DNA from: an uncultured Paenibacillaceae bacterium
GTDB taxonomy: Bacteria > Bacillota > Bacilli > Paenibacillales > K13
Direction: 5' to 3'
Length of the DNA stretch: 64,000 nucleotides
Assembly (NCBI GenBank): GCA_913056365.1
Contig: CAJXLT010000001.1
Span: 1 to 64,000 of the forward strand
The position numbers were made by a program, and so were the translations under genes. Shown one piece after another: positions 1 through 64,000 of the stretch. Each line of letters opens with the position of its first letter. Position 1 is the first letter of the stretch. The notes beneath the pieces were generated by a model that ran no database searches, was not told the DNA's origin, and saw nothing but the letters and a program-made list of their open reading frames with translations.

Positions 1-85
1 ACGCAAGAACGCAAGAACGCAAGAACGCAAGAACGCAAGAACGCAAGAACGCAAGAACGCAAGAACGCAAGAACGCAAGAACGCA
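1..85. repeat. 8-bp tandem array (unit agaacgca), cut by the window start
   Basis: Ten perfect head-to-tail copies of agaacgca at 6-85, preceded by a partial copy running off the left edge. There are no spacers, so it is not a CRISPR array. A second array of ten units (agaccgca, one base different) lies at 38821-38900 and is followed by a homologous leader. Both arrays break off at the same point (cgca then caa). An 8-bp unit is not a multiple of three, so copy-number change would alter spacing or frame. Confidence 0.95.
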
Positions 86-237
86 CAATTTAACAGCATA
101 CGTTCCAAACTGTGAGTGAAGCACACTCCGTCTTTCTGTTCTGCAAGGGACTCTCGACTATTCGTTGGGAATCGTTCCGTGCATTCGGACCGGCGGAGTT
201 TTTTTGATTCTAACTATGGAGGAGGAAGCTACGACCC
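86..237 (+). other. Conserved leader between octamer array and DUF559 gene
   Basis: This segment is strongly similar to 38901-39044, including about 40 identical bases starting at the catacgttcc motif (copies near 98 and 38909). It contains actccg (125-130), which can pair with cggagt (194-199) followed directly by a T run. That is a terminator-like hairpin upstream of the coding region, also kept in the second copy. It could insulate the gene, attenuate it, or end a transcript made from the array. A GGAGGAGG ribosome site lies just before the start codon. Confidence 0.6.
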
Positions 238-906
238 ATGCACCCGGCTATTAAGAAATTCATTGACACCTATGAAGCAGAAGCGAAGGCAAAAGGGAGA
301 ATCAGAACGAAGATTGGGAAGTATGAACTGCTGTTCTTGGAGCAAGTATGGGGCCCTGTGTTCGACTACCAATTTGACGGGCTGCAAGCGGAATACCCAT
401 TCATAGATTCGAAGGGCGGGCAGCGGTTTATCGACTTTATTTATCAAAAAGGAGAAATCCGGCTGTTGATCGAAATCGACGGGTATACGACTCATGCGAG
501 ACATATCACGTACAAGGAATTCAATGATCATCTCGATCGGCAAAATGACCTAGCCGCAGCGGGCTGGCACATATTGAGACTGTCGGCCAATCAGGTCGAG
601 CAGCAGGGCAGGCACTGCCAAAATCAGTTGCAGCGCGCTATCGGATCATGCTGGTCTCGGACGTACGGCCTGCAAACTAGCTCGCCGGAGCAGCTATGGG
701 CAACTAGACAAAACCGCTGCTTGCATCTTGCTATGCAATACGGCGGGAAGCTGAAAGCTTCGCAAGTCGCAGCAGAGTTCGGGGTTACAGTGAAATCGGC
801 TCGTGACTGGCTGCTGCGCTTCGAGAAGGATGGGCTGTTCGTAGCGATTAAGGGCAACAGTCGGATCATTGGCTACCAAGCAACTCAAGCACTGGAATTA
901 AGCTAA
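238..906 (+). CDS. DUF559 (PD-(D/E)XK-like) nuclease-domain protein with C-terminal helix-turn-helix
   Basis: 222 aa. Residues about 50-130 carry the DUF559/Vsr-like pattern: a conserved Asp in RFIDF, a hydrophobic strand ending in LLIEIDG, then a TTH segment and the closing WHILRLSANQV strand, as in small very-short-patch-repair-like endonucleases. The C-terminal 60 residues look like a winged or plain helix-turn-helix (KASQVAAEFGVTVKSARDW). No methyltransferase or restriction partner lies beside it. Family knowledge suggests a DNA nuclease fold, but catalysis is inferred only. The first seven codons recur at 39045-39065 after a matching leader, so this gene belongs to a repeated locus type. 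The start follows a GGAGGAGG site. Confidence 0.7.
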   Translation: MHPAIKKFIDTYEAEAKAKGRIRTKIGKYELLFLEQVWGPVFDYQFDGLQAEYPFIDSKGGQRFIDFIYQKGEIRLLIEIDGYTTHARHITYKEFNDHLDRQNDLAAAGWHILRLSANQVEQQGRHCQNQLQRAIGSCWSRTYGLQTSSPEQLWATRQNRCLHLAMQYGGKLKASQVAAEFGVTVKSARDWLLRFEKDGLFVAIKGNSRIIGYQATQALELS

Positions 907-983
907 GCTAGAAGACACAGCGAAATGACACTAGGAGCCACAGCAAAAAGACACAGAAAAAGACATAGAATAAGACACAGCAA

Positions 984-1025
984 AGAAAAAGAAGCAAGCA
1001 CAGCGAACTGTACTTGCTTCTTTCA
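984..1025. terminator. Bidirectional terminator between DUF559 gene and gcvPB
   Basis: gaagcaag (991-998) pairs with cttgcttc (1013-1020), flanked by A-rich sequence on the left and TTTC on the right. It can serve the DUF559 gene on the plus strand and the gcv operon on the minus strand. Short degenerate aagacacag repeats fill 908-985. Confidence 0.75.
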
Positions 1026-1058
1026 CGTTATGGGAATAGGGGGTCGTATTGACTCGCT

Positions 1059-2558
1059 CTACACACCACAAGCACAGTTCAATACAGGCTTGCGAGCAGC
1101 TTGGGTTTCATCAAGACGGCGTACCTTGGTCGTGTAAGGAGCGTTCTTCACGAATTCGGGATCGTCCTCGCACTCCTTCACGATCTGGATCATCGTATCG
1201 ATGAAGGCATCGAGTGTTTCCTTACTTTCAGTTTCAGTCGGCTCGATCATGATGCATTCCTCCACATTAAGTGGGAAGTAAATCGTCGGCGGATGATAGC
1301 CGAAATCAAGCAGCCGCTTGGCAACATCCAGCGTGCGTACACCATACTGCTTCAGCCCCTTGCCGGACAGCACGAATTCATGCTTGCAAATCCGGTCATA
1401 CGGCACATCGAAATATGGAGCAAGCTTGCGCAGCATATAGTTCGCGTTCAGTACGGCGTTCTCTGTAACTTGGCGAAGACCCTCAGGGCCGAGGCTGCGG
1501 ATGTACGTGTATGCACGAACGAGAATACCGAAGTTGCCGTAGTAAGCCTTCACTCGGCCAATCGATTGCGGATAGTTCGTATCTAAGAAGTACTCCCCTG
1601 TCTCGCGCTGACCTACGATTGGTGTAGGCAGGAACGGGGCAAGGTGCGCCTTCACACCAACTGGACCTGAGCCGGGACCGCCGCCGCCGTGCGGGGTGCT
1701 CATCGTCTTGTGCAGATTGAGATGCACGACATCGAAGCCCATATCGCCCGGGCGGGTGATACCCATAATCGCGTTGGAATTGGCGCCGTCATAGTACAGC
1801 TGACCGCCTGCTTCATGAACGATCGCTGCGATCTCGGTGATGTGTTCCTCGAACAACCCCAGCGTATTCGGGTTAGTTAGCATCAATGCAGCCGTGTCAT
1901 TGTCTACCGCTGCTCGCAGCGCGTCAAGGTCTACGAGTCCATCCTCATTCGAAGGAATGGTGACCGTCTTGAAGCCAGCCGCAGTTGCGCTGGCCGGATT
2001 CGTGCCGTGCGAAGAGTCCGGCACGATCACCTTCGTCCGCTTCTCACCGCGCGACTCGTGATAGGCGCGGATCATCATAAGACCGGTCCATTCACCGTGT
2101 GCGCCGGCCGCTGGCTGCAGCGTCACGCGGTCCATGCCCGTTATATCAGCAAGATCCTGCTGCAGCCGGTAGAGCAGCTCCAACGCACCTTGTACAGATG
2201 ACTCAGGCTGATAAGGGTGAATCTTGGCAAAGCCCGGGAAGCGGGCTACATCTTCATTGATCTTCGGGTTGTACTTCATCGTACAGGAGCCGAGCGGATA
2301 GAAGCCGTCGTCGATGCCGAAGTTGCGCTTGGACAGCGCTGTATAATGGCGAATAACGTCCACCTCATACACTTCGGGCAGTTCTGCAGGCTCTGAACGA
2401 CGCAGATCGGCGGGAATCAACGTATCCATATCCACATCCGGCACATCTTGCTCCGGCAGTGAGTAGGCAATGCGGCCTGCCTTACTCAATTCGAAGATCA
2501 ATGCCTTGTCATGCTGTGTTCCATTCGCTTCTCGGTTATGTGAAATTTCAGTGCTCAT
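1059..2558 (-). CDS. gcvPB: Glycine dehydrogenase (decarboxylating) subunit 2
   Basis: P-protein beta chain of the glycine cleavage system. It is PLP-dependent and decarboxylates glycine, passing aminomethyl to lipoyl-GcvH. The PLP-lysine segment [19 protein letters not shown] is present. The open frame extends to 2639, but the start at 2558 (MSTEISHN) has a GGAGGTGG site and overlaps the gcvPA stop by four bases (ATGA), indicating translational coupling, so it is preferred. Last gene of gcvT-gcvPA-gcvPB. gcvH and lpd are not in the window. Confidence 0.97.
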
Positions 2559-3913
2559 CCTATAGCCACCTCCAAAGCACGGGCGAACCCGTCGATTTCT
2601 TCTCGTGTCCGGCATTCGGTTACCGCGACCAGCATACAACCTTCCCAGTCAGCGCCTACCCGTCCCAAATCCAGACCGCCAATATATCCGGATGCCAGCA
2701 ATGCTTCGTTCACCGCTTCTACAGAAGTGCCAGCTGGCAGACGTAAGGCAAACTCATTGAAGAACGGCGCCTCATACAGAGCCGTAACGCCAGGAATGGC
2801 AGTCAGCGCTTGCCGAGCATAATGAGCCTTATTCACGTTAAGCTTGGCGGCATCCTGCATGCCTTGCTTGCCCATGACGGACAAGTACACAGATGCAGCC
2901 AATGCGAGCAACGCTTGGTTGGAGCATATATTCGACGTCGCCTTCTCGCGGCGAATGTGCTGCTCTCGAGCTTGCAATGTCAGCACGAAGCCGCGCTTGC
3001 CGTCGCGATCAGTCGTTTGTCCGACAACTCGGCCCGGCATCTTGCGCATATGCGCCTCAGACACTGCGAAGAATCCGCATGTCGGTCCGCCGAAGGAAGC
3101 CGAGATGCCGAACGGCTGCGCATCGCCGACTACAATATCTGCGCCGAGCTTGCCCGGCGCTTCGAGCAGCCCAAGCGTCAGTGGATTGACGCTGACGGCG
3201 AGCAGTGCGCCGCTCACATGCGCCGCTGCCGCAAGCCCGCGAACATCCTCAATGCAGCCGAAGAAATTCGGCGACTGCACGAGCACAGCGGCGGTATGTT
3301 CGTCTACCGCTTCCTTCAACCGAACGGCATCGGTAACACCGTCCTGTCCGCAAGGCACTTCCACAACGTCCAGCGACAAGCCGCTTGCTACCGTTGCGAC
3401 GATCTGGCGCGCCTCTGGATGAACCGCCTCAGACAGCACGATTCGCTTGCGTCGAGACGTATTCGCAGCCAATGCAGCCGCTTCACCCAATGCAGTTGCG
3501 CCGTCATACATCGAGGCATTCGCGACTGCCATGCCTGTCAATTCACATATATACGACTGAAATTCGAAGATCGCTTGCAGCTCGCCCTGACTAATTTCAG
3601 GCTGATAAGGTGTGTAAGCTGTATAAAATTCAGAGCGGGACAGTACATGATTGAGCACAACTGGAACATGGTGATCGTACAGACCAGCTCCAAGGAAGCT
3701 GACGTACTGATCGAAATCAGCGTTTTGCCCAGACAAGCCGCGCATATAACGCAGCAAGCTGCGCTCATCTAATCGTTCGGACACTTGCAAGGAACGCTTC
3801 AAGCGCACCTCATCGGGAATGTCCTGAAATAATTGTTCGATATCATCTACACCGACGGCGGCAAGCATCTCCTTCCGATTTTCTTCCGTCATCGGTAAAT
3901 ACCGGTGCATCAT
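2555..3913 (-). CDS. gcvPA: Glycine dehydrogenase (decarboxylating) subunit 1
   Basis: 452 aa, full length for the alpha chain of the split P-protein found in Bacillota. It starts [17 protein letters not shown] and has the family segment [16 protein letters not shown]. It forms a heterotetramer with GcvPB and lacks the PLP lysine, as expected. It lies 16 bases after gcvT in a riboswitch-controlled operon. A start three bases downstream (MHRYL) is equally possible; the AGGAG site fits either. Confidence 0.97.
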
Positions 3914-3929
3914 AGTCGTAAGCTCCTCT

Positions 3930-5021
3930 CTAAGAACGTTTGTAAAATGGGGTATCTACCACTATTGCCTTCAAGCGCTTGCTGCGAATTTCTACCCAAA
4001 CCTCTTGCCCAGGCTTGCAATATTCGCGTGAAAGAAGGGCCAGCCCTACGTTTTTCTTCAACGTCGGGGAATGCGTGCCTGTCGTCACTTCGCCGATTCG
4101 CTTGCCATCCGCATCGACTACAGGATAATGGCTGCGCGGAATGCCGCGCTCCAGCATCTCAATGCCGACGAGCTTGCGCGGTACGCCTTGCTCCTGCTGC
4201 TCCAACAGAGCAGCGCTGCCAATGAATTCGCCCTTGTCGAGCTTCACGAACCGCTGCAAGCCGGCTTCCAACGGAGTAATGGACGAGCTAAGCTCTTGCC
4301 CATACAGCGGCAATTTCGCTTCGAAGCGAAGCGTATCGCGGGCGCCGAGACCGACAGGAACAATCCCTTCCGGCTGACCGGCTTCCAGCAGCACTTCCCA
4401 GACACGCGTCGCATCCTCGCTTGCGACGTACAGCTCGAAGCCGTCCTCGCCTGTATATCCTGTACGTGAAATCAACGCATGTACGCCGCCAACCTCCACT
4501 TGTTCCACGAAGCGGAACGGCTTCAGCTCTGTTACATCTACTGTTGTCAGCTTCGCCATAATAGTTGCCGCGGCTGGCCCTTGGAGAGCGAGCAGCGCTG
4601 TCTGCTTCGAAATATCCAACAGGGTAATGCCTGGTTCGGCATGCTTGTGCAGCCAGTCCAGATCCTTGTCGATATTCGAAGCATTGATGACGAGCATGTA
4701 GTGATTTTCCGCAAGCTTGTAAATGAGCAAGTCGTCGACGACACCTCCGTCGGGATAGCACATCAGCGAATACTGGGCCTGACCTGTCATCAGCTTCGTT
4801 ACATCGTTCGTTGTTAGCTGCTGCAACCAAGCTTCACAGCCTGCACCGCTTACTTCTACCTCACCCATGTGCGACACGTCGAATAAGCCTGCGCGCGAGC
4901 GTACTGCTTGATGCTCATCCATAATACCCGTGAATTGGACGGGGAGATCCCATCCGCCGAAATCAATCGTTTTGGCGCCGTATCTTGCATATACTTCATA
5001 CAATGGGGTTTTCTTAAGCAT
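3930..5021 (-). CDS. gcvT: Aminomethyltransferase (glycine cleavage T-protein)
   Basis: 363 aa. Transfers the methylene carbon from aminomethyl-lipoyl-GcvH to tetrahydrofolate with release of ammonia. Typical T-protein sequence: [16 protein letters not shown] near the N-terminus, [22 protein letters not shown] in the middle and [18 protein letters not shown] near the C-terminus. First gene after the glycine riboswitch, with a strong AGGAGGAG site. Confidence 0.98.
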
Positions 5022-5054
5022 GACTACTCCTCCTAATCATAAGGATGCTTGACA

Positions 5055-5112
5055 CAAAAAGAGCGAACGGGAAAATCTAATGCACTGTATGCATCAGCAT
5101 GCCCATTCGCTC
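5055..5112 (-). terminator. Riboswitch-controlled intrinsic terminator before gcvT
   Basis: On the minus strand gagcgaatgggc (5112-5101) pairs with cccgttcgctc (5070-5061 side) followed by five U. The 5' arm begins right at the end of the second glycine aptamer, so aptamer folding and terminator formation are likely coupled. Confidence 0.85.
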
Positions 5113-5362
5113 TGTCCTTTTACCTGAGAGTTGCCTTCCGCTACCGTCAGATGCAATATGTATCGTCCTGATGCGGCGGAAGTTGCTCCGTGGGTGATCC
5201 CTCTTCCGAGGAATTCTCTCCAGAGATGCGTCCGGTACAGGTCCTTTTGCCTGAGAGATTCACCGCTGTTTCGCGCGGCTTACTCCTTCGGCGCCACCAT
5301 AGATGAGCAACATGAACACGTGCTTCGCTCATCATCTGGCAATCTCTCCCTCATACCCTCAT
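5105..5362 (-). promoter_or_regulatory. Tandem glycine riboswitch (gcvT element)
   Basis: Two successive glycine-aptamer signatures on the minus strand. The first runs from about 5360 to 5245 with the ggagagattgcc and gaatctctcaggcaaaaggac segments. The second runs from about 5240 to 5108 with ggagagaattcctcgg, actctcaggtaaaaggac and the usual inter-aptamer linker. The element lies between a promoter at 5402-5430 and the terminator before gcvT. Known glycine riboswitches of this family switch on gcv transcription when glycine is abundant. Confidence 0.96.
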
Positions 5363-5401
5363 TCGCTATAATTCCGTATGTTCTTTTTTATACTCTCCAT
5401 C

Positions 5402-5430
5402 ATTATTCGGTTTTTGTGCAGAATTGTCAA
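5402..5430 (-). promoter_or_regulatory. Sigma-A-type promoter of the gcv operon
   Basis: Minus strand -35 TTGACA (5430-5425), 17-base spacer, -10 AATAAT (5407-5402). It lies about 40 bases before the first glycine aptamer. The rest of 5431-5610 shows no gene. Confidence 0.75.
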
Positions 5431-5610
5431 TCGTTTTTTCGAATATAACCGAAATAGTCTTTGTTTTTCGTTGAATAGAGGTTGATGAAGGATAGGCAGG
5501 AACACCATAGGACACAGTAATTATGATGCCCGAACAGCGCAGCTTCACCCATAAGTCATTTCGACCGGTCCGACAGACGATATGAAAATGATAAAATAGG
5601 AGATGAGCAT

Positions 5611-6189
5611 ATGCCTTTTGGCGCGCACGAAACGATGGAAGTTCATGAAATATTGAATGAGAAAATTCACCTCATCAATCAGTTAGGCCATATGGTTGGC
5701 GAGACCCAGAACTATCAGGTCAGACATATGATCGAACGCCACCTGCAAACAGCGATCCAAGCTTATGACCAAATGGTCGCTTATACACATGATTACAGTG
5801 CAGCCAACCAAGCGCCGCAGCCCTACGGTATGCCGCGTATGAGCCCCCAGCAGCTGCAATACGGACTGCACAATCCAGCACCGATGCTGCCACAGCCGGA
5901 GCACGCCTTCAACGACCAGCAGATCATCTCAGCGTTGCTGCTATCGCATAAGAACTCTGCCAAGAATCACATGGCAGCTTCCCTCGAATGTGCGGATCCA
6001 AACTTGCGTAATATGATGATCAACGGCGCTGTAACGTGTGCCAATCAAGCTTACGAAGTGTTCTTGTTCATGAATGCTAACGGTCTGTATCAAGTGCCGA
6101 CGATGAAAGACCATACGGCCAAAACATTCCTGCACGCTTACCAACCTATGCATGCTCAACCACACGGTCAACCGATGATGCCTATGTAA
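5611..6189 (+). CDS. CotF-family spore coat protein
   Basis: 192 aa, ferritin-like CotF family. An N-terminal helical half (HEILNEKIHLINQLGHM) and a C-terminal half (QIISALLLSHKNSAKNHM) form the usual helix pairs, joined by a Pro/Gln/Met-rich linker at about residues 70-105. The C-terminus is Met/His/Pro-rich. Probably a structural spore coat component made in the mother cell. Monocistronic, with a TAGGAGATGAG ribosome site. Confidence 0.85.
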   Translation: MPFGAHETMEVHEILNEKIHLINQLGHMVGETQNYQVRHMIERHLQTAIQAYDQMVAYTHDYSAANQAPQPYGMPRMSPQQLQYGLHNPAPMLPQPEHAFNDQQIISALLLSHKNSAKNHMAASLECADPNLRNMMINGAVTCANQAYEVFLFMNANGLYQVPTMKDHTAKTFLHAYQPMHAQPHGQPMMPM

Positions 6190-6455
6190 CACCCTTGAAG
6201 TACAGTCTAATACTGCTCGATGAATGATGCAATGGATTCTGAAGACCAACGGCTTTTTGCTGGCATGCGTGAACGGGAGAGCGATTCCTTGTTGCGCAGA
6301 TATTGCCGCGGAAAGCCGTTCCTTTCTGCGTGACTAAATATGATATAGCGATCAATACCATCATAAAACCATGAAAAGCTAGTAACAATCCATTGATTCG
6401 GAAAAAGCATTACAGGTAAACTGAAAAGAAACACTAGCAAGGGAGCTGTACATAG

Positions 6456-8660
6456 ATGACGATTCACTACGTTGACCAGCAGCGCATTTTCCATTTGCAG
6501 GCTGCACAGACTAGCTATATTTTCCAAGTTGCGGATAACGGGCAGCTGCTTCACTTGTATTGGGGGAAGCGTTTGCGCAACTATTCGGCAGTAGCGAACC
6601 GTTATGTGCCGGAGACTAGAGCGTTCGGTACGCAATCGCCATTCGGCGATACCTTAGTCTCTCCAGAGACGGTTCCGGCTGAATGTCCTGTGTTCGGAAC
6701 CGGTGACTATCGTACGCCGATGCTGCACGCGCAATTCGAGGATGGTTCAACCGTTTCCCAGTTCGTCTATGAGGCTCATCAGCTCTATAAGGGCAAGCCG
6801 CAGCTGCAAGGACTGCCAGCAACTTATGTTGAGCAAGAGGCAGAGGCGGATACGCTGGAAATCGTGCTGCGCGATCCGTTGACAGGGTTGAAGGCGTTGC
6901 TACTGTACACCGTATTTCGCGATATCAACGCTATTACGCGAAGCGTTCGGCTAATGAACGCAGGGACGCAGCCGATCCGCCTGCATAAAGTGCTAAGCGC
7001 CTCGCTTGATTTGCCGCAAGCAGGCTATGATCTGCTTCACTTGCACGGATCGTGGGCGCGCGAGCGCAGTGTGGAGCGTGTTCGCTTGACGCCAGGCACG
7101 AAATCCATCGAGAGCCGGCGCGGCGCGAGCAGCCATCAGCACAACCCGTTCATCGCGGTGATGGAACCGGATGCAGGCGAAGATCACGGACAAGTGTACA
7201 GCATGAACCTCGTATACAGCGGCAATTTTGTAGCTGAGACGGAAGTAGATTCGTTCGGATCGCTGCGGATGAACATCGGTGTCAATCCGTTCGATTTCAG
7301 CTGGCTGCTGGAGGCGGGGGAAGCGTTCCAGTCACCGGAAGCCGTTCTCGTACATAGCGCGCAGGGACTAGGTGAGATGAGCCGCACGTATCATAAGCTG
7401 TATCGCACTCGCTTGTGTCGGGGCAAGTATCGGGATGCGACTAGACCGGTACTGATCAACAATTGGGAAGCGACGTACTTCGATTTCAATGCAGCCAAGA
7501 TCGAGCAGATCGCGGAAGCGGCGGGTGAATTAGGCATAGAGCTGTTCGTGCTGGACGACGGCTGGTTCGGGGAGCGTCACAATGATGCAAGCTCGCTTGG
7601 CGACTGGTTCGTGAACGAGAAGAAGCTTCCGGGCGGTTTGAAGCAGCTGGCAGAGCGTGTTCACGCGCAGGGGCTGCAATTCGGATTGTGGTTTGAGCCG
7701 GAGATGATATCGCCGGACAGTGAACTGTATGAGGCGCATCCAGATTGGTGTTTGCATGTGAACGGGCGGGACCGCTCACCGTCACGCAACCAGTTCGTGC
7801 TCGATTTATCCAGATCAGAGGTGCGCAAGGAAATAACGAAGCGGTTGAAGGACATTTTGCAGTCTGCGCCGATCACTTATGTGAAGTGGGATATGAATCG
7901 TCACATGTCCGAGGTAGGTTCTGCTGCGCTTCCGCCGGGAAGACAGCGGGAGACGGCCCATCGCTATATGCTGGGCCTGTATGAAATGCTGGAGGAAATG
8001 ACAAGCGCGTTCCCGGACATCTTGTTCGAAAGCTGCTCTGGCGGTGGCGGACGGTTCGATCCCGGCATACTGTATTACATGCCGCAAACGTGGACGAGTG
8101 ATAATACGGATGCAGTAAGCCGTCTATATATTCAATATGGTACGAGCATCGTCTACCCGATCAGCTCGACCGGTGCGCATATTTCCGCTGTGCCGAACCA
8201 TCAGCTTGGTCGCACGACCTCGCTGGAAATGCGAGGACATGTAGCGATGACTGGAAATTTCGGCTACGAGCTGGATTTGTCTGCGTTCACCGAGGAGGAG
8301 CGGGCGCTTTCGAAGGAGCAGATTGCCGCGTACAAGCGCTATCGCGAGCTTATCCAGTTCGGGGAGCATTACCGTCTAGTCAGTCCGTTCGAGGGCAATG
8401 CTGCGTCCTGGATGATCGTGTCGCAAGACCAGACTGAAGCCATTCTCCTGTTCGCGCACATCCTGGCAGAGCCGAATGTGAGCAGATTGCGCGTCCGGCT
8501 GAAGGGCCTGGATGAGCTGGCAGATTATCGGTTGCAATCGCTAGGCGATCTGCCGGTTGATGGCGTGTTCGGCGGAGATGAGCTGATGCAGGCCGGACTA
8601 TTGCTTCCTGCGATGAAGCGAGATTTCAGCAGCGTGCTTGTTCACCTGACACAAGTGTAA
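6456..8660 (+). CDS. Alpha-galactosidase, glycoside hydrolase family 36
   Basis: 734 aa, full length for bacterial GH36. Hydrolyses terminal alpha-1,6-galactosides such as melibiose and raffinose. An N-terminal beta-supersandwich precedes a TIM barrel with LDDGWFG, the nucleophile motif YVKWDMN (Asp479), SCSGGGGRFDPG and the acid/base motif WTSDNTDA (Asp549). These positions are one residue off the catalytic Asp478/Asp548 reported for Geobacillus enzymes. No signal peptide is visible, so it is likely cytoplasmic. No sugar transporter is adjacent; the Leloir operon lies 38 kb away. Confidence 0.95.
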   Translation: MTIHYVDQQRIFHLQAAQTSYIFQVADNGQLLHLYWGKRLRNYSAVANRYVPETRAFGTQSPFGDTLVSPETVPAECPVFGTGDYRTPMLHAQFEDGSTVSQFVYEAHQLYKGKPQLQGLPATYVEQEAEADTLEIVLRDPLTGLKALLLYTVFRDINAITRSVRLMNAGTQPIRLHKVLSASLDLPQAGYDLLHLHGSWARERSVERVRLTPGTKSIESRRGASSHQHNPFIAVMEPDAGEDHGQVYSMNLVYSGNFVAETEVDSFGSLRMNIGVNPFDFSWLLEAGEAFQSPEAVLVHSAQGLGEMSRTYHKLYRTRLCRGKYRDATRPVLINNWEATYFDFNAAKIEQIAEAAGELGIELFVLDDGWFGERHNDASSLGDWFVNEKKLPGGLKQLAERVHAQGLQFGLWFEPEMISPDSELYEAHPDWCLHVNGRDRSPSRNQFVLDLSRSEVRKEITKRLKDILQSAPITYVKWDMNRHMSEVGSAALPPGRQRETAHRYMLGLYEMLEEMTSAFPDILFESCSGGGGRFDPGILYYMPQTWTSDNTDAVSRLYIQYGTSIVYPISSTGAHISAVPNHQLGRTTSLEMRGHVAMTGNFGYELDLSAFTEEERALSKEQIAAYKRYRELIQFGEHYRLVSPFEGNAASWMIVSQDQTEAILLFAHILAEPNVSRLRVRLKGLDELADYRLQSLGDLPVDGVFGGDELMQAGLLLPAMKRDFSSVLVHLTQV

Positions 8661-8722
8661 TTTCGAATCGAGCTATACTGCGCGATGGGTGCTGCGTGCG
8701 ATGCGATTCGTCCATAATCTAG

Positions 8723-8772
8723 GAGACTGCTGCCTTGTCCTAACGTGACTTGGTGGCAGTCTCTTCGTTTTT
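8723..8772 (+). terminator. Terminator downstream of alpha-galactosidase
   Basis: gagactgc (8723-8730) pairs with gcagtctc (8756-8763), followed by TTCGTTTTT. Confidence 0.8.
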
Positions 8773-8907
8773 CACAGTCAGCGTAATGGAGACAGCACTA
8801 GTCAGCGTTTCCTCTCGAGGTCTGGGAATGGAGAGAGCGAATATGCTATCATAGGAGTACTGGTGCACAACGACAAGATTTACTGAGCTAGAGAGGCGGC
8901 ATAGGAC

Positions 8908-9567
8908 ATGCAGAAGATACAAGGATTGGCACACATAGAGCGTACTCGGGTCATATCGATCGTACGGGGGATCACGGGCATTCAATTAGATATGCTGGCG
9001 CAAACATTGCTTGAAGCACATATGCCGGTTATGGAAGTGACACTGAATTCTCCGGATGCTCTGGCAAGCATTAGCATGCTGCAGCAGCGTTACGGCGAGC
9101 GCATGTATATTGGGGCAGGTACGGTGATTGATGTCGAGGATGCAGAGCGAGCGCTTGAAGCGGGAGCTTCCTTCCTCGTCACACCTAACACAGACGAAGA
9201 CGTTATTCACTTGGCAGCAAGTCGTGATGTGCCGATATTCCCCGGCGCGATGACACCGACAGAGATTGTTCGCTGCTGGAAGGCAGGGGCTACAGCGGTG
9301 AAGATATTCCCTAGTGCGTCCATCGGCATCTCCTATATGAAGGAGCTGCAAGGACCGCTTAGTCATATTCCGATGATCGCTGTGGGTGGGGTGAACGAAG
9401 CCAATATAGCGGAATTTCTCACTGCCGGTTGTTATGCAGTAGGTATCGGCGGATACATAGCGGACAAGCAAGCGCTGGAAACGGGGGACACAGCGTCTAT
9501 ACTGAGGAAGGCCAAGACGCTGTTGGCTAGGGTCGAGCAGTGGAGAAGCAATCATACGAAGCAGTAA
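8908..9567 (+). CDS. eda: KDPG/KHG aldolase (2-keto-3-deoxy-6-phosphogluconate aldolase)
   Basis: 219 aa class I aldolase. It carries VISIVRG at the N-terminus, the GAGTV strand, FLVTPNTDEDVI, and the Schiff-base lysine in AVKIFPS. It cleaves KDPG to pyruvate and glyceraldehyde-3-phosphate, or 4-hydroxy-2-oxoglutarate to pyruvate and glyoxylate. It stands alone without kdgK or uxu genes, so its pathway (uronate, Entner-Doudoroff or hydroxyproline) is not shown by context. Confidence 0.92.
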   Translation: MQKIQGLAHIERTRVISIVRGITGIQLDMLAQTLLEAHMPVMEVTLNSPDALASISMLQQRYGERMYIGAGTVIDVEDAERALEAGASFLVTPNTDEDVIHLAASRDVPIFPGAMTPTEIVRCWKAGATAVKIFPSASIGISYMKELQGPLSHIPMIAVGGVNEANIAEFLTAGCYAVGIGGYIADKQALETGDTASILRKAKTLLARVEQWRSNHTKQ

Positions 9568-9615
9568 GCTCATACACAATACTATACACAATCAAGTGAG
9601 GAAGAGGGTGAGCTT

Positions 9616-10902
9616 GTGACGACATCCCGCAGTGCCAAGGCGCAAGCTGCTAGGACTAAGAAGAAAAAAGCGCTGTTGCGCAGGCTGACTACGTTAGTCT
9701 TATTTGCCGTCTGTGCCGGCATCCTATGGATGGGTGCTGCATGGATGATGGATCGCTTCATGTCAGCAGAGCGGGCGCAGCCTGTGTCAACGTCACCTCA
9801 TGATGATGAAGCTACATCGGGTACCGATAGTGTAGCAGAGCAAGAGGAGACAGGTGAAGCAACTGGCGAGAACGATTCCCCGGACGGCACACCCGATCAT
9901 ACGACACAAGATGAGCCCGGCATGGACATTGCGGATAGCGGGCAGACAGTCAGCTTGGCGTTCGTCGGCGATGTGCTGCTTGGCAGTACAGTGGCTAGAC
10001 TGCTGGAGGATCACGGCTATGCGTATCCTTACCAACATATCAAGGAGCAGCTGCTGACACCCGATGTGACATTGGCCAATTTGGAAACACCGATTACAGA
10101 TAGAGGAGAGCCTGCTGACAAACAATATGCGTATAGAAGCGCACCGCAAGTATTACCTGCATTCAAGGAAGCAGGCTTCGACGTAGTTAATCTGGCGAAC
10201 AATCACATTCTGGATTATGGTGAAGTAGGGCTGTTGGACACACTCCAGCATCTGGACGATGCCGGAATATCGTACGTTGGCGCAGGGAAGAATGGACAAG
10301 ATGCGCACACGCCTATCTATTTGGAGCACAACGGCATTCGTATCGCGGTGCTTGGTTACAGTCATGTCGTACCGACTGTAGATTGGAAGGCGAGGGACAT
10401 GTCAGAGCGTGAACCGACCGGTCACGCAGGGGTTGCCTCCACCTACGATTATACACGGCCGGTACAGTCGATTGAGAGAGCCAGCGAGCGTGCCGATCTC
10501 GTTATCGTGCTTGCCCATTGGGGAGAGGAGCGCGAGGAGCTGCCAGAGGATGCGCAGGTTGATCTTGCCCATCGCTATATTGATGCAGGTGCTGACTTGG
10601 TCGTAGGCTCCCATCCGCATGTGCTGCAGAGTATGGAATCGTACAAAGGCAAGTGGATCGCCTACAGCTTGGGCAACTTTATCTTCACGACCAATGATAA
10701 TCCGAAGACGTGGGACTCGATTATACTGGAAGCAACCTGTACACAAGCAGGGGAATGCGAGCTGCGCGTTACACCCGTGTTGACGAAGGCGGCGCAGCCA
10801 GTCGTTATGGAGGCGGCAGCAGCCGACAAGCTACTGGAACGACTAGGGGAATTATCTGAAGGCGTACAAGTAAGCCCTGATGGACGATTGGAAGCAAAAT
10901 GA
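9616..10902 (+). CDS. CapA-family metallophosphatase-like protein
   Basis: 428 aa starting at GTG after a GGGTGAGC site. Residues about 24-46 form a membrane anchor after a Lys/Arg-rich N-terminus, followed by an acidic Ser/Thr/Glu-rich linker to about residue 110. The CapA domain begins at VSLAFVGDVLLGS, with ANLETPIT, VVNLANNHILDYG, VLAHWGEE and VGSHPHVLQSME as metal-site motifs. CapA proteins take part in poly-gamma-glutamate capsule handling. No capBC genes are nearby, so this is probably an orphan cell-surface CapA-like enzyme. Confidence 0.88.
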   Translation: MTTSRSAKAQAARTKKKKALLRRLTTLVLFAVCAGILWMGAAWMMDRFMSAERAQPVSTSPHDDEATSGTDSVAEQEETGEATGENDSPDGTPDHTTQDEPGMDIADSGQTVSLAFVGDVLLGSTVARLLEDHGYAYPYQHIKEQLLTPDVTLANLETPITDRGEPADKQYAYRSAPQVLPAFKEAGFDVVNLANNHILDYGEVGLLDTLQHLDDAGISYVGAGKNGQDAHTPIYLEHNGIRIAVLGYSHVVPTVDWKARDMSEREPTGHAGVASTYDYTRPVQSIERASERADLVIVLAHWGEEREELPEDAQVDLAHRYIDAGADLVVGSHPHVLQSMESYKGKWIAYSLGNFIFTTNDNPKTWDSIILEATCTQAGECELRVTPVLTKAAQPVVMEAAAADKLLERLGELSEGVQVSPDGRLEAK

Positions 10903-11063
10903 GAGCGCAAGAGAGGAAGCATCTACCCGGTTGAGCAGGGATTGAACGGCGACAGAATAATTCAAATGAAAGTTCAAATAATAGAGGTCTCTCCATACCA
11001 GCTCGCACATACAATGGTTATTGTAAGTAGTAGAAACATTTTATAATTAAAGGAGGAAAATGG

Positions 11064-11387
11064 GTGGAGCGACCTATCGGAATCATTGTGTCTGAACCAG
11101 GACCCTTGGCTGGTCAAGGCAGCCGTTCGAGCGGCAATTTTTCGACGAAATGGTTTGGAGGCCCTCATCGCATGCTTGTTGAGGTGACGGTCAATGGTCA
11201 GGTGAACAACGAGATTCAATTCACGATTGCAGAGGATAAGAGTGGCAGTGATCCTGCGAGGGCGCGTGGAGTGAGGAATAATACGGAGCTTGATTATATC
11301 GAGAGCAATTCGCTGTATATTTGCGAAACGCAATGTCCGGTGAATGAGAATTTCACGGTAACGATTAAGCCTTATGTGAATGGATAG
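11064..11387 (+). CDS. Small protein of unknown function, first of a tandem pair
   Basis: 107 aa, GTG start after AAAGGAGG. Not recognised. It shares with the next gene the opening RPI-VVS pattern, the block SGNFSTKWFG, alternating hydrophobic strands (VEVTV-G-NNEIQF), a VRN--ELDY-ESN--YIC segment and a C-terminal NFTVT strand. It looks like a small all-beta domain with no signal peptide or membrane segment. The pair likely arose by gene duplication. Confidence 0.7.
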   Translation: MERPIGIIVSEPGPLAGQGSRSSGNFSTKWFGGPHRMLVEVTVNGQVNNEIQFTIAEDKSGSDPARARGVRNNTELDYIESNSLYICETQCPVNENFTVTIKPYVNG

Positions 11388-11459
11388 ACATGGGGCGTTG
11401 ATCTGTGTTGCAGTATGGTTCAAGTATGATGCTATGAATATGCAGGAGGTTAGAGTGGA

Positions 11460-11777
11460 ATGAATAGACCTATTGCCGTCGTTGTTTCGAATTATAAGCA
11501 ATTGGATGATCAGAGGAGCCGTGCTAGCGGGAATTTTTCGACGAAATGGTTTGGATCTGCGAAGGCCATGGACGTTGAAGTGACGGTAGACGGCAAAATT
11601 GATAATGATGTTACGTTCAGCATGGCCATTGATATGAACAACGGGAATGATGTCACCAAATATTCGGAGGTACGTAACGGCTCCCGGTTAGAATATTATG
11701 ATTCCAATACGTTTTATATATGCAATGTGCCTCTTGCGCAGCAAAAGAATTTTAAGGTGACCCTGTTCCCAGTATAG
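11460..11777 (+). CDS. Small protein of unknown function, second of a tandem pair
   Basis: 105 aa, ATG start after AGGAGG. A clear paralogue of the upstream gene throughout, with SGNFSTKWFG identical and the VRNGS-LEYYDSNTFYICN segment matching. The two genes are 72 bases apart and each has its own ribosome site. Family not recognised; predicted beta-rich cytosolic protein. Confidence 0.7.
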   Translation: MNRPIAVVVSNYKQLDDQRSRASGNFSTKWFGSAKAMDVEVTVDGKIDNDVTFSMAIDMNNGNDVTKYSEVRNGSRLEYYDSNTFYICNVPLAQQKNFKVTLFPV

Positions 11778-11887
11778 ACAATTGCATACAAGGGATATAC
11801 GACCAAGAGCCAGTCAGGTACTCAGTAGCAATACTGGAACCTTCTGGATCTTGGTCTTCCTTATGCTTGGCAGGGAGAGGATGGTGA

Positions 11888-13078
11888 TTAGTAAGATTTG
11901 TCTTCCTCCTCCAGCATGGCATCGCTGTATTGATCGCGCACTTCGAGCAGTCTTGGCAGCTGTTCCATGAAGACGTCAACGATCTGCGGATCGAAATGCT
12001 GGCCGCGTTCTTCCTTGAACAGGTTCAGAATGCGGTCCAGCTCCCATGCTTTCTTGTACACACGGTCGCTGCCAAGCGCATCGAATACATCGGCGATCGC
12101 GGTAATGCGACCATAGATATGAATATCTTCTCCGACTAGTCCTTGCGGATATCCGCGCCCGTTCCATTTCTCATGATGCTGATGAGCGACGATGGCTGCA
12201 GCTTTCAAGATGTGGCGATTCGAGTTCTTCAGCAAGTTGTAACCGATCTCTGTGTGACTCTGCATGATCTTGAATTCCTCATCGGTCAGTTTGCCGGGCT
12301 TCTTCAGAACAGTGTCTGGAATCGCGACTTTGCCAATATCATGCATCGGCGAAGCCATCTTCAAGACGTCGGCTTCGTCTCGGCTAATGCCTAGACCGAG
12401 CGCGATAAGGTAAGAATATTCGGCTACACGCTTGACGTGGTTGCCGGTTTCCTTGGAACGGCTCTCCCCGATCTCTCCCATGGTGAAGATGATTTCCTTC
12501 TGCGTAGCTTCAATTTCATTCGTCAGCATAGCGGATTCGAGAGACTTGCCTGAATAGGAAGCGGCCAATGCCAAGTATTCCATATCCTTCGCCGAGAACA
12601 CTTCTTCTTCGGTCAGTTTGTTAACAGCTTGGTAGCAGCCCATGATGTCCCCATCATTGTTGCGGAACGGAATGACCATAAGCGCCTTCGTTCGGTAGCC
12701 AGTTTGCCGATCGGTCTTCAGCGCGCCGTCCGCTAGTACTTCCTTATGTTCTTCATTCGAGTAAGCATCATCGATGAAGATAGGCTCGCCAGCAGCTACC
12801 GCATGTCCGGCTAATCCGGCACCAATCGGAATGCGCAGCTCGCTGACACCATGGGCTACCTTGGTCCACAGCTCTTGCTTCTGTTGATCGAGCAGCCACA
12901 CTGTACAGCGATCAGCCACTACCATTTCCCGACCCATATCGGCCATATGCATGAGTACGCGATCCAAATTACGCTCGTTGGCAATTTTGGCTGTATAGTT
13001 GAAGATCACCTTCAGCATTTGTTCCGAAGTAAGATCGTCCTTCCTTCTGTCCATGTCGATAAATTGTTCTTCGTGCAC
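11888..13078 (-). CDS. GAF-HD-GYP cyclic-di-GMP phosphodiesterase-like protein
   Basis: About 396 aa. The frame is open to 13429, but a GTG at 13078 follows GGGAGGAA closely and removes a low-complexity extension that would collide with the opposite gene's promoter, so it is preferred. A GAF domain lies in the N-terminal half (VVADRCTVWLLD, GLAGHAVAAGEPIFI). The HD-GYP domain follows, with MHDIGKVAIPD, HTEIGYNLL, VAHQHHEKWNGRGYP and ADVFDALGSDR. HD-GYP enzymes hydrolyse c-di-GMP; the GAF domain probably senses a ligand. Confidence 0.9.
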   Translation of the reverse strand: MHEEQFIDMDRRKDDLTSEQMLKVIFNYTAKIANERNLDRVLMHMADMGREMVVADRCTVWLLDQQKQELWTKVAHGVSELRIPIGAGLAGHAVAAGEPIFIDDAYSNEEHKEVLADGALKTDRQTGYRTKALMVIPFRNNDGDIMGCYQAVNKLTEEEVFSAKDMEYLALAASYSGKSLESAMLTNEIEATQKEIIFTMGEIGESRSKETGNHVKRVAEYSYLIALGLGISRDEADVLKMASPMHDIGKVAIPDTVLKKPGKLTDEEFKIMQSHTEIGYNLLKNSNRHILKAAAIVAHQHHEKWNGRGYPQGLVGEDIHIYGRITAIADVFDALGSDRVYKKAWELDRILNLFKEERGQHFDPQIVDVFMEQLPRLLEVRDQYSDAMLEEEDKSY

Positions 13079-13226
13079 GATGGTTCCTCCCAATATGTGT
13101 CGAAATTCGTCTAGTAAGTTCCTTAGTGTATTCCCTGCTCCCCCTCCCACTTCCTGCTGAAAATTTTTAAAAAACTCGAACGGCGTGCTATCATGGAAGA
13201 AAGGGAGAAACGGGGAGGAGAGCTTC

Positions 13227-14042
13227 ATGCAGGAATGGCTGCAGGAGCCAGTCATCCGATTGTTGGCTGGATTGATAGGAAGCAGCGTTGTCGCATGGTC
13301 CTCTTGGCGCAAGCAGAGCTTGACCAGCTCAGGAGCGCTTGCGGCTATAGTAGTCGGTACGGTAACAGTTGCGGCAGGAGGAGCAGCTTGGTTTGGACTT
13401 GTGTTAGTGTTCTTCGTAAGCTCCTCCATGCTGACAAGATGGAAGCAAGCGAGGAAAGCCGCAGCAGAATCAGCCTATGCCAAAGGCGGACGACGCGATG
13501 CTGGTCAAGTGCTGGCGAATGGCGGCATAGCAACAGCGTGCTGTGCGCTGACACTCATTCCAGGCTTGGACCCAACTATGCTGTATGCGGGATTTGCAGG
13601 AGCATTGGGGGCTGCAACAGCCGATACATGGGCTACTGAAATCGGCGGATTAAGTCGATCCGATCCGTTCCACATATTGACTGGCAAGCGAGTTCCGGCC
13701 GGCACCTCTGGCGGCATAACATGGCTTGGCAGTGCTGCGGCAATTGCTGGTGCCTGCCTAATCGGGCTATCGTCTCTACTGCTTGGCGGAACAACAGATA
13801 TGAGCTTTCCACTAATTGTCTTGGTTGCTGGAACGGCTGGAGCTGCTGTCGATTCTGTCATTGGCGCAGTGTGGCAGCATATGTATCATTGTGTGAGCTG
13901 CGGCAGGTTCGTGGAAAGCAGTGAGCATTGTAGCATGCCGGCACGTCCAGCTCGTGGATTGCGTTGGATGGACAATGATGCAGTGAATGGCATATGTACC
14001 GCGGTCGGTGCCTGTATAGGCATGTTATTGGTTGTCTTGTAA
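13227..14042 (+). CDS. DUF92 family integral membrane protein
   Basis: 271 aa from the ATG at 13227, which has a GGGAGGAG site; an upstream ATG at 13185 lacks one. Seven or so hydrophobic segments and the DUF92 signatures AATADTWATEIG and VPAGTSGGITWLG. Relatives include plant VTE6 phytyl-phosphate kinase, so a prenyl or phytyl phosphate role is possible but unproven here. A short Cys-pair segment (HCVSCGRFVESSEHC) lies near the C-terminus. Confidence 0.85.
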   Translation: MQEWLQEPVIRLLAGLIGSSVVAWSSWRKQSLTSSGALAAIVVGTVTVAAGGAAWFGLVLVFFVSSSMLTRWKQARKAAAESAYAKGGRRDAGQVLANGGIATACCALTLIPGLDPTMLYAGFAGALGAATADTWATEIGGLSRSDPFHILTGKRVPAGTSGGITWLGSAAAIAGACLIGLSSLLLGGTTDMSFPLIVLVAGTAGAAVDSVIGAVWQHMYHCVSCGRFVESSEHCSMPARPARGLRWMDNDAVNGICTAVGACIGMLLVVL

Positions 14043-14096
14043 GTAACGCGAACACAATAGTTCGAGGGATGAATGCAGATCAGGGAGGGTATATCT

Positions 14097-15173
14097 ATGA
14101 ATGAACAGACGAGCGAATTGTTCCGCACACTTACGGAATGGCCAGCAGCACCGGGCTTCGAACGGGAGTTGCGGCAGTACGTTGCCGAGCGGTTGAGCGC
14201 AGTTTCAGATGAGGTGATTTACGACCGGATCGGCGGTGTCTTCGGTGTTCGCAAGGGAGATGCGAACGGCCCCCGGATTATGGTTGCCGGACATCTCGAT
14301 GAGGTAGGCTTCCTAGTTACCGGAATAACAGATAACGGCATGCTGAAGTTCCAAGCACTAGGCGGTTGGTGGAATCAGACACTGCTTGCACAGCGTGTAC
14401 AAGTAGTGACGAGCGAGGGGATTCTGCCTGGTGTGATTGGTTCAATTCCTCCGCACTTGTTGAAGGAAAGTCAACGCAATGCACCGCTGGAGGTGGAACA
14501 GATGTTGATTGACATCGGCGCAGACAGCCGTGCGGAAGCGGAGCAGATGGGGGCGCGCCCAGGCGTGCAGGTCGTCCCGGTATGTCCGTTCACACCGCTC
14601 GCAGACGGCAAGAAGATCATGGCGAAGGCGTGGGACAATCGCTACGGTGTCGGGCTCGCTGTCGAGCTGATGGAAGCGTTGCACGAACAACAGGCAGAGC
14701 TGCCGAATACGATATATGCAGGTGCAACGGTGCAGGAAGAAGTCGGCTTGCGCGGGGCGGAACCAGCCGCGCGATTAATCGAGCCGGATCTTGCCTTTGT
14801 GCTGGATGCCAGTCCTGCGAATGACATGAGCGGAGATAAGAAAGCCTTCGGTCAGCTTGGAGCCGGCGCATTGCTGCGCATTCTGGACCGGACGATGGTG
14901 ACGCGCGGTGAAATGATCGATTTCGTCCGTGATACGGCGGAGACGAACAACATACCGTATCAATACTACGTATCGCCGGGCGGAACTGACGCCGGACGCA
15001 TCCACCTTAGCGGTATTGGGGTACCGACAGCGGTAATCGGCATTTGTGCACGCTATATTCATACGGCCGCCTCCATTATCCATGTGGACGACTACGAAGC
15101 AGCTAAGGCATTGCTCATCCAACTTGTGAAAACGGCAGACCGCAGTACATTGTCCACCCTTACAGGAACATAA
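14097..15173 (+). CDS. M42 family metallopeptidase (glutamyl aminopeptidase-like)
   Basis: 358 aa from the ATG at 14097 after GGGAGGGT. Contains the M42 zinc motifs: [17 protein letters not shown], the Glu pair in [20 protein letters not shown] and the C-terminal His in RYIHTAASI. These enzymes form cytosolic tetrahedral dodecamers that trim peptides from the N-terminus. Confidence 0.93.
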
Positions 15174-15300
15174 TTGCCATATTTTTTTTCGCGTGAACTT
15201 GTTCAACACATGCTGAATTCGGCAGTTTATGGTATACTTAAAGTAGATCTCATCGGATATATCGTTACAGCCTATGATTGGAATCGAAGGAGGGAATCCC

Positions 15301-15888
15301 ATGTATCAGTTGAAGGAAAAGGAAATGATTTTCGTATTTACCGGTCCCGACGGCTCCGGCCGCAAGACAGTTGCAGATATGGTGGGTTCAACGATGGGCC
15401 TCAACAAAGTGCTATCCTATACAACTCGTGAGAAGCGCCCGGCGGAAACAGAAGGGCAAGACTACCACTTTATTTCGGAAGAGGCATTTAAGGAAGCGCT
15501 TGCGAACGATGAATTCATCGAGGCTGTGGAGATCGACGGGGTGCATTACGGCATCAAGGACAAGGACATTGAAGAAATGTTCCAGAAGAATGAGTTTATT
15601 TATCTTATTCTGAATGCGGAAGGCGCCCGTATGCTCAAACAGCGCTTAGGGGAGAAAGTAACACGGCTATTTATTTATGTCGATCGAGATATTATTATTG
15701 AGCGGCAGAAGGAGCTTGGCGTTAGCGACATCGTGCTGGATCAGCACTTTAAGCATTATGATGAAGATATGGCATATATGCCGGAGTGCAAGCATTCGTT
15801 CGAGAATATGGATTTGGCACATACGGTGTTTGCCGTGAGCAATGTGCTGGAACAGTATATGAACCGTGATTTGATGGAAAGAGATTAA
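15301..15888 (+). CDS. Guanylate-kinase-like protein with atypical P-loop
   Basis: 195 aa from the ATG at 15301 after GAAGGAGGG. The guanylate-kinase fold is clear: LSYTTREKRPAETEGQDYHFIS in the GMP-binding region and ALANDEFIEAVEIDGVHYG after it. The P-loop reads GPDGSGRKT instead of the usual GPSGVGKGT, with the lysine shifted one place. The C-terminal half departs from Gmk. Probably a diverged paralogue rather than the housekeeping Gmk; nucleotide kinase activity is uncertain. Confidence 0.8.
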   Translation: MYQLKEKEMIFVFTGPDGSGRKTVADMVGSTMGLNKVLSYTTREKRPAETEGQDYHFISEEAFKEALANDEFIEAVEIDGVHYGIKDKDIEEMFQKNEFIYLILNAEGARMLKQRLGEKVTRLFIYVDRDIIIERQKELGVSDIVLDQHFKHYDEDMAYMPECKHSFENMDLAHTVFAVSNVLEQYMNRDLMERD

Positions 15889-15925
15889 GACTACAGCTAG
15901 AATGCTTCATACAGAAGAGAGTCAA

Positions 15926-15964
15926 CCGAAGAGCCCGGCGTAGCAGCCGAGGCTTCTTTTTTGG
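15926..15964 (+). terminator. Terminator after guanylate-kinase-like gene
   Basis: gaagagccc pairs imperfectly with gaggcttc, then a run of six T. Confidence 0.7.
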
Positions 15965-16018
15965 CCTTAATCGTGTCACTTTCGCAGGTAATACAATGAG
16001 GACGGAGAGAGATCAATC

Positions 16019-16834
16019 ATGGAAGAGCTGCTGCTCATTATTAAGTATGCAATTATGGGAGTTATTCAAGGGTTTACCGAACCGATACCGATATCCTCAA
16101 GCGGGCATGTGTTAATCGTTAAGCATTTGTTCGGCATCGAGATCGAAGGGTTAAGTTTCGAAGTATTCGTCAACTTCGCCTCCTTACTTGCTGTGTTACT
16201 TATTTATAAGAAGGATATTGTCCAATTGGCTGGCGGGGTGCTTCGTTATGTGCGAACACGTGATGCGGACAGCCGCAAGGAATTTCATTTCTTCTTGTAT
16301 CTGATTTTGGCAACGATTCCTGCAGGAATCATCGGTGTATTGTTCAATGATGTCATTAGCGAGTCTCTGTCAGGCATCTATGTCATTGGCATAACCTTAA
16401 TCGTTACGAGTGTGGCGCTGTGGGCGATTCGCAACTTGCGGGGCCGCAAGCAGGACGCTGACTTGACCGTGCGAGATGCGATCATTGTCGGTCTTGCACA
16501 AGCGGTTGCACTCATTCCCGGCATTAGTCGTTCCGGTGCTACGATCGTAGCTGCAATGGGACTCGGCATGAAGCAGGATACAGCTTTGAAATTTTCGTTC
16601 TTTCTATACATACCTATAAGCTTAGGCAGTATGGTCTTGGAGGCTCCGACACTTGCAGAAGATTTGCGCGTGAATACGAACTTGATCGTGCCGTACTTGC
16701 TGGCGTTCGTCGGCTCGCTTGTCGCCTCTTACTATTCACTTCGCTGGTTCATGGGCATTATGGCTCGCGGCAATCTGAAGTATTTTGCAGTATATTGCCT
16801 CATCGCCGGATTGGCAGTCATCCTGTTCTTATAG
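16019..16834 (+). CDS. uppP: Undecaprenyl-diphosphatase (UppP/BacA)
   Basis: 271 aa polytopic membrane protein that dephosphorylates undecaprenyl diphosphate to recycle the peptidoglycan lipid carrier; overexpression of relatives gives bacitracin resistance. It has the N-terminal motif GFTEPIPISSSGH (Glu and His active-site positions) and the PGISRSGATI motif. Note Pro-Ile-Pro where many relatives have Phe/Trp-Leu-Pro. Monocistronic between two terminators. Confidence 0.94.
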   Translation: MEELLLIIKYAIMGVIQGFTEPIPISSSGHVLIVKHLFGIEIEGLSFEVFVNFASLLAVLLIYKKDIVQLAGGVLRYVRTRDADSRKEFHFFLYLILATIPAGIIGVLFNDVISESLSGIYVIGITLIVTSVALWAIRNLRGRKQDADLTVRDAIIVGLAQAVALIPGISRSGATIVAAMGLGMKQDTALKFSFFLYIPISLGSMVLEAPTLAEDLRVNTNLIVPYLLAFVGSLVASYYSLRWFMGIMARGNLKYFAVYCLIAGLAVILFL

Positions 16835-16858
16835 CTGCATACGACTTTATACGAATGA

Positions 16859-16937
16859 AGAAGCGGTCTCAGACGACCGATGTCATGAAGCGTAGCTTAA
16901 CCTTCATGACATTGGTCAGATGACGGCTTCTTTTTTT
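16859..16937. terminator. Long hairpin terminator after uppP
   Basis: An outer aagaagc/gcttctt stem and an inner tgtcatgaag/cttcatgaca stem, followed by eight T. Confidence 0.8.
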
Positions 16938-16974
16938 TGCTTCATCAAACATCTGTTCCAAGACGGTTGCTATA

Positions 16975-17361
16975 CTAGGATTCTTGTTGCTTCTGTTGTC
17001 TGGGCGAAGCTTGCGGTTCCTCTGTATGTTCAGCTTGATGGGAAGTGACATCATCGCTGTCCACGCTGTCTGTTGTAACAGGCTCCTGCTCTGTACCTAA
17101 TTGACTGTCTTTTTGCCGTTCGGCAAGTTGGCGCTCCAAGCGGCGAATATGACGTTGTAGCCGAAATTGGCGAATGATGCCGATCGATCCGATACTAAGT
17201 CCGCCGAGCAGTGCCGATAGCAGAATGACCATGATGAGCGGCAGATTCGCATCGTAACCGAACCAATAGCTAACAGGTACGGGATTCATATTGGCAAGTG
17301 CAAAGAGCGTGATGATTAAGGCAAATACAAGTGCGGCGAGCACTGTCCATTGCATACGCAT
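16975..17361 (-). CDS. LapA-domain (DUF1049) membrane protein
   Basis: About 128 aa from MRMQWTVL (17361); the open frame reaches 17397 without a better site. Two transmembrane segments (about residues 3-23 and 40-62) are separated by the family motif NMNPVPVSYWFG. A basic coiled-coil stretch (QRHIRRLERQLAERQ) and a Gln/Glu-rich tail follow. In E. coli LapA works with LapB in LPS control; in Bacillota the role is unknown. Confidence 0.8.
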   Translation of the reverse strand: MRMQWTVLAALVFALIITLFALANMNPVPVSYWFGYDANLPLIMVILLSALLGGLSIGSIGIIRQFRLQRHIRRLERQLAERQKDSQLGTEQEPVTTDSVDSDDVTSHQAEHTEEPQASPRQQKQQES

Positions 17362-17565
17362 GGCAGTTTGGTTCCTCCTCTCGAAATGAAACGGCATAAT
17401 GTCTGACCGATAGGTTGTCCCTACTCCTGTCTCCTTATACTATATCAAAATCATACATGTGCGTCTCTTAGAAACGGAGAACATACTTCAAATGTATAAA
17501 AAATGTTATCCGATTGGGGAATTTACTTCTTCTGAACATGTTGATAGGCTTATGACAGATAGTGA

Positions 17566-17580
17566 TGATAATGATTATCA
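17566..17580. promoter_or_regulatory. Fur box upstream of the siderophore operon
   Basis: A perfect 7-1-7 inverted repeat, tgataat g attatca, identical to the core of the Bacillus Fur consensus. It lies 40 bases before the first gene, overlapping or just after the presumed promoter (ttgata at 17541), so iron-loaded Fur would block transcription. Confidence 0.92.
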
Positions 17581-17619
17581 TTATTGTCATGAATGTCATA
17601 TGGATTGTGAGGTGGAACC

Positions 17620-19455
17620 ATGGAGCAAGTGGAAAGAAGAGAGTCAGACAGGAAGAGTAAGCAAAGTGAGTGGGTCCATGCGCTGCAGTCCCTTCATTGT
17701 GCTGAAGTGGAGCAGAGAATCGTGAGACAGCTGATCGAAACGTTAGTATATGAAAACATTATAGCGCGCCTAGAATCGGTTGCGCTGCAGGAATCGGAGG
17801 GACGATTCAAGATTGAAGGTATAACAAGCGATGGACAAGCTGTTGCTTATGTGTGCAGGGGGAAGAGAAAGGACACTTTCGCTAGAATCCGCTTGACCAA
17901 GGATCCCGTCCTCCGCGTTGGACCTAGCGGAGATCAGACCAACGCCACGATATCGGAATTCGTCTCGGAGGTGTTAGGCCAACTTCAGAACAATGATGCG
18001 CTTGGCATGTTCATGGAGGAGCTTGTTCAAACATTACTCAAGGATACGCAAGCACAGATGGCCAATCCGATTAGGCAATTGTCCGGTGTAGCGCGCAGCT
18101 ACGACGAGCTGGAAGGCAACATCATGGACGGTCATCCCTACCACCCGTGCTATAAATCGCGAATTGGCTTTACGTTGGAAGACAATGCAGCTTACGGTCC
18201 GGAGTTCAAGCCGAAGCTTAAACCGGTATGGGTTGCGGTAGTAAAAGCAGAGTGCGAGTTAGCCGTATCCCGAACGTTGGACTACGCTGCATATATGAGT
18301 CAAGAACTAGGTGACGCCGTATATGCGCGGTTTGTTGGCAAGATCATGGAGAGCGGTAACGATCCAGACGATTATGTGTTGATTGCTGTGCATCCATGGC
18401 AATGGAGAGAAGCGATTATCCCAGTCTATTACCGTCAGCTTGCCGAGGGGCGCATGATCCTGCTAGGTGAGGGGGAAGACGACTATCGTCCACAACAGTC
18501 GATCCGCACGTTGGCGAACACTCTTCGGCACAAGGCTTACTTGAAATTGCCGCTGAACATCACGAATACATCGACTGGTCGCATATTGGCTCAGCATACG
18601 ATTATGAATGCCCCACTCATTTCGGATTGGCTGTATGACTTGATAGAGCGTGACGCTTATGCCAAGCGGCTCGGCTTCGTTGTATTGCGAGAGGTGGCAG
18701 GCGCTTCCTATAATCATGAAGTGCTTTCCGAGATAGAGCAAGAAAGGGCTTATGGGATGCTAGGAACGATCTGGCGAGAGAGCTTGCATACTTACATGCA
18801 GCCAGGAGATGAAGCAGCACCGTTCAACGCATTGTGCCACACGGACCGTTCGGGCCAGCCTTTTATCGATCCCTGGATCCAGAAGTTTGGTGCGGAGGAG
18901 TGGACCCGGACGTTGTTACGGATATCCGTCACCCCAATCATCCATCTGTTGTATGCGCACGGCGTAGCCTTGGAATCTCATGCACAGAATATGATTCTCA
19001 TTCACCGAGAGGGATGGCCTGCTCGCTTGGCATTGAAGGATTTTCACGATGGCGTTCGCTTTTCACGCAGTCATTTGGCTAATCCTTCAGTATGTCCGAC
19101 GCTACATCCGGCACCTGTGCGTCATGCGCAAATTAATAGAAATTCCTTTATCGAGACCGATGACGCAGCGATTGTGAGGGATTTTGTTCACGATGCCTTC
19201 TTCTTCATCAATTTGTCCGAGCTATGCATGTTTCTGGAGGAACGATACGGACTTGACGAGTCACATTTTTGGAGTATGGCGGCGCAGGTCATTCATGACT
19301 ATCAGCACGATCATCCAGAACATCGGGAACGATATGCATGTTTCGATTTGTTCGCAGAGTCAATTCAGGTAGAACAGCTTACGAAACGACGGTTGTTCGG
19401 GGATGGAGAGTTTCGCTTGCACACTGTACCCAACCCGCTGTACCGGTTCAGGTGA
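17620..19455 (+). CDS. IucA/IucC family NIS siderophore synthetase 1 (SbnF-like by context)
   Basis: 611 aa. ATP-dependent ligase that joins a carboxylate such as citrate to an amine. Hallmarks: the ATP-binding GHPYHPCYKSRIGF (about residues 168-181), VHPWQW, and the block LPLNITNTSTGRILAQHT, followed by the FhuF-like C-terminal iron-protein region. The gene is first in a six-gene operon directly behind a Fur box. In Staphylococcus aureus sbnF is followed by sbnG and sbnH, and the same order follows here, so an SbnF-like role is inferred. Ribosome site GAGGTGG. Confidence 0.92.
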   Translation: MEQVERRESDRKSKQSEWVHALQSLHCAEVEQRIVRQLIETLVYENIIARLESVALQESEGRFKIEGITSDGQAVAYVCRGKRKDTFARIRLTKDPVLRVGPSGDQTNATISEFVSEVLGQLQNNDALGMFMEELVQTLLKDTQAQMANPIRQLSGVARSYDELEGNIMDGHPYHPCYKSRIGFTLEDNAAYGPEFKPKLKPVWVAVVKAECELAVSRTLDYAAYMSQELGDAVYARFVGKIMESGNDPDDYVLIAVHPWQWREAIIPVYYRQLAEGRMILLGEGEDDYRPQQSIRTLANTLRHKAYLKLPLNITNTSTGRILAQHTIMNAPLISDWLYDLIERDAYAKRLGFVVLREVAGASYNHEVLSEIEQERAYGMLGTIWRESLHTYMQPGDEAAPFNALCHTDRSGQPFIDPWIQKFGAEEWTRTLLRISVTPIIHLLYAHGVALESHAQNMILIHREGWPARLALKDFHDGVRFSRSHLANPSVCPTLHPAPVRHAQINRNSFIETDDAAIVRDFVHDAFFFINLSELCMFLEERYGLDESHFWSMAAQVIHDYQHDHPEHRERYACFDLFAESIQVEQLTKRRLFGDGEFRLHTVPNPLYRFR

Positions 19456-19459
19456 CGCT

Positions 19460-20248
19460 ATGATAAGAACGAATCAGTTAAAGCAGAAGCTGCGTGAAGG
19501 ACATGACGTGTTTGGCTTGTTTTGCTCCATTCCTTCACCTGTTGTGGTAGAGATGATTGGATGCGCTGATTTTGATTTTATTATTATTGACACGGAGCAT
19601 GTGCTCGTTAACCCGGAGACGTTGGAGAATATGATTCGCGCGGCTGAAGTGGCTGGTCTGACGGTGCTCGTTCGTGTCTCAGAAGTCAATCCGAAGGAAA
19701 TATTACGCGTCTTGGACGGAGGGGCGCAAGGGATCGTCGTTCCCCATGTGGAAAGCCGCGAGCAAGCCCACCGCTTGGTCAACTGTTGCAAATATTGGCC
19801 GATAGGAAATCGCAGCTTGAACAGCGGCCGGGCCGGAGTGTTCGGGAAGTATGACTTGGTCGAATATATCCGGCAGGCGAATGAAGAGATTATGGTGGTG
19901 CCGATGATTGAAAGCGTACAGGGAGTGGAAAACGCAGAAGAAATTTTGTCGGTTCCGGGTATCGACATGATACTGGAAGGAGCGGCAGATCTATCGCAAT
20001 CCTGCGGAGTACCTTGGCAATCTCGTCACCCGAGTGTAAAGGAAGGGCTTCTGCGCTTATTCCGTGCCGCAACTTTGCATGATGTGCCGTATTGCGCTAT
20101 TCCCCGTGCAACCGCAGATTACGATGACTGGCGGGAACGGGGAGTTCATGCCTATGTGCTTGGTGATGAGCGCGGGATTTCCTTCCGTGCTTTGCGAGCG
20201 CATTTGCAATCGTATCAACTTGACAAAGCCAATGAATCGCGGAGGTAA
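19460..20248 (+). CDS. SbnG-like citrate synthase of the HpcH/HpaI aldolase family
   Basis: 262 aa from the ATG at 19460, four bases after the previous stop. HpcH/HpaI class II fold with the metal ligands Glu151 and Asp177 and the active-site His47 and Arg72 in the expected places (IDTEH, VRV, PMIES, GAADLS). SbnG proteins make citrate from oxaloacetate and acetyl-CoA, supplying siderophore synthesis independently of the Krebs cycle. The operon setting favours this over catabolic aldolase activity. Ligand positions match those of HpaI within two residues. Confidence 0.88.
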   Translation: MIRTNQLKQKLREGHDVFGLFCSIPSPVVVEMIGCADFDFIIIDTEHVLVNPETLENMIRAAEVAGLTVLVRVSEVNPKEILRVLDGGAQGIVVPHVESREQAHRLVNCCKYWPIGNRSLNSGRAGVFGKYDLVEYIRQANEEIMVVPMIESVQGVENAEEILSVPGIDMILEGAADLSQSCGVPWQSRHPSVKEGLLRLFRAATLHDVPYCAIPRATADYDDWRERGVHAYVLGDERGISFRALRAHLQSYQLDKANESRR

Positions 20249-20254
20249 ATATCG

Positions 20255-21484
20255 ATGATTGTATCTATGAATAACGTTGTTGCGCATAAGGCGGTTGCCG
20301 CTTATATGGATAAGTCCAAGCAAGCGGGAGGGGAACCGGTCTGTGCCTTTATTTATGATCTGCGTGCTCTGCGGGAGCATGCCGAGCGATGTGTGAGGGA
20401 GCTTCCCGACGGATGCCAGCTGTTCTACGCAATGAAGGCGAATCCGGACGAGCAGTTTCTGAAGTGTTTGGCTCCTATTGTGCACGGCTTTGAGGCGGCT
20501 TCAATCGGTGAAATTCGCAAGGTTCGCAAAGTAGCACCACATATCCCTGTAATTTTTGGCGGTCCTGGGAAGAAAGATTCGGAGATTGCGGAGGCTCTTG
20601 ATCGTAACGTGACTTTGCTTCATGCAGAGAGCATACATGAGCTGCGACGCATCTCTATGCTGGCAAGTGAGCGCGATATTGCTGCTTCCATTCTGTTGCG
20701 GGTGAACGTGCGTTCCGTTCTTCCAGAAGCGACACTGACGATGGCCGGACGGCCTACGCAATTCGGGATTGATGAAGCGGAGCTGCCTGACGCTATTCGG
20801 CTTGCACAATCGCTGCCGAATGTAGTTCTTGAAGGCTTCCATCTTCATTCGATTTCCAATAACCTAGACGCACGGCTTCATGCGTTGCTGATTGCAACCT
20901 ATTGGCAACGTGTCAAGGATTGGAGCCGAACGTTCGGCCTCTCCATCAAGTATGTCAATGTCGGGGGAGGATTCGGCATTTCCTATACAGACCCGGATCG
21001 GCAATTTGAATGGCCTGTTTTTACGCACGAGCTGCAACAAGTGCTCGCTGAGCATCGTATGCCGGGCGTACAGCTGTTGTGTGAACCCGGGCGTTATATT
21101 GCCGCTGCTTGCGGTTATTACGCTGTTGAGGTGACGGATATCAAGCGCAATCACGGCAAAAACTTCGCCATCATTAGGGGAGGCTCCCATCATTTTCGAC
21201 TTCCGGGCTCGTGGCAGCACAGCCATCCGTTCGAAATTATCCCTGTCGAGCATTGGCCCTATCCATTCCCCCGAACGGCGTTGTACGACAGCGAAATTAC
21301 TGTGGCAGGGGAGCTGTGCACACCTAAGGATGTGCTCGCCAGAGAAGTGAAGGTAGACCGTCTGCGAATCGGTGATGTGCTGTTGTTTCAATTCGCGGGT
21401 GCATATGGTTGGACGATTTCCAGCCATGACTTCCTTAGTCACGCTCATCCGGAGCATATATACCTGGAAGACGATATGGATTAA
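20255..21484 (+). CDS. SbnH-like PLP-dependent decarboxylase (fold III)
   Basis: 409 aa, alanine-racemase-like barrel with the PLP lysine in FYAMKAN, the glycine-rich phosphate site VGGGFGISY, CEPGRYI and a C-terminal GAYG region. Related to diaminopimelate and ornithine decarboxylases. In staphyloferrin B synthesis SbnH decarboxylates the citryl-diaminopropionate intermediate. Here no diaminopropionate genes are present, so the substrate may be a different amino acid or conjugate. GGAGG site seven bases upstream. Confidence 0.9.
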   Translation: MIVSMNNVVAHKAVAAYMDKSKQAGGEPVCAFIYDLRALREHAERCVRELPDGCQLFYAMKANPDEQFLKCLAPIVHGFEAASIGEIRKVRKVAPHIPVIFGGPGKKDSEIAEALDRNVTLLHAESIHELRRISMLASERDIAASILLRVNVRSVLPEATLTMAGRPTQFGIDEAELPDAIRLAQSLPNVVLEGFHLHSISNNLDARLHALLIATYWQRVKDWSRTFGLSIKYVNVGGGFGISYTDPDRQFEWPVFTHELQQVLAEHRMPGVQLLCEPGRYIAAACGYYAVEVTDIKRNHGKNFAIIRGGSHHFRLPGSWQHSHPFEIIPVEHWPYPFPRTALYDSEITVAGELCTPKDVLAREVKVDRLRIGDVLLFQFAGAYGWTISSHDFLSHAHPEHIYLEDDMD

Positions 21485-21496
21485 AGGGGGGAGATT

Positions 21497-23500
21497 ATGG
21501 AGTTATCACTAACTAGTCTTAAGATGCAAGCCAATACCAAACGAACCTTGGCAGCAACAAGCGAGGCAGAGGAACGGGTGAAGGCCGATCTGGTCAACGC
21601 ATTGCTTGCAGAACAATTATTTGCAGAATGGGGACGGGGTGAGCTGTTATCCCCTGCGGAGTGGAACGAGTCGGTCTGCTCTCATTCCTTTCTGTCAGCT
21701 GCTGCGTTACGGTCCGTACCTAATACAAGTTCTTCGGAAAGCATGCTGTTTTATCGCTGGTGGATGGATGAGGAAGTTGAGCATTATTTGTTTTTTGCCG
21801 TGCAACCGGCAATCATTCAGCCTTACCGATATAGCGGCGGAGGGATCTACGAGGTGAAGTCGAATCCGGGTGGAGCGATGCGCAGCCTGGATGCTATTGA
21901 TCTGATGGAGCGGATGATTGCCGTCATCCAAGGAACAGACACAGGAGATTACCCTGCGGCTTATTCCCGTATGTTGGATATGCTTCGGATTACAGTTCAG
22001 CAAACAGTGTGGTCACTGGAAGCACCGCAGCAGCAAGATTCAGCGCTTGCATTGCCTGCCGCTTCGTGCTTGCTGGAGCTGGAGCGTCGGGCATCATACC
22101 GCGATCGTCCGTTTCATCCCGTTGCCAAAGCCAAGCTCGGCTGGACACAAGAGGATTGCCAGGCATATAGCGTCGAGTTCGGTCAGCCGATGATGCTTCA
22201 CTGGATGGCGGTGAAGCGGCAGTTCCTGCTGCAAAGTAGGGGATATAGTACTGAAGCCCAAGTGCTCGGTGTTGGGAAGGATACCCCGGCTGATATGCTA
22301 CTCTCCGCTGATGATCGTGAGCGTGTTGCAGCGTCCATGGCACGGCGAGGGCTGACAGATGAGGCGTATGTGGCAATACCGGTTCATCCGTGGCAGATGG
22401 ACCACGTCTTGCCGCAGGAGCTGCGCGTGGAATTAGAGGAAGGAGTATGTGTGCCATTGGATGTGACGGCTGGCGCCTATATCTCTACGTCATCCGCTCG
22501 GTCGTTGGCGCCGAAGGAGGGAGGGAATCAGCATGTGAAGCTTCCGCTCGGGATCGTCTCGCTTGGGGCGGTCCGTTATCTTCCCGCAGTCCATATGATC
22601 AATGGATTGCGCGGATCGCAGCTGCTGGAGCAGGCCAAGCAGCGAGATGCTGTGTTAGGGCAGCGGTTATATCTGTGCGATGAATCGAGCTGGTGGGCGT
22701 ACATGCCCGATGACGAAAGTTGGTTTGCCGACCATCCCCGACATCTGTCTGCACTGATTCGTGAATATCCGTCTGCGTTGACCTCGGACCCTGCGATTCG
22801 TCTTATTCCGATGTCATCTCTAGCCGTGCTGACCGCTAATGAACGTGGACACGTGTTTGACGAATGGATGCAGATGCGGAAACTGGAAGCAACGGAAACA
22901 TCTATTGTACAGCTTTTCAGGGAAGTATGCTCCTCTTTTTTTCAAATTACATTGCGTCTGTTCCGCTTAGGCTTGCTTCCGGAAATACATGGGCAGAACA
23001 CGTTGCTTGTATGGAAGGAAGGTCACATCGAAGGGATTCTGCTCCGCGATCACGATACGGTGCGGCTCCATCTGCCGTGGCTGGAAGCCTGCGGGCTGAA
23101 CGATCCGTGCTACATGATGAAGCCGGGCTATCCCAATTCGCTGTACAATGAAACACCGGAGAAGCTCCTGCTCTATTTGCAAACCTTGGGCATTCAGGTC
23201 AACCTGTACGCAATCCTAGAAACGGTGTCTCACTATTATCAGCTGGAAGAGTCACGGCTATGGGTTGTTATGCAGGAGAGTCTGGAGAGTGAGATCGTGC
23301 ATGCACAATTACCGGATACTGCAATCCAACTGCTGAGGGATACTTTGTTCGAGAAGGAGACATGGCCATGGAAGCAGCTCATTCGGCCGCTTCTAGCGCA
23401 ACAGGAGCCTCTATCGGGAAGCATGCCTGCAGGCATAGGTGAAGTTCCCAACCCGTTTCTATCTATGCCTAACAGAACTATAACCCGCTATGAAGTATGA
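21497..23500 (+). CDS. IucA/IucC family NIS siderophore synthetase 2
   Basis: 667 aa. Synthetase motifs RPFHPVAKAKLGW, PVHPWQMDHVLP, SSARSLAPKEGG-HVKLPL and EIHGQNTLL. Its sequence differs clearly from synthetase 1 (PFHPVAK versus PYHPCYK; TSSARS versus TNTSTG), pointing to a different carboxylate specificity class. It is followed by the MFS exporter just as sbnC is followed by sbnD in S. aureus, so an SbnC- or SbnE-like role is inferred. GGGGGGAG ribosome site; the stop overlaps the next start (ATGA). Confidence 0.92.
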   Translation: MELSLTSLKMQANTKRTLAATSEAEERVKADLVNALLAEQLFAEWGRGELLSPAEWNESVCSHSFLSAAALRSVPNTSSSESMLFYRWWMDEEVEHYLFFAVQPAIIQPYRYSGGGIYEVKSNPGGAMRSLDAIDLMERMIAVIQGTDTGDYPAAYSRMLDMLRITVQQTVWSLEAPQQQDSALALPAASCLLELERRASYRDRPFHPVAKAKLGWTQEDCQAYSVEFGQPMMLHWMAVKRQFLLQSRGYSTEAQVLGVGKDTPADMLLSADDRERVAASMARRGLTDEAYVAIPVHPWQMDHVLPQELRVELEEGVCVPLDVTAGAYISTSSARSLAPKEGGNQHVKLPLGIVSLGAVRYLPAVHMINGLRGSQLLEQAKQRDAVLGQRLYLCDESSWWAYMPDDESWFADHPRHLSALIREYPSALTSDPAIRLIPMSSLAVLTANERGHVFDEWMQMRKLEATETSIVQLFREVCSSFFQITLRLFRLGLLPEIHGQNTLLVWKEGHIEGILLRDHDTVRLHLPWLEACGLNDPCYMMKPGYPNSLYNETPEKLLLYLQTLGIQVNLYAILETVSHYYQLEESRLWVVMQESLESEIVHAQLPDTAIQLLRDTLFEKETWPWKQLIRPLLAQQEPLSGSMPAGIGEVPNPFLSMPNRTITRYEV

Positions 23501-24732
23501 ACAACCGATGGAAAGTAAATTTTCGCTTGCTATGGGGCGGTCATTTTTTAGCTGTATTCAGTTCCATGGTCATTGCGCCTATGCTGCCGTTTTACATGGA
23601 GGAATTAGGAGCAGAGGATCAAGCCTCGGTGCTGCTGTGGAGCGGGTTGAGTCTGGCAGCGCCAGCCGTATCTGCGGCATTGACGGCACCGCTCTGGGGA
23701 AGATTAGGAGACCTTACAAGCCGCAAGTGGATGGTCGTACGGGCGCTTTTCGGGTCTTCCTTGGTGCTGGCAGCGATGGCTTTCGTGGATACACCTATGC
23801 AACTCTTTATTCTTCGCTTTCTTCAAGGCGCGCTTGGGGGTGTCGTTGATGCTGTAGGCGCTTTCGCCGCATCAGAGGCACAGAAGCAGGAGCAAGGGCG
23901 AGTACGGGGGAAGCTGGAGGGCGCATTGGCGGCCGGTTCGATGCTTGGCCCGCTGCTCGGGGGCATCGCATTCGGCACAATCGGCTTTCGCAGCTTGTTC
24001 GTCCTGTCGAGTATCCTGTTGGCGCTATGGACCGTGCTTAGTTATATCGGCTTGAAGGAAACGAGGCGAGAGACCATCGTAGCTGTCCAATCTGCCGGAA
24101 TGGGCAAGCAATTCACATTGCTGCTGCGTGAGCGGAAGGTGATTCTGTTTTTAATAGCAGGAATCTTGGCCAACTTCGGCATCCATGGGTTGCTTACGGT
24201 GTTGCCGTTACATGTGAAGACGTACGTCGGGGATGCATCCGATACCGCTGTGTGGGTCGGTATCCTGCAAGCGATAAATTGGGCTGCGGTATGGTGTGCG
24301 TCATCATGGTGGGGAAGTAGGAATGATTCGTACCCGGTCGAACGCAATTTTATTATAGCCTCTGCCTTATGCGGGGTGGCAATCTTGCTTCAGGCATTCG
24401 CCCCGAGCATCTATTGGCTCGTTATATGGAGAGTGCTGCAAGGATTCGCGTCCAGTGCATTGGTGCAGTCTGTATTTCTAATTGTGACGCGCACTTCGTT
24501 AGCAGATCAACTGGGTTCTAGGATCGGCATGACAAGAAGTATATTATTCTTCGGTCAAATCGCAGGCCCTTTGGTGAGCGGGCTGTCAGGCAACAGCATC
24601 CATACCGCAATGCTATTTACCCTACATGGTTCTGTTATTATCACTAGCGGATTGCTCATCGGGTTATTCGTCAGAGGAAATAAGGCAAGCGAACGCATGC
24701 ACAAACAACAAAAAAGGGAGGCAGGTTTATGA
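23497..24732 (+). CDS. MFS exporter, probable siderophore efflux (SbnD-like)
   Basis: 411 aa, about 12 membrane segments in two halves, with the MFS loop 2-3 motif GRLGDLTSRKWMVVR and a second half starting near ILANFGIHG. Translationally coupled by four-base overlaps to genes on both sides. Position suggests export of the finished siderophore. A diverged 85-bp copy of its 3' part lies at 26323-26408. Confidence 0.88.
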   Translation: MNNRWKVNFRLLWGGHFLAVFSSMVIAPMLPFYMEELGAEDQASVLLWSGLSLAAPAVSAALTAPLWGRLGDLTSRKWMVVRALFGSSLVLAAMAFVDTPMQLFILRFLQGALGGVVDAVGAFAASEAQKQEQGRVRGKLEGALAAGSMLGPLLGGIAFGTIGFRSLFVLSSILLALWTVLSYIGLKETRRETIVAVQSAGMGKQFTLLLRERKVILFLIAGILANFGIHGLLTVLPLHVKTYVGDASDTAVWVGILQAINWAAVWCASSWWGSRNDSYPVERNFIIASALCGVAILLQAFAPSIYWLVIWRVLQGFASSALVQSVFLIVTRTSLADQLGSRIGMTRSILFFGQIAGPLVSGLSGNSIHTAMLFTLHGSVIITSGLLIGLFVRGNKASERMHKQQKREAGL

Positions 24733-26060
24733 AATCGAATCATATGCATTTGAATCTGTTCGTCTTGAATACGGGCCATCATGAAGCATCATGGCGTCAT
24801 CCTGACACAATGCCTGAGAAAATAACGGACATTGATTATTACATACAATTGGCGCAAATGGCTGAAAGCGCAAAGCTGGATTCACTGTTCATTGCGGATG
24901 CCCTCGTGCTGACTCCGGCTATCCAATACAAGATAGGAGCCGGACTTGAGCCGCTCACGATGCTGTCAGCACTTGCTGTTGCGACGGAGCGAATCGGACT
25001 CATTGGTACGGTGTCGACCACTTATAGCGAGCCTTATAATGTTGCGAGAATGTTCGCTTCCCTGGATTTCATTAGCCGGGGGCGGGTAGGCTGGAACAGC
25101 GTCACATCTGTCGGCGATATAACGGCAGTGAACTTCGGCAGAGATCAGCATCCCGAGCATGGGGACAGGTATGCAAGGGCACAGGAATATGTGCAGGTGC
25201 TGAAGGGATTGTGGGATTGCTGGCAGGACGACGCATTGCTCTATGACAAGCAAGCAGGGATCTACGCGGATTATGATCACAAAATCAGTCCGCTTCATCA
25301 CCAAGGTCAATACTACTCTGTACAAGGCCCACTAAATATCCCCCGATCCCCGCAAGGCCATCCTGTACTCGTTCAGGCCGGTTCCTCCGATGCGGGCAAA
25401 GAACTGGCTGCCGAAACGGCTGAAGTCATATTCACCGCTCAGAACTCACTCGCATCTGCAAGAAGCTTCTATGCCGATGTGAAGCGAAGAATGGCGAAGT
25501 ACGGAAGATCCCGTGATGAACTCAAAATATTGCCCGGATTTAGTCCGATTATCGGCGCTACCGAATCGGAAGCTCGGGAGAAGGAAGCTATGCTGAATGA
25601 ACGGATTACGCCTGCTTTCGGTCTAATTCGTCTATCCAATTCTCTGGAAATTGATTTGTTCCAGTATCCGCTTGATGGGCCTGTGCCCTTGGAGGATTTA
25701 CCGCCTGTCGATCAAGTGAAAGGTCAAAAGGCACGGTTCGAAATGCTTGTGGAGATGGTGCGAAACGAAAATTTGACCATCCGGCAGTTAATTGTCCGCA
25801 CTGCAAGCGCAAGGGGGCATTATACGATTGCGGGAACTGCTAAGCAAATCGCGGATGTCATGGAAGAGTGGGTACTTACAGAAGCAGCGGACGGCTTCAA
25901 TGTGATGCCGCCGTATTTCCCAGGAGGGTTGGAGGATTTCGTCAGTCAGGTGGTGCCTGAATTGCAGAATAGGGGATTGTTCCGAACCGAATATTCAGGC
26001 CGGACGCTGAGAGAGCATCTAGGCTTGAAGCGGCCTAGCGGGGTGCTTCAATCAGTCTGA
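24729..26060 (+). CDS. LLM-class flavin-dependent monooxygenase (NtaA/SnaA/DszA type)
   Basis: 443 aa luciferase-like barrel with family segments SLFIADALVL, RVGWNSVTS, NFGRDQHPEHGDRY, LVQAGSSDAGKELAAETAEVIFTAQ and the C-terminal DGFNVMPPYFPGGLEDF. These enzymes use reduced FMN from a separate reductase, which is not encoded here. As last gene of the siderophore operon it may hydroxylate an amine or tailor the product, or break down a chelator. It is not part of the known staphyloferrin B set. Four-base overlap with the exporter gene. Confidence 0.9.
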   Translation: MKSNHMHLNLFVLNTGHHEASWRHPDTMPEKITDIDYYIQLAQMAESAKLDSLFIADALVLTPAIQYKIGAGLEPLTMLSALAVATERIGLIGTVSTTYSEPYNVARMFASLDFISRGRVGWNSVTSVGDITAVNFGRDQHPEHGDRYARAQEYVQVLKGLWDCWQDDALLYDKQAGIYADYDHKISPLHHQGQYYSVQGPLNIPRSPQGHPVLVQAGSSDAGKELAAETAEVIFTAQNSLASARSFYADVKRRMAKYGRSRDELKILPGFSPIIGATESEAREKEAMLNERITPAFGLIRLSNSLEIDLFQYPLDGPVPLEDLPPVDQVKGQKARFEMLVEMVRNENLTIRQLIVRTASARGHYTIAGTAKQIADVMEEWVLTEAADGFNVMPPYFPGGLEDFVSQVVPELQNRGLFRTEYSGRTLREHLGLKRPSGVLQSV

Positions 26061-26065
26061 ACAAA

Positions 26066-26106
26066 TAAGGCTGTCCCAAAAGTCATAAAATGACTTGGGG
26101 GCAGCT
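26066..26106 (+). terminator. Hairpin after the siderophore operon
   Basis: ggctgtcccaaaagtcat pairs with atgacttgggggcagct around an aaa loop, followed by GCTTCTT. A likely operon end, although sequences of this shape also occur at insertion-sequence ends. Confidence 0.55.
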
Positions 26107-26299
26107 GCTTCTTAATTCGAGAACAATGGCTATGCTCTTCACGGGTTAGGGTATGGGTTCCGGCCGCTGTTGAACATCGTGTTCTGGTTATGAAATGAGT
26201 GAAGGGTGAGAACACGACGTTCAAGAGGCGGACGTAAACTCCTCCACCCATACCCTACCCTCGCGCTTTTTGTTCTTCTCTTCGAAGCTGCCCCCAAGT
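26093..26299. repeat. 207-bp imperfect palindrome (MITE-like, no ORF)
   Basis: Perfect 14-bp ends (acttgggggcagct at 26093-26106 and its complement at 26286-26299). Nested inner arms are gggttagggtatggg (26143-26157) with cccataccctaccc (26247-26260), and a 16-base arm at 26170-26185 with 26209-26224 (one mismatch) around a 23-base loop. The whole unit can fold into one long hairpin. No transposase is present and no target duplication is obvious. Confidence 0.75.
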
Positions 26300-26322
26300 T
26301 TTGAATCCTTTGGAATATCCCT

Positions 26323-26408
26323 AATCGCAGGTCTCTTGGTGACAGCGGGTTGTCAGGCAACAGTATCCATACCGCAACGCTATTAACCCTACATGCTTCT
26401 GTTATCAA
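26323..26408 (+). pseudogene. Decayed fragment of the siderophore MFS exporter gene
   Basis: About 85 bases closely similar to 24561-24645 inside the exporter gene (shared pieces include tgtcaggcaacag and atccataccgcaa). It is isolated from the rest of the gene. This implies duplication of the exporter region followed by deletion, or insertion-mediated copying. Confidence 0.8.
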
Positions 26409-26588
26409 CGGACATCAGTGACCATTACAAGGCGTATGAGGCGTGTTTGCCAATGTAACGGTCACGGATGACTGTAAGCGCTGAATGGACTGGTCAAAAC
26501 GACGTTTTTTTGTCGCTAGTGGTCATCGGCGACCGTTAAAAATCAAAAATGCGTTTTTATTCCCTCTAATGGACACGAGTGACCGTCA
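26408..26588. repeat. Four copies of a ~20-bp motif (consensus tggtcatcngtgaccgtta)
   Basis: Copies near 26408-26427, 26455-26474 (inverted), 26519-26538 and 26569-26588. Each is itself partly palindromic (ggtca...tgacc). Nothing else is seen in 26589-26901 apart from an AT-rich upstream region. Confidence 0.6.
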
Positions 26589-26901
26589 CAGAGTGAACTG
26601 GCTGGTTCAGTCACTCTTTCCGACCCCCAACGTTACTCTTCCCGCTCCGGATACTGTTGCTTACTCAAGTCCATTGCAGCAGTAGCAGATTTCATGCACG
26701 TAAGTAGTAACAAAATTCACTTAGAGATCAATGTCTGAAGTACAGTTTCCCGGCCAACAGATACCGTCCCTCTTCTGCAAAAAATCAATCGAAAATAGTG
26801 TTAATATGTAATTTTTTTGTCTTTATTGATATTCAATTATCGGAGTATTGGTGCTAAAATGAAAATATAGTTTATTACAAAAATAAAGAGGACGGTTACA
26901 A

Positions 26902-27636
26902 ATGGAACTACTAGGGAAATTACTTGTTTTCACAATTTTATCTTCAATTCAGTATATTTCGATCATACTTGCTGGATTTAGTCTCTTTAGAATTAATTTT
27001 AAATGGTTCAAACCTCAGATCGCATTTGTATGTATTGCATTATCATATGTTTCGTTTACTATGAGAATTGAATCTTTTGCTCTTTATTCTCCGATAATCC
27101 AACTTATCATTTTAATAGTGTCCATGTGGTTATTGTTTAGAATTCAAATTTTCTATGCTGCAATTGTGTCTATTACAGGCTATCTAGTGTTTATAATATT
27201 AGATAGCGCAACATACTATATAGCACTTACTATTACAAATGAACTTAGGCTATTTACAATTCAAATGTATATTGTAGCTTTGATATCAGGTGTTCTTACA
27301 ATGATTGTGTCAATGCTAATTTATCGGAAAAACTGGGGTTTCTCATTTGTCCCTCTCAATGAAGATAGTTATGTTAATTATCGACAAAAGGAAAATTTCC
27401 TATTGTTGTTTGTTATGATTGTATCAGCAATTGGCCTAATCTTTGTGTTTTACTTCTTCATCACTTTTAATACTATTGTTAGTTTTCTTGGAACCTTGGC
27501 ATTCCTAATTTCGGCATTTTCAATTCTGCTTTTTCTTTTACACAGGAAAGAGTATAAAGAGGCATTGAAAAGAATGCCCATGTTAAAGGGAGTTTATTCC
27601 CACCAGCAATCAGAAGAAAAACAATCTGGGATTTGA
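26902..27636 (+). CDS. AT-rich orphan integral membrane protein
   Basis: 244 aa with six or seven membrane helices and a short basic/acidic cytoplasmic tail (RKEYKEALKRMPMLKG). The layout resembles the sensor half of AgrC/NatK-type peptide-sensing kinases, but no kinase domain follows. Base composition and codon use (many AT-ending codons) differ sharply from all neighbours, suggesting transfer. It has a GAGGACGG site and no recognisable partner gene. Function not recognised. Confidence 0.75.
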   Translation: MELLGKLLVFTILSSIQYISIILAGFSLFRINFKWFKPQIAFVCIALSYVSFTMRIESFALYSPIIQLIILIVSMWLLFRIQIFYAAIVSITGYLVFIILDSATYYIALTITNELRLFTIQMYIVALISGVLTMIVSMLIYRKNWGFSFVPLNEDSYVNYRQKENFLLLFVMIVSAIGLIFVFYFFITFNTIVSFLGTLAFLISAFSILLFLLHRKEYKEALKRMPMLKGVYSHQQSEEKQSGI

Positions 27637-27660
27637 GCTAACTTGATTCTCTTGTCCTGA

Positions 27661-27855
27661 ATGTGGAGAAGATTTGTTTTTTTTTCGTTGGAAAACAGGC
27701 GTATTATGTATTATACGAAGGATGCCGCTTATCAGCACCTGCTGAATCTCGAGGAAGTACTGGACATGCTGTCCCCGGAAGGATTTGAGAAGCTGGAGAA
27801 GCTTTTGCCAAGAAGACGGGATGTCTCGTTATCCGATCCAGATGAGTGGGAATAA
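27661..27855 (+). CDS. Short ORF of doubtful status (or gene remnant)
   Basis: Up to 64 aa; a start at 27706 would give 49 aa. Neither ATG has a clear ribosome site. The C-terminal 45 residues (YQHLLNLEEVLDMLSPEGF and an acidic end) look like a genuine helical domain tail, so it may be the remnant of a longer gene. The stop lies inside a terminator hairpin. Confidence 0.35.
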   Translation: MWRRFVFFSLENRRIMYYTKDAAYQHLLNLEEVLDMLSPEGFEKLEKLLPRRRDVSLSDPDEWE

Positions 27856-27890
27856 CAGGGTGTTCAACTTATTGTTGACACCCTGTTATT
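27851..27890. terminator. Bidirectional terminator between short ORF and pepF
   Basis: A perfect 13-bp stem, aataacagggtgt with acaccctgttatt, and AT-rich flanks on both sides. Confidence 0.85.
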
Positions 27891-27933
27891 AAAATTTCGA
27901 GTTAAACTGATTCCGTACAGCCTATCACATAGG

Positions 27934-29748
27934 TTACTTCTTCAATTGCTTCGCAGTCGCTTCCATTTCCTCAATGATCGATTCGAATACGCTCATCGCT
28001 TCCTCGATCGGCTTCGGAGAGGACATGTCGACGCCTGCCTTCTTCAGAATGTTGATCGAGAAGTCACTGCCGCCGCTCTCCAGGAAGCCAAGGTAGCGGT
28101 CTACTGCCGGCTGGCCTTCCTCCAGAATTTGCTTCGAGAAACTTGTAGCTGCGGAGAAGCCAGTCGCATACTTGTACACATAGAAGCTCGTATAGAAGTG
28201 CGGAATACGCGCCCATTCCATTGCAATATCTTCATCGACGACCATTCCGTCCCCGTGGTACTTCTTATTCAATGCATAATAGGTATCGCTCAATAGCTGC
28301 GGTGTTAGTGCTTCCCCTTCATCAGCCTTCTCGTGAATGATCTTCTCGAATTCGGCGAACATCGTCTGTCGGAAGACGGTCGTACGGAACTGATCGGCGT
28401 AGTAGGTGAGCAGGTACATCTTGCTCTTAGGATCATCGGTATGCTCCAGCATATAATCCATGAGCAATGCCTCATTGAGCGTCGAAGCTACCTCTGCGAG
28501 GAAGATCGTGTACTGTGCGTCGCGGTACGGCAGATTCGTATCAGACAAGTATGAATGCATCGCATGGCCCATCTCATGCGCCAATGTGAACATACTGTTC
28601 AGATTGTCCTTATGGTTGAGCAGTACATAAGGGTGAGTGCCATATGCGCCCCAGCTGTATGCTCCGCTGCGCTTGCCTTCATTCTCATAAATATCAATCC
28701 AGCCTTCCTCGAAGCTGCCTTCCAGCACCTTCAAGTATTCCTCACCGAGCGGTTTCAGACTGTCTAACACTTTCTGCTGCGCTTCCTTGTAAGGGATTGT
28801 CATCTTGGCTTCTTCTACAAGCGGTGCGAACAGATCATACATATGCAGTTCATCAACGCCTAGCATGCTCTGACGCAGCTTCATGTAGCGCTGCAAGAGC
28901 GGTAGATGATGGTGAATCGTATCAATCAGATTCGTATACACATCCATTGAAATATTATCGCCGTACAAGGACATTTCCAAGGCAGACGGATAATTCCGCA
29001 CTTTGGCATAGAATAGATTTTTGGTTACGTTCGCATTCAAGGTAGAGGCAAGCGTATTCTTCTGCTTGGCATACGTACCGTACATCGCTTGGAATGCGCG
29101 TTGGCGGACATCGCGGTCTTCACTCTCAAGAAATTGTATGTACGATCCATGCGTCAGCTCGCGCTCCTCCCCGATCTCATCACGCACCTTCGGGAATTTC
29201 ATATCTGCATTGTTGATCATGCCGAATATCGTGCCTGGCGCTTGCGACAAGTTGCCTACCTGAGCCATTAGAGCCTCTTGTTCCTTGGGCAGCACATGCG
29301 GCTTCTGACGGAGCATCTCCTCCAAGGTGAACGTATAAGCGGATAGCGCAGGATCTTGAATGAATCCCTTTAACGTCTCATCAGGCAGTGCTAATATTTC
29401 CGGGGTAATAAAAGACAATGCTTCGCTGACTTCTACGCTGAGCTTCTTGGCCTTCTCAGATAAGGACATAGCAGCAGTGTCTGCCGTATCCTCATGATGC
29501 TTCATATTGGCATACACATACAGGCGCTCGGTATGCAGCGAGATGTCATCCTCAAGCTCGAAGCAAGCTTTCACGCTTGCTGCATCTTTCAACGTGCCTT
29601 GATAATCGGCGATTTGGTCCAGCTGCTTCTTGACGATGGCATATTCCTGATCCCATTCCTGCTGGTTTGCGAATAGATCCTCCAGCTTCCAACGATGCTC
29701 TGTCGGCACCTCTGATCGTTTGGTAACTTGGTTGCTTGTCTGGCTCAT
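27934..29748 (-). CDS. pepF: Oligoendopeptidase F (M3 family)
   Basis: 604 aa from the ATG at 29748, which follows a strong GGGAGGAG site and gives the usual PepF length. Zinc motif LAHEMGHAMHS, preceded by SGAYSWGAYGTHPYVLLN. It cleaves short peptides of about 7-17 residues in the cytoplasm. The same frame stays open to 29922, where an ATG with its own AAGGGGTG site would add 58 residues beginning with a signal-peptide-like stretch (VAVGLCVAALFATSMQA). A secreted form is therefore possible. Confidence 0.92.
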   Translation of the reverse strand: MSQTSNQVTKRSEVPTEHRWKLEDLFANQQEWDQEYAIVKKQLDQIADYQGTLKDAASVKACFELEDDISLHTERLYVYANMKHHEDTADTAAMSLSEKAKKLSVEVSEALSFITPEILALPDETLKGFIQDPALSAYTFTLEEMLRQKPHVLPKEQEALMAQVGNLSQAPGTIFGMINNADMKFPKVRDEIGEERELTHGSYIQFLESEDRDVRQRAFQAMYGTYAKQKNTLASTLNANVTKNLFYAKVRNYPSALEMSLYGDNISMDVYTNLIDTIHHHLPLLQRYMKLRQSMLGVDELHMYDLFAPLVEEAKMTIPYKEAQQKVLDSLKPLGEEYLKVLEGSFEEGWIDIYENEGKRSGAYSWGAYGTHPYVLLNHKDNLNSMFTLAHEMGHAMHSYLSDTNLPYRDAQYTIFLAEVASTLNEALLMDYMLEHTDDPKSKMYLLTYYADQFRTTVFRQTMFAEFEKIIHEKADEGEALTPQLLSDTYYALNKKYHGDGMVVDEDIAMEWARIPHFYTSFYVYKYATGFSAATSFSKQILEEGQPAVDRYLGFLESGGSDFSINILKKAGVDMSSPKPIEEAMSVFESIIEEMEATAKQLKK

Positions 29749-30020
29749 CGAACTCCTCCCATCGCTTTGACGAATCGACCGGCTGTCGAAGCCTTCATAG
29801 CTTCCTCCGGTTAAGTAGTTGCCGGTCTCGCGGTCTGCGAATATACCGGATGCTTGCATTGATGTAGCGAACAGAGCCGCCACGCACAAACCCACGGCAA
29901 CTCGAGTTCCAGCCTTACTCATGGAAACACCCCTTCAATCCGAGGATTGTTTTCCATAGTATGGCTCTCTCTAATGCTTATTATAGCGTGAATGCAGTGC
30001 TGAATTCAAAAAATACGGAG

Positions 30021-30203
30021 TTAAGAAAAAGAGGTAAGGAATGCAGCGACCAATGTGCCGAACGAAATAAGCACAAGTATAAGCGCTATGATCGCTAATG
30101 GTCGGCGAAGCGGCTCTGGGATTTGGTCTTTCTTCAGGATGATCGCGAAGGCAAATCCGAAGGAAGCCAGCAAAAAGATAAATAGTGAGGACCAGTCTTG
30201 CAT
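30021..30203 (-). CDS. Small two-helix membrane protein
   Basis: 60 aa, two hydrophobic helices (about residues 6-22 and 36-57) joined by KKDQIPEPLRRP. AAAGGAG ribosome site. It lies 24 bases after the 77-aa gene and is probably co-transcribed. Function not recognised. Confidence 0.65.
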   Translation of the reverse strand: MQDWSSLFIFLLASFGFAFAIILKKDQIPEPLRRPLAIIALILVLISFGTLVAAFLTSFS

Positions 30204-30227
30204 GGCGAAGGTCTCCTTTCTCTGGTA

Positions 30228-30461
30228 TTAAACCTCTCGAATCTTGGCGAGAATTTCTTCGCGTTCCTCCGGTGTTCCTTGGTAGTGCGCTGGAGCGAAG
30301 CGTTGCTCAGCCCAATGCATGAGCTCTGGACGGCTAAGGAACGTATGGGCCTCTTCGCCCCATTGATCGGAAATTTCCCGTACGATAATTTGTCTGCCGT
30401 GAACTTCAATGTTCAACATATTCCACTTGTCTGTTTTGTAAATCTGCACTTTTTTGATCAT
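30228..30461 (-). CDS. Small conserved-looking cytosolic protein
   Basis: 77 aa, beta-rich N-terminus (KVQIYKTDKWNMLNIEVHGRQ) then helices with a charged C-terminus. GGAGGG ribosome site. First gene of a two-gene unit with the 60-aa membrane protein. Function not recognised. Confidence 0.65.
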   Translation of the reverse strand: MIKKVQIYKTDKWNMLNIEVHGRQIIVREISDQWGEEAHTFLSRPELMHWAEQRFAPAHYQGTPEEREEILAKIREV

Positions 30462-30678
30462 CTGTTATGCCCTCCGTTCCGAATTTGCGTGTACCGGTCA
30501 GGTTCAAGCCTGCCATTTCGCTCTATTATAGCATGTCTGTTCCGTTCTACGAAGCGATATAGAGAGTGGATTGTTGAAATGCATAGGTCTGTGATAATAT
30601 GGTAATGTAAGCTTTGCTCGCATAGGCGGCATCGCTTGAGATGAGTGGAGAAGAGATGAGATGAGGAGAGTGTAGAGT

Positions 30679-31425
30679 ATGAATGATGTTCACGGTAAGG
30701 AACAGCCGCGGTATGAGCAAGCGGGAACAGCGATGACCTGCCGCTCCTATGCGGAGTACGCCGCGATGTTTGATCTGGTCGAGGACAGTGCAGCGCTGCA
30801 AGGACCGGTGCTGGATGTAGCAGGCGGGGCGTCGTCCTTCACGGCACAATTATGTGATGCAGGAGTGGACGCTGTCGCAGCTGATCCGCGTTATGCGCTG
30901 CCGCCGGAACAGATGCTGCGTGAAGCGGAGGAAGAGATTCGCACATCGACAGCGAAGCTGGAAGCAGTGCAGGAGCACTTCGAATGGTCCTATTACGGTA
31001 CGTTGCAGCATCATGAGCGGATGCGTCAGGAAAGCTTGAAGCGGTTCATTCGCCATTATCGGTTTGCAGCTCGTACGGAAGTTTATTTGCCGGCAAGCTT
31101 GCCCAATTTGCCATTCGCCGACAATCGATTTGCCCTTGTCGTATGCAGTCATTTTCTATTCTTATATGGGGATCCTTTCACTGTTGAATTCCACGAGCAG
31201 GCGCTTCGTGAATTGATTCGAGTATGCCGTTCTGGAGGCGAAGTACACGTGTATCCTCTCATAAGCTTGCCGCACTTCCATGCCTATCCCGGATTGGATG
31301 AGCTGCTTGAGCGATTGCTGCAGGATGAGGTTGAGGTGTCTCGCGTTCGATCTAGACTGCCCTTTATTCTAGGATCGGAGACACAGCTAGTGCTGAGGAA
31401 GAAAGCTGGAAGCGATATCCGATAA
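30679..31425 (+). CDS. SAM-dependent methyltransferase (class I)
   Basis: 248 aa. Motif I is GPVLDVAGGASSF, with the acidic residue ending the second strand in AVAADPRY. Later segments are FADNRFALVVCSHFLFLYG and LIRVCRSGGEVHVYPL. Substrate unknown. Single gene with a GAGGAGAG site and a terminator at 31438. Confidence 0.8.
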   Translation: MNDVHGKEQPRYEQAGTAMTCRSYAEYAAMFDLVEDSAALQGPVLDVAGGASSFTAQLCDAGVDAVAADPRYALPPEQMLREAEEEIRTSTAKLEAVQEHFEWSYYGTLQHHERMRQESLKRFIRHYRFAARTEVYLPASLPNLPFADNRFALVVCSHFLFLYGDPFTVEFHEQALRELIRVCRSGGEVHVYPLISLPHFHAYPGLDELLERLLQDEVEVSRVRSRLPFILGSETQLVLRKKAGSDIR

Positions 31426-31437
31426 TTGTCTACCTAT

Positions 31438-31490
31438 AGAACAGGCAGTCTGATTCGCAAGTTGCGAAGTACAGGCTGCCTGTTTGCTGT
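31438..31490. terminator. Bidirectional terminator
   Basis: aacaggcag pairs with ctgcctgtt between the convergent methyltransferase and MFS genes. Confidence 0.7.
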
Positions 31491-31507
31491 GTGTGTGATT
31501 CGATTCG

Positions 31508-32701
31508 TTAGGATTCGTTACGCCTGAACCAATGCACGGTGAAGAAGCCGATGCTGGCTGCCAGTGACAATACAATCGCAGCCACATACAATGTCTGAGC
31601 ATTGATGCTGTCATATACCCATCCGCCGACTGTTCCGCTGATTAGTCCAGCTCCCCCAATCCAAGTGACAGTGAATACAGCCATACCGGTTGATTTATAC
31701 TGGTCCGGCACAATCTGTTGCAAGTAGCGAAGGGCGGTGAACAGGAACATGCCGAACGTCATGCCGTGCATGAGCTGCACGAACGCAATGCCGACCGGTG
31801 ATGAAACTGTGAAGGTCAGCAAGAAGCGGATGCAGTACAGAATGCCGACAATACCTAGGAGTGGCAGCTCCTTGATCTTGTGCCCGTATTTGCTTAGCAA
31901 GAAGAAAACTGGAACTTCACTGCTAGATGCGAATGTCCATGCGAGACCGACGATGAAGTTACTTGCCCCGCGCTCCTGCATATACAAGCCGAGAAAGCCG
32001 TCATTCATCCGGTGTCCGAGCATAAGGACGAACACAAGCGCAAGGAACATCAGAAATTTGCGAGATGTCAACACCGGGAAGATACCGGAGAAATCCATTT
32101 TACTCATTGTGCCTTTCCGTTCCTGCAATGGCACGCACAGGATTATACTGGCAACAATAGTCGCGAACATTAGATAGACCGTCCATTCCGCCCCAGTCAA
32201 GCCGAGCAGCCAGCCGAACAGCAAGCTGGAGGAGGCGAAGCCGACCGATCCCCACATCCGGAAGGAAGCGTAGCTCTTCTTCGTATTGCGGATCGTCAGC
32301 AAGATTTGACTGTCATTCAACGGGTTCATTGGCGTCTGGAAAAAATAAAAGAACAGCATAATGACGGTAAGCATAGCGAATGAGCTGTGATAAATGATGC
32401 CAATTACCATGACAAACTGCCCTGCCAGACAGATTAACAATATTTTCTTGATCGTATTGAATCGGTCACTGATGACACCCCAGAACAAATTGGCGAATAT
32501 GCCGGCCAAGGGACCGATGGAATACAACGTTCCGATCTCCAGCTTGGAGTACCCTTGCGATTCGAAATAGAGGGGAAGCTGGGATATAATGAGCGCCATC
32601 GTCATATAGAAGCTGAAGGAGAAAGCCTTCATATTTAGAAAGTTGCGGTTTTGCGCCGCATCAACCGATTGTGCGATTTGATTATCTTGCTCTTGCTGCA
32701 T
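31508..32701 (-). CDS. MFS transporter (LacY/HcaT-like, MFS_1_like)
   Basis: About 397 aa from the ATG at 32701 preceded by GTGGAGAG; a TTG at 32755 would add 18 charged residues. Twelve predicted helices; segments SQLPLYFESQGYSKLEIG and GPLAGIFANLFWGVISDR match the nucleoside/sugar/phenylpropionate symporter-like group. Substrate not shown by context. Confidence 0.8.
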   Translation of the reverse strand: MQQEQDNQIAQSVDAAQNRNFLNMKAFSFSFYMTMALIISQLPLYFESQGYSKLEIGTLYSIGPLAGIFANLFWGVISDRFNTIKKILLICLAGQFVMVIGIIYHSSFAMLTVIMLFFYFFQTPMNPLNDSQILLTIRNTKKSYASFRMWGSVGFASSSLLFGWLLGLTGAEWTVYLMFATIVASIILCVPLQERKGTMSKMDFSGIFPVLTSRKFLMFLALVFVLMLGHRMNDGFLGLYMQERGASNFIVGLAWTFASSSEVPVFFLLSKYGHKIKELPLLGIVGILYCIRFLLTFTVSSPVGIAFVQLMHGMTFGMFLFTALRYLQQIVPDQYKSTGMAVFTVTWIGGAGLISGTVGGWVYDSINAQTLYVAAIVLSLAASIGFFTVHWFRRNES

Positions 32702-32793
32702 TGTTCTCTCCACTCTTTCTTTGTCTGATTCCGTATAGTGTTTGTTAATCTCCAAGATTTTTCTCTCTCGTGTTGCAGTCAGCGCTTGTTTAG

Positions 32794-34128
32794 TTACCCT
32801 TGTCCCTTGACGGTGTTCCGGGAGAACCGGAGAACCCGCTGATGCTTACGTACAATTATAGTCGCAACAACCAGCTCAGCTACGACGCCCATTGATTGAC
32901 CCGCTGCGCCTATGACAGCGTTCCATGAAGGGGTGAGTGCAACAAGCACGACAAGAATGGTAACAGTTGTAACAATGTTCGCGGATTGTGACCAGACCAT
33001 GGCCCGAGTTTGTCCAATCAGCATTAACCGCCCGTTCATATAATCCAGCCACGGAAAGGCAATCGACAATAGGATGAATACGCGGATCGCTTGAATCGTT
33101 CCTTCCAGCAGCTCGCCCTTTGCCCCGAGAACGGCTTCGATAAATCCGTTGCCGAACGGGGTGAAGCCGAGCAATGCCAGCAACACTGCCGGAATTAGGC
33201 TTAGCGTGGCAACGAATCGCTTGACCAGAGCAGCATCTGAATGAAAAAAGTTAAGCACTAGCTGGTGAACATAGGAGAAGAAGCTGTTCACGAGATGCAG
33301 TACGCTTAACGCTAATGCGAAGGAGGCGACTGCGAGTGTGAAATCTGCGGTTTTCCCTAGCATAATGTTAACCGCGGGTCCGACTAGTACTGAGATGAAT
33401 GCCGACAGAACGAACGGTCTGTAAAAGCGCAATATCGGCTTGGCATTGCGAACTGGATGCTCCTCTAGCTGTTCAGGGAGCTTGCGTGCCAGCGTACGCC
33501 CTTCCCAGAATGCAACAGCAGCTTCGATCGCCATACCGCATAGGAATATAATCGCGCCTGCCTGTCCCGTTTGCACAAGGTCATTCATGAGCAGGAATTG
33601 TGCCAGCAGGAACATGGCTGTTAGACGCACAATCATCCCGATCGTCAGCCATTTGGTCCGCATGTTCGTAATAATAATGCCATGATACAAGCAGCGTATG
33701 CCCGAGAACAGCGTCACGAACATAAGGATGCGGAAGGCATCTACGGTTTGCCCGATGAGCTGCTCCTCTACGCCGAATACATGGCGGAAGATGAGGCTGC
33801 CGAGCGGTGTATAAGCAGCGGTTGCTCCGATGATCATCAGGATGGCCAATGTACCGAAGGTAACTGCCGACATCGCACGGAAGGAAACCTTGTCCCGCAC
33901 AAGCGCGGAGCAGGTTTGCCTAAGGAGGACGGCTGGTTTCTCAATAATCCCCATTAAGCTTAATCCAATGGCGTATGACGCGATAATTGGCGCCGGATTA
34001 TCCGCTCGCGCCAAGGTACCGTTAATGATGACATGAGAGATCGTGACGAGACTTGCGGATATGCCCAACGGCAGAAAAAAAGCGGCCATACGGCCTGCGG
34101 TGATGTGTTGCATTCGATCTTGGCTCAT
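32794..34128 (-). CDS. MATE-like multidrug/polysaccharide flippase-fold membrane protein
   Basis: 444 aa with about 12 helices and the internal two-fold layout of the MOP superfamily (FFLPLGISASLVTISHVIING at the N-terminus). No DinF or Wzx neighbour genes. Its substrate is unknown, and an ANK-like branch cannot be excluded. It is 93 bases upstream of the MFS gene on the same strand. Confidence 0.7.
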   Translation of the reverse strand: MSQDRMQHITAGRMAAFFLPLGISASLVTISHVIINGTLARADNPAPIIASYAIGLSLMGIIEKPAVLLRQTCSALVRDKVSFRAMSAVTFGTLAILMIIGATAAYTPLGSLIFRHVFGVEEQLIGQTVDAFRILMFVTLFSGIRCLYHGIIITNMRTKWLTIGMIVRLTAMFLLAQFLLMNDLVQTGQAGAIIFLCGMAIEAAVAFWEGRTLARKLPEQLEEHPVRNAKPILRFYRPFVLSAFISVLVGPAVNIMLGKTADFTLAVASFALALSVLHLVNSFFSYVHQLVLNFFHSDAALVKRFVATLSLIPAVLLALLGFTPFGNGFIEAVLGAKGELLEGTIQAIRVFILLSIAFPWLDYMNGRLMLIGQTRAMVWSQSANIVTTVTILVVLVALTPSWNAVIGAAGQSMGVVAELVVATIIVRKHQRVLRFSRNTVKGQG

Positions 34129-34307
34129 ATCAGCACCCCTTAATGCTATAGTATATCATGTTTCTCGCTGAACGGATGGGGGGAAAATTTGAAATGTTTT
34201 CACTGGTGTGGGACCATTCTGTCATGGTACATTATTCGTAAGGATAAGCCGGATACGGCTTGCGGCGGCATACTTCGATTGAGGCAGAGAAGGTAGGTTT
34301 TCTATTA

Positions 34308-34640
34308 ATGGCTAGCAGATACAGGTTTGAATGGAACGAGAGACTGGGGATACGGCTGCCGGTCATGGAACGGGAATTTGAGGCGCTGTCTCCAACTGAA
34401 CAAGAGGACATGCTCGGTCAATGGGAGCAGATTCGGGGGCGTATTCCGGATCGCATTCGCGAGCTGGAGCAGCGTATTAACCGCAAGCAGGAGGAGCTGG
34501 GCAAGGAATCTGACTTCGCAAGATCATGTGCATTGAATAGCGATATCGCTGAGCTTGCTTCTCGCATTAACGACCTGCAGATTTGGTATCGGGTCAATCA
34601 AGAGCTCGAAGTCGGGCGAAATGGGAAATCGCATCAATAG
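34308..34640 (+). CDS. Small coiled-coil protein of unknown function
   Basis: About 110 aa from MASRYRFEWNERLG; the frame could begin at a TTG at 34260. Highly charged and helical (RIRELEQRINRKQEELGKE). It precedes a separate 211-aa gene. Function not recognised. Confidence 0.6.
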   Translation: MASRYRFEWNERLGIRLPVMEREFEALSPTEQEDMLGQWEQIRGRIPDRIRELEQRINRKQEELGKESDFARSCALNSDIAELASRINDLQIWYRVNQELEVGRNGKSHQ

Positions 34641-34726
34641 CCAATTTATATTATAATGAAACAGCCGGAATCATTATGGTCACATACGGATGAATCGTAT
34701 AGCTGTTTCACTAAGGAGGGTGCGGA

Positions 34727-35362
34727 ATGGAGCAACAAATCATCATACAAGCGGCGATACAATTATTCAATCGGGAGCCGGTGCAGACATTGGCGCCTGA
34801 GCACGAATGGGATGAGCAACTCGGTGGGAAGCTCCAATCCTTGGAGCCGGGAACAAGCGCGCATGCACGCGCGTTAAAGTCAGGGCTGCTGTTGTGGAAT
34901 GATCAGTTGATGGAATCGCACACGATTTCCCAATCGATTGACACGCAGGAAGGAAGCTATTGGCACGGCATTATGCATCGGATGGAACCGGATTACAGTA
35001 ACGCGAAGTATTGGTTTGCTCGCACGGGCAATCATGCTCTCCATCATTCCTTGCTGCAAGTAACACATGCGGTCTTAGAGCAGAACAAGGATGAATGGCT
35101 GCGGACCATTGACGAGCTTTCCGATAAGAAGGCGGCACATCGCCGTGCTTGCTTAGCGATTGCAGATTGGGCCAGCTGGGATGCTGCGGCATATGTCGAC
35201 CTGGTAGAAGCGCAGCCGCATGTGGACGATGAGGCAAGCGAACGTCTATTGCGATTGATTCAGCGCACAGAGCTGGCGCTGCTGTTGGATCATTCCTATT
35301 ACGCGGAATACGGGGGAAGGTTATTTGAATCGCTTGTTCAGCACCAATCAAGCGCCGAGTAA
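34727..35362 (+). CDS. Hypothetical protein with HRMEPDYSNAKYW motif
   Basis: 211 aa, no signal or membrane segment, mostly helical. The block GIMHRMEPDYSNAKYWFARTG is the most conserved-looking part; similar blocks occur in uncharacterised proteins. Its 3' end overlaps the ytpB-like gene by 38 bases, so it is co-translated with it. Start after AAGGAGGG. Function not recognised. Confidence 0.75.
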   Translation: MEQQIIIQAAIQLFNREPVQTLAPEHEWDEQLGGKLQSLEPGTSAHARALKSGLLLWNDQLMESHTISQSIDTQEGSYWHGIMHRMEPDYSNAKYWFARTGNHALHHSLLQVTHAVLEQNKDEWLRTIDELSDKKAAHRRACLAIADWASWDAAAYVDLVEAQPHVDDEASERLLRLIQRTELALLLDHSYYAEYGGRLFESLVQHQSSAE

Positions 35363-36419
35363 CTCGCTCACATTGATGCTGCGCATGTACCGCTCCGTTC
35401 TGCCTGAGGTTGACCGACAGGTGGCGTATTGGCAGGAGGCGGCAGAAAGTATTCCGGATGCGGAATTGCGCAGACAGGCGAATGCCAGCATACGCGACAA
35501 GAAGTTCCATTGCCAGGGTGGGGCGGTATATGCGACATTGCGGCCGGAGCAAGCACATGTGCTGATTCCGCTTATTGTCGCCTTCCAAACAATTAGTGAT
35601 TATTTGGACAATTTGTGCGATCGCAGCACATCTATGGACCCTGAAGATTTCCGGAGCTTGCACCAATCGATGCTCGATGCGATTGATCCAGGTGCGTCGG
35701 TGCACGATTATTATCGGCACCGAGTCGAACAAGACGACGACGGCTACTTGCAGCAGCTAGTGCGCACGTGTCAATCCTGTATATGCATGTTGCCCTCTTA
35801 TTCGCTCGTGCTGGATAAGCTCCGGGAATGGGTTGGGCTGTATGCAGATTTGCAGGTGTACAAGCATATTCGGCAGGAGGCAAGACTTCCGTCATTGCTC
35901 AGCTGGTTCGATGAGCGGAAGGAGCCAGGTACAGCGCTGTATTGGAACGAATTTGCTGCCGCTACAGGCTCCACGTTAGGGATGTTCACGCTGTTCGCGC
36001 TTGCTACAGATAAGCATCTGGAAGCAGACACGGTGAATCGGGCTGCCGAAGCTTATTTTCCATACATAAATGGGCTACATATTCTGCTTGATTACTTGAT
36101 CGATCAGGCGGAGGATGAAGCGGGCGGGGACTTGAACTTCTGCAGCTATTACGAGAACAGCGAGGATACCGTTGCGCGTATTCAATGGTTTACCGAGCAC
36201 GCGCGTATGCATGCGTTAGGACTAATTGATCCTGCCTTTCACAGTATGGTAGTAGAAGGACTGCTGGCCTTATACTTGTCTGATCCGAAGGTAGGTAAGC
36301 AGAGTCATGTGCGTCATATTTCGAGAAGATTGATGAAGCGCAGTCCACTTGTGCGACTGTTCTTCTGGGGCAATAGTGTTTGGATTCGATACAAAACTGA
36401 CAGGAGGAAGAATGGATGA
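35325..36419 (+). CDS. ytpB: YtpB-like tetraprenyl-beta-curcumene synthase (DUF2600)
   Basis: 364 aa. The region FQTISDYLDNLCDRS is the Asp-rich prenyl-diphosphate binding motif of YtpB, and LLDYLIDQAEDEAGGDLNF is a second acidic motif. B. subtilis YtpB cyclises tetraprenyl diphosphate to a C35 sesquarterpene. The TTG start at 35325 follows GGGGGAAGG; an internal ATG at 35376 is an alternative. The stop overlaps the pfkA start (ATGA). Confidence 0.9.
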   Translation: MNRLFSTNQAPSNSLTLMLRMYRSVLPEVDRQVAYWQEAAESIPDAELRRQANASIRDKKFHCQGGAVYATLRPEQAHVLIPLIVAFQTISDYLDNLCDRSTSMDPEDFRSLHQSMLDAIDPGASVHDYYRHRVEQDDDGYLQQLVRTCQSCICMLPSYSLVLDKLREWVGLYADLQVYKHIRQEARLPSLLSWFDERKEPGTALYWNEFAAATGSTLGMFTLFALATDKHLEADTVNRAAEAYFPYINGLHILLDYLIDQAEDEAGGDLNFCSYYENSEDTVARIQWFTEHARMHALGLIDPAFHSMVVEGLLALYLSDPKVGKQSHVRHISRRLMKRSPLVRLFFWGNSVWIRYKTDRRKNG

Positions 36420-37381
36420 CAGTACAATCAATTGCTGTATTAACGAGTGGAGGCGATTCTCAAGGGATGAATGCAGCTGTGCGGGCGGTCGTGCGCAGTG
36501 CCTTGTATCACGGCTTGGAGGTTCATGCAGTACAGCGCGGATATCTGGGCTTGATTTCCGATGATATTCGGCCGATGGATCTTCGCAGTGTAGGGGATAT
36601 TATTCAACGAGGCGGTACGATATTGCAGACAGCGCGCTGCAAGGAGTTTATGACAGAGGAAGGTCAGCGCAAGGGCGCGGACAACCTGCGCAAGCGCGGG
36701 ATTGATGGCGTAGTCGTCATCGGCGGGGACGGTTCGTATCAAGGGGCGAGCAAGCTTAGTGCGCAAGGTATTCGCACAATGGCGCTTCCTGGAACGATTG
36801 ACAACGACATTCCATTCACCGATTATACGATTGGATTCGATACGGCTGTCAGCATCGTTGTGGACGCTATCAACAAGCTGCGTGATACGATGACATCGCA
36901 TGAGCGCGCTTCTATTGTGGAGGTTATGGGTCGTCACTGCGGCGATATTGCTCTGTATGCCGGACTGGCGAGCGGTGCGGAAGCGATCCTCGTACCGGAA
37001 GTGCCGTATGACATGGATCAAATTGCTTCGCGTATGAAGGATAACTTCGAGCACGGCAAGCGCCACAGCATTATCGTCGTAGCAGAAGGCGTGGGCAAAG
37101 GTGATGATATCGCTCATGAACTTACTGCACGTACCGATATGGACCCGCGGGTTACTGTCCTCGGTCATATTCAGCGCGGCGGCTCCCCAACGCACAATGA
37201 TCGTATCTTAGCCAGCAGACTCGGAGATCAGGCTGTTCGGAGACTGATTGAGGGGGATTCCGGCAAGGCGCTTGGCATTATGAAGGGTGAGATGACGGCG
37301 ACACCGATCGATCAAGTGATCGGGACGAAGAAGCCATTTAACAAGGAATTGTACGATCTGACATTGCGGCTGTCCCAATAA
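36416..37381 (+). CDS. pfkA: ATP-dependent 6-phosphofructokinase
   Basis: 321 aa, standard length. N-terminal LTSGGDSQGMNAAVR (the usual APG is SQG here), GGDGS with the glycine typical of ATP-dependent enzymes, PGTIDNDIPFTDYTIGFDTA with the catalytic Asp, and MGRHCGDIALYAGLA. It commits fructose-6-phosphate to glycolysis. It is translationally coupled to a terpene synthase gene rather than to pyk, so it may be an additional or relocated copy. Confidence 0.95.
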   Translation: MTVQSIAVLTSGGDSQGMNAAVRAVVRSALYHGLEVHAVQRGYLGLISDDIRPMDLRSVGDIIQRGGTILQTARCKEFMTEEGQRKGADNLRKRGIDGVVVIGGDGSYQGASKLSAQGIRTMALPGTIDNDIPFTDYTIGFDTAVSIVVDAINKLRDTMTSHERASIVEVMGRHCGDIALYAGLASGAEAILVPEVPYDMDQIASRMKDNFEHGKRHSIIVVAEGVGKGDDIAHELTARTDMDPRVTVLGHIQRGGSPTHNDRILASRLGDQAVRRLIEGDSGKALGIMKGEMTATPIDQVIGTKKPFNKELYDLTLRLSQ

Positions 37382-37433
37382 GCCTCAATTCGATGCATAC
37401 ACGCAACCATGAATCTCGAAGGAGTGAACGTTG

Positions 37434-37943
37434 ATGATTAGCGAACAACTGCTGAAGCAATTGAATGAACAGATGAATTATGAATTCTACTCCGCGCAAG
37501 TTTACTTGGCGATGGGGGCTTACTGTGCAGAAGAGAACTACGATGGTTTCTCTAATTTCTTCCTAGTGCAAGCAGAGGAAGAACGGTTTCATGCTATGAA
37601 GATATTCCGTTATATCGATGCATTAGGCAAACGAGCCATTATTACCGGTATGGACCACCCGAATAATGACTTTGAATCCGTGCTTCAAGCGTTCGAGCAC
37701 GGCTACAGCCATGAGCAGGAAGTAACACGGAGATTTTATCACATGTCTGACATTGCCTATAATGAGCGTGAGCATGCGACTATCCACTTCTTGAAATGGT
37801 TTATTGACGAGCAAGTGGAAGAGGAAGCGCTGTTCGACGGCCTGATCCAGAAGCTGAAGCGGATCGAGAAGGACAGCAATGCGTTCTTCATGCTGGATGC
37901 GGAACTCGCGGGACGCAGCTTCACACCTCCGGCGGAGGGGTAG
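37434..37943 (+). CDS. ftnA: Ferritin
   Basis: 169 aa four-helix protein with all ferroxidase residues: Glu17, Tyr24, Glu50, His53, Glu94 and Gln127. Stores iron as ferric mineral in a 24-mer. ATG at 37434 after AAGGAG. No Fur or PerR box is visible upstream. The following terminator makes it monocistronic. Confidence 0.95.
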   Translation: MISEQLLKQLNEQMNYEFYSAQVYLAMGAYCAEENYDGFSNFFLVQAEEERFHAMKIFRYIDALGKRAIITGMDHPNNDFESVLQAFEHGYSHEQEVTRRFYHMSDIAYNEREHATIHFLKWFIDEQVEEEALFDGLIQKLKRIEKDSNAFFMLDAELAGRSFTPPAEG

Positions 37944-37985
37944 GAGCATAGTCGGGGAGAACAACGAAGTGTGATTGAGCATAAG

Positions 37986-38041
37986 CAGCAAAAAAAGGTG
38001 TTCCAAAGTCGACGTTCGTCCACTTTGTGACGCCTTTTTTG
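37986..38041. terminator. Terminator after ferritin gene
   Basis: aaaaaaggtgttccaaagt pairs with actttgtgacgcctttttt (a few mismatches). Confidence 0.85.
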
Positions 38042-38117
38042 TTCGTTGGGTTACAATGGCGCTGTGGACCATCACTGTGGAGGTCGCGACTAACCTAGAT
38101 GTCACTGTCAGTAGACG

Positions 38118-38173
38118 GACCAGCGCTAGCCCGGCGCGGTACTTCCTGCGATCGAGTCGCGCCAACGCTGGTC
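38118..38173. repeat. Intergenic hairpin with internal direct repeat
   Basis: Outer arms gaccagcg (38118-38125) and cgctggtc (38166-38173), inner ggcgcg/cgcgcc. The sequence gcggtacttcctgcgatc inside it recurs slightly changed at about 38178-38195. Confidence 0.6.
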
Positions 38174-38195
38174 GGTGCGGTAATTCCTACGATCC

Positions 38196-38312
38196 TGCAG
38201 GCTTTTCCGCCCAAACCTACCTTGTAGTGGCGAATGCCTGCGGATATACATCCTTTTGTAGCGCAGACCGCCTGAACGGGCGAACTTCCGAATACAAGGA
38301 TGCACATTCCTC
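38196..38312. repeat. Dispersed intergenic repeat, copy A
   Basis: About 115 bp matching 60814-60928. The best-kept stretch is aatgcctgcggatatacatcc, preceded by gcaggctttt and followed by a tccgaat...ggatgca end. Two stem-loops are predicted: gcaggc/gcctgc, and acatccttttgta with tacaaggatgc. No coding potential. Confidence 0.75.
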
Positions 38313-38520
38313 TAGGTTCCCTAAGCTAACGGACATTGAAATGAGCGGTTCCAGCTAATAAGAAAAATCGCGTTACCCGTCACAGCCGTCTATCGCCGCT
38401 ATCGCAAGACAGACCGCAGAGGAGGAGGGGGCGGCGCATCATCCGGCTCCACTCATCGTGACAGTGTTCTTCCAACGATGAGTCTAATTGAGGTGCGAGC
38501 AGCGCTCCAAGTTGCGCATT

Positions 38521-38745
38521 CGTGCATTTAGGGTAGCACTTCCATTAATTATGGGTAGCAAAGTCACTAATTTCCCTCGTGAGCCGGGTAAAATGCGTGA
38601 TTATTTACCCAACTACCGTTAATCGGGAAGCTGGCTTCCACTATTATAGGTAGTTGGGTAATAAATAGCTCGAATTCGGTGAAAATGCACGATTTTATTT
38701 ACTTTCCTACCCTAAATTTAAGGTAGTAGTAAATAAATCGCACTC
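38521..38745. repeat. Array of related AT-rich palindromes
   Basis: A roughly 35-base direct repeat (38589-38622 and 38680-38716, sharing aaaatgc...gatt..atttac..ctacc). The arms ttacccaactacc (near 38604-38616) and ggtagttgggtaa (near 38649-38661) form a long inverted repeat. A third palindrome centres on 38714 (ctacc...ggtag). No gene is seen between 38042 and 38820. Confidence 0.6.
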
Positions 38746-38820
38746 ATGTGGCAAACGGATGGCAGCGGGGTGATGGCGGCACGGGTTGGTAATATGAGGA
38801 GAAAACGAGACAATTGACAA

Positions 38821-38900
38821 AGACCGCAAGACCGCAAGACCGCAAGACCGCAAGACCGCAAGACCGCAAGACCGCAAGACCGCAAGACCGCAAGACCGCA
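38821..38900. repeat. 8-bp tandem array (unit agaccgca), ten perfect copies
   Basis: Exactly ten head-to-tail units, immediately preceded by ttgaca (38814-38819). The unit differs from that of the array at 1-85 by a single A-to-C change, yet all ten copies agree, so each array has been homogenised separately. The open frames with repeated LRSCGLAV on the minus strand are translations of this array, not genes. Confidence 0.95.
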
Positions 38901-39080
38901 CAAACATCATACGTTCCAAACTGTGAGTGAAGCACACTCCGTCTTTCCGTTCTGCAAGGGGACTCCCGACTATTCGTTGGACACGTTCCGTGCATTCGGG
39001 TGGCGGAGTTTTTTTAATGCTGATGAAAGAGAAAGAGATGAGCCATGCCCCCGTTTGTTAAGAAAAGGTGTTCCGCCTAG
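38901..39080 (+). pseudogene. Second copy of the octamer-linked leader with only the first codons of the DUF559 gene
   Basis: Matches the leader at 86-237, including the actccg...cggagttttttt hairpin (near 38936-39015). The ATG at 39045 begins MPPFVKK, corresponding to MHPAIKK of the gene at 238, then the frame stops at 39078-39080. The rest of the nuclease gene is missing and the sequence passes straight into the terminator of the opposite gene. Confidence 0.8.
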
Positions 39081-39105
39081 TATTGCACGCTAGAAGGAAC
39101 ACCTT
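39061..39105 (-). terminator. Terminator of the DUF4015 gene
   Basis: Perfect 10-bp stem aaggtgttcc (39065-39074) with ggaacacctt (39096-39105), giving a TTTTCTT tail on the minus strand. Confidence 0.85.
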
Positions 39106-39115
39106 GGTCGTCGTA

Positions 39116-40375
39116 TTAATTTGTAGTATTTGGGTCCAGATCGTAATCGACGCCTGGCGTGTATCTGTTCGATGAGTTCCATAGTAGAAATTCGTGAATG
39201 TCTTGCTCTTGCATCGCCCGAATTTGGGCTTCCACTTCGTTCTTCCCGTATGGGATATAGCCAGGTATCCAGCTTGCGGTAAAGTCCTGTATCCACGGAC
39301 GGATGACCGGCTTGAGCTCGCCGATTTCCTCCAGCTTCTCGTGTGTATCTTCCATCGCGCCATAGATCGTCTCGTATGGACTGGCGTCGGGCACCTTCTG
39401 ATCGTACCAGCCTGTGCTGTAGTGGCTTGGATAGACCATCGGACTAATAACATCTACATATTGCGATATCTTGTTGAAGTCTTGCCCGATACCTTCGGCT
39501 GCAGGGACGGATGCGGCATAGCCGAAGATGTCGACGGATACGCGAACGCCTAGTGGCGTGAGCTCTTCCCTAGCATATTGGACGAAGTCCGCTACGGCTT
39601 CGATTCTCTTGCGTTCATCCTGCTTGTAGGTCAGCTTGTCGGCTCGGGTCTCGAATCCCTCAGGAAAGCGAACGTAATCGAATTGAATTTCCTTGAAACC
39701 ATAAGCCGCTGCTTCCTTGGCTACTTCGATATTGTAGTCCCACACTTCCTTCACATACGGATTGACGAAGCTATCGGGATTATGCGGCTTGCCGTTGTCC
39801 CAGACAGAACCGTCTGGACGCAAGAATGACCATTCCGGCTTCTTCTTGGCTATGATCGTATCTTTGAAGACGACGACTCTGGCGATAGGGTATATGTCAT
39901 GATCATCTAATGTATCCATAAGTGCAGGCATATCGCGAATGATGTTAGTAGTTGTACCCATCTCCTGCAGCATCGGGTTCTCCGAAGGGTACGTGATATT
40001 CCCAAAGTCGTCCTTGACGTCAATAACCATAGCATTCAATTCTGTCTCGTCAACCAAGTTAAGTAATGATTCCATTCTGGCACCAGCCGCACTGTGTGCG
40101 GTCACGAATATGCCTTTGACAACGGGGGCTTCGTCACGTTGGGGATCAAGCTTAACGAACAGGTCCGATTCATCTTTCCCTTCAGTCGCTCCCCCGCTTG
40201 ATTCAGAACCGTTCCCATCAAGAACAGGGTTGCCGGCATTCCCATCGGGCAGTTGCGCAACAATGGCGTGTTTGGAATCCAGGGTGGCTTGAACAAGCTG
40301 TTCGAAGCTTGCGTCGGGTTGAGCTTCTTCTACATTCCCCAGTAACATCAGCAGTGAAGCGAGTAAGATGTCCAT
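39116..40375 (-). CDS. DUF4015 putative glycoside hydrolase
   Basis: 419 aa. A short N-terminal hydrophobic segment (MDILLASLLMLLG) may be an export signal or anchor. A Ser/Gly-rich linker leads to the DUF4015 TIM-barrel domain from about residue 85: VKGIFVTAHSAAG, NAMVIDVKDDFG, FKEIQFDYVRFPEG, VSVDIFGYAA and DVISPMVYPSHY. Conserved Asp/Glu in these strands suggest carbohydrate hydrolysis; substrate unknown. AAAAGGAG ribosome site. Confidence 0.88.
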   Translation of the reverse strand: MDILLASLLMLLGNVEEAQPDASFEQLVQATLDSKHAIVAQLPDGNAGNPVLDGNGSESSGGATEGKDESDLFVKLDPQRDEAPVVKGIFVTAHSAAGARMESLLNLVDETELNAMVIDVKDDFGNITYPSENPMLQEMGTTTNIIRDMPALMDTLDDHDIYPIARVVVFKDTIIAKKKPEWSFLRPDGSVWDNGKPHNPDSFVNPYVKEVWDYNIEVAKEAAAYGFKEIQFDYVRFPEGFETRADKLTYKQDERKRIEAVADFVQYAREELTPLGVRVSVDIFGYAASVPAAEGIGQDFNKISQYVDVISPMVYPSHYSTGWYDQKVPDASPYETIYGAMEDTHEKLEEIGELKPVIRPWIQDFTASWIPGYIPYGKNEVEAQIRAMQEQDIHEFLLWNSSNRYTPGVDYDLDPNTTN

Positions 40376-40643
40376 AAGTCGTCTCCTTTTGTAGTGGACG
40401 ATGGCATATCATCGTCCATTCTCTCTCTGACAGTCACGCATCAAGCAAACGCCTGTTATGGATGTGTACGCATCCGGCCAAGCTTCTATGCGCTGACAGA
40501 ATGTTGTCCTGCAGGTTTATGAGAGGCAACCACAGGGTATGATGTTAAGTTTATTATACCGGACATCCTCCGACTTGAACATTGGAAATTATGACGTTAT
40601 TCTACATTTCCTGCGAGCCGCACATTCTCCATGCATCTAACAA

Positions 40644-40679
40644 AGAAGGACGCCCGCTAATGCAGCAGGGCGTCCTTCT
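40644..40679 (-). terminator. Hairpin overlapping the end of the 64-aa gene
   Basis: A perfect 12-bp stem, agaaggacgccc (40644-40655) with gggcgtccttct (40668-40679). The stop codon sits in the loop, so the last codons form one arm. The T tail is weak. Confidence 0.7.
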
Positions 40680-40851
40680 GATGTTCGGCGATACTGTACT
40701 GGACGATCTCCAGTGCGCCTTCTGTATCAAGTTTATCCATGCCGTCCCGCAGGACGATCGTTGACTCCAGCTCGACTTCCGTTAAGAACGGATACAAGTC
40801 TGGAGTGAAGCTCTTGACGATCCTGGCCAATTTAACTGCTTCCGGTTCCAT
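40657..40851 (-). CDS. Small hypothetical protein
   Basis: 64 aa from MEPEAVKLARIVKSF (40851) after GAAGGGTG. Acidic, probably one beta strand between helices, no membrane segment. Not recognised. The gene-free stretch to 41797 holds two repeat families and the cshA promoter. Confidence 0.6.
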   Translation of the reverse strand: MEPEAVKLARIVKSFTPDLYPFLTEVELESTIVLRDGMDKLDTEGALEIVQYSIAEHQKDALLH

Positions 40852-41106
40852 AGCTATCACCCTTCCAATTGGTATTGTGACCTTTGGAAAAAGCAAAAAA
40901 GCTCGTTCTCGAGAGTAAAGCGGTTAAACACCAGAACTATTCACTATCGAATACGTAACTCATTATACCATAGAAATCGCTTTTGTCAGACCCTATTTTT
41001 TTCCCGAAATTTCGTACGGTGTTAGTCACGGTTCCACCTCCGCTTGATTTATGCTCTAACGGAAAGTGACGACTCTTACAAGCAGATTATCCGAGATTAT
41101 AAATTT

Positions 41107-41239
41107 TAACGGAAATGAGCGACCTTTAGTGCTATGAAATGGCTGAAATGACCGTTATTTTGCTCTGTAAGCATCCCGGAGTTCCGTTAGAATCCAGAAT
41201 GGTCTACTATTAGGCAAATAGTGTCGCTCATTTCCGTTA
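41107..41239. repeat. 17-bp perfect inverted repeat (taacggaaatgagcgac)
   Basis: taacggaaatgagcgac at 41107-41123 and its exact complement at 41223-41239; a partial copy taacggaaagtgacgac starts near 41057. A related taacggacattgaaatgagcgg lies at about 38331. Confidence 0.75.
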
Positions 41240-41375
41240 GCGGAAAGTCGGGAGCAGGTGTACACGGGTGGTATTTTCGTTAGCGGAAAGTCGGGTGCAG
41301 GTACACGGATGGCATTTCCGTTTGCGAAAAGACGGGGAGCAGGTGTATAAGGGATGGCATTCCCGCTTGTGGTGA
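41235..41375. repeat. 41-45 bp tandem repeat, three units and part of a fourth
   Basis: Units begin at 41235, 41278 and 41319 (a fourth breaks off after 41364). Each has a cgtt-gcg-aaag-cgg head, a gcaggtgtac core and a gg-tggcattt end. Confidence 0.75.
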
Positions 41376-41587
41376 TACTATAAGCAGTCACTCGGACTTG
41401 TCGATTGTGTGAAGGTATCCGCCGCCCAGCCTCTGACATGTATCGATAGCATGGGTGCCAGCGCATTAGTCAACCCGCCGAAGATCAGCGATTGCGCTTA
41501 TTCCGGTTCCAGCACTGAGAATAACGGTGCAGCAGAGCGGAATTGTGCGCAATATTCGAAGGTTCTCCTTCATGTCACTGGAATTCC

Positions 41588-41616
41588 TTGCATGCCCCGT
41601 GTTATACTTATATAAA
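41588..41616 (+). promoter_or_regulatory. Probable promoter of the helicase gene
   Basis: ttgcat (41588-41593), 17-base spacer, tataaa (41611-41616). This implies a leader of about 175 nt before the TTG start, which is common for cold-inducible helicase genes. Confidence 0.55.
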
Positions 41617-41797
41617 TTATCTGTTGTGCGGCATAATCGTAAGTAACGACTAGCTCCGGTGATGGAGCTTTTCTGATGAATAGCGGCCGGCAGGCGGAAC
41701 CTGCCGCAGGCGATGAGCGCCGTGCGAAAGATGATACTACATGTTCAAATATAGAGGGAACATATGATTCCCGGAAGGAAAAGGAGTAGGACCCATA

Positions 41798-43339
41798 TTG
41801 AAAACATTTCAAGAGTTAGAACTCGAACCCAAAGTGCTCAAGGCGATTACGGAGCTCGGATTTGAGGAAACAACACCCATTCAGGAGAAAGCGATTCCTA
41901 TCGCAATGTCAGGCCGGGATTTGATCGGTCAGGCACAAACAGGTACAGGCAAAACAGCAGCATTCGGCATCCCGCTGATCAATAAAATTCCAACTTCGGA
42001 AGATCGTATCGTCTCCCTGATCATGGCCCCGACACGAGAATTGGCGATCCAAGTAGCAGAGGAGATTGGCAAGCTGTCCAGATTCAAGGGATTGCGTTCA
42101 CTTCCTATCTATGGCGGTCAAGATATCGGCAAGCAAATTCGTGCGCTGAAGAAGCGTCCTCAGATTATTATCGGCACGCCTGGCCGATTGCTGGATCACA
42201 TTAATCGGAAGACCATTCGCTTAGACTATGTTCAGAATGTCATCCTGGACGAAGCTGATGAGATGCTGGACATGGGATTCATGGACGATATTACTTCGAT
42301 ACTGAAGCTTATACCGGAAGAAAGACAGACGATGCTGTTCAGCGCAACGATGCCGCCGAACATTCAGAAGCTTGCGCAGCAGTTCCTGCGCAACCCTGAG
42401 CATGTGTCCGTCGTACCGAAGCAAGTTAGCGCGCCGCTCATCAACCAAGCGTATATTGAAGTGCATGAGCGTCAGAAGTTCGAAGGGTTGTGCAGATTGA
42501 TCGATATGGAAGCGCCGGAGCTTGCCATTATCTTCGGGCGTACGAAGCGCCGCGTGGACGAGCTGAGCGAAGCGCTGCAGAAGCGCGGTTATTCCGCAGA
42601 AGGTCTGCACGGCGACCTGTCCCAGAATCAACGCGACATGGTTATGCGGAAATTCAGAGACGGCAGCATCGATGTGCTGGTAGCAACAGACGTTGCTGCA
42701 CGCGGTCTCGATGTGTCCGGTGTCACACATGTCATTAACTTTGATCTGCCGCAAGACCCAGAGAGCTATGTACACCGCATTGGACGTACTGGACGTGCAG
42801 GCAAGGAAGGTGTCGCATGGACGTTCGTCACACCGCGTGAGATTGATCATCTGCACTTCATCGAGAAGGTAACCAAGCATCGGATCATGAAGAAGCCGCT
42901 GCCAAGCGTTGCCGAAGCGATGGAAGGCAAGCAGAAGATTATGGCTGAGCGCATTTTGGAAGTAGTACAAAGTGATAATTATCAGGAATACAAGGGCTTG
43001 TCTATACAGCTGCTTGAACAGTATGATTCCGTTCATCTTGTGTCGGCAGCGCTGAAGTTGCTTACAGGCGAACAGAATGAAATTGATGTTCAGCTGACTC
43101 CGGAAGACCCGATTCGCAAGAAGCGCAAGCCAGAATTCCGCGGCGGCAATCGTCGGTATGGCGGAGGAGGCTATGGCGGCAATCGCGGCAACAAGTCAGG
43201 CAACAATCGAGGCTATCGCGGAGATGGACGAGGCGGACGGAATGATCGCGGCGACCGTGGAAGCCGTTATGCGAAGAGTGGAAGCGGCAACCGGTACGGT
43301 GCTAGTGACTCTTATTCGAAAGAATCAAATTACCGCTAA
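41798..43339 (+). CDS. cshA: DEAD-box RNA helicase, CshA-like
   Basis: 513 aa, TTG start after AAGGAG. All helicase motifs are present: Q motif TTPIQEKAIP, AQTGTGKT, PTRELA, TPGR, DEAD, SAT, HGDLSQNQRD, ATDVAARGLD and HRIGRTGRAG. The C-terminal 70 residues are Gly/Arg/Asn-rich (RGG-like repeats) for RNA binding. CshA works in mRNA turnover, ribosome assembly and cold adaptation. Confidence 0.93.
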   Translation: MKTFQELELEPKVLKAITELGFEETTPIQEKAIPIAMSGRDLIGQAQTGTGKTAAFGIPLINKIPTSEDRIVSLIMAPTRELAIQVAEEIGKLSRFKGLRSLPIYGGQDIGKQIRALKKRPQIIIGTPGRLLDHINRKTIRLDYVQNVILDEADEMLDMGFMDDITSILKLIPEERQTMLFSATMPPNIQKLAQQFLRNPEHVSVVPKQVSAPLINQAYIEVHERQKFEGLCRLIDMEAPELAIIFGRTKRRVDELSEALQKRGYSAEGLHGDLSQNQRDMVMRKFRDGSIDVLVATDVAARGLDVSGVTHVINFDLPQDPESYVHRIGRTGRAGKEGVAWTFVTPREIDHLHFIEKVTKHRIMKKPLPSVAEAMEGKQKIMAERILEVVQSDNYQEYKGLSIQLLEQYDSVHLVSAALKLLTGEQNEIDVQLTPEDPIRKKRKPEFRGGNRRYGGGGYGGNRGNKSGNNRGYRGDGRGGRNDRGDRGSRYAKSGSGNRYGASDSYSKESNYR

Positions 43340-43349
43340 GTAGAAGACA

Positions 43350-43390
43350 GCCGGTTTCGCCGTTGAAACTACGGTGCAACCGGCATTTTT
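43350..43390 (+). terminator. Terminator after cshA
   Basis: gccggtt pairs with aaccggc with an inner ccgt/acgg stem, followed by six T. Confidence 0.85.
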
Positions 43391-43496
43391 TCGGATATAT
43401 GCGTTATGGAACTAACTAAGAGTGCGTAAGGAAGAAGAGTAAGCTGCGAAGGTTGGCATCGCTTTCGCGGGTACAAAAGCGAAGGAGTGGCTGTCT

Positions 43497-44285
43497 ATGG
43501 AAATGAATGGATTTATGGGTGGGTTATACCGCATTACAGAATGGATTATGCGATTCTCTGTTACGAATGTGCTGTGGGTGATTTGTTCGGCTCCTTTCTT
43601 CTTCTTCGGATTGAGCTTGCTGACAGCTGAGAATACAGATCAAATTCGCAGTGTGATCATTCTAATGGCTGCCGTAGCTCCATTTACTTTTTTTCCGGCG
43701 ACTACTGCCATGTTTAGTGTTGTTCGCAAGTGGATTATGGGACAAGAGGATGCGCCGTTGCTGCGCACGTACTTCCGCGGCTTCAAGGAAAACTATGTGC
43801 AAAGTCTGATTGGCGGTTTGCTGTATACCGTGATATATGCTGTTATGATCTTGAATTTTCAATTTTATAGCGATCAATCGAACTTATCTGGCATTCTGGC
43901 CATTATGTTCCTCGTATTTATGGTCGTGCTTGGCATATCTGCCTTTCACTTTTTTTCCATGCTGTCACACATGTATATGTCAACGATCCAAATTCTCAAA
44001 AACTCTGTGTTAATTACGATCGGACGACCGCTTACTTCCATCATGCTTGCGTTGTCAGCAGGGGCCGTGTTATACATCAGTTTTTACCAATTCCCATTCC
44101 TCATTCCATTCTTCATGGGTAGCCTGATTGCCTATATGGCATTTTGGTACTTTTACAGAGTTTATCAGAAGGCGCTTGATATTCAGAAGCAGAAGGAAGA
44201 AGAGGAAGCGAGCGTGGATGAAGAAGACCAAGATATGCTCGACCGAGCTGAATCGGAACTGACGGAAGAGTCTTCTAAGAAGTAG
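43497..44285 (+). CDS. YesL-type membrane protein (DUF624)
   Basis: 262 aa, about five membrane helices, DUF624 layout (YRITEWIMRFSVTNVLWVIC at the N-terminus, then TAMFSVVRKWIMGQEDAPLLRTYF cut by a loop). The C-terminal tail is acidic and repetitive (EEEEASVDEEDQD). YesL proteins often sit near sugar ABC transporters; none is present here. A cgctttcg-gggtacaa string just upstream (near 43460) recurs in the RNA candidate at 44420. Confidence 0.82.
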   Translation: MEMNGFMGGLYRITEWIMRFSVTNVLWVICSAPFFFFGLSLLTAENTDQIRSVIILMAAVAPFTFFPATTAMFSVVRKWIMGQEDAPLLRTYFRGFKENYVQSLIGGLLYTVIYAVMILNFQFYSDQSNLSGILAIMFLVFMVVLGISAFHFFSMLSHMYMSTIQILKNSVLITIGRPLTSIMLALSAGAVLYISFYQFPFLIPFFMGSLIAYMAFWYFYRVYQKALDIQKQKEEEEASVDEEDQDMLDRAESELTEESSKK

Positions 44286-44325
44286 GTTCGACGAGAACCG
44301 TTATATATTTCATCTTAGCTAAGCG

Positions 44326-44354
44326 TTTACTTTTAAGGGTGAGCGGTCTATAAT
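44326..44354 (+). promoter_or_regulatory. Promoter of the unassigned RNA candidate
   Basis: tttact (44326-44331), exactly 17 bases, tataat (44349-44354). The -10 is perfect and no open frame of use follows. Confidence 0.65.
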
Positions 44355-44360
44355 AGGTGT

Positions 44361-44630
44361 AAGTGAAATCGAGGAAACCAGACTCCGCGAAGCGACTTGA
44401 CTTAGCTCCAGAGCGATGTGTCGCTTTCGTGGGTACAAGTAAATATCCTGCATTGTACGTAAAGTTCCATTATTGTTTTGAACCAATGATTGTTTCACGG
44501 GATTCCAACATCTTGACGTGGCTGACCTGCCCCCATAAGGGGACTTCAAAAGCGTCTTTGCGGAAACCCACCTGCGAGAGCGGGTTCATGAAACAAGTAG
44601 AACTGTACGGCAATCGCGGGTATTTTTTTG
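44361..44630 (+). ncRNA. Candidate structured RNA upstream of the gal operon
   Basis: About 270 nt from a good promoter to a U7 run (44623-44629), with no supported gene. Local stems include agcgac...gtcgct (44391-44418 area) and cattattg...caatgattg. The 3' segment tcgcgggt (44614-44621) can pair either with acctgcga (44570-44577), making a terminator, or with actccgcga (44382-44390), closing the whole molecule. I could not match it to 6S, SRP, RNase P, tmRNA, T-box or a known riboswitch from the sequence. A free RNA or a gal-operon attenuator are both possible. Confidence 0.5.
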
Positions 44631-44717
44631 TTTTAAAGCAACGTCGCCCTCTAATCGGTTGGACTAGTCGGTTGAATCTTACTGCTTGTCTTGCTGTCCA
44701 TCGTATAATATGATAGT

Positions 44718-44744
44718 CTTTCTTTATTTAATAAATAAAGAAAG
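44718..44744. promoter_or_regulatory. Operator palindrome before the ROK regulator
   Basis: A perfect palindrome with 13-bp arms, ctttctttattta-a-taaataaagaaag. It lies between a tataat box (44704-44709) and the ribosome site of the ROK gene. Probably the autoregulatory binding site of the ROK repressor controlling the gal genes. Confidence 0.75.
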
Positions 44745-44762
44745 TAAGAAGGAGGCGGATCA

Positions 44763-46001
44763 TTGTCAACTGCCACAGCCTCAACGATCAAGGATATAAA
44801 TACGGCAACTGTTCTGCGTATTGTAAGGGAATGTTCGATGGCATCTCGCGCGGACATTGCCAAGATTAGTGGACTCACCCCGGCAACGGTATCCAGCATT
44901 ATTAGCGATTTGCTTGATCTTGGCATCGTCAGAGAAACCGGTAGCGGTGAGTCGAGCGGCGGCCGCAAGCCGATTTTGATTGCGCTTCACGAAGCAGCTT
45001 GGGGTGTAATTGGGTTGGATCTCGGACCTCGCCAAATTCACGCTGGCATTGTCGATTTGAGCGGACGAGCGGTTTGTGATGAAATCGTGCCATTGCCGAA
45101 GGATCGATCGTCTGCATCTATTCTTCATGTGATGGGACAGGTGACGGAACGGCTATTGTCTCAGTCACGCTCCCGCCATATACACATAATCGGAATTGGT
45201 ATCGGTGCGCATGGACTTGTTGATTCACAAGCAGGCGTATCGTTATATGCTCCAGCTTTTCAATGGGAGCATGTAGCCATTCGTGACTGGTTTGCCAGTC
45301 GATATGATCTCCCTGTCATGGTGGATAATGATGCGCGGGCGATGGCGTTGGGAGAGAAGTGGTATGGTGCAGCTCAGCAAGCGGAGAGCTTTCTGTTCCT
45401 CAATGTCGGTACTGGAATAGGGTCTGGGATTTATTGGAATGGACAACTCATGAACGGAGCGCATTACGGCGCCGGTGAAATTGGGCATATCCCTATATCG
45501 GATAACAGTGCGGAAGTGTGCTACTGCGGCAAGTCTGGCTGTCTGTCCACATTCGCATCAGGACCAGCTATGGAGAAGCGTGCGCGTCTCGCTGCGAATC
45601 TCGATGCAAACAGCTTGTTGCATAAGCTGTCCGGTGGTGATGTGACATACATTACCGGTCCATTGATCCATCATGCTGCCCAGCTTGGGGATGCGCTGTC
45701 AGCGCGAATTCTTCGTGAAACCGGAGAGCAGATTGGAAGCGCGTTGGCGATCATGGTCAACGTGATCAATCCGGAGCTGATCTTGATTGGCGGAGGCGTT
45801 GCGGAGGCAGGGGAGTATGTAATGGCGCCATTAAGAGAGAGGATCGGCAAGGAAGCGATGGCTGTCAATACGGAGAAGCTTCAGATATTGCCGGGACGAC
45901 TTGGTTCCGTATGCGGTGTCGTTGGCGCTGCGACGCTGCTGCTGCAGCATGTATTTGCACAGCCGAAGGCGTATCTTACTAGAGGAGGAATTGTAACATG
46001 A
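44763..46001 (+). CDS. ROK-family transcriptional repressor of the galactose operon
   Basis: 412 aa, TTG start after AGGAGG. N-terminal winged helix (ASRADIAKISGLTPATVSSI) then a sugar-kinase-like ROK domain with DLGPRQIHAGIVD, GIGAHGLVD, the GAGEIGH motif, the zinc cysteine cluster CYCGKSGCLSTFAS and an IGGGVAEAG end. Such XylR/NagC-type proteins release DNA when sugar binds. Its stop overlaps galK by four bases, so it is coupled to the genes it presumably controls. Confidence 0.9.
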   Translation: MSTATASTIKDINTATVLRIVRECSMASRADIAKISGLTPATVSSIISDLLDLGIVRETGSGESSGGRKPILIALHEAAWGVIGLDLGPRQIHAGIVDLSGRAVCDEIVPLPKDRSSASILHVMGQVTERLLSQSRSRHIHIIGIGIGAHGLVDSQAGVSLYAPAFQWEHVAIRDWFASRYDLPVMVDNDARAMALGEKWYGAAQQAESFLFLNVGTGIGSGIYWNGQLMNGAHYGAGEIGHIPISDNSAEVCYCGKSGCLSTFASGPAMEKRARLAANLDANSLLHKLSGGDVTYITGPLIHHAAQLGDALSARILRETGEQIGSALAIMVNVINPELILIGGGVAEAGEYVMAPLRERIGKEAMAVNTEKLQILPGRLGSVCGVVGAATLLLQHVFAQPKAYLTRGGIVT

Positions 46002-47182
46002 TGAAGCTGGATAAACAATCGTTGTTCACAGCATTTCATGAGTCGTTCGGCATCACACAAGGCGGGGAGAACGAGCTAAGATTGTTCTTCGCTCCAGGCA
46101 GAGTCAATATGATAGGTGAGCATACGGATTATAACGGCGGTTATGTGTTCCCTGCTGCGCTCACATTCGGAACGTGGATGGTTGCCCGCAGGCGTTCGGA
46201 TCGCAAGCTGCGGCTTGCGTCATTGAATTTTCCAAGTACGCATGAATGCGAGATCGATCATCTCGAATACGCAGAGGAAGACGCATGGGCGAATTACCCG
46301 AAGGCCATACTCGCGCACTTGCAGAAGCATGGCTATAAGAGCAACGGCTATGATCTGCTGTATGCGGGCAATATTCCCGGCTCAGGGCTATCCTCATCGG
46401 CTTCTATTCAATTAGTGACCGCATTCGGAGTCATGCAAGCAGAAGGACATCGTACAGACTTGGTTCAGCTAGCCCTTATTGCGCAGGAATCAGAGAATCA
46501 GTATATGGGTGTGAACTGCGGCATTATGGATCAATTCACAGTGGCGATGGGGGAAGAGGATCACGCGATCTTGCTGAAGTGCGATACGTTGGAATATGAA
46601 CGTGTACCGCTGCGCTTGAATGGATATAAAATACTGATTGCCAACACGAACAAAAGTCGGGGTCTTGTCGATTCAGCTTACAACGAACGCCGCGCACAAT
46701 GTGAGCAAGCCGTAGAGAGTCTCAAAGCCAGCTTCCCCGAGCTGACTGTACTAGGGGAACTGAATGCAGAGCAGCTGAAGGCCAATCTCCATCTTATAAC
46801 AGATAGTACAGTGCGCAAACGGGCTGCGCATGTGATCGAGGAAAATGATCGTGTAGTCGCTTCTGTGCAAGCATTGAAACGGAACGATCTGCACCATTTC
46901 GGTCAATTGATGAGCGCATCTCACGCCTCACTTCGAGATTTGTACGAGGTAAGCTGTCACGAGCTGGATGTGCTTGTTGAGGAGACGTTGAAGCAACAAG
47001 GTGTACTCGGTTCACGTATGACTGGAGCTGGATTCGGCGGCTGTACTGTCTCCATCGTGGCGGAGGATCAGGTAGACGCATGTATCGAGCGGGTCGGATC
47101 AATCTATAGAGAACGAACGAAGCTGCAGGCTGATTTTTACGTTGCGGATATCGGTAAGGGCGTATACGAGGAGAGTGAGTAA
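45998..47182 (+). CDS. galK: Galactokinase
   Basis: 394 aa GHMP kinase. FAPGRVNMIGEHTDYNGG at the N-terminus is the galactose signature, GSGLSSSASIQ the ATP loop, and TGAGFGGCTVSIV the third motif. Phosphorylates galactose to galactose-1-phosphate, the entry to the Leloir pathway. AGAGGAGG ribosome site; coupled to the ROK gene and followed one base later by galE. Confidence 0.97.
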   Translation: MMKLDKQSLFTAFHESFGITQGGENELRLFFAPGRVNMIGEHTDYNGGYVFPAALTFGTWMVARRRSDRKLRLASLNFPSTHECEIDHLEYAEEDAWANYPKAILAHLQKHGYKSNGYDLLYAGNIPGSGLSSSASIQLVTAFGVMQAEGHRTDLVQLALIAQESENQYMGVNCGIMDQFTVAMGEEDHAILLKCDTLEYERVPLRLNGYKILIANTNKSRGLVDSAYNERRAQCEQAVESLKASFPELTVLGELNAEQLKANLHLITDSTVRKRAAHVIEENDRVVASVQALKRNDLHHFGQLMSASHASLRDLYEVSCHELDVLVEETLKQQGVLGSRMTGAGFGGCTVSIVAEDQVDACIERVGSIYRERTKLQADFYVADIGKGVYEESE

Positions 47183-47183
47183 T

Positions 47184-48170
47184 ATGGCAGTCTTAGTGAC
47201 GGGTGGAGCCGGTTATATCGGTTCGCATACAGTAGCGGCATTGCTGGAACGCAAGGAAGACGTAGTTATCGTTGATAATATGATGCAAGGACATCGTGAT
47301 GCTGTGTTGGGCGGTACGGTATGTGTAGGTGACTTGCGCGATCGTTCGTGGTTGGAATCGATTATAGAGAATCACGGTATTACAGAAGTCATTCACTTCG
47401 CCGCTAGCTCGCTCGTAGGCGAGAGTATGCAAGACCCCGGCAAGTATTACGATAATAATGTGTATGGCACATTATGCTTGCTGGAAGCTATGCGCCATCA
47501 GGGCGTGAACCGGATCGTATTCTCCTCGACTGCAGCGACTTATGGAGAGCCGGAACAAGTGCCGATTAGCGAGACGGACTCTACACTCCCAACGAATACG
47601 TACGGCGAAACGAAGCTGGCGATGGAGCAGATGATGAGATGGTTCGATTCGGCCTATGGGATGAAGTACGTTTCCCTTCGATATTTCAATGCAGCCGGCG
47701 CGCTTCCAGACGGCCGAATTGGCGAGGATCACAGTCCGGAGACGCATTTGATTCCACTCATTCTGCAAGTGCCGTTAGGAAAGCGCGATCACATCTCGAT
47801 ATTCGGAGATGACTATCCGACAACAGACGGTACCTGCATCCGTGATTACATTCATGTGTGTGACTTAGCTGATGCGCATATCCTAGCCTTGGAGAAGCTG
47901 CGCCAGGGAGGAGAGAGCAGTATTTATAACCTTGGAAGTGGCAACGGATTCTCAGTCAAGGAAGTCATTGATGTGTGTCGCAAGGTTACTGGACATGCGA
48001 TTCCGGCTATCGTACAGCCGCGCAGAGCAGGGGACCCGGCAGTGCTTATCGCATCCAGTGCGCGTGTTCAATCAGAGTTAGGCTGGAGTCCGAAACGGGA
48101 TAGTCTGGAAGCGATAGTGGGCGATGCTTGGCGATGGCACCTAGCGAATCCCAATGGCTATCGACAGTGA
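47184..48170 (+). CDS. galE: UDP-glucose 4-epimerase
   Basis: 328 aa from the ATG at 47184 (MAVLVTGGAGYIGSH); the frame is open further upstream inside galK. Extended SDR with the NAD motif GGAGYIG, catalytic Ser and YGETK, and RYFNAAGA. Interconverts UDP-galactose and UDP-glucose. Ribosome site GAGGAG lies within the end of galK. Confidence 0.97.
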   Translation: MAVLVTGGAGYIGSHTVAALLERKEDVVIVDNMMQGHRDAVLGGTVCVGDLRDRSWLESIIENHGITEVIHFAASSLVGESMQDPGKYYDNNVYGTLCLLEAMRHQGVNRIVFSSTAATYGEPEQVPISETDSTLPTNTYGETKLAMEQMMRWFDSAYGMKYVSLRYFNAAGALPDGRIGEDHSPETHLIPLILQVPLGKRDHISIFGDDYPTTDGTCIRDYIHVCDLADAHILALEKLRQGGESSIYNLGSGNGFSVKEVIDVCRKVTGHAIPAIVQPRRAGDPAVLIASSARVQSELGWSPKRDSLEAIVGDAWRWHLANPNGYRQ

Positions 48171-48206
48171 TACATGGGAATGGCGAACAGTGAGGGGGAT
48201 GGGAGT

Positions 48207-49772
48207 ATGAGTTTGGCCGCACATATAGAACGGCTGTTGCGCTTCGGTTATGCGAATGAATTGCTGAAGGAAGAAGATTGTATTCCTGTGCGCAACGCAC
48301 TCTTGGATTTGTTCGGACTGGAAGAGCCTGTGTCAGAGGATGCGTATCGTCTCATTCAGCAGGAGCCTATTCCAGCGAGTGCTTCGGAGATTGTAGATCG
48401 AATGCTTGATGAAGCTTGCCGCAGTGGTATGCTGACGGATCATTCTATGACGGTGCGTGATCTGTGGGATGCGCGCATAATGGGACTGCTCATGCCGCGT
48501 CAATCAGAGGTAACAAGCAGGTTCTGGGAAACGGCCAAGCATTCGATTCAGCAAGCGACGGATAACTATTACGCTATGTCGATTGCATCCAACTACATTC
48601 GTATGGATCGAATTCGCAACAATGAATATTGGACCACGCCAACATCGTATGGTGAGTTAGAAATGACTATCAACTTATCCAAGCCGGAGAAGGACCCGGA
48701 GGAAATCGCTGCTGAGCGCAATGCGCCTAAGCGTCATTACCCGAAATGTCTGTTATGCCTAGAGAACGTTGGTTATGCGGGGCGACTGAATCATCCCGCA
48801 CGGCAAAATCACCGTGTCATTCCGGTGGATATTGCAGGCGATCAATGGTACTTGCAATATTCTCCATACGTATATTATAGAGAACATAGTATCTTATTCT
48901 CAGGCGAGCATCGTCCGATGCGTATAGAACCAGCAACCTTCGAGAGATTGCTTGATTTCGTCGGTCGGTTTCCCCACTATTTCGTTGGATCGAATGCAGA
49001 CTTGCCGATCGTAGGCGGATCGATTCTGAATCATGATCATTTTCAGGGAGGTAGACATGTCTTCCCGATGGAGCAAGCGGAGGCGAATGGATGGTACTGT
49101 CATTCGAACTACTCAGAGATACAGGCAGCATCAGTGAAGTGGCCGCTCTCTGTCATACGCTTGTCTGGACGGGATCGCGCGACACTGGCTCAACTTGCAG
49201 CCGAGCTTCTAGCCCGTTGGCGTCAGTACGAAGATACCGATGCTGACATTATCGCACATAGTTCAAGCGAAGGACGATCGGTTCCGCATAATACGATTAC
49301 CCCGATCGCCCGCGTGAACGCAGCAGGAGATTATGAGCTTGATCTGGTGCTTCGCAATAACCGTACTTCGAAGGAGCATCCGCATGGTATCTTCCACCCG
49401 CATCAGGAGCTCCATCATATCAAGAAGGAGAATATTGGATTAATCGAAGTGATGGGACTGGCAGTGTTGCCTGGGAGATTGCAATCGGAATTAAGTGCAA
49501 TTCGCAACATACTAACAGGTAACCGGCTGTATGACGTGCAGGAGCTGCACAGCGACGAGATGATGTCTAAGCACAGTGCGTGGATAAGTGAGCTAGTACA
49601 ACAATGGGGAACTGCTTTGTCAGATGACCAAGCTATGCGTGTATTGCAAGATGCGGTTGGCGCTAAGTTCCTTCAAGTATTGACACATGCAGGTGTATTC
49701 AAGCCAACACCGACAGGCCGAGCAGCGTTCGACCGCTGGATGAAGAGTGCTGGTTTCGAGAAGATCGAATAG
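48207..49772 (+). CDS. galT: UDP-glucose--hexose-1-phosphate uridylyltransferase, GalT type 2
   Basis: 521 aa from the ATG at 48207 after GGGAG; an ATG at 48174 in frame is weaker. Long Bacillota-type GalT with a degenerate N-terminal region, CLLCLENVGYAGRLNHPARQNH with paired cysteines, and the active-site-like NHDHFQGG and HTIT-type PHNTITPIA segments. Swaps UMP between UDP-glucose and galactose-1-phosphate. Last gene of the gal operon. Confidence 0.95.
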   Translation: MSLAAHIERLLRFGYANELLKEEDCIPVRNALLDLFGLEEPVSEDAYRLIQQEPIPASASEIVDRMLDEACRSGMLTDHSMTVRDLWDARIMGLLMPRQSEVTSRFWETAKHSIQQATDNYYAMSIASNYIRMDRIRNNEYWTTPTSYGELEMTINLSKPEKDPEEIAAERNAPKRHYPKCLLCLENVGYAGRLNHPARQNHRVIPVDIAGDQWYLQYSPYVYYREHSILFSGEHRPMRIEPATFERLLDFVGRFPHYFVGSNADLPIVGGSILNHDHFQGGRHVFPMEQAEANGWYCHSNYSEIQAASVKWPLSVIRLSGRDRATLAQLAAELLARWRQYEDTDADIIAHSSSEGRSVPHNTITPIARVNAAGDYELDLVLRNNRTSKEHPHGIFHPHQELHHIKKENIGLIEVMGLAVLPGRLQSELSAIRNILTGNRLYDVQELHSDEMMSKHSAWISELVQQWGTALSDDQAMRVLQDAVGAKFLQVLTHAGVFKPTPTGRAAFDRWMKSAGFEKIE

Positions 49773-49866
49773 GACGATCCCTGCATCGTTCTATTCTTTC
49801 AATGGCGAATGTAAGAAATTACATAGAGGGATTTCCTTGCTGCTGGCGAAATTTGACCAGATCGTA

Positions 49867-49945
49867 ACTTTGATTCATCGCCGATGGCGATCTGATCAAA
49901 GCAACGTGACTTTGATTCATCGCCGATGGCGATCTGATCAAAGCA
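49867..49945. repeat. Two identical 37-bp hairpin units, 5 bases apart
   Basis: The units 49867-49903 and 49909-49945 are identical and each folds on itself: ctttgat/atcaaag outside and atcgcc/ggcgat inside. They lie between galT and the surface protein gene, without a U tail, so they are not typical terminators. Paired operator or RNA-stability element are options. Confidence 0.8.
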
Positions 49946-49991
49946 CGGACATGTCACGCTTTCATATTGGCAGAAGCAGGAGGATAATCGA

Positions 49992-50960
49992 ATGAAACCA
50001 GCTAGAGGATTTCTGCTTGGTATTGTTGTCGGCGGTATATGTACAGGCGGGATCGGTTACGCCGCTACGAACACCATCCAAATCGACGTCACCATGCCGC
50101 AGGTCACTTATTGGTACGACGGCAAGCGTGTGAACGATGAAGAAATGACGAATGTGCCCGACACCATCGCGTATCAGGATGTCTATTATGTCCCGGCTCG
50201 CTCGTTCGCAGAGGGCTTAGGCCACGAGGTGACCTACGATGCCGCAACGCAGGAAGTGAATATTTACGATGTAAGGGATCTTGCGTTCGATGTCATCGAG
50301 GCTGGAGAAGCACCGAAGGAGCTTGTCGGCTGGGTGGGACAATCGAAGTCACTTTCGATGGCGCAAGTAAGAGAATATGCAGGGGATACATACATATTAA
50401 TGACAAGAGGCAAGCACATAACAGGCGGATATCGTGTAGAGGTTCAACAGCTGAAGCAATATTCGGACAAGATCGAGCTTATCGCCAAGTATACGAATCC
50501 AGAGAGAGGCATGCTTATGACTACGGAAGTCTCCTACCCTTATGTGCTGCTGCGAGTTGAAGGGACGGATTTGCCGCCGATTGAATTTCATGAAGCGCAT
50601 GGTGAACCGATTCCAGTATTGAAAGGGCTTACGTACTTGCCTGCTGTAGTAGAAGCGCGCGAATCTGTAAGCTTGTTCGAACCACAGTGGGGAGATGGAA
50701 CGGTGATGATTAGCGGTGCTGCAAGAACGTTCGCAGGACAGCTGTCTATCGCCTTGCTGGATGCGAATGGGGAACCTTCACAGGAGCGTAAAGTCCAGGC
50801 CTCTGCTCATGCGCCGGATTGGGGAATGTTCGAAGCTGTATTTGACTGGGATGAAAGGTCGGATAAGTTGTACTTGCGTGTCGAGGTAATGGATGCAGAT
50901 GAAGTGTATGCGGATGAGCTGATGCAAGTAGTGATAGACTCCCCCGAATCAGTGGAATGA
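49992..50960 (+). CDS. Exported stalk-domain protein with PrcB-like and Gmad2 domains
   Basis: 322 aa. Signal peptide at residues 1-25 (GFLLGIVVGGICTGGIGYA|A). Three modules follow: a copper-amine-oxidase N-terminal-like stalk domain (about 30-90, YVPARSFAEGLGHEVTYD), a PrcB C-terminal-like beta domain (about 100-190, GGYRVEVQQLKQYSDKIEL) and a Gmad2 immunoglobulin-like domain (about 215-318, ISGAARTFAGQLS, HAPDWGMFEA). Gmad2 is linked to sporulation and germination proteins. AGGAGG ribosome site. Confidence 0.85.
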   Translation: MKPARGFLLGIVVGGICTGGIGYAATNTIQIDVTMPQVTYWYDGKRVNDEEMTNVPDTIAYQDVYYVPARSFAEGLGHEVTYDAATQEVNIYDVRDLAFDVIEAGEAPKELVGWVGQSKSLSMAQVREYAGDTYILMTRGKHITGGYRVEVQQLKQYSDKIELIAKYTNPERGMLMTTEVSYPYVLLRVEGTDLPPIEFHEAHGEPIPVLKGLTYLPAVVEARESVSLFEPQWGDGTVMISGAARTFAGQLSIALLDANGEPSQERKVQASAHAPDWGMFEAVFDWDERSDKLYLRVEVMDADEVYADELMQVVIDSPESVE

Positions 50961-51039
50961 GACCGTGGCAATCGTTGACAAAGCATGATATGATAAGAGA
51001 TAGTGGACACTTCGGACAACGGTAAGGAGGCACATCCAG

Positions 51040-51429
51040 TTGTTGAAACGAAATTTGACTGGTATCATTAGAAGCCACGAGAGCACGGGGGAAAAAGCGC
51101 GTTATAAAGAGTTGAAGACAAGGTATTATCGGCTCTCTAAGGAACAGACTTGGGAAGAGGTAGTGCTAGTCCTCAAGAAGATGCCTGGATATAAGCTGCT
51201 TCATGAAGTGAAGAGTGTGGGAGAAATCGTGCTGGAGAAGAAGACGGTCCTTGGCCGTGTGCAAGACATCACGCTTACCTTATTCGCGATTACGCCAGCG
51301 AAGACAGCGATTGACATTTATTCAGCTTCACGAGGCTCATTCGGAGATTTCGGTTCCAACTATCGGGTTATTCTGGAGATATTCAAGCAACTCGACCGCA
51401 AGCTCGCTGCTTATAAGGAAGCGCAATAA
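51040..51429 (+). CDS. DUF1499-like protein
   Basis: 129 aa, TTG start after AAGGAGG. The end AIDIYSASRGSFGDFGSN-RVI matches the DUF1499 pattern of R/YS-SR---D-G-N-RRI. No signal peptide. Function unknown. A terminator follows at 51432. Confidence 0.65.
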   Translation: MLKRNLTGIIRSHESTGEKARYKELKTRYYRLSKEQTWEEVVLVLKKMPGYKLLHEVKSVGEIVLEKKTVLGRVQDITLTLFAITPAKTAIDIYSASRGSFGDFGSNYRVILEIFKQLDRKLAAYKEAQ

Positions 51430-51431
51430 TG

Positions 51432-51464
51432 ACAATAACCGCAGGATCATCCTGCGGTTATTGT
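51432..51464. terminator. Bidirectional terminator
   Basis: A perfect stem of acaataaccgcaggat and its complement with a minimal loop, between the convergent DUF1499-like and tpx genes. Confidence 0.85.
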
Positions 51465-51484
51465 ATGTGTGTGCGGCGTGCTGC

Positions 51485-52003
51485 TTATCCGATCAACTGC
51501 TTGACAGCAGCAATGGCTTGCTCGTAGTTCGGATGCTCTGTCATTTCGCTTAAGTATTCTGTATAAGAGATGTTGTTATCCTTGTCGATGACGAAGATGG
51601 CGCGCATGTCCAGAGCCAGTTCCTTGATGAATACGCCGTAATCGGTACCGAAGGAACGCTCTTTATAGTCGGACAATGTGATGACTTGGTCGACACCTGC
51701 TGCACCGCACCAACGAGCTTGGGCGAATGGAAGATCTACGCTGACGGTTAAGATGGCGACGTCATCTCCTAGATTAGCTGCTTCTTCGTTGAAGCGGCGG
51801 GTTTGTGCGTCACAAACACCGGTATCCAGAGAAGGAACTACGCTGATCAGCTTAACTTTGCCAGCATAATCACTCAGGCTGACTTGTGTCATCAGGTCTT
51901 TGTTCAACTTGAAGTCGGGAGCCTTGTCACCAGCCTTCAGTTCGGGACCTACTAGTGTAATCGGGTTGCCTTTCAATGTGTAGCCGCTGCGTTCTTGTGC
52001 CAC
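51485..52003 (-). CDS. tpx: Thiol peroxidase (atypical 2-Cys peroxiredoxin)
   Basis: 172 aa, GTG start after AGGAGGAA. Peroxidatic Cys64 in [16 protein letters not shown] and resolving Cys99 in ARWCGAAG. Reduces hydroperoxides using thioredoxin. Single gene. Confidence 0.97.
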
Positions 52004-52181
52004 GAATCATTCCTCCTAAACGAAATTATGGTGATTTTAGCAACATTCTTGTTCATTATAAGCATTATGCAAGGGGCTTGTCCAATGCTGACGGGCATTC
52101 GTGCGCATATAGACATAAGTTTATTGAAACCAATTGGTAGCCCGCGCGTTGTATATATAGAGTGTATGAGGAGGCGAATGG

Positions 52182-52799
52182 ATGATATTCCTACGCTATG
52201 AAAGCTTCGGCGGTTTTCTGAAGTTGTATCCGGTAACTTCGGTGCTCATCGCAGCTAATCTGGTCATGTTTGTCCTTACGATGCTGAATGGCGGATCGAC
52301 GAACGGTGAAACGCTGTATCGATTCGGTGGTTTGTTCCCGCCGGAAATGGATAGCTGGCAGGACATGTGGCGATTAGTTGGAGCGATGTTCCTGCATGCC
52401 GGATTTGATCATCTGTTGTTTAATATGTTCGCCATGGTCATATTCGCGCCGCCGCTTGAACGAGTATTTGGCAGCTTGCGATATGGACTTTTCTATATGC
52501 TGTGCGGGATTGCTGGAAGCGTACTCAGTATGACGATTCTGTATGATACGTTATCAGTAGGGGCATCCGGTGCTATATATGGTTTCTACGGAGCTTACTT
52601 GTTCTTGATTCTCTTCCGCAAGCAAGCGCTGGACCCGCCGTCCAAGAAGACAATTCAGATTATACTAGGCATAGGCATTGTATATTCCATCGTTGCGCCG
52701 AACATTAATCTATGGGGACACTTAGGCGGATTTGTTGCCGGATTCATCCTGTTCCCCTCATTCATACGAAGGTTAACGAAGCCGCCTCAATCGTCATAA
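52182..52799 (+). CDS. Rhomboid-family intramembrane serine protease
   Basis: 205 aa, six helices. Oxyanion-side HAGFDHLLFNMFAM, catalytic Ser in GASGAIYGFYGAY and catalytic His in NLWGHLGGFVAG. Start after GAGGAGG. Substrates unknown. Confidence 0.93.
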   Translation: MIFLRYESFGGFLKLYPVTSVLIAANLVMFVLTMLNGGSTNGETLYRFGGLFPPEMDSWQDMWRLVGAMFLHAGFDHLLFNMFAMVIFAPPLERVFGSLRYGLFYMLCGIAGSVLSMTILYDTLSVGASGAIYGFYGAYLFLILFRKQALDPPSKKTIQIILGIGIVYSIVAPNINLWGHLGGFVAGFILFPSFIRRLTKPPQSS

Positions 52800-52854
52800 G
52801 GCAGCTAGTATCTATAGATTAGTCGGTTGATTATCGTTGAAGGGAAAGAGATAA

Positions 52855-53739
52855 GTGGAGCTCAGACAGCTGCAATACTTTGTTGAGGTTGCTAAGAAAC
52901 AACACGTAACACAAGCCGCAGAAGAACTGCATGTGGCCCAGTCGGCCGTCAGTCGACAAATTCACCAACTGGAGGAAGAGCTCGGTGTGAAGCTGTTCGT
53001 ACAACAAGGTCGTAATTTGAGCTTGACGCCGGTAGGTCATATGTTTCTCGAAAGGGCTGATGCGATATTGACCGATCTGCATCGGGCTGTTCATGCTGTC
53101 CAAGAATTTATGGACCCTGAGCTTGGTGAGGTGCGGATTGGGTTTCCGCATAGTCTAGGCGTCAATATGGTTCCCCGTATTATATCCACATTCCGTCAGG
53201 AACATCCGAATGTGAGGTTTCGGTTCAAGCAAGGCAAGTACAATGTTCTAATTCAGGCTGTATTATGCGGTGAAGTTGATCTAGCCTTCATATCACCTTG
53301 TCCGCAGAAGCACGATCAGTTGACCGGAGAAGTATTGTTGACCGAAGAAATATTCGCAACACTGCCGCCGAATCATATCTTGGCAGGCGAGCGGTCCATT
53401 AAGCTCGAGCAGCTGAAGAATGAGCCGTTCGTTCTATTCGGCGAAGGGTATTCGCTCCGTCCAATCGTCTGGGAAGCTTGCCGCAATGCAGGATTCACCC
53501 CGAAGATCAGCTTCGAAGGTGAGGAGACGGATACGATTCGAGGATTGGTGGCTGCAGGCATGGGTGTAAGCTTGTTGCCTGACTTGGCGTTGAAGGATTG
53601 TTCAGGCTTGCAGCCGGTGAAGGTAAAGATTGCAGACCAGAAGGTAACCCGGACGATCGGCATTATTCGCCGTAGTAACGAGAAGCTCCCGACAGTAGCA
53701 GAGGTATTCCGTAGGTTCTTACTGGCTTACTTCAATTAA
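52855..53739 (+). CDS. LysR-family regulator, GltC-like
   Basis: 294 aa, GTG start. Winged-helix N-terminus MELRQLQYFVEVAKKQHVTQ and AQSAVSRQIHQLEEELGVKLF resemble B. subtilis GltC closely, and similarity continues through the ligand domain (PHSLGVNMVPRIIS, RFKQGKYNVLIQAV, ATGMGVSLLP-type end). GltC activates glutamate synthase genes, but no gltAB is nearby, so the target is unknown. Confidence 0.85.
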   Translation: MELRQLQYFVEVAKKQHVTQAAEELHVAQSAVSRQIHQLEEELGVKLFVQQGRNLSLTPVGHMFLERADAILTDLHRAVHAVQEFMDPELGEVRIGFPHSLGVNMVPRIISTFRQEHPNVRFRFKQGKYNVLIQAVLCGEVDLAFISPCPQKHDQLTGEVLLTEEIFATLPPNHILAGERSIKLEQLKNEPFVLFGEGYSLRPIVWEACRNAGFTPKISFEGEETDTIRGLVAAGMGVSLLPDLALKDCSGLQPVKVKIADQKVTRTIGIIRRSNEKLPTVAEVFRRFLLAYFN

Positions 53740-53758
53740 TTGCATCGGTATCATTAAA

Positions 53759-53810
53759 ATAAGCTGCCCCGTTCCCGACGTGACATAGTCGGAAGCGGGG
53801 CGGCTTATTT
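53759..53810. terminator. Bidirectional terminator
   Basis: aataagctgccccgttcccgac pairs with gtcggaagcggggcggcttatt, between the convergent LysR and metallopeptidase genes. Confidence 0.85.
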
Positions 53811-53840
53811 CTCTATGGTGCTGTGATGGTAGTAGCGATG

Positions 53841-54518
53841 TTACTCACGATTATTGAAGATCATAATGAATTTCAGCAGTTCAAGAAGTGAGATCAATGC
53901 AGCAGCGACGTACGTTAATGCAGCCGCATTCAGCACCTTGGCTACTCCTTTCTCCTCATCGTTCGTAATGAACCCTTCTGCGACCATTTCCGCACGGGCA
54001 CGGTTGCTTGCGTTGAACTCGACAGGCAGTGTAACGAGCTGGAAAGCGACTGCCGCGCTGAAGAAGATGATGCCGAGCAACAGCAGGTTGGTAGCAGCGA
54101 AGAATATTCCTGCAAGCAGTAGGAACGGCGCGACACCGGAAGTGATGTTCACAAGCGGGAACATCCGATGGCGCATGACGAGCATAGGATAATGCACCTT
54201 ATGCTGGATAGCATGACCGACTTCGTGACAAGCGACAGACAGAGCCGAGATGGACCGCTCATAATAGACGGGCTCAGACAGTCGTACGACACGATGAATC
54301 GGGTCATAATGGTCTGTTAGCATGCCTTTGACCGGTTCGATCGGCACATCGCTTAAGCCATTGGCATCGAGCATTCTGCGGGCTGCATCGTAGCCGGTCA
54401 TGCCGGAGCTGTTGGCTACTTGCGCCCAACGCTTGAACGTGCCTTTGACACGGAATTGCGCCCACATCGAAATCCCGAATGCGATAATGATTAGAAAGTC
54501 CATTGGATGAAAAAACAT
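53841..54518 (-). CDS. YugP-like zinc metallopeptidase
   Basis: 225 aa from the ATG at 54518 after GGAGG; the frame is open to 54542. Four membrane segments and the zinc motif ACHEVGHAIQH. Family PF04298-type membrane protease; physiological target unknown. Confidence 0.9.
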   Translation of the reverse strand: MFFHPMDFLIIIAFGISMWAQFRVKGTFKRWAQVANSSGMTGYDAARRMLDANGLSDVPIEPVKGMLTDHYDPIHRVVRLSEPVYYERSISALSVACHEVGHAIQHKVHYPMLVMRHRMFPLVNITSGVAPFLLLAGIFFAATNLLLLGIIFFSAAVAFQLVTLPVEFNASNRARAEMVAEGFITNDEEKGVAKVLNAAALTYVAAALISLLELLKFIMIFNNRE

Positions 54519-54797
54519 GTCAACATTCCTCCATCTATTCATTCTTATTGATAATGAGTGATATCCAGCTCGCTATCCATCATTTCCATACGTATAAGCA
54601 GTCGCTTGGTTTCAATATACAATAATGCTCCTCCTGCCAACTACCGCTTAGTATAAGCCATTGTGAACATCTCAAGTAATGGAAATGAACACTAAGAAAA
54701 AGTGAAAATATGAAGCAACGACTTATAGAACGGTGAAGCTCATTCCACGAAAGTATATGGTTGTTGAATACTTGATATGGAAAATAGTTATACACAA

Positions 54798-54814
54798 TGT
54801 AAGCTTTTCTTACT
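54798..54814. promoter_or_regulatory. Possible upstream GlnR/TnrA site
   Basis: tgtaa gcttttc ttact matches TGTNA-N7-TNACA at all but the last base. It lies about 80 bases upstream of the amtB -35, where an activating GlnR site would be expected. Confidence 0.4.
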
Positions 54815-54894
54815 TATCCTCGCGAAAAAACGAATTATCACACCCGTTTCGAAACCTATTCTTCGGATTTTTTAATATTTTTGGCTAAAAAGTA

Positions 54895-54923
54895 TTGTCA
54901 AACGAAGCATAACCCCCTATAAT
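54895..54923 (+). promoter_or_regulatory. amtB promoter
   Basis: ttgtca (54895-54900), exactly 17 bases, perfect tataat (54918-54923). Transcription would begin near 54930. Confidence 0.8.
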
Positions 54924-54944
54924 GACATTAAGTATTTCGTTATA

Positions 54945-54961
54945 TGTTAATAAACCTAACA
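54945..54961. promoter_or_regulatory. GlnR/TnrA box between the amtB promoter and start codon
   Basis: tgtta ataaacc taaca is an exact match to TGTNA-N7-TNACA and a perfect inverted repeat. Located just after the predicted transcription start, it suits repression by GlnR when nitrogen is plentiful. Confidence 0.88.
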
Positions 54962-54978
54962 CATGAGGAGTGGTCAAT

Positions 54979-56253
54979 GTGGAATTTCAGTTAAATGCTT
55001 TATGGGTTATGCTCGGCGCAATACTCGTCATTCTTATGCAAGGCGGATTCATCATGCTCGAGACAGGCTCGACGAGAATGAAGAATGCGGGTCATGTTGC
55101 CGGGAAGACGATCTTCACAATTGGATTAGGCGCGATCATTTATTGGATGATCGGTTGGGGGATCGCTTACGGTCCTGACGGCAACGCATTCATCGGGTTA
55201 GGCGACTTCTTCTACAATCCTTACAATAGTGGAGAAGATTTACCGAACTCCGTCTCATTCATATTCCAGTTCGCATTCGCAGCTATCTCGCTTTCCATTG
55301 CATGGGGCGGATTTGCAGAACGCGGCAAGCTTGCGGCTTATCTATTGTTCACACTAGTATTCGTCGCACTGATCTATCCGGTCGTATCGCATTGGATCTG
55401 GGGCGGAGGCTTCCTGGCTGAAGACGGCGCACAAGATTTCGCCGGATCTACAGTCGTTCACTTAACAGGTGCGATGGCAGCATTAGCGGCAACGATTCTA
55501 CTGAAGCCGCGGATCGGCAAGTTTAACAAGGATGGTTCTGCGAACAATATTCAAGGTCATAACCAAGTGTTTACAACGCTCGGTGTACTGATATTGTGGG
55601 TTGGTTGGTTCGGCTTCAACGGCGCTTCTACACTCGGTGTCGATGACACAGCATTCTTCGGCTATGTAGCGTTCACGACATTGCTTGCGACAGGTGCGGG
55701 TGCGATCGTATCGCTGCTGACAGTGTGGGCGTTGTCTGGCAAAGCGGATATCGGGACGATGTTGAACGGTACGCTTGCCGGTCTGGTAGCCATTACGGCG
55801 TCATGCGCATTCGTTGATCCGTGGGCTGCTGTCGTCATCGGTGCGATTGCCGGGGCGTTAGTCTATGCAAGCATGAAGTTTTTTGAGAAAATGAAAATAG
55901 ACGATCCGATCTATGCGCTTTCCGTTCATGGTGCTGTAGGTGTATGGGGAACATTGGCGAACGGGTTGTTCGCTACCGAGGAGCTTGCTGTCAATCAAGT
56001 GGGCGTAGGTCAAGCAGGCTTGTTCTATGGCGGCGGATGGGGACAGCTGTTAGTGCAGCTGGAAAGCGTCGTTATATGCGGTATCTTCGCTTTCGTCGTG
56101 TCGTTCGTAGCGTTGCTCATTATTAAAGCAGTGGTAGGTCTGAGGGTTACGGAAGAACAAGAAATTATGGGTCTTGATCTGAGTGAGCATGGCAGCTACG
56201 GTTATCCGGAGCACATGACCAATTCTGGCAAGACATCCGGGATTAGCAGCTAA
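54979..56253 (+). CDS. amtB: Ammonium transporter
   Basis: 424 aa from a GTG at 54979, eight bases after GAGGAG; a GTG at 54970 is possible. Eleven helices, with Amt segments MQGGFIMLETGSTRMKNAGH, AFAAISLSIAWGGFAER, VHLTGAMAAL and VHGAVGVWG carrying the pore histidines. Imports ammonium. No PII gene follows; a DUF294 gene does. Confidence 0.96.
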   Translation: MEFQLNALWVMLGAILVILMQGGFIMLETGSTRMKNAGHVAGKTIFTIGLGAIIYWMIGWGIAYGPDGNAFIGLGDFFYNPYNSGEDLPNSVSFIFQFAFAAISLSIAWGGFAERGKLAAYLLFTLVFVALIYPVVSHWIWGGGFLAEDGAQDFAGSTVVHLTGAMAALAATILLKPRIGKFNKDGSANNIQGHNQVFTTLGVLILWVGWFGFNGASTLGVDDTAFFGYVAFTTLLATGAGAIVSLLTVWALSGKADIGTMLNGTLAGLVAITASCAFVDPWAAVVIGAIAGALVYASMKFFEKMKIDDPIYALSVHGAVGVWGTLANGLFATEELAVNQVGVGQAGLFYGGGWGQLLVQLESVVICGIFAFVVSFVALLIIKAVVGLRVTEEQEIMGLDLSEHGSYGYPEHMTNSGKTSGISS

Positions 56254-56373
56254 GGAAGCTGATCGAGACAATAGAAGCGCAACAATAGGAAGGCGGCGTG
56301 GCGGAGTACATCTGTCCGCCGTTCTTTGTATACGAGAATATCGCGTGGAGGTTGATGGACGGAGGGAAGACAT

Positions 56374-57441
56374 GTGAGCGTGATAGATGTGAAGTATTGG
56401 GAGAGTGCCGTGCGTGATGCAAGCTCACCTCAGTTATTAAGACAAGCGCGGGAGCAATTTCATGACGCTGCTAATTGTGGACAGACAGGTGATGCTGTGC
56501 TGGAAGCTGTTGTGTCGGTGAATCGCATTCATGATGCGATCATTAAGCGTTGTCTGCACTGGAGCGAGCAACAGATGGAGCGGGAAGGATGGGGAAGCCC
56601 GCCATCAGCGTATGAATTTGTACTTCTGGGAAGTGCTGGGCGAAGGGAACAAACATTGTGGAGCGATCAGGACAATGGGATCGTGTATCCACCACCGTCA
56701 GCTGCAGAGGCAGAGCATTGCGAGAAGTATTATCTTCGTCTTGGTTCGGTCATTGTAGATACACTGAACGCAGTCGGCTATCCGCCGTGTGAAGGGAATG
56801 TGCTTGCTCGCGAGCCGCTATGGTGCAAGCCGGTGAATCAATGGCTGGAACTGCTCAATCAATGGGCTGGAGACCCGACTTGGGAGCATGTTCGTTATAT
56901 GCTGATTGTAGCTGATTTGCGATCTTTGACCGGGAGCGGTGCGCTGACTGCTTGTTTGAAGGAGAAGCTGTTTCAATGTGTGAATCATGATCAAGAGCTG
57001 CCTGGCCGAATGCTGTACAATGCGTTGCGGCATAAGGTGTTGCTCAACATCTTCGGTGGCTTCGTGAAGGAAAGCTATGGCGAAGCGGCTGGGAGTATTG
57101 ATATCAAATACGGTGCGTATATCCCGCTAGTGAATGGTATTCGGCTGCTCTCGATAACGGCAGGTCTGATGGAGCCTTCAACGATGGGGCGAATCTCGCA
57201 TCTAACTGAACAAGGATTGCTACCAGATCCGATGGGTGCATCCCTGACCGCAGCTTTTCAAACTGTGCTCGACCTTCGCAGCCGTTCCCAGTATAAGATG
57301 GTAGACGATGCGTATGAAGGAACGGGGATGGTTGAATTTGGCCAACTGACCAAAGAAGATAAGGAAGCCTTGAAACAGGCGTTGAAGACGGGAGATGCGC
57401 TGCAGAAGTATTTGCGCAAACAAATAAGCGCCTCTCGGTAA
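56374..57441 (+). CDS. DUF294 nucleotidyltransferase-like protein
   Basis: 355 aa, GTG start after GGAGGG. N-terminal helical region, then the GlnD-like nucleotidyltransferase motif GSAGRREQ---SDQDNGI (about residues 92-110) with G-S and D-x-D residues, then a DUF294 C-terminal substrate domain. No CBS or cyclic-nucleotide domain. Similar to GlnD and GlnE in fold only. Its place after amtB suggests a nitrogen-signalling role, which is inferred. Confidence 0.82.
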   Translation: MSVIDVKYWESAVRDASSPQLLRQAREQFHDAANCGQTGDAVLEAVVSVNRIHDAIIKRCLHWSEQQMEREGWGSPPSAYEFVLLGSAGRREQTLWSDQDNGIVYPPPSAAEAEHCEKYYLRLGSVIVDTLNAVGYPPCEGNVLAREPLWCKPVNQWLELLNQWAGDPTWEHVRYMLIVADLRSLTGSGALTACLKEKLFQCVNHDQELPGRMLYNALRHKVLLNIFGGFVKESYGEAAGSIDIKYGAYIPLVNGIRLLSITAGLMEPSTMGRISHLTEQGLLPDPMGASLTAAFQTVLDLRSRSQYKMVDDAYEGTGMVEFGQLTKEDKEALKQALKTGDALQKYLRKQISASR

Positions 57442-57456
57442 AGCGGAGGGAGTAGG

Positions 57457-58191
57457 ATGGACGAGAGAAGAAAACAACAAAGCTTGTGGAGACTATACAA
57501 GATGGGGGGCTTTGCCCCAGCAGTCGCTTCTGCATTCGGTGCCCAGAACGCCCAGCAGATGGCTTTCATCCGTTCGGTGATGAAGCAGAAGCGCAATGAG
57601 CCGAAGTTTGATTCGCCGCTTCAAGATCTCCCTGTCGTAGTGTTTGACTTAGAGACTACTGGTTTTCAGCATGCAGGGGGGGATGAAATTCTGTCGATTG
57701 GCGCTGTGAAAGCAACGGGGAAGGAGATTCATGAGGCGGAAACGTTCTATAGCCTCGTTAATCCGAATCGATCGATTCCTGCGGATATTCAGCAGCTTAC
57801 AGGGATAACAGATGAAGAAGCGGCGCAAGCGCCAGACTTGATTGATACGCTCCAGAAGTTTATGGGTTATGTGGAACGCCGTATATTGATCGCGCATGGG
57901 ACCGGTCACGATAAGCAGTTCTTGAATGCGGCCTTGTGGCGAACGTCGCGGACTACGCTGACACATCGGGTGCTCGACACGCTGATGGTTGCGAAGTGGC
58001 TTAACCCGAATCTTCCGAGCTATGGACTCGATGAACTGCTTGAATTGTATCGTATTCCAGTTACGACGCGGCACCACGCTCTAGAGGATTCGTTGATGAC
58101 GGCGAAGCTGTGGCAATGCTTTCTTGAGGAGATGAGCAGACGTCAGGTGACGACATTAGGCGATTTATATGCACACTTGAGCAGATATTAG
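57457..58191 (+). CDS. DnaQ-like 3'-5' exonuclease
   Basis: 244 aa. DEDDh exonuclease with FDLETTG (Exo I), ILIAHGTGHDKQFL (Exo II) and HHALEDSLMTAKLW (Exo III). Sixteen bases after the DUF294 gene, after GGAGGG. DUF294-exonuclease pairs occur in other bacteria, so this is a functional pair of unknown target. Confidence 0.88.
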   Translation: MDERRKQQSLWRLYKMGGFAPAVASAFGAQNAQQMAFIRSVMKQKRNEPKFDSPLQDLPVVVFDLETTGFQHAGGDEILSIGAVKATGKEIHEAETFYSLVNPNRSIPADIQQLTGITDEEAAQAPDLIDTLQKFMGYVERRILIAHGTGHDKQFLNAALWRTSRTTLTHRVLDTLMVAKWLNPNLPSYGLDELLELYRIPVTTRHHALEDSLMTAKLWQCFLEEMSRRQVTTLGDLYAHLSRY

Positions 58192-58197
58192 CTACGT

Positions 58198-58620
58198 CTA
58201 TGTATCGATGACGTAGGGAGATGGCTGGAATTGAACAGAAGCTTCGCCTGCAGAGGTGAAGCTTCTTTCTATTCGGAAGCAGGACAGCTTCGGCTGATGC
58301 GGGTGGCGGAAGGATGCGATCCAATAGCTTGGCAGATCGGGCCAATACAGCTGACGGTCTGTATCGGATGGAAGTGCGGCACTATGCGGATGGCTATGCA
58401 GCAGTCCAAGGATCGGTGCGACATCCTTCGCGTAGATCAAGCGAATCCACTCTTCTGGGTCCACAGTGAAGCTGTAACGGGGCTGATGCGACACATTTCG
58501 CAACGGTTGGAAGTCGTCGATCACTTCGTGTCGCCCCAGGAATACTCCGCATCCTTCATGCGGCATTGCAGCAGCGCAGTGAGACATAGCCAACTCATAG
58601 GCGTGTGTAGTTATGCGCAC
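58198..58620 (-). CDS. JAMM/MPN-domain metallopeptidase (M67)
   Basis: 140 aa from the GTG at 58620 after AAGGAGGC; the longer frame to 58686 would run through a tataat promoter. Conserved Glu in HEGCGVFLG and the zinc motif LHSHPHSAALPSDTD. Such bacterial proteins cleave peptide or isopeptide bonds, often beside ThiS/MoaD systems; none is adjacent. Confidence 0.88.
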   Translation of the reverse strand: MRITTHAYELAMSHCAAAMPHEGCGVFLGRHEVIDDFQPLRNVSHQPRYSFTVDPEEWIRLIYAKDVAPILGLLHSHPHSAALPSDTDRQLYWPDLPSYWIASFRHPHQPKLSCFRIERSFTSAGEASVQFQPSPYVIDT

Positions 58621-58682
58621 GTAAGCTTGCCTCCTTCGATAATGAGTTCTAAACTCATTATACGGGAGTGTTGGAAGCTTCA

Positions 58683-59996
58683 TCAAGACGATGCTTCTTG
58701 CAAATGCTTGTCTGGTTTGATTAAGAAGAACACAAGACCTAACGTGAGCAGTGACAATGCCGCTACCATAATGAATACGTACCGGTCATTAATGCCCATG
58801 AGCCATCCGAACAGAGGCGGTCCGAAGGCAACGCCAATAAAGCGAAGGCTGCTGTACAGCGACGTAATCATGCCGCGCTCCTGCTTGGATACCGAACCGG
58901 TTATCATCGTGTTCAAGCATGGAAGGAGCAGACCAGTACCGATGCTGCTCAACGTCAGCAGTCCGATGAATACATAGATGTTCTCTCGAAAAAAAATGGT
59001 TAGTGTAAGTGCCGCTGTCGCAATAGCCAATCCGATGTTCATCAGCCAGCGCATGAGCAAACCGTTCTTCTTGATGACGCTGCCCGTTATATAGGAAGTG
59101 GTAACCATTCCCATTAAGGGGATAGCCAATACTAGTCCTTTCATAACACCATCGATCTTGTACGGGTCTTTCTCCAGAATGTCTGAGAGATAGAACAAAA
59201 CACCGAACAGAATGAACAAGGCAAGAGATCCTGCGAAGAAGGCGGTAATGAGCCATCGACCCTTCTGCTTCAGAATGTGTCCGATATCCTTCAAATATTT
59301 ATGCAATCCAGGAGCTTTCTTCTTGCGGTCAGGCTCCTTGATGAGCAAGAGGACAGCGACTAGGGATAACGCGCAAAATGCGGGAAAAGCGAAAAAAGCC
59401 GCGTACCAAAATAGCAGAGCAAGCAGCGAGCCGATGATGGGACTCAGCACCTTGCCGCTTCCATTGGACGCTTCAATCAAGCCGAGCGCTTGGCTTTCCG
59501 TACCGCCCTTGTACATATCGCCTACAAGTGCCATCGCTATCGGCGCTGTTCCTGCGGCGCCTAAGCCTTGGATGGCTCTCGCGGCAATGATAACCGGATA
59601 AGATTCCCACACAGCGCCGAATCCAGCGAGTATACCGGCAGCGCCGTATACGACCAGTGATGGAATAATAACGGCCTTGCGGGAATATCGGTCTGATAAG
59701 TAGCCAACAATCGGAATGAAGATGCCGGCTGTAATAGAGAACAGCGTAATCGTGAGGCTCGTCTGAAATTGGGTAATATCAAGCGCCCGCTTCATATCCG
59801 GCAGAACCGGTATCAGCATAGAGTTGCCTAAGACGAGAACGAGCGGAATCGAAGCTAGCGCAGCATATTCCCATCCCTTTCCTTTGCCGGATTTGTTCTT
59901 GCTGCCACTGCCCTTGGATTTCGACGGGCGCTCCATGGATAAGTCGCTTTCGAATGAAATAGGCAGAACCGCTCGTCGCTGCTTCGTCTTTCCCAT
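58683..59996 (-). CDS. MFS drug/metabolite exporter
   Basis: 437 aa from MGKTKQRRAVL (59996) after GGGAGCGGG. A Lys/Ser-rich cytosolic N-terminus of about 50 residues precedes 12 helices; GYLSDRYSRKAVIIPSL is the loop 2-3 motif and RAIQGLGAAGTAPIA the drug-proton antiporter-like motif. The frame open to 60200 overlaps the divergent gene and is not used. Substrate unknown. Confidence 0.85.
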   Translation of the reverse strand: MGKTKQRRAVLPISFESDLSMERPSKSKGSGSKNKSGKGKGWEYAALASIPLVLVLGNSMLIPVLPDMKRALDITQFQTSLTITLFSITAGIFIPIVGYLSDRYSRKAVIIPSLVVYGAAGILAGFGAVWESYPVIIAARAIQGLGAAGTAPIAMALVGDMYKGGTESQALGLIEASNGSGKVLSPIIGSLLALLFWYAAFFAFPAFCALSLVAVLLLIKEPDRKKKAPGLHKYLKDIGHILKQKGRWLITAFFAGSLALFILFGVLFYLSDILEKDPYKIDGVMKGLVLAIPLMGMVTTSYITGSVIKKNGLLMRWLMNIGLAIATAALTLTIFFRENIYVFIGLLTLSSIGTGLLLPCLNTMITGSVSKQERGMITSLYSSLRFIGVAFGPPLFGWLMGINDRYVFIMVAALSLLTLGLVFFLIKPDKHLQEASS

Positions 59997-60132
59997 ATCG
60001 ATACCCGCTCCCTTTCTTCGGTAAAATGTACGTATATCTTTCCCTCGCAAAGCTGATGCATTCTTTTTGAGAAATGGGAATAAATAAGGTATGATGGAAT
60101 GACAGGTATGTAAGGCTTGAAGGAGGATTCGC

Positions 60133-60660
60133 GTGAGAAATTTGGCTGTGATGGTTGTCATGGTAGTATTGATCGGTGTTGCCTTGTACCAGAATGTCAT
60201 CTCCGAAAGTGCCGCACTTCCTACAGAGGAAGCGCCGAAGGAGAAGTTTCTTGCTCCTGGTTTCTCGGCTGAGACTATGTCGGGTGAGACGGTACAGATT
60301 GGGGGAGCACGGGAGAAGGCACTGTTGTTGAATTTTTGGGCTGCATGGTGCGGACCTTGTCATACGGAGGCTCCTGATTTAGCAGCCTTTGCAGACAAAT
60401 ATAAGGACGAGTTAGAGATTGTAGCGGTGAATGTGACGAACATTGATGATTTGGACAATGCGAAGGACTTCGTGAAGGAATATGGATTCGAGTTTCCGAT
60501 TCCGCTGGACCCCGAGGGAGAGATTCAGGAGCTTTATAATGTATACAGCTATCCGACGACATTCCTCGTGAATCGGGACGGCGTCATTCGCCACGTCGTG
60601 CTCGGTATCCGGCCTCCAAGTGAATTGGAGCGGATGATTAAGGATACGATAAAAGGATAG
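60133..60660 (+). CDS. ResA/TlpA-like membrane-anchored thioredoxin
   Basis: 175 aa, GTG start after GAAGGAGG. One N-terminal helix (about residues 4-22), then a thioredoxin domain with WCGPC (Cys73, Cys76) and the cis-Pro segment YSYPTTFLV. Acts outside the membrane to reduce disulfides, for example in cytochrome c maturation or sporulation. Confidence 0.9.
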   Translation: MRNLAVMVVMVVLIGVALYQNVISESAALPTEEAPKEKFLAPGFSAETMSGETVQIGGAREKALLLNFWAAWCGPCHTEAPDLAAFADKYKDELEIVAVNVTNIDDLDNAKDFVKEYGFEFPIPLDPEGEIQELYNVYSYPTTFLVNRDGVIRHVVLGIRPPSELERMIKDTIKG

Positions 60661-60813
60661 GTTGCTGAAGTAGCGTGTGTGGCGTCATGCTATTGAGACT
60701 TGCCGAAACGGTTCATTCGCGAATGGCATGAGCCTGCCTATTGAGCTGGAACGGACACTTGACAAGCGCCAAGCCGGGGCTTCGAAATCAGCTTGTTGAA
60801 ATTGACTCAAATA

Positions 60814-60928
60814 TGCAGGCTTTTCTCCCCAAACCTGCCTTGAAGTTGTGAATGCCTGCGGATATACATCCTTTTGAAACTCAGAACGTTTGAATTAGCG
60901 ATTTTCCGAATGCAATGATGCAGAATCG
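60814..60928. repeat. Dispersed intergenic repeat, copy B
   Basis: Similar to 38196-38312 over its whole length, with the same gcaggc...gcctgc stem and gatatacatccttttg core. No gene is seen in 60661-61228; this repeat and the next hairpin are its only features. Confidence 0.75.
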
Positions 60929-61084
60929 CAGGAATTTCGGAGAAACATCTGTTCTGTATGTTCTAAGCCTGCACATTTGCAGTAATCCCCATTTTATTTC
61001 ACGAACTAGTGGTTTTTCGTATAAGCAAGCATTAATCTCATCGACAAAATCATTCGTTCAGATCGTTGTAAGCAAAATAAAACC

Positions 61085-61132
61085 AAAGAAGCTGCTTCCA
61101 AAGTCAAAAAAGACTTCGAAGCAGCTTCTTGT
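61085..61132. terminator. Bidirectional terminator after cimA
   Basis: aagaagctgcttc (61087-61099) pairs with gaagcagcttctt (61118-61130), with an inner agtc/gact pair. It can end cimA transcripts from the right and any from the left. Confidence 0.75.
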
Positions 61133-61228
61133 TTATTACGGAGAGAATCCTATCCGGTATGGTTTGTTCGGGCCCCGCGAAAGTAATCGGAATCCCCCTC
61201 GGAGCGAAACTTCACTTTCGTTGGTATA

Positions 61229-62848
61229 CTAGTGGTTCACTAAGCCGATTCGTTCCCGTTGCTCATCCTTGGCTGATTCGACGCGGTGCTTGCCGATCAA
61301 GGAGTAGCGAATGCTGTCAACGAGCGCCTGCCAGCTTGCTTCAATGACGTTCGTTGAGACGCCGACAGTGCTCCAGGTGTTCTGGAAATCTGTTGATTCT
61401 ACAAGGACACGGACTTTGGCGGCTGTAGCGTCTGTCTCGTCGAGCACACGCACTTTGTAGTCTGACAAGTGCATGTCTTGGATGTCGGGATAATATTGCA
61501 GCAACGCTTTGCGGAGCGCGTTGTCGAGCGCATTGACAGGACCGTTGCCTTCGGCTGCCATATAGACTTCTTCGTCATGTACCTTAAGCTTAACGATGGC
61601 TTCGGATACGACGGGTTGATCAGCTGATTTCGCGACGAGCAGCTTGAACGATTCCACTTCGAATATAGGCTCGACCTGACCGGATGCTTGCCGCAGCAGC
61701 AGCTCCAATGAAGCGTCAGCGCCTTCGAACTGATACCCTTGATGCTCGAGGTTCTTGATCTCCTGAATGATCTTCTTCGTTGCGGCATTGTTCGCATCGA
61801 AATCAATACCGAGCTCTTGTGCCTTGAACACGAGATTGCTTTGACCGGCAAGCTCTGAGACGAGCACACGTTGCTTATTGCCGACCAGCTCCGGTGTAAT
61901 ATGCTCATACGTCTTGGCATGGCGCAATATAGCAGACACATGGATGCCGCCCTTGTGGGCGAAGGCTGCCGATCCGACGAATGGCTGATTGACAGGCATG
62001 TTCACATTAGCCAGCTCATTGACATAACGGGCTACATTCGTCAACGAAGCGAGCTGCTCCTCAGAGACACACGTGTAATCCAGCTTAAGCTGGAGATTCG
62101 GAATAACCGAACACAGGTTGGCATTGCCGCATCTTTCGCCGAATCCATTAATCGTGCCCTGCACTTGTCGAGCACCGGCTTGTACGGCAGCAATGCTGTT
62201 AGCTACGCCGAGCTCGCAGTCATTGTGCGCGTGGATGCCGATCTGCACCTTCACGCGAGATTTGACTTCCTTCACGATCTCCGTAATTTCATGTGGCAAA
62301 GTACCGCCGTTCGTATCACACAGAATAATCCAGTTCGCTCCAGCTTCCTCTGCTTTCTGTATCGTGGACAGCGCGTAGTCTGGATTGTGCTTGTATCCGT
62401 CGAAGAAGTGCTCGCCATCGTAGATGACCTCGAGTCCGTTGTCCTTCAGATAGCGGACAGAATCGAAGATCATGGCGAGATTTTCTTCCAGTGTCGTCTG
62501 CAAGGCCTTATCAACATGGAAATCCCAAGACTTGCCGAAGATGGTGGCGCACGAGACTCCGGCATCGAGAATGGCCTTCAAGTTGGCATCCTGTTCAGGC
62601 GGGGTGAACTTGCGCCTAGTACTGCCGAACGCAGTAATAGTGGCGTGCTTCAGCTTCAATTCCTTCACACGGTGGAAGAACTCGATGTCCTTGTTGTTGC
62701 TGCCTGGCCATCCGCCTTCAATATAATGGACACCCATTTCGTCTAATCTGAGGGTGATTTTCAGTTTGTCCTCAACCGACAGGCTGATTCCTTCTCCTTG
62801 CGTACCGTCGCGCAAAGTAGTATCGAATATAGTAACTGCCTTGCTCAT
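61229..62848 (-). CDS. cimA: (R)-citramalate synthase
   Basis: 539 aa from the ATG at 62848 after GAAGGAGG; the frame is open to 62884. DRE-TIM barrel with FDTTLRDGTQGEG, the metal site HAHNDCELGVAN and GFGERCGNANL, then a C-terminal LeuA-type regulatory domain. Condenses pyruvate and acetyl-CoA to citramalate for isoleucine synthesis. GTQGEG and WDFHV segments favour CimA over LeuA. A palindrome aacatggtgcatgtt lies just upstream (62880-62894). Confidence 0.92.
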   Translation of the reverse strand: MSKAVTIFDTTLRDGTQGEGISLSVEDKLKITLRLDEMGVHYIEGGWPGSNNKDIEFFHRVKELKLKHATITAFGSTRRKFTPPEQDANLKAILDAGVSCATIFGKSWDFHVDKALQTTLEENLAMIFDSVRYLKDNGLEVIYDGEHFFDGYKHNPDYALSTIQKAEEAGANWIILCDTNGGTLPHEITEIVKEVKSRVKVQIGIHAHNDCELGVANSIAAVQAGARQVQGTINGFGERCGNANLCSVIPNLQLKLDYTCVSEEQLASLTNVARYVNELANVNMPVNQPFVGSAAFAHKGGIHVSAILRHAKTYEHITPELVGNKQRVLVSELAGQSNLVFKAQELGIDFDANNAATKKIIQEIKNLEHQGYQFEGADASLELLLRQASGQVEPIFEVESFKLLVAKSADQPVVSEAIVKLKVHDEEVYMAAEGNGPVNALDNALRKALLQYYPDIQDMHLSDYKVRVLDETDATAAKVRVLVESTDFQNTWSTVGVSTNVIEASWQALVDSIRYSLIGKHRVESAKDEQRERIGLVNH

Positions 62849-63106
62849 AGTGCCCTCCTTCAATGTCATCGGAAATCGGAACATGGTGCATGTTAATTTC
62901 TAATTATAGCATGATTTCTGCGTGCGTGGACAATGAATGCTGTTTTTTTCTTGCGAAAAATGGGCTCATGACGGAGTCTGTTATAAAATGGATATCACAT
63001 CGAAGTGTGAAGTACTATGCGAAGGTTAGGTTGACCTTCCACTTGAGCGGAGCTATGATCAATCGTAGGGGAAGGATCGGACAGAAAGGTTGGTGAGAAG
63101 CGGTAT

Positions 63107-64000
63107 ATGAAGGAAGTGAATGCTTATTATCCTGTTAATGGACGGATTGTTCTTCATATTGATATGAACGCCTTTTACTGTTCGGTTCATGAAGCGGAGG
63201 AACCAGAAACCTATAAAGGCAAGCCAAGTGCTGTCGCCGGCAGTGTCGAGCAGCGGCGCGGCATTCTTGTTACAGCTTCCTATGCAGCCAGAGCGAGCGG
63301 AATTCGGACTGGCATGCAAGTAAGAGAAGCGCTGAAGCTCTGTCCAGAGCTGCTGCTCATCCAACCTGACTTCGCGTTATATCGAGAATATTCCAGGCGA
63401 TTTATTCGGATCGTCGAAAGCTACACCCCGCTCGTGCAAGTGATGTCGATCGACGAATGCTATGCTGATATTACCGGCTCGAAGCAGTTCGGCACACCGA
63501 TCGATATCGCCAAGATGATGCAGCGCCGTATTATGGAAGAGCTGTCCTTGCCGTGCTCAATCGGACTCGCTCCGAATAAGCTGCTGGCGAAGGTAGCCTC
63601 GGACATGCTTAAGCCGAACGGCTTGACAGTGCTTCGCAGGCGGGACGTTCCCCGTATGCTGTGGGACAAGCCGTGCGGGTACATGTACGGGATTGGCAGC
63701 AAAACCGCAGCCAAGCTGAACAAGCTTGGCATCCATACGCTCGGTCAGCTGGCTAAGGCGGACGAACGATTGCTCAGCGATCGCTTCGGAATTATGGGCG
63801 CTGCATTGATTCGAGCGGCGAACGGTATGGACGATTCGCCTGTGAATCCGGCGCGCGAGCCGAGCAAATCGATCGGTCATACTACGACGCTTCCTGCGAA
63901 TATCTCATCCTTCGAGGAATCGAGCCGCATATTCTTGAATATCGCGGATCAAGTGTGCCGCAGACTGCGTAAGCAAGAGATGGTTGCCAGTACGATTCAA
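63107..64000 (+). CDS. dinB: DNA polymerase IV (Y-family), cut by the window end
   Basis: 298 codons read to the right edge without a stop. Y-family motifs: HIDMNAFYCSVHEAEEP, VTASYAARASGIRTGM, the catalytic SIDECYADIT and SIGLAPNKLLAKVASDMLK, then the helix-hairpin-helix GYMYGIGSKTAAKLNKLGI. Translesion polymerase; Tyr in FYCS is the steric gate neighbourhood. ATG at 63107 after a weak GGTTGGTGAG site. No clear LexA/DinR box is seen in the preceding 250 bases. Confidence 0.95.
   Translation, partial: MKEVNAYYPVNGRIVLHIDMNAFYCSVHEAEEPETYKGKPSAVAGSVEQRRGILVTASYAARASGIRTGMQVREALKLCPELLLIQPDFALYREYSRRFIRIVESYTPLVQVMSIDECYADITGSKQFGTPIDIAKMMQRRIMEELSLPCSIGLAPNKLLAKVASDMLKPNGLTVLRRRDVPRMLWDKPCGYMYGIGSKTAAKLNKLGIHTLGQLAKADERLLSDRFGIMGAALIRAANGMDDSPVNPAREPSKSIGHTTTLPANISSFEESSRIFLNIADQVCRRLRKQEMVASTIQ

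Follow-up and report, generated by a model that had tools for sequence, protein, structure and literature searches.

A staphyloferrin B-type gene set divided between two Fur-box-preceded operons of apparently different ancestry in an uncultured Paenibacillaceae bacterium

The window operon and its surroundings

The window, the 64,000-nucleotide stretch of DNA analysed here, opens contig C1 of a 34-contig draft genome (4.65 Mb). It carries at 17620-26060 six co-directional open reading frames (Table 1), the first three junctions being gaps of 4, 6 and 12 bases and the last two 4-base overlaps; they are the six coupled genes of an earlier sequence-only reading. Two belong to the IucA/IucC synthetase family and the others to the HpcH/HpaI aldolase, PLP decarboxylase, MFS and bacterial luciferase families. 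The identities proposed in that reading (NIS synthetase, SbnG, SbnH, NIS synthetase, MFS and LLM) are confirmed by protein models, by solved relatives and by comparison with a Staphylococcus sbn locus. The solved relatives 4tv5, 6knh and 7cbb are structures that we take to be those of S. aureus SbnG, SbnH and SbnC, respectively. The reversed order of two blocks had also been read correctly: F-G-H precedes C-D in the window, whereas the Staphylococcus order is A-B-C-D-E-F-G-H. Neither sbnA, sbnB nor a third synthetase lies within the window operon, and a search ahead of sbnF revealed no remnant of sbnE. No Rfam family matched between 16.8 and 28 kb. A plasmid search returned a Bacillus badius relative at 52%, although the matches were mostly aerobactin IucC.

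Table 1. Features of the window operon, its flanks and the C9 half (coordinates refer to the window unless prefixed C9)
Feature	Position	Strand	Evidence or remark
Small membrane protein, left flank	16975-17397	-	
Sigma-70-like promoter ATGACA-18-TATCAT	17552-17581	+	Overlaps the Fur box; weak consensus match
Fur box GATAATGATTATCATTATt	17567-17585	+	One mismatch to GATAATGATTATCATTATC
sbnF-like type C NIS synthetase, 611 aa	17620-19455	+	SbnF model 639 bits, below the narrow staphylococcal cut-off of 900; AsbB 468 bits; tree
sbnG-like citrate synthase, 262 aa	19460-20248	+	4tv5 252 bits; Staphylococcus comparison
sbnH-like PLP decarboxylase, 409 aa	20255-21484	+	6knh 428 bits; tree
sbnC-like NIS synthetase, 667 aa	21497-23500	+	SbnC model 437 bits, below the narrow staphylococcal cut-off of 700; 7cbb 323 bits; tree
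sbnD-like MFS exporter, 411 aa	23497-24732	+	Tree with type I (100); 40% to the Staphylococcus SbnD position
NtaA/DmoA-type FMN-dependent LLM monooxygenase, 443 aa, siderophore-cluster clade	24729-26060	+	TIGR03860
82-nt remnant of a second MFS copy, 3' part	26323-26405	+	88% identical to 24558-24638; downstream of the monooxygenase gene
M3-type peptidase, right flank	27934-29922	-	88% identical in the sister genome
Type A (SbnE-like) NIS synthetase	C9:17580-19382	-	Directly downstream of sbnB; best solved relatives IucA, AcsD
SbnB	C9:19375-20478		391 bits, curated cut-off 327
SbnA	C9:20436-21467		433 bits, curated cut-off 350
R, LuxR-type regulator gene	C9:21550-21942		Precedes sbnA

Only three sites in the 4.65 Mb have one mismatch or none, the Fur box ahead of sbnF among them. 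About 17 Fur-like sites occur genome-wide, and a control search with the reversed pattern gave zero sites at up to 3 mismatches. The box is near-perfect. Of the earlier reading, a citrate-type NIS siderophore operon that holds a reordered staphyloferrin B-like set and is probably regulated by iron is supported. Sigma-70-like sites such as the one overlapping it are no more numerous than expected by chance.

The site of the operon is empty in the sister genome (G001), the sole other member of the genus available for comparison, where the membrane protein and peptidase genes lie 577 bp apart. With two genomes compared, a gain in the lineage studied here and a loss in that of the sister would fit equally well. 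A transferred island of deviant composition was considered and rejected: the G+C content of the operon (about 0.50-0.55) is like that of its flanks, and the only AT-rich stretch is at 26-28 kb. The second-MFS remnant points to a former duplication of the MFS gene at this place, of the kind that a reshuffling of the type I gene order described below might have left behind. Two further features were observed at this edge. A possible small hairpin-bounded element (26066-26322) separates the monooxygenase gene from the MFS remnant, and a dispersed intergenic repeat (26405-26665) also occurs on contig C19 near binding-protein genes, its copies there (L211, 1867-2302; L212, 3362-3586) showing 79-89% identity.

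The remaining sbn genes on a second contig

A whole-genome search for sbnA and sbnB had been named beforehand as a check on the sequence-only reading, and their discovery elsewhere in the genome was the first of two findings that, by that reading, would together count against it. Both genes were found on contig C9, with scores above their curated cut-offs and beside a third synthetase. The statement that these three genes are missing therefore holds for the window operon and fails for the genome, and with it falls the proposal that the amine must differ. The genome encodes exactly three NIS synthetases. A search for related loci among genome contigs returned two loci only. The C9 synthetase falls inside the SbnE tree. 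Relative to the Staphylococcus reference locus, whose own SbnF scores 1120 bits and thus lies above the staphylococcal cut-off, identities are 58% for A, 60% for B, 39% for C, 40% for D, 37% for E, 45% for F, 46% for G and 48% for H. Homologues of all of SbnA to SbnH are present in the genome, split over C1 and C9: the pair for L-2,3-diaminopropionate (L-Dap) synthesis, SbnA and SbnB, on C9, outside the window operon; the three synthetases SbnE (type A), SbnF (type C) and SbnC; and, by sequence, the citrate synthase SbnG and the decarboxylase SbnH.

The two loci, each 17.6 kb from the start of its contig, must be separated by 35 kb or more, even were the contigs adjacent. Contamination as the origin of C9 was rejected: the neighbouring genes keep the order seen in the sister genome, at 75-87% identity, and the reported contamination of the assembly is 0.25%. 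The second of the three best Fur sites is an exact match at C9:22114, upstream of the R-sbnA-sbnB-sbnE operon, and a Fur box is also found before sbnA at C9:21472. Judging from these strong boxes, both operons are probably under the control of Fur.

The single sbnA-I operon with adjacent sirABC and SbnI is not the arrangement found here. No sirABC genes lie beside the window half or the C9 half, in which respect the sister genome differs. No dedicated SirABC orthologue was recognised, the Fur-linked binding proteins of this genome being only 25-29% identical to SirA, and SbnI was not recognised among the open reading frames of the Fur-box regions. Such an arrangement is typical of the S. aureus operon and is not essential to the pathway.

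Ancestry of the two halves

Relatives of both halves were sought in a survey of 395 genomes sampled from the order, and their phylogeny was examined with quick IQ-TREE trees (SH-aLRT supports, given in brackets) and topology constraints assessed by the AU test. Two cluster types are pertinent (single letters denote sbn genes). Type I is a contiguous MFS-LLM-(R)-A-B-E-F-G-H-C cluster shared by 8 further genomes from the order (L048, L050-L055, L065); in two of the eight loci the stretch examined showed no MFS gene. Type V, R-A-B-MFS-E-F'-H', occurs in three other genomes (L162-L164). The sister genome has just two synthetases, in an R-A-B-E-F'-H' cluster.

The C9 half is closest to the cluster of the sister genome (identities of 87% for A, 81% for B and 69% for E). 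Both A and B group with their sister-genome counterparts (100). The E protein pairs with that of the sister genome (100) and then with type V (99), apart from the type I E proteins; forcing the pair together with type I was rejected (p-AU 2.6e-5). Gene order tells the same story. In the sister genome the locus reads peptide ABC transporter - ATP-grasp - COG0523 - H' - F' - E - B - A - R - binding protein - FecCD. The C9 order is the same up to COG0523, where a gap of 0.66 kb without traces of H' or F' leads directly to E - B - A - R; unlike in the sister genome, no FecCD gene lies beside this half. Because type V also has E-F'-H', the parsimonious view is that H' and F' were lost on the lineage studied here.

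The window half has other affinities. The F genes closest to its sbnF sit in type I clusters, and F, G, H, C, MFS and LLM are about 50-80% identical to their type I counterparts. F groups with type I and L049 (86) within a fully supported branch (100) that excludes F', and forcing it together with the F' of the sister genome and type V was rejected (p-AU 0.001). G groups with type I and L049 (95), and H (93), MFS (100) and LLM (99) group with type I; C falls within a branch holding types I-III (99). For the placement of F with type I and of H relative to type V, the basis is the branch supports.

Judged by these trees, the two halves differ in origin: the C9 half is best read as derived from an R-A-B-E-F'-H' cluster that is still intact in the sister genome, and the window half as derived from a contiguous MFS-LLM-A-B-E-F-G-H-C cluster. 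A scenario in which one ancestral cluster was simply rearranged, A-B-E relocating to C9, is rejected, since E belongs to another lineage (p-AU 2.6e-5).

The survey also returned other arrangements. Type II loci (L056, L058, L060-L062, L064, L066, L087) have E-F-G-H-C and no sbnA or sbnB within the 19 kb examined; the question of the amine source may really apply to these clusters. Type IV loci (L074, L076, L077, L165, L181) combine A-B-H-F-F, with two tandem SbnF-like synthetases, and a divergent MFS-E. Loci of type V, taken as R-A-B-(MFS)-E-F'-H' and so including L080 (7408-15088) besides L162-L164, have no SbnC or SbnG, and their product is probably a Dap/citrate siderophore without alpha-ketoglutarate. 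Locus L187 (G543:C3:388000-407000), with divergent operons C-MFS-F-H and A-B-E-F-G-H and thus two copies each of F and H, is another way to split the sbn set. Locus L015 (NZ_JAGGOF010000103.1), titled Pseudomonas fluorescens ISL-33, carries an E-H-F-G-C cluster at 47% identity to the window SbnF and is perhaps a mislabelled Bacillales genome.

Predicted pathway, the monooxygenase and related systems

In S. aureus, staphyloferrin B is made from citrate, two Dap units, one of them decarboxylated by SbnH, and alpha-ketoglutarate (PMC3179956). By analogy with this pathway, SbnA and SbnB of the C9 half would provide Dap, which the SbnE-like type A synthetase would couple to citrate supplied by the window SbnG. 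The window SbnH would then decarboxylate citryl-Dap to citryl-diaminoethane, SbnF would attach the second Dap, SbnC would attach alpha-ketoglutarate and the MFS protein would export the finished siderophore. The most likely substrate of the monooxygenase is the completed siderophore, perhaps in its ferric form. It is considered likely that the window operon completes a staphyloferrin B-type pathway whose first half lies on C9, the two unlinked Fur-controlled operons differing in ancestry. The gene sets of the two operons are exactly complementary, which makes their independence unlikely. By the same analogy the amine is most likely Dap, as in staphyloferrin B, and the product most likely staphyloferrin B or a close derivative. 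Of the new citrate-based siderophore proposed earlier, the citrate-type character is retained. The acyl acceptor of the C9 SbnE-like enzyme could differ from Dap, since its lineage (type V and the sister genome) lacks SbnC and SbnG. The pathway itself is known; its assembly as a patchwork of two lineages, split over two operons, is unusual.

The operons might alternatively make two siderophores, the C9 genes (A, B and E) a simple citryl-Dap chelator and the window genes a product with an amine from another source. The separate ancestry and own regulator of the C9 operon would suit this, as would the members of the order that have E-F-G-H-C without sbnA/B in the 19 kb examined. It is nevertheless improbable: the genome has only three synthetases, the window half lacks a type A enzyme for the first step on citrate, and the C9 half is without the H' and F' found beside E in related clusters; together the halves sum exactly to SbnA-H behind strong Fur boxes. 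That both operons are instead remnants of a decaying hybrid making no siderophore, as the missing genes, the second-MFS scrap at the operon edge and the lack of an adjoining dedicated uptake operon might suggest, is very improbable, all nine structural genes being open, coupled and equipped with sharp Fur boxes and the set being complete rather than random.

The monooxygenase belongs to the NtaA/DmoA subfamily (TIGR03860, 553.6 bits against a curated cut-off of 279.7), and among solved structures it is closest to a nitrilotriacetate monooxygenase (3sdo) and to YtnJ. It had been regarded as an added gene. However, orthologues at 72-80% identity occur in 8 other genomes of the order and all adjoin the type I cluster, so that all nine close members, including that of the window, are cluster-linked, and a local addition is rejected. 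When the next-best relatives are included in the tree, 18 sequences linked to clusters of type I, type III or F-F-A-B-H order group as a single clade (96). LLM sequences outside it are nearly all unlinked to F, a contrast subject to sampling bias, as the linked sequences came from loci collected on account of their F gene; L082 is cluster-linked yet outside the clade. No flavin reductase gene lies within the window operon. A literature search found no paper linking LLM/NtaA enzymes to NIS or siderophore clusters.

Type III clusters (L069-L073, L078, L079) bear on the function of this enzyme. They have the order R - class III aminotransferase - E - MFS - F - C - LLM - binding protein - FecCD - FecCD, with no sbnA, sbnB, sbnG or sbnH in the stretch examined. 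Given the class III aminotransferase in place of sbnA/B, the enzyme is associated there with a different predicted amine; the type III diamine probably differs from Dap, being for example diaminobutyrate. The type III LLM gene adjoins uptake genes, and its neighbour at two type I loci is a gene for a lipoprotein, possibly a binding protein. Another amine and such neighbours argue against a specific hydroxylation of the Dap-derived amine; hydroxylation of the amine had been suggested previously. The enzyme may instead process the ferric siderophore or tailor the product.

Tailoring would mean oxidation of the backbone, yielding a hydroxylated or N-oxidised analogue of staphyloferrin B, and would be compatible with the split pathway. 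It seems possible, if somewhat doubtful. The gene is translationally coupled to that of the exporter, it lies between the exporter gene and sbnA in several type I clusters, and its clade is tied to NIS clusters. On the other hand, characterised NtaA, DszA and YtnJ members degrade their substrates rather than build them, and the type III gene adjoins uptake genes where there are no Dap genes. LLM relatives break NTA and EDTA, and a bolder proposal, rather unlikely as a whole, is that the clade is a siderophore-dedicated branch of the NtaA/EDTA monooxygenases that oxidatively breaks carboxylate siderophores for iron release or chelator recycling, here as part of a pathway put together again from two half-clusters that lost complementary genes. 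We know of no such oxidative route of iron release for staphyloferrin-type siderophores.

If the split pathway is accepted, it would offer a clear example of complementary gene loss combining two lineages into one siderophore pathway, linked by the Fur box that both operons share. A cluster that seems incomplete in cluster-based genome mining can be half of a complete and probably co-regulated pathway, and missing genes do not imply a new compound without a whole-genome check. The recurrence of the monooxygenase clade in three kinds of NIS cluster makes it a testable candidate for the modification of carboxylate siderophores or for iron release.

Compared with sbnA-I of S. aureus, the system has the same SbnA-H homologues, including three NIS synthetases, SbnG, SbnH, the SbnA/B Dap enzymes and an MFS exporter, and a Fur box. 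It differs in its two operons, the order F-G-H-C-D, the LuxR-type regulator gene beside sbnA and the extra monooxygenase, and in having no adjacent sirABC and no recognised SbnI. Type I clusters hold A-B-E in the same cluster, with MFS-LLM on the A side, and the C9 E has closer relatives than theirs. The sister genome has the R, A, B and E closest to the C9 half, amid the same neighbouring genes, but its cluster, like type V, keeps F' and H' of another lineage and is without SbnG, SbnC and a window-type operon. Finally, in contrast to the NtaA, EmoA, YtnJ and DszA monooxygenases, the window LLM belongs to a distinct clade situated inside or beside siderophore clusters.
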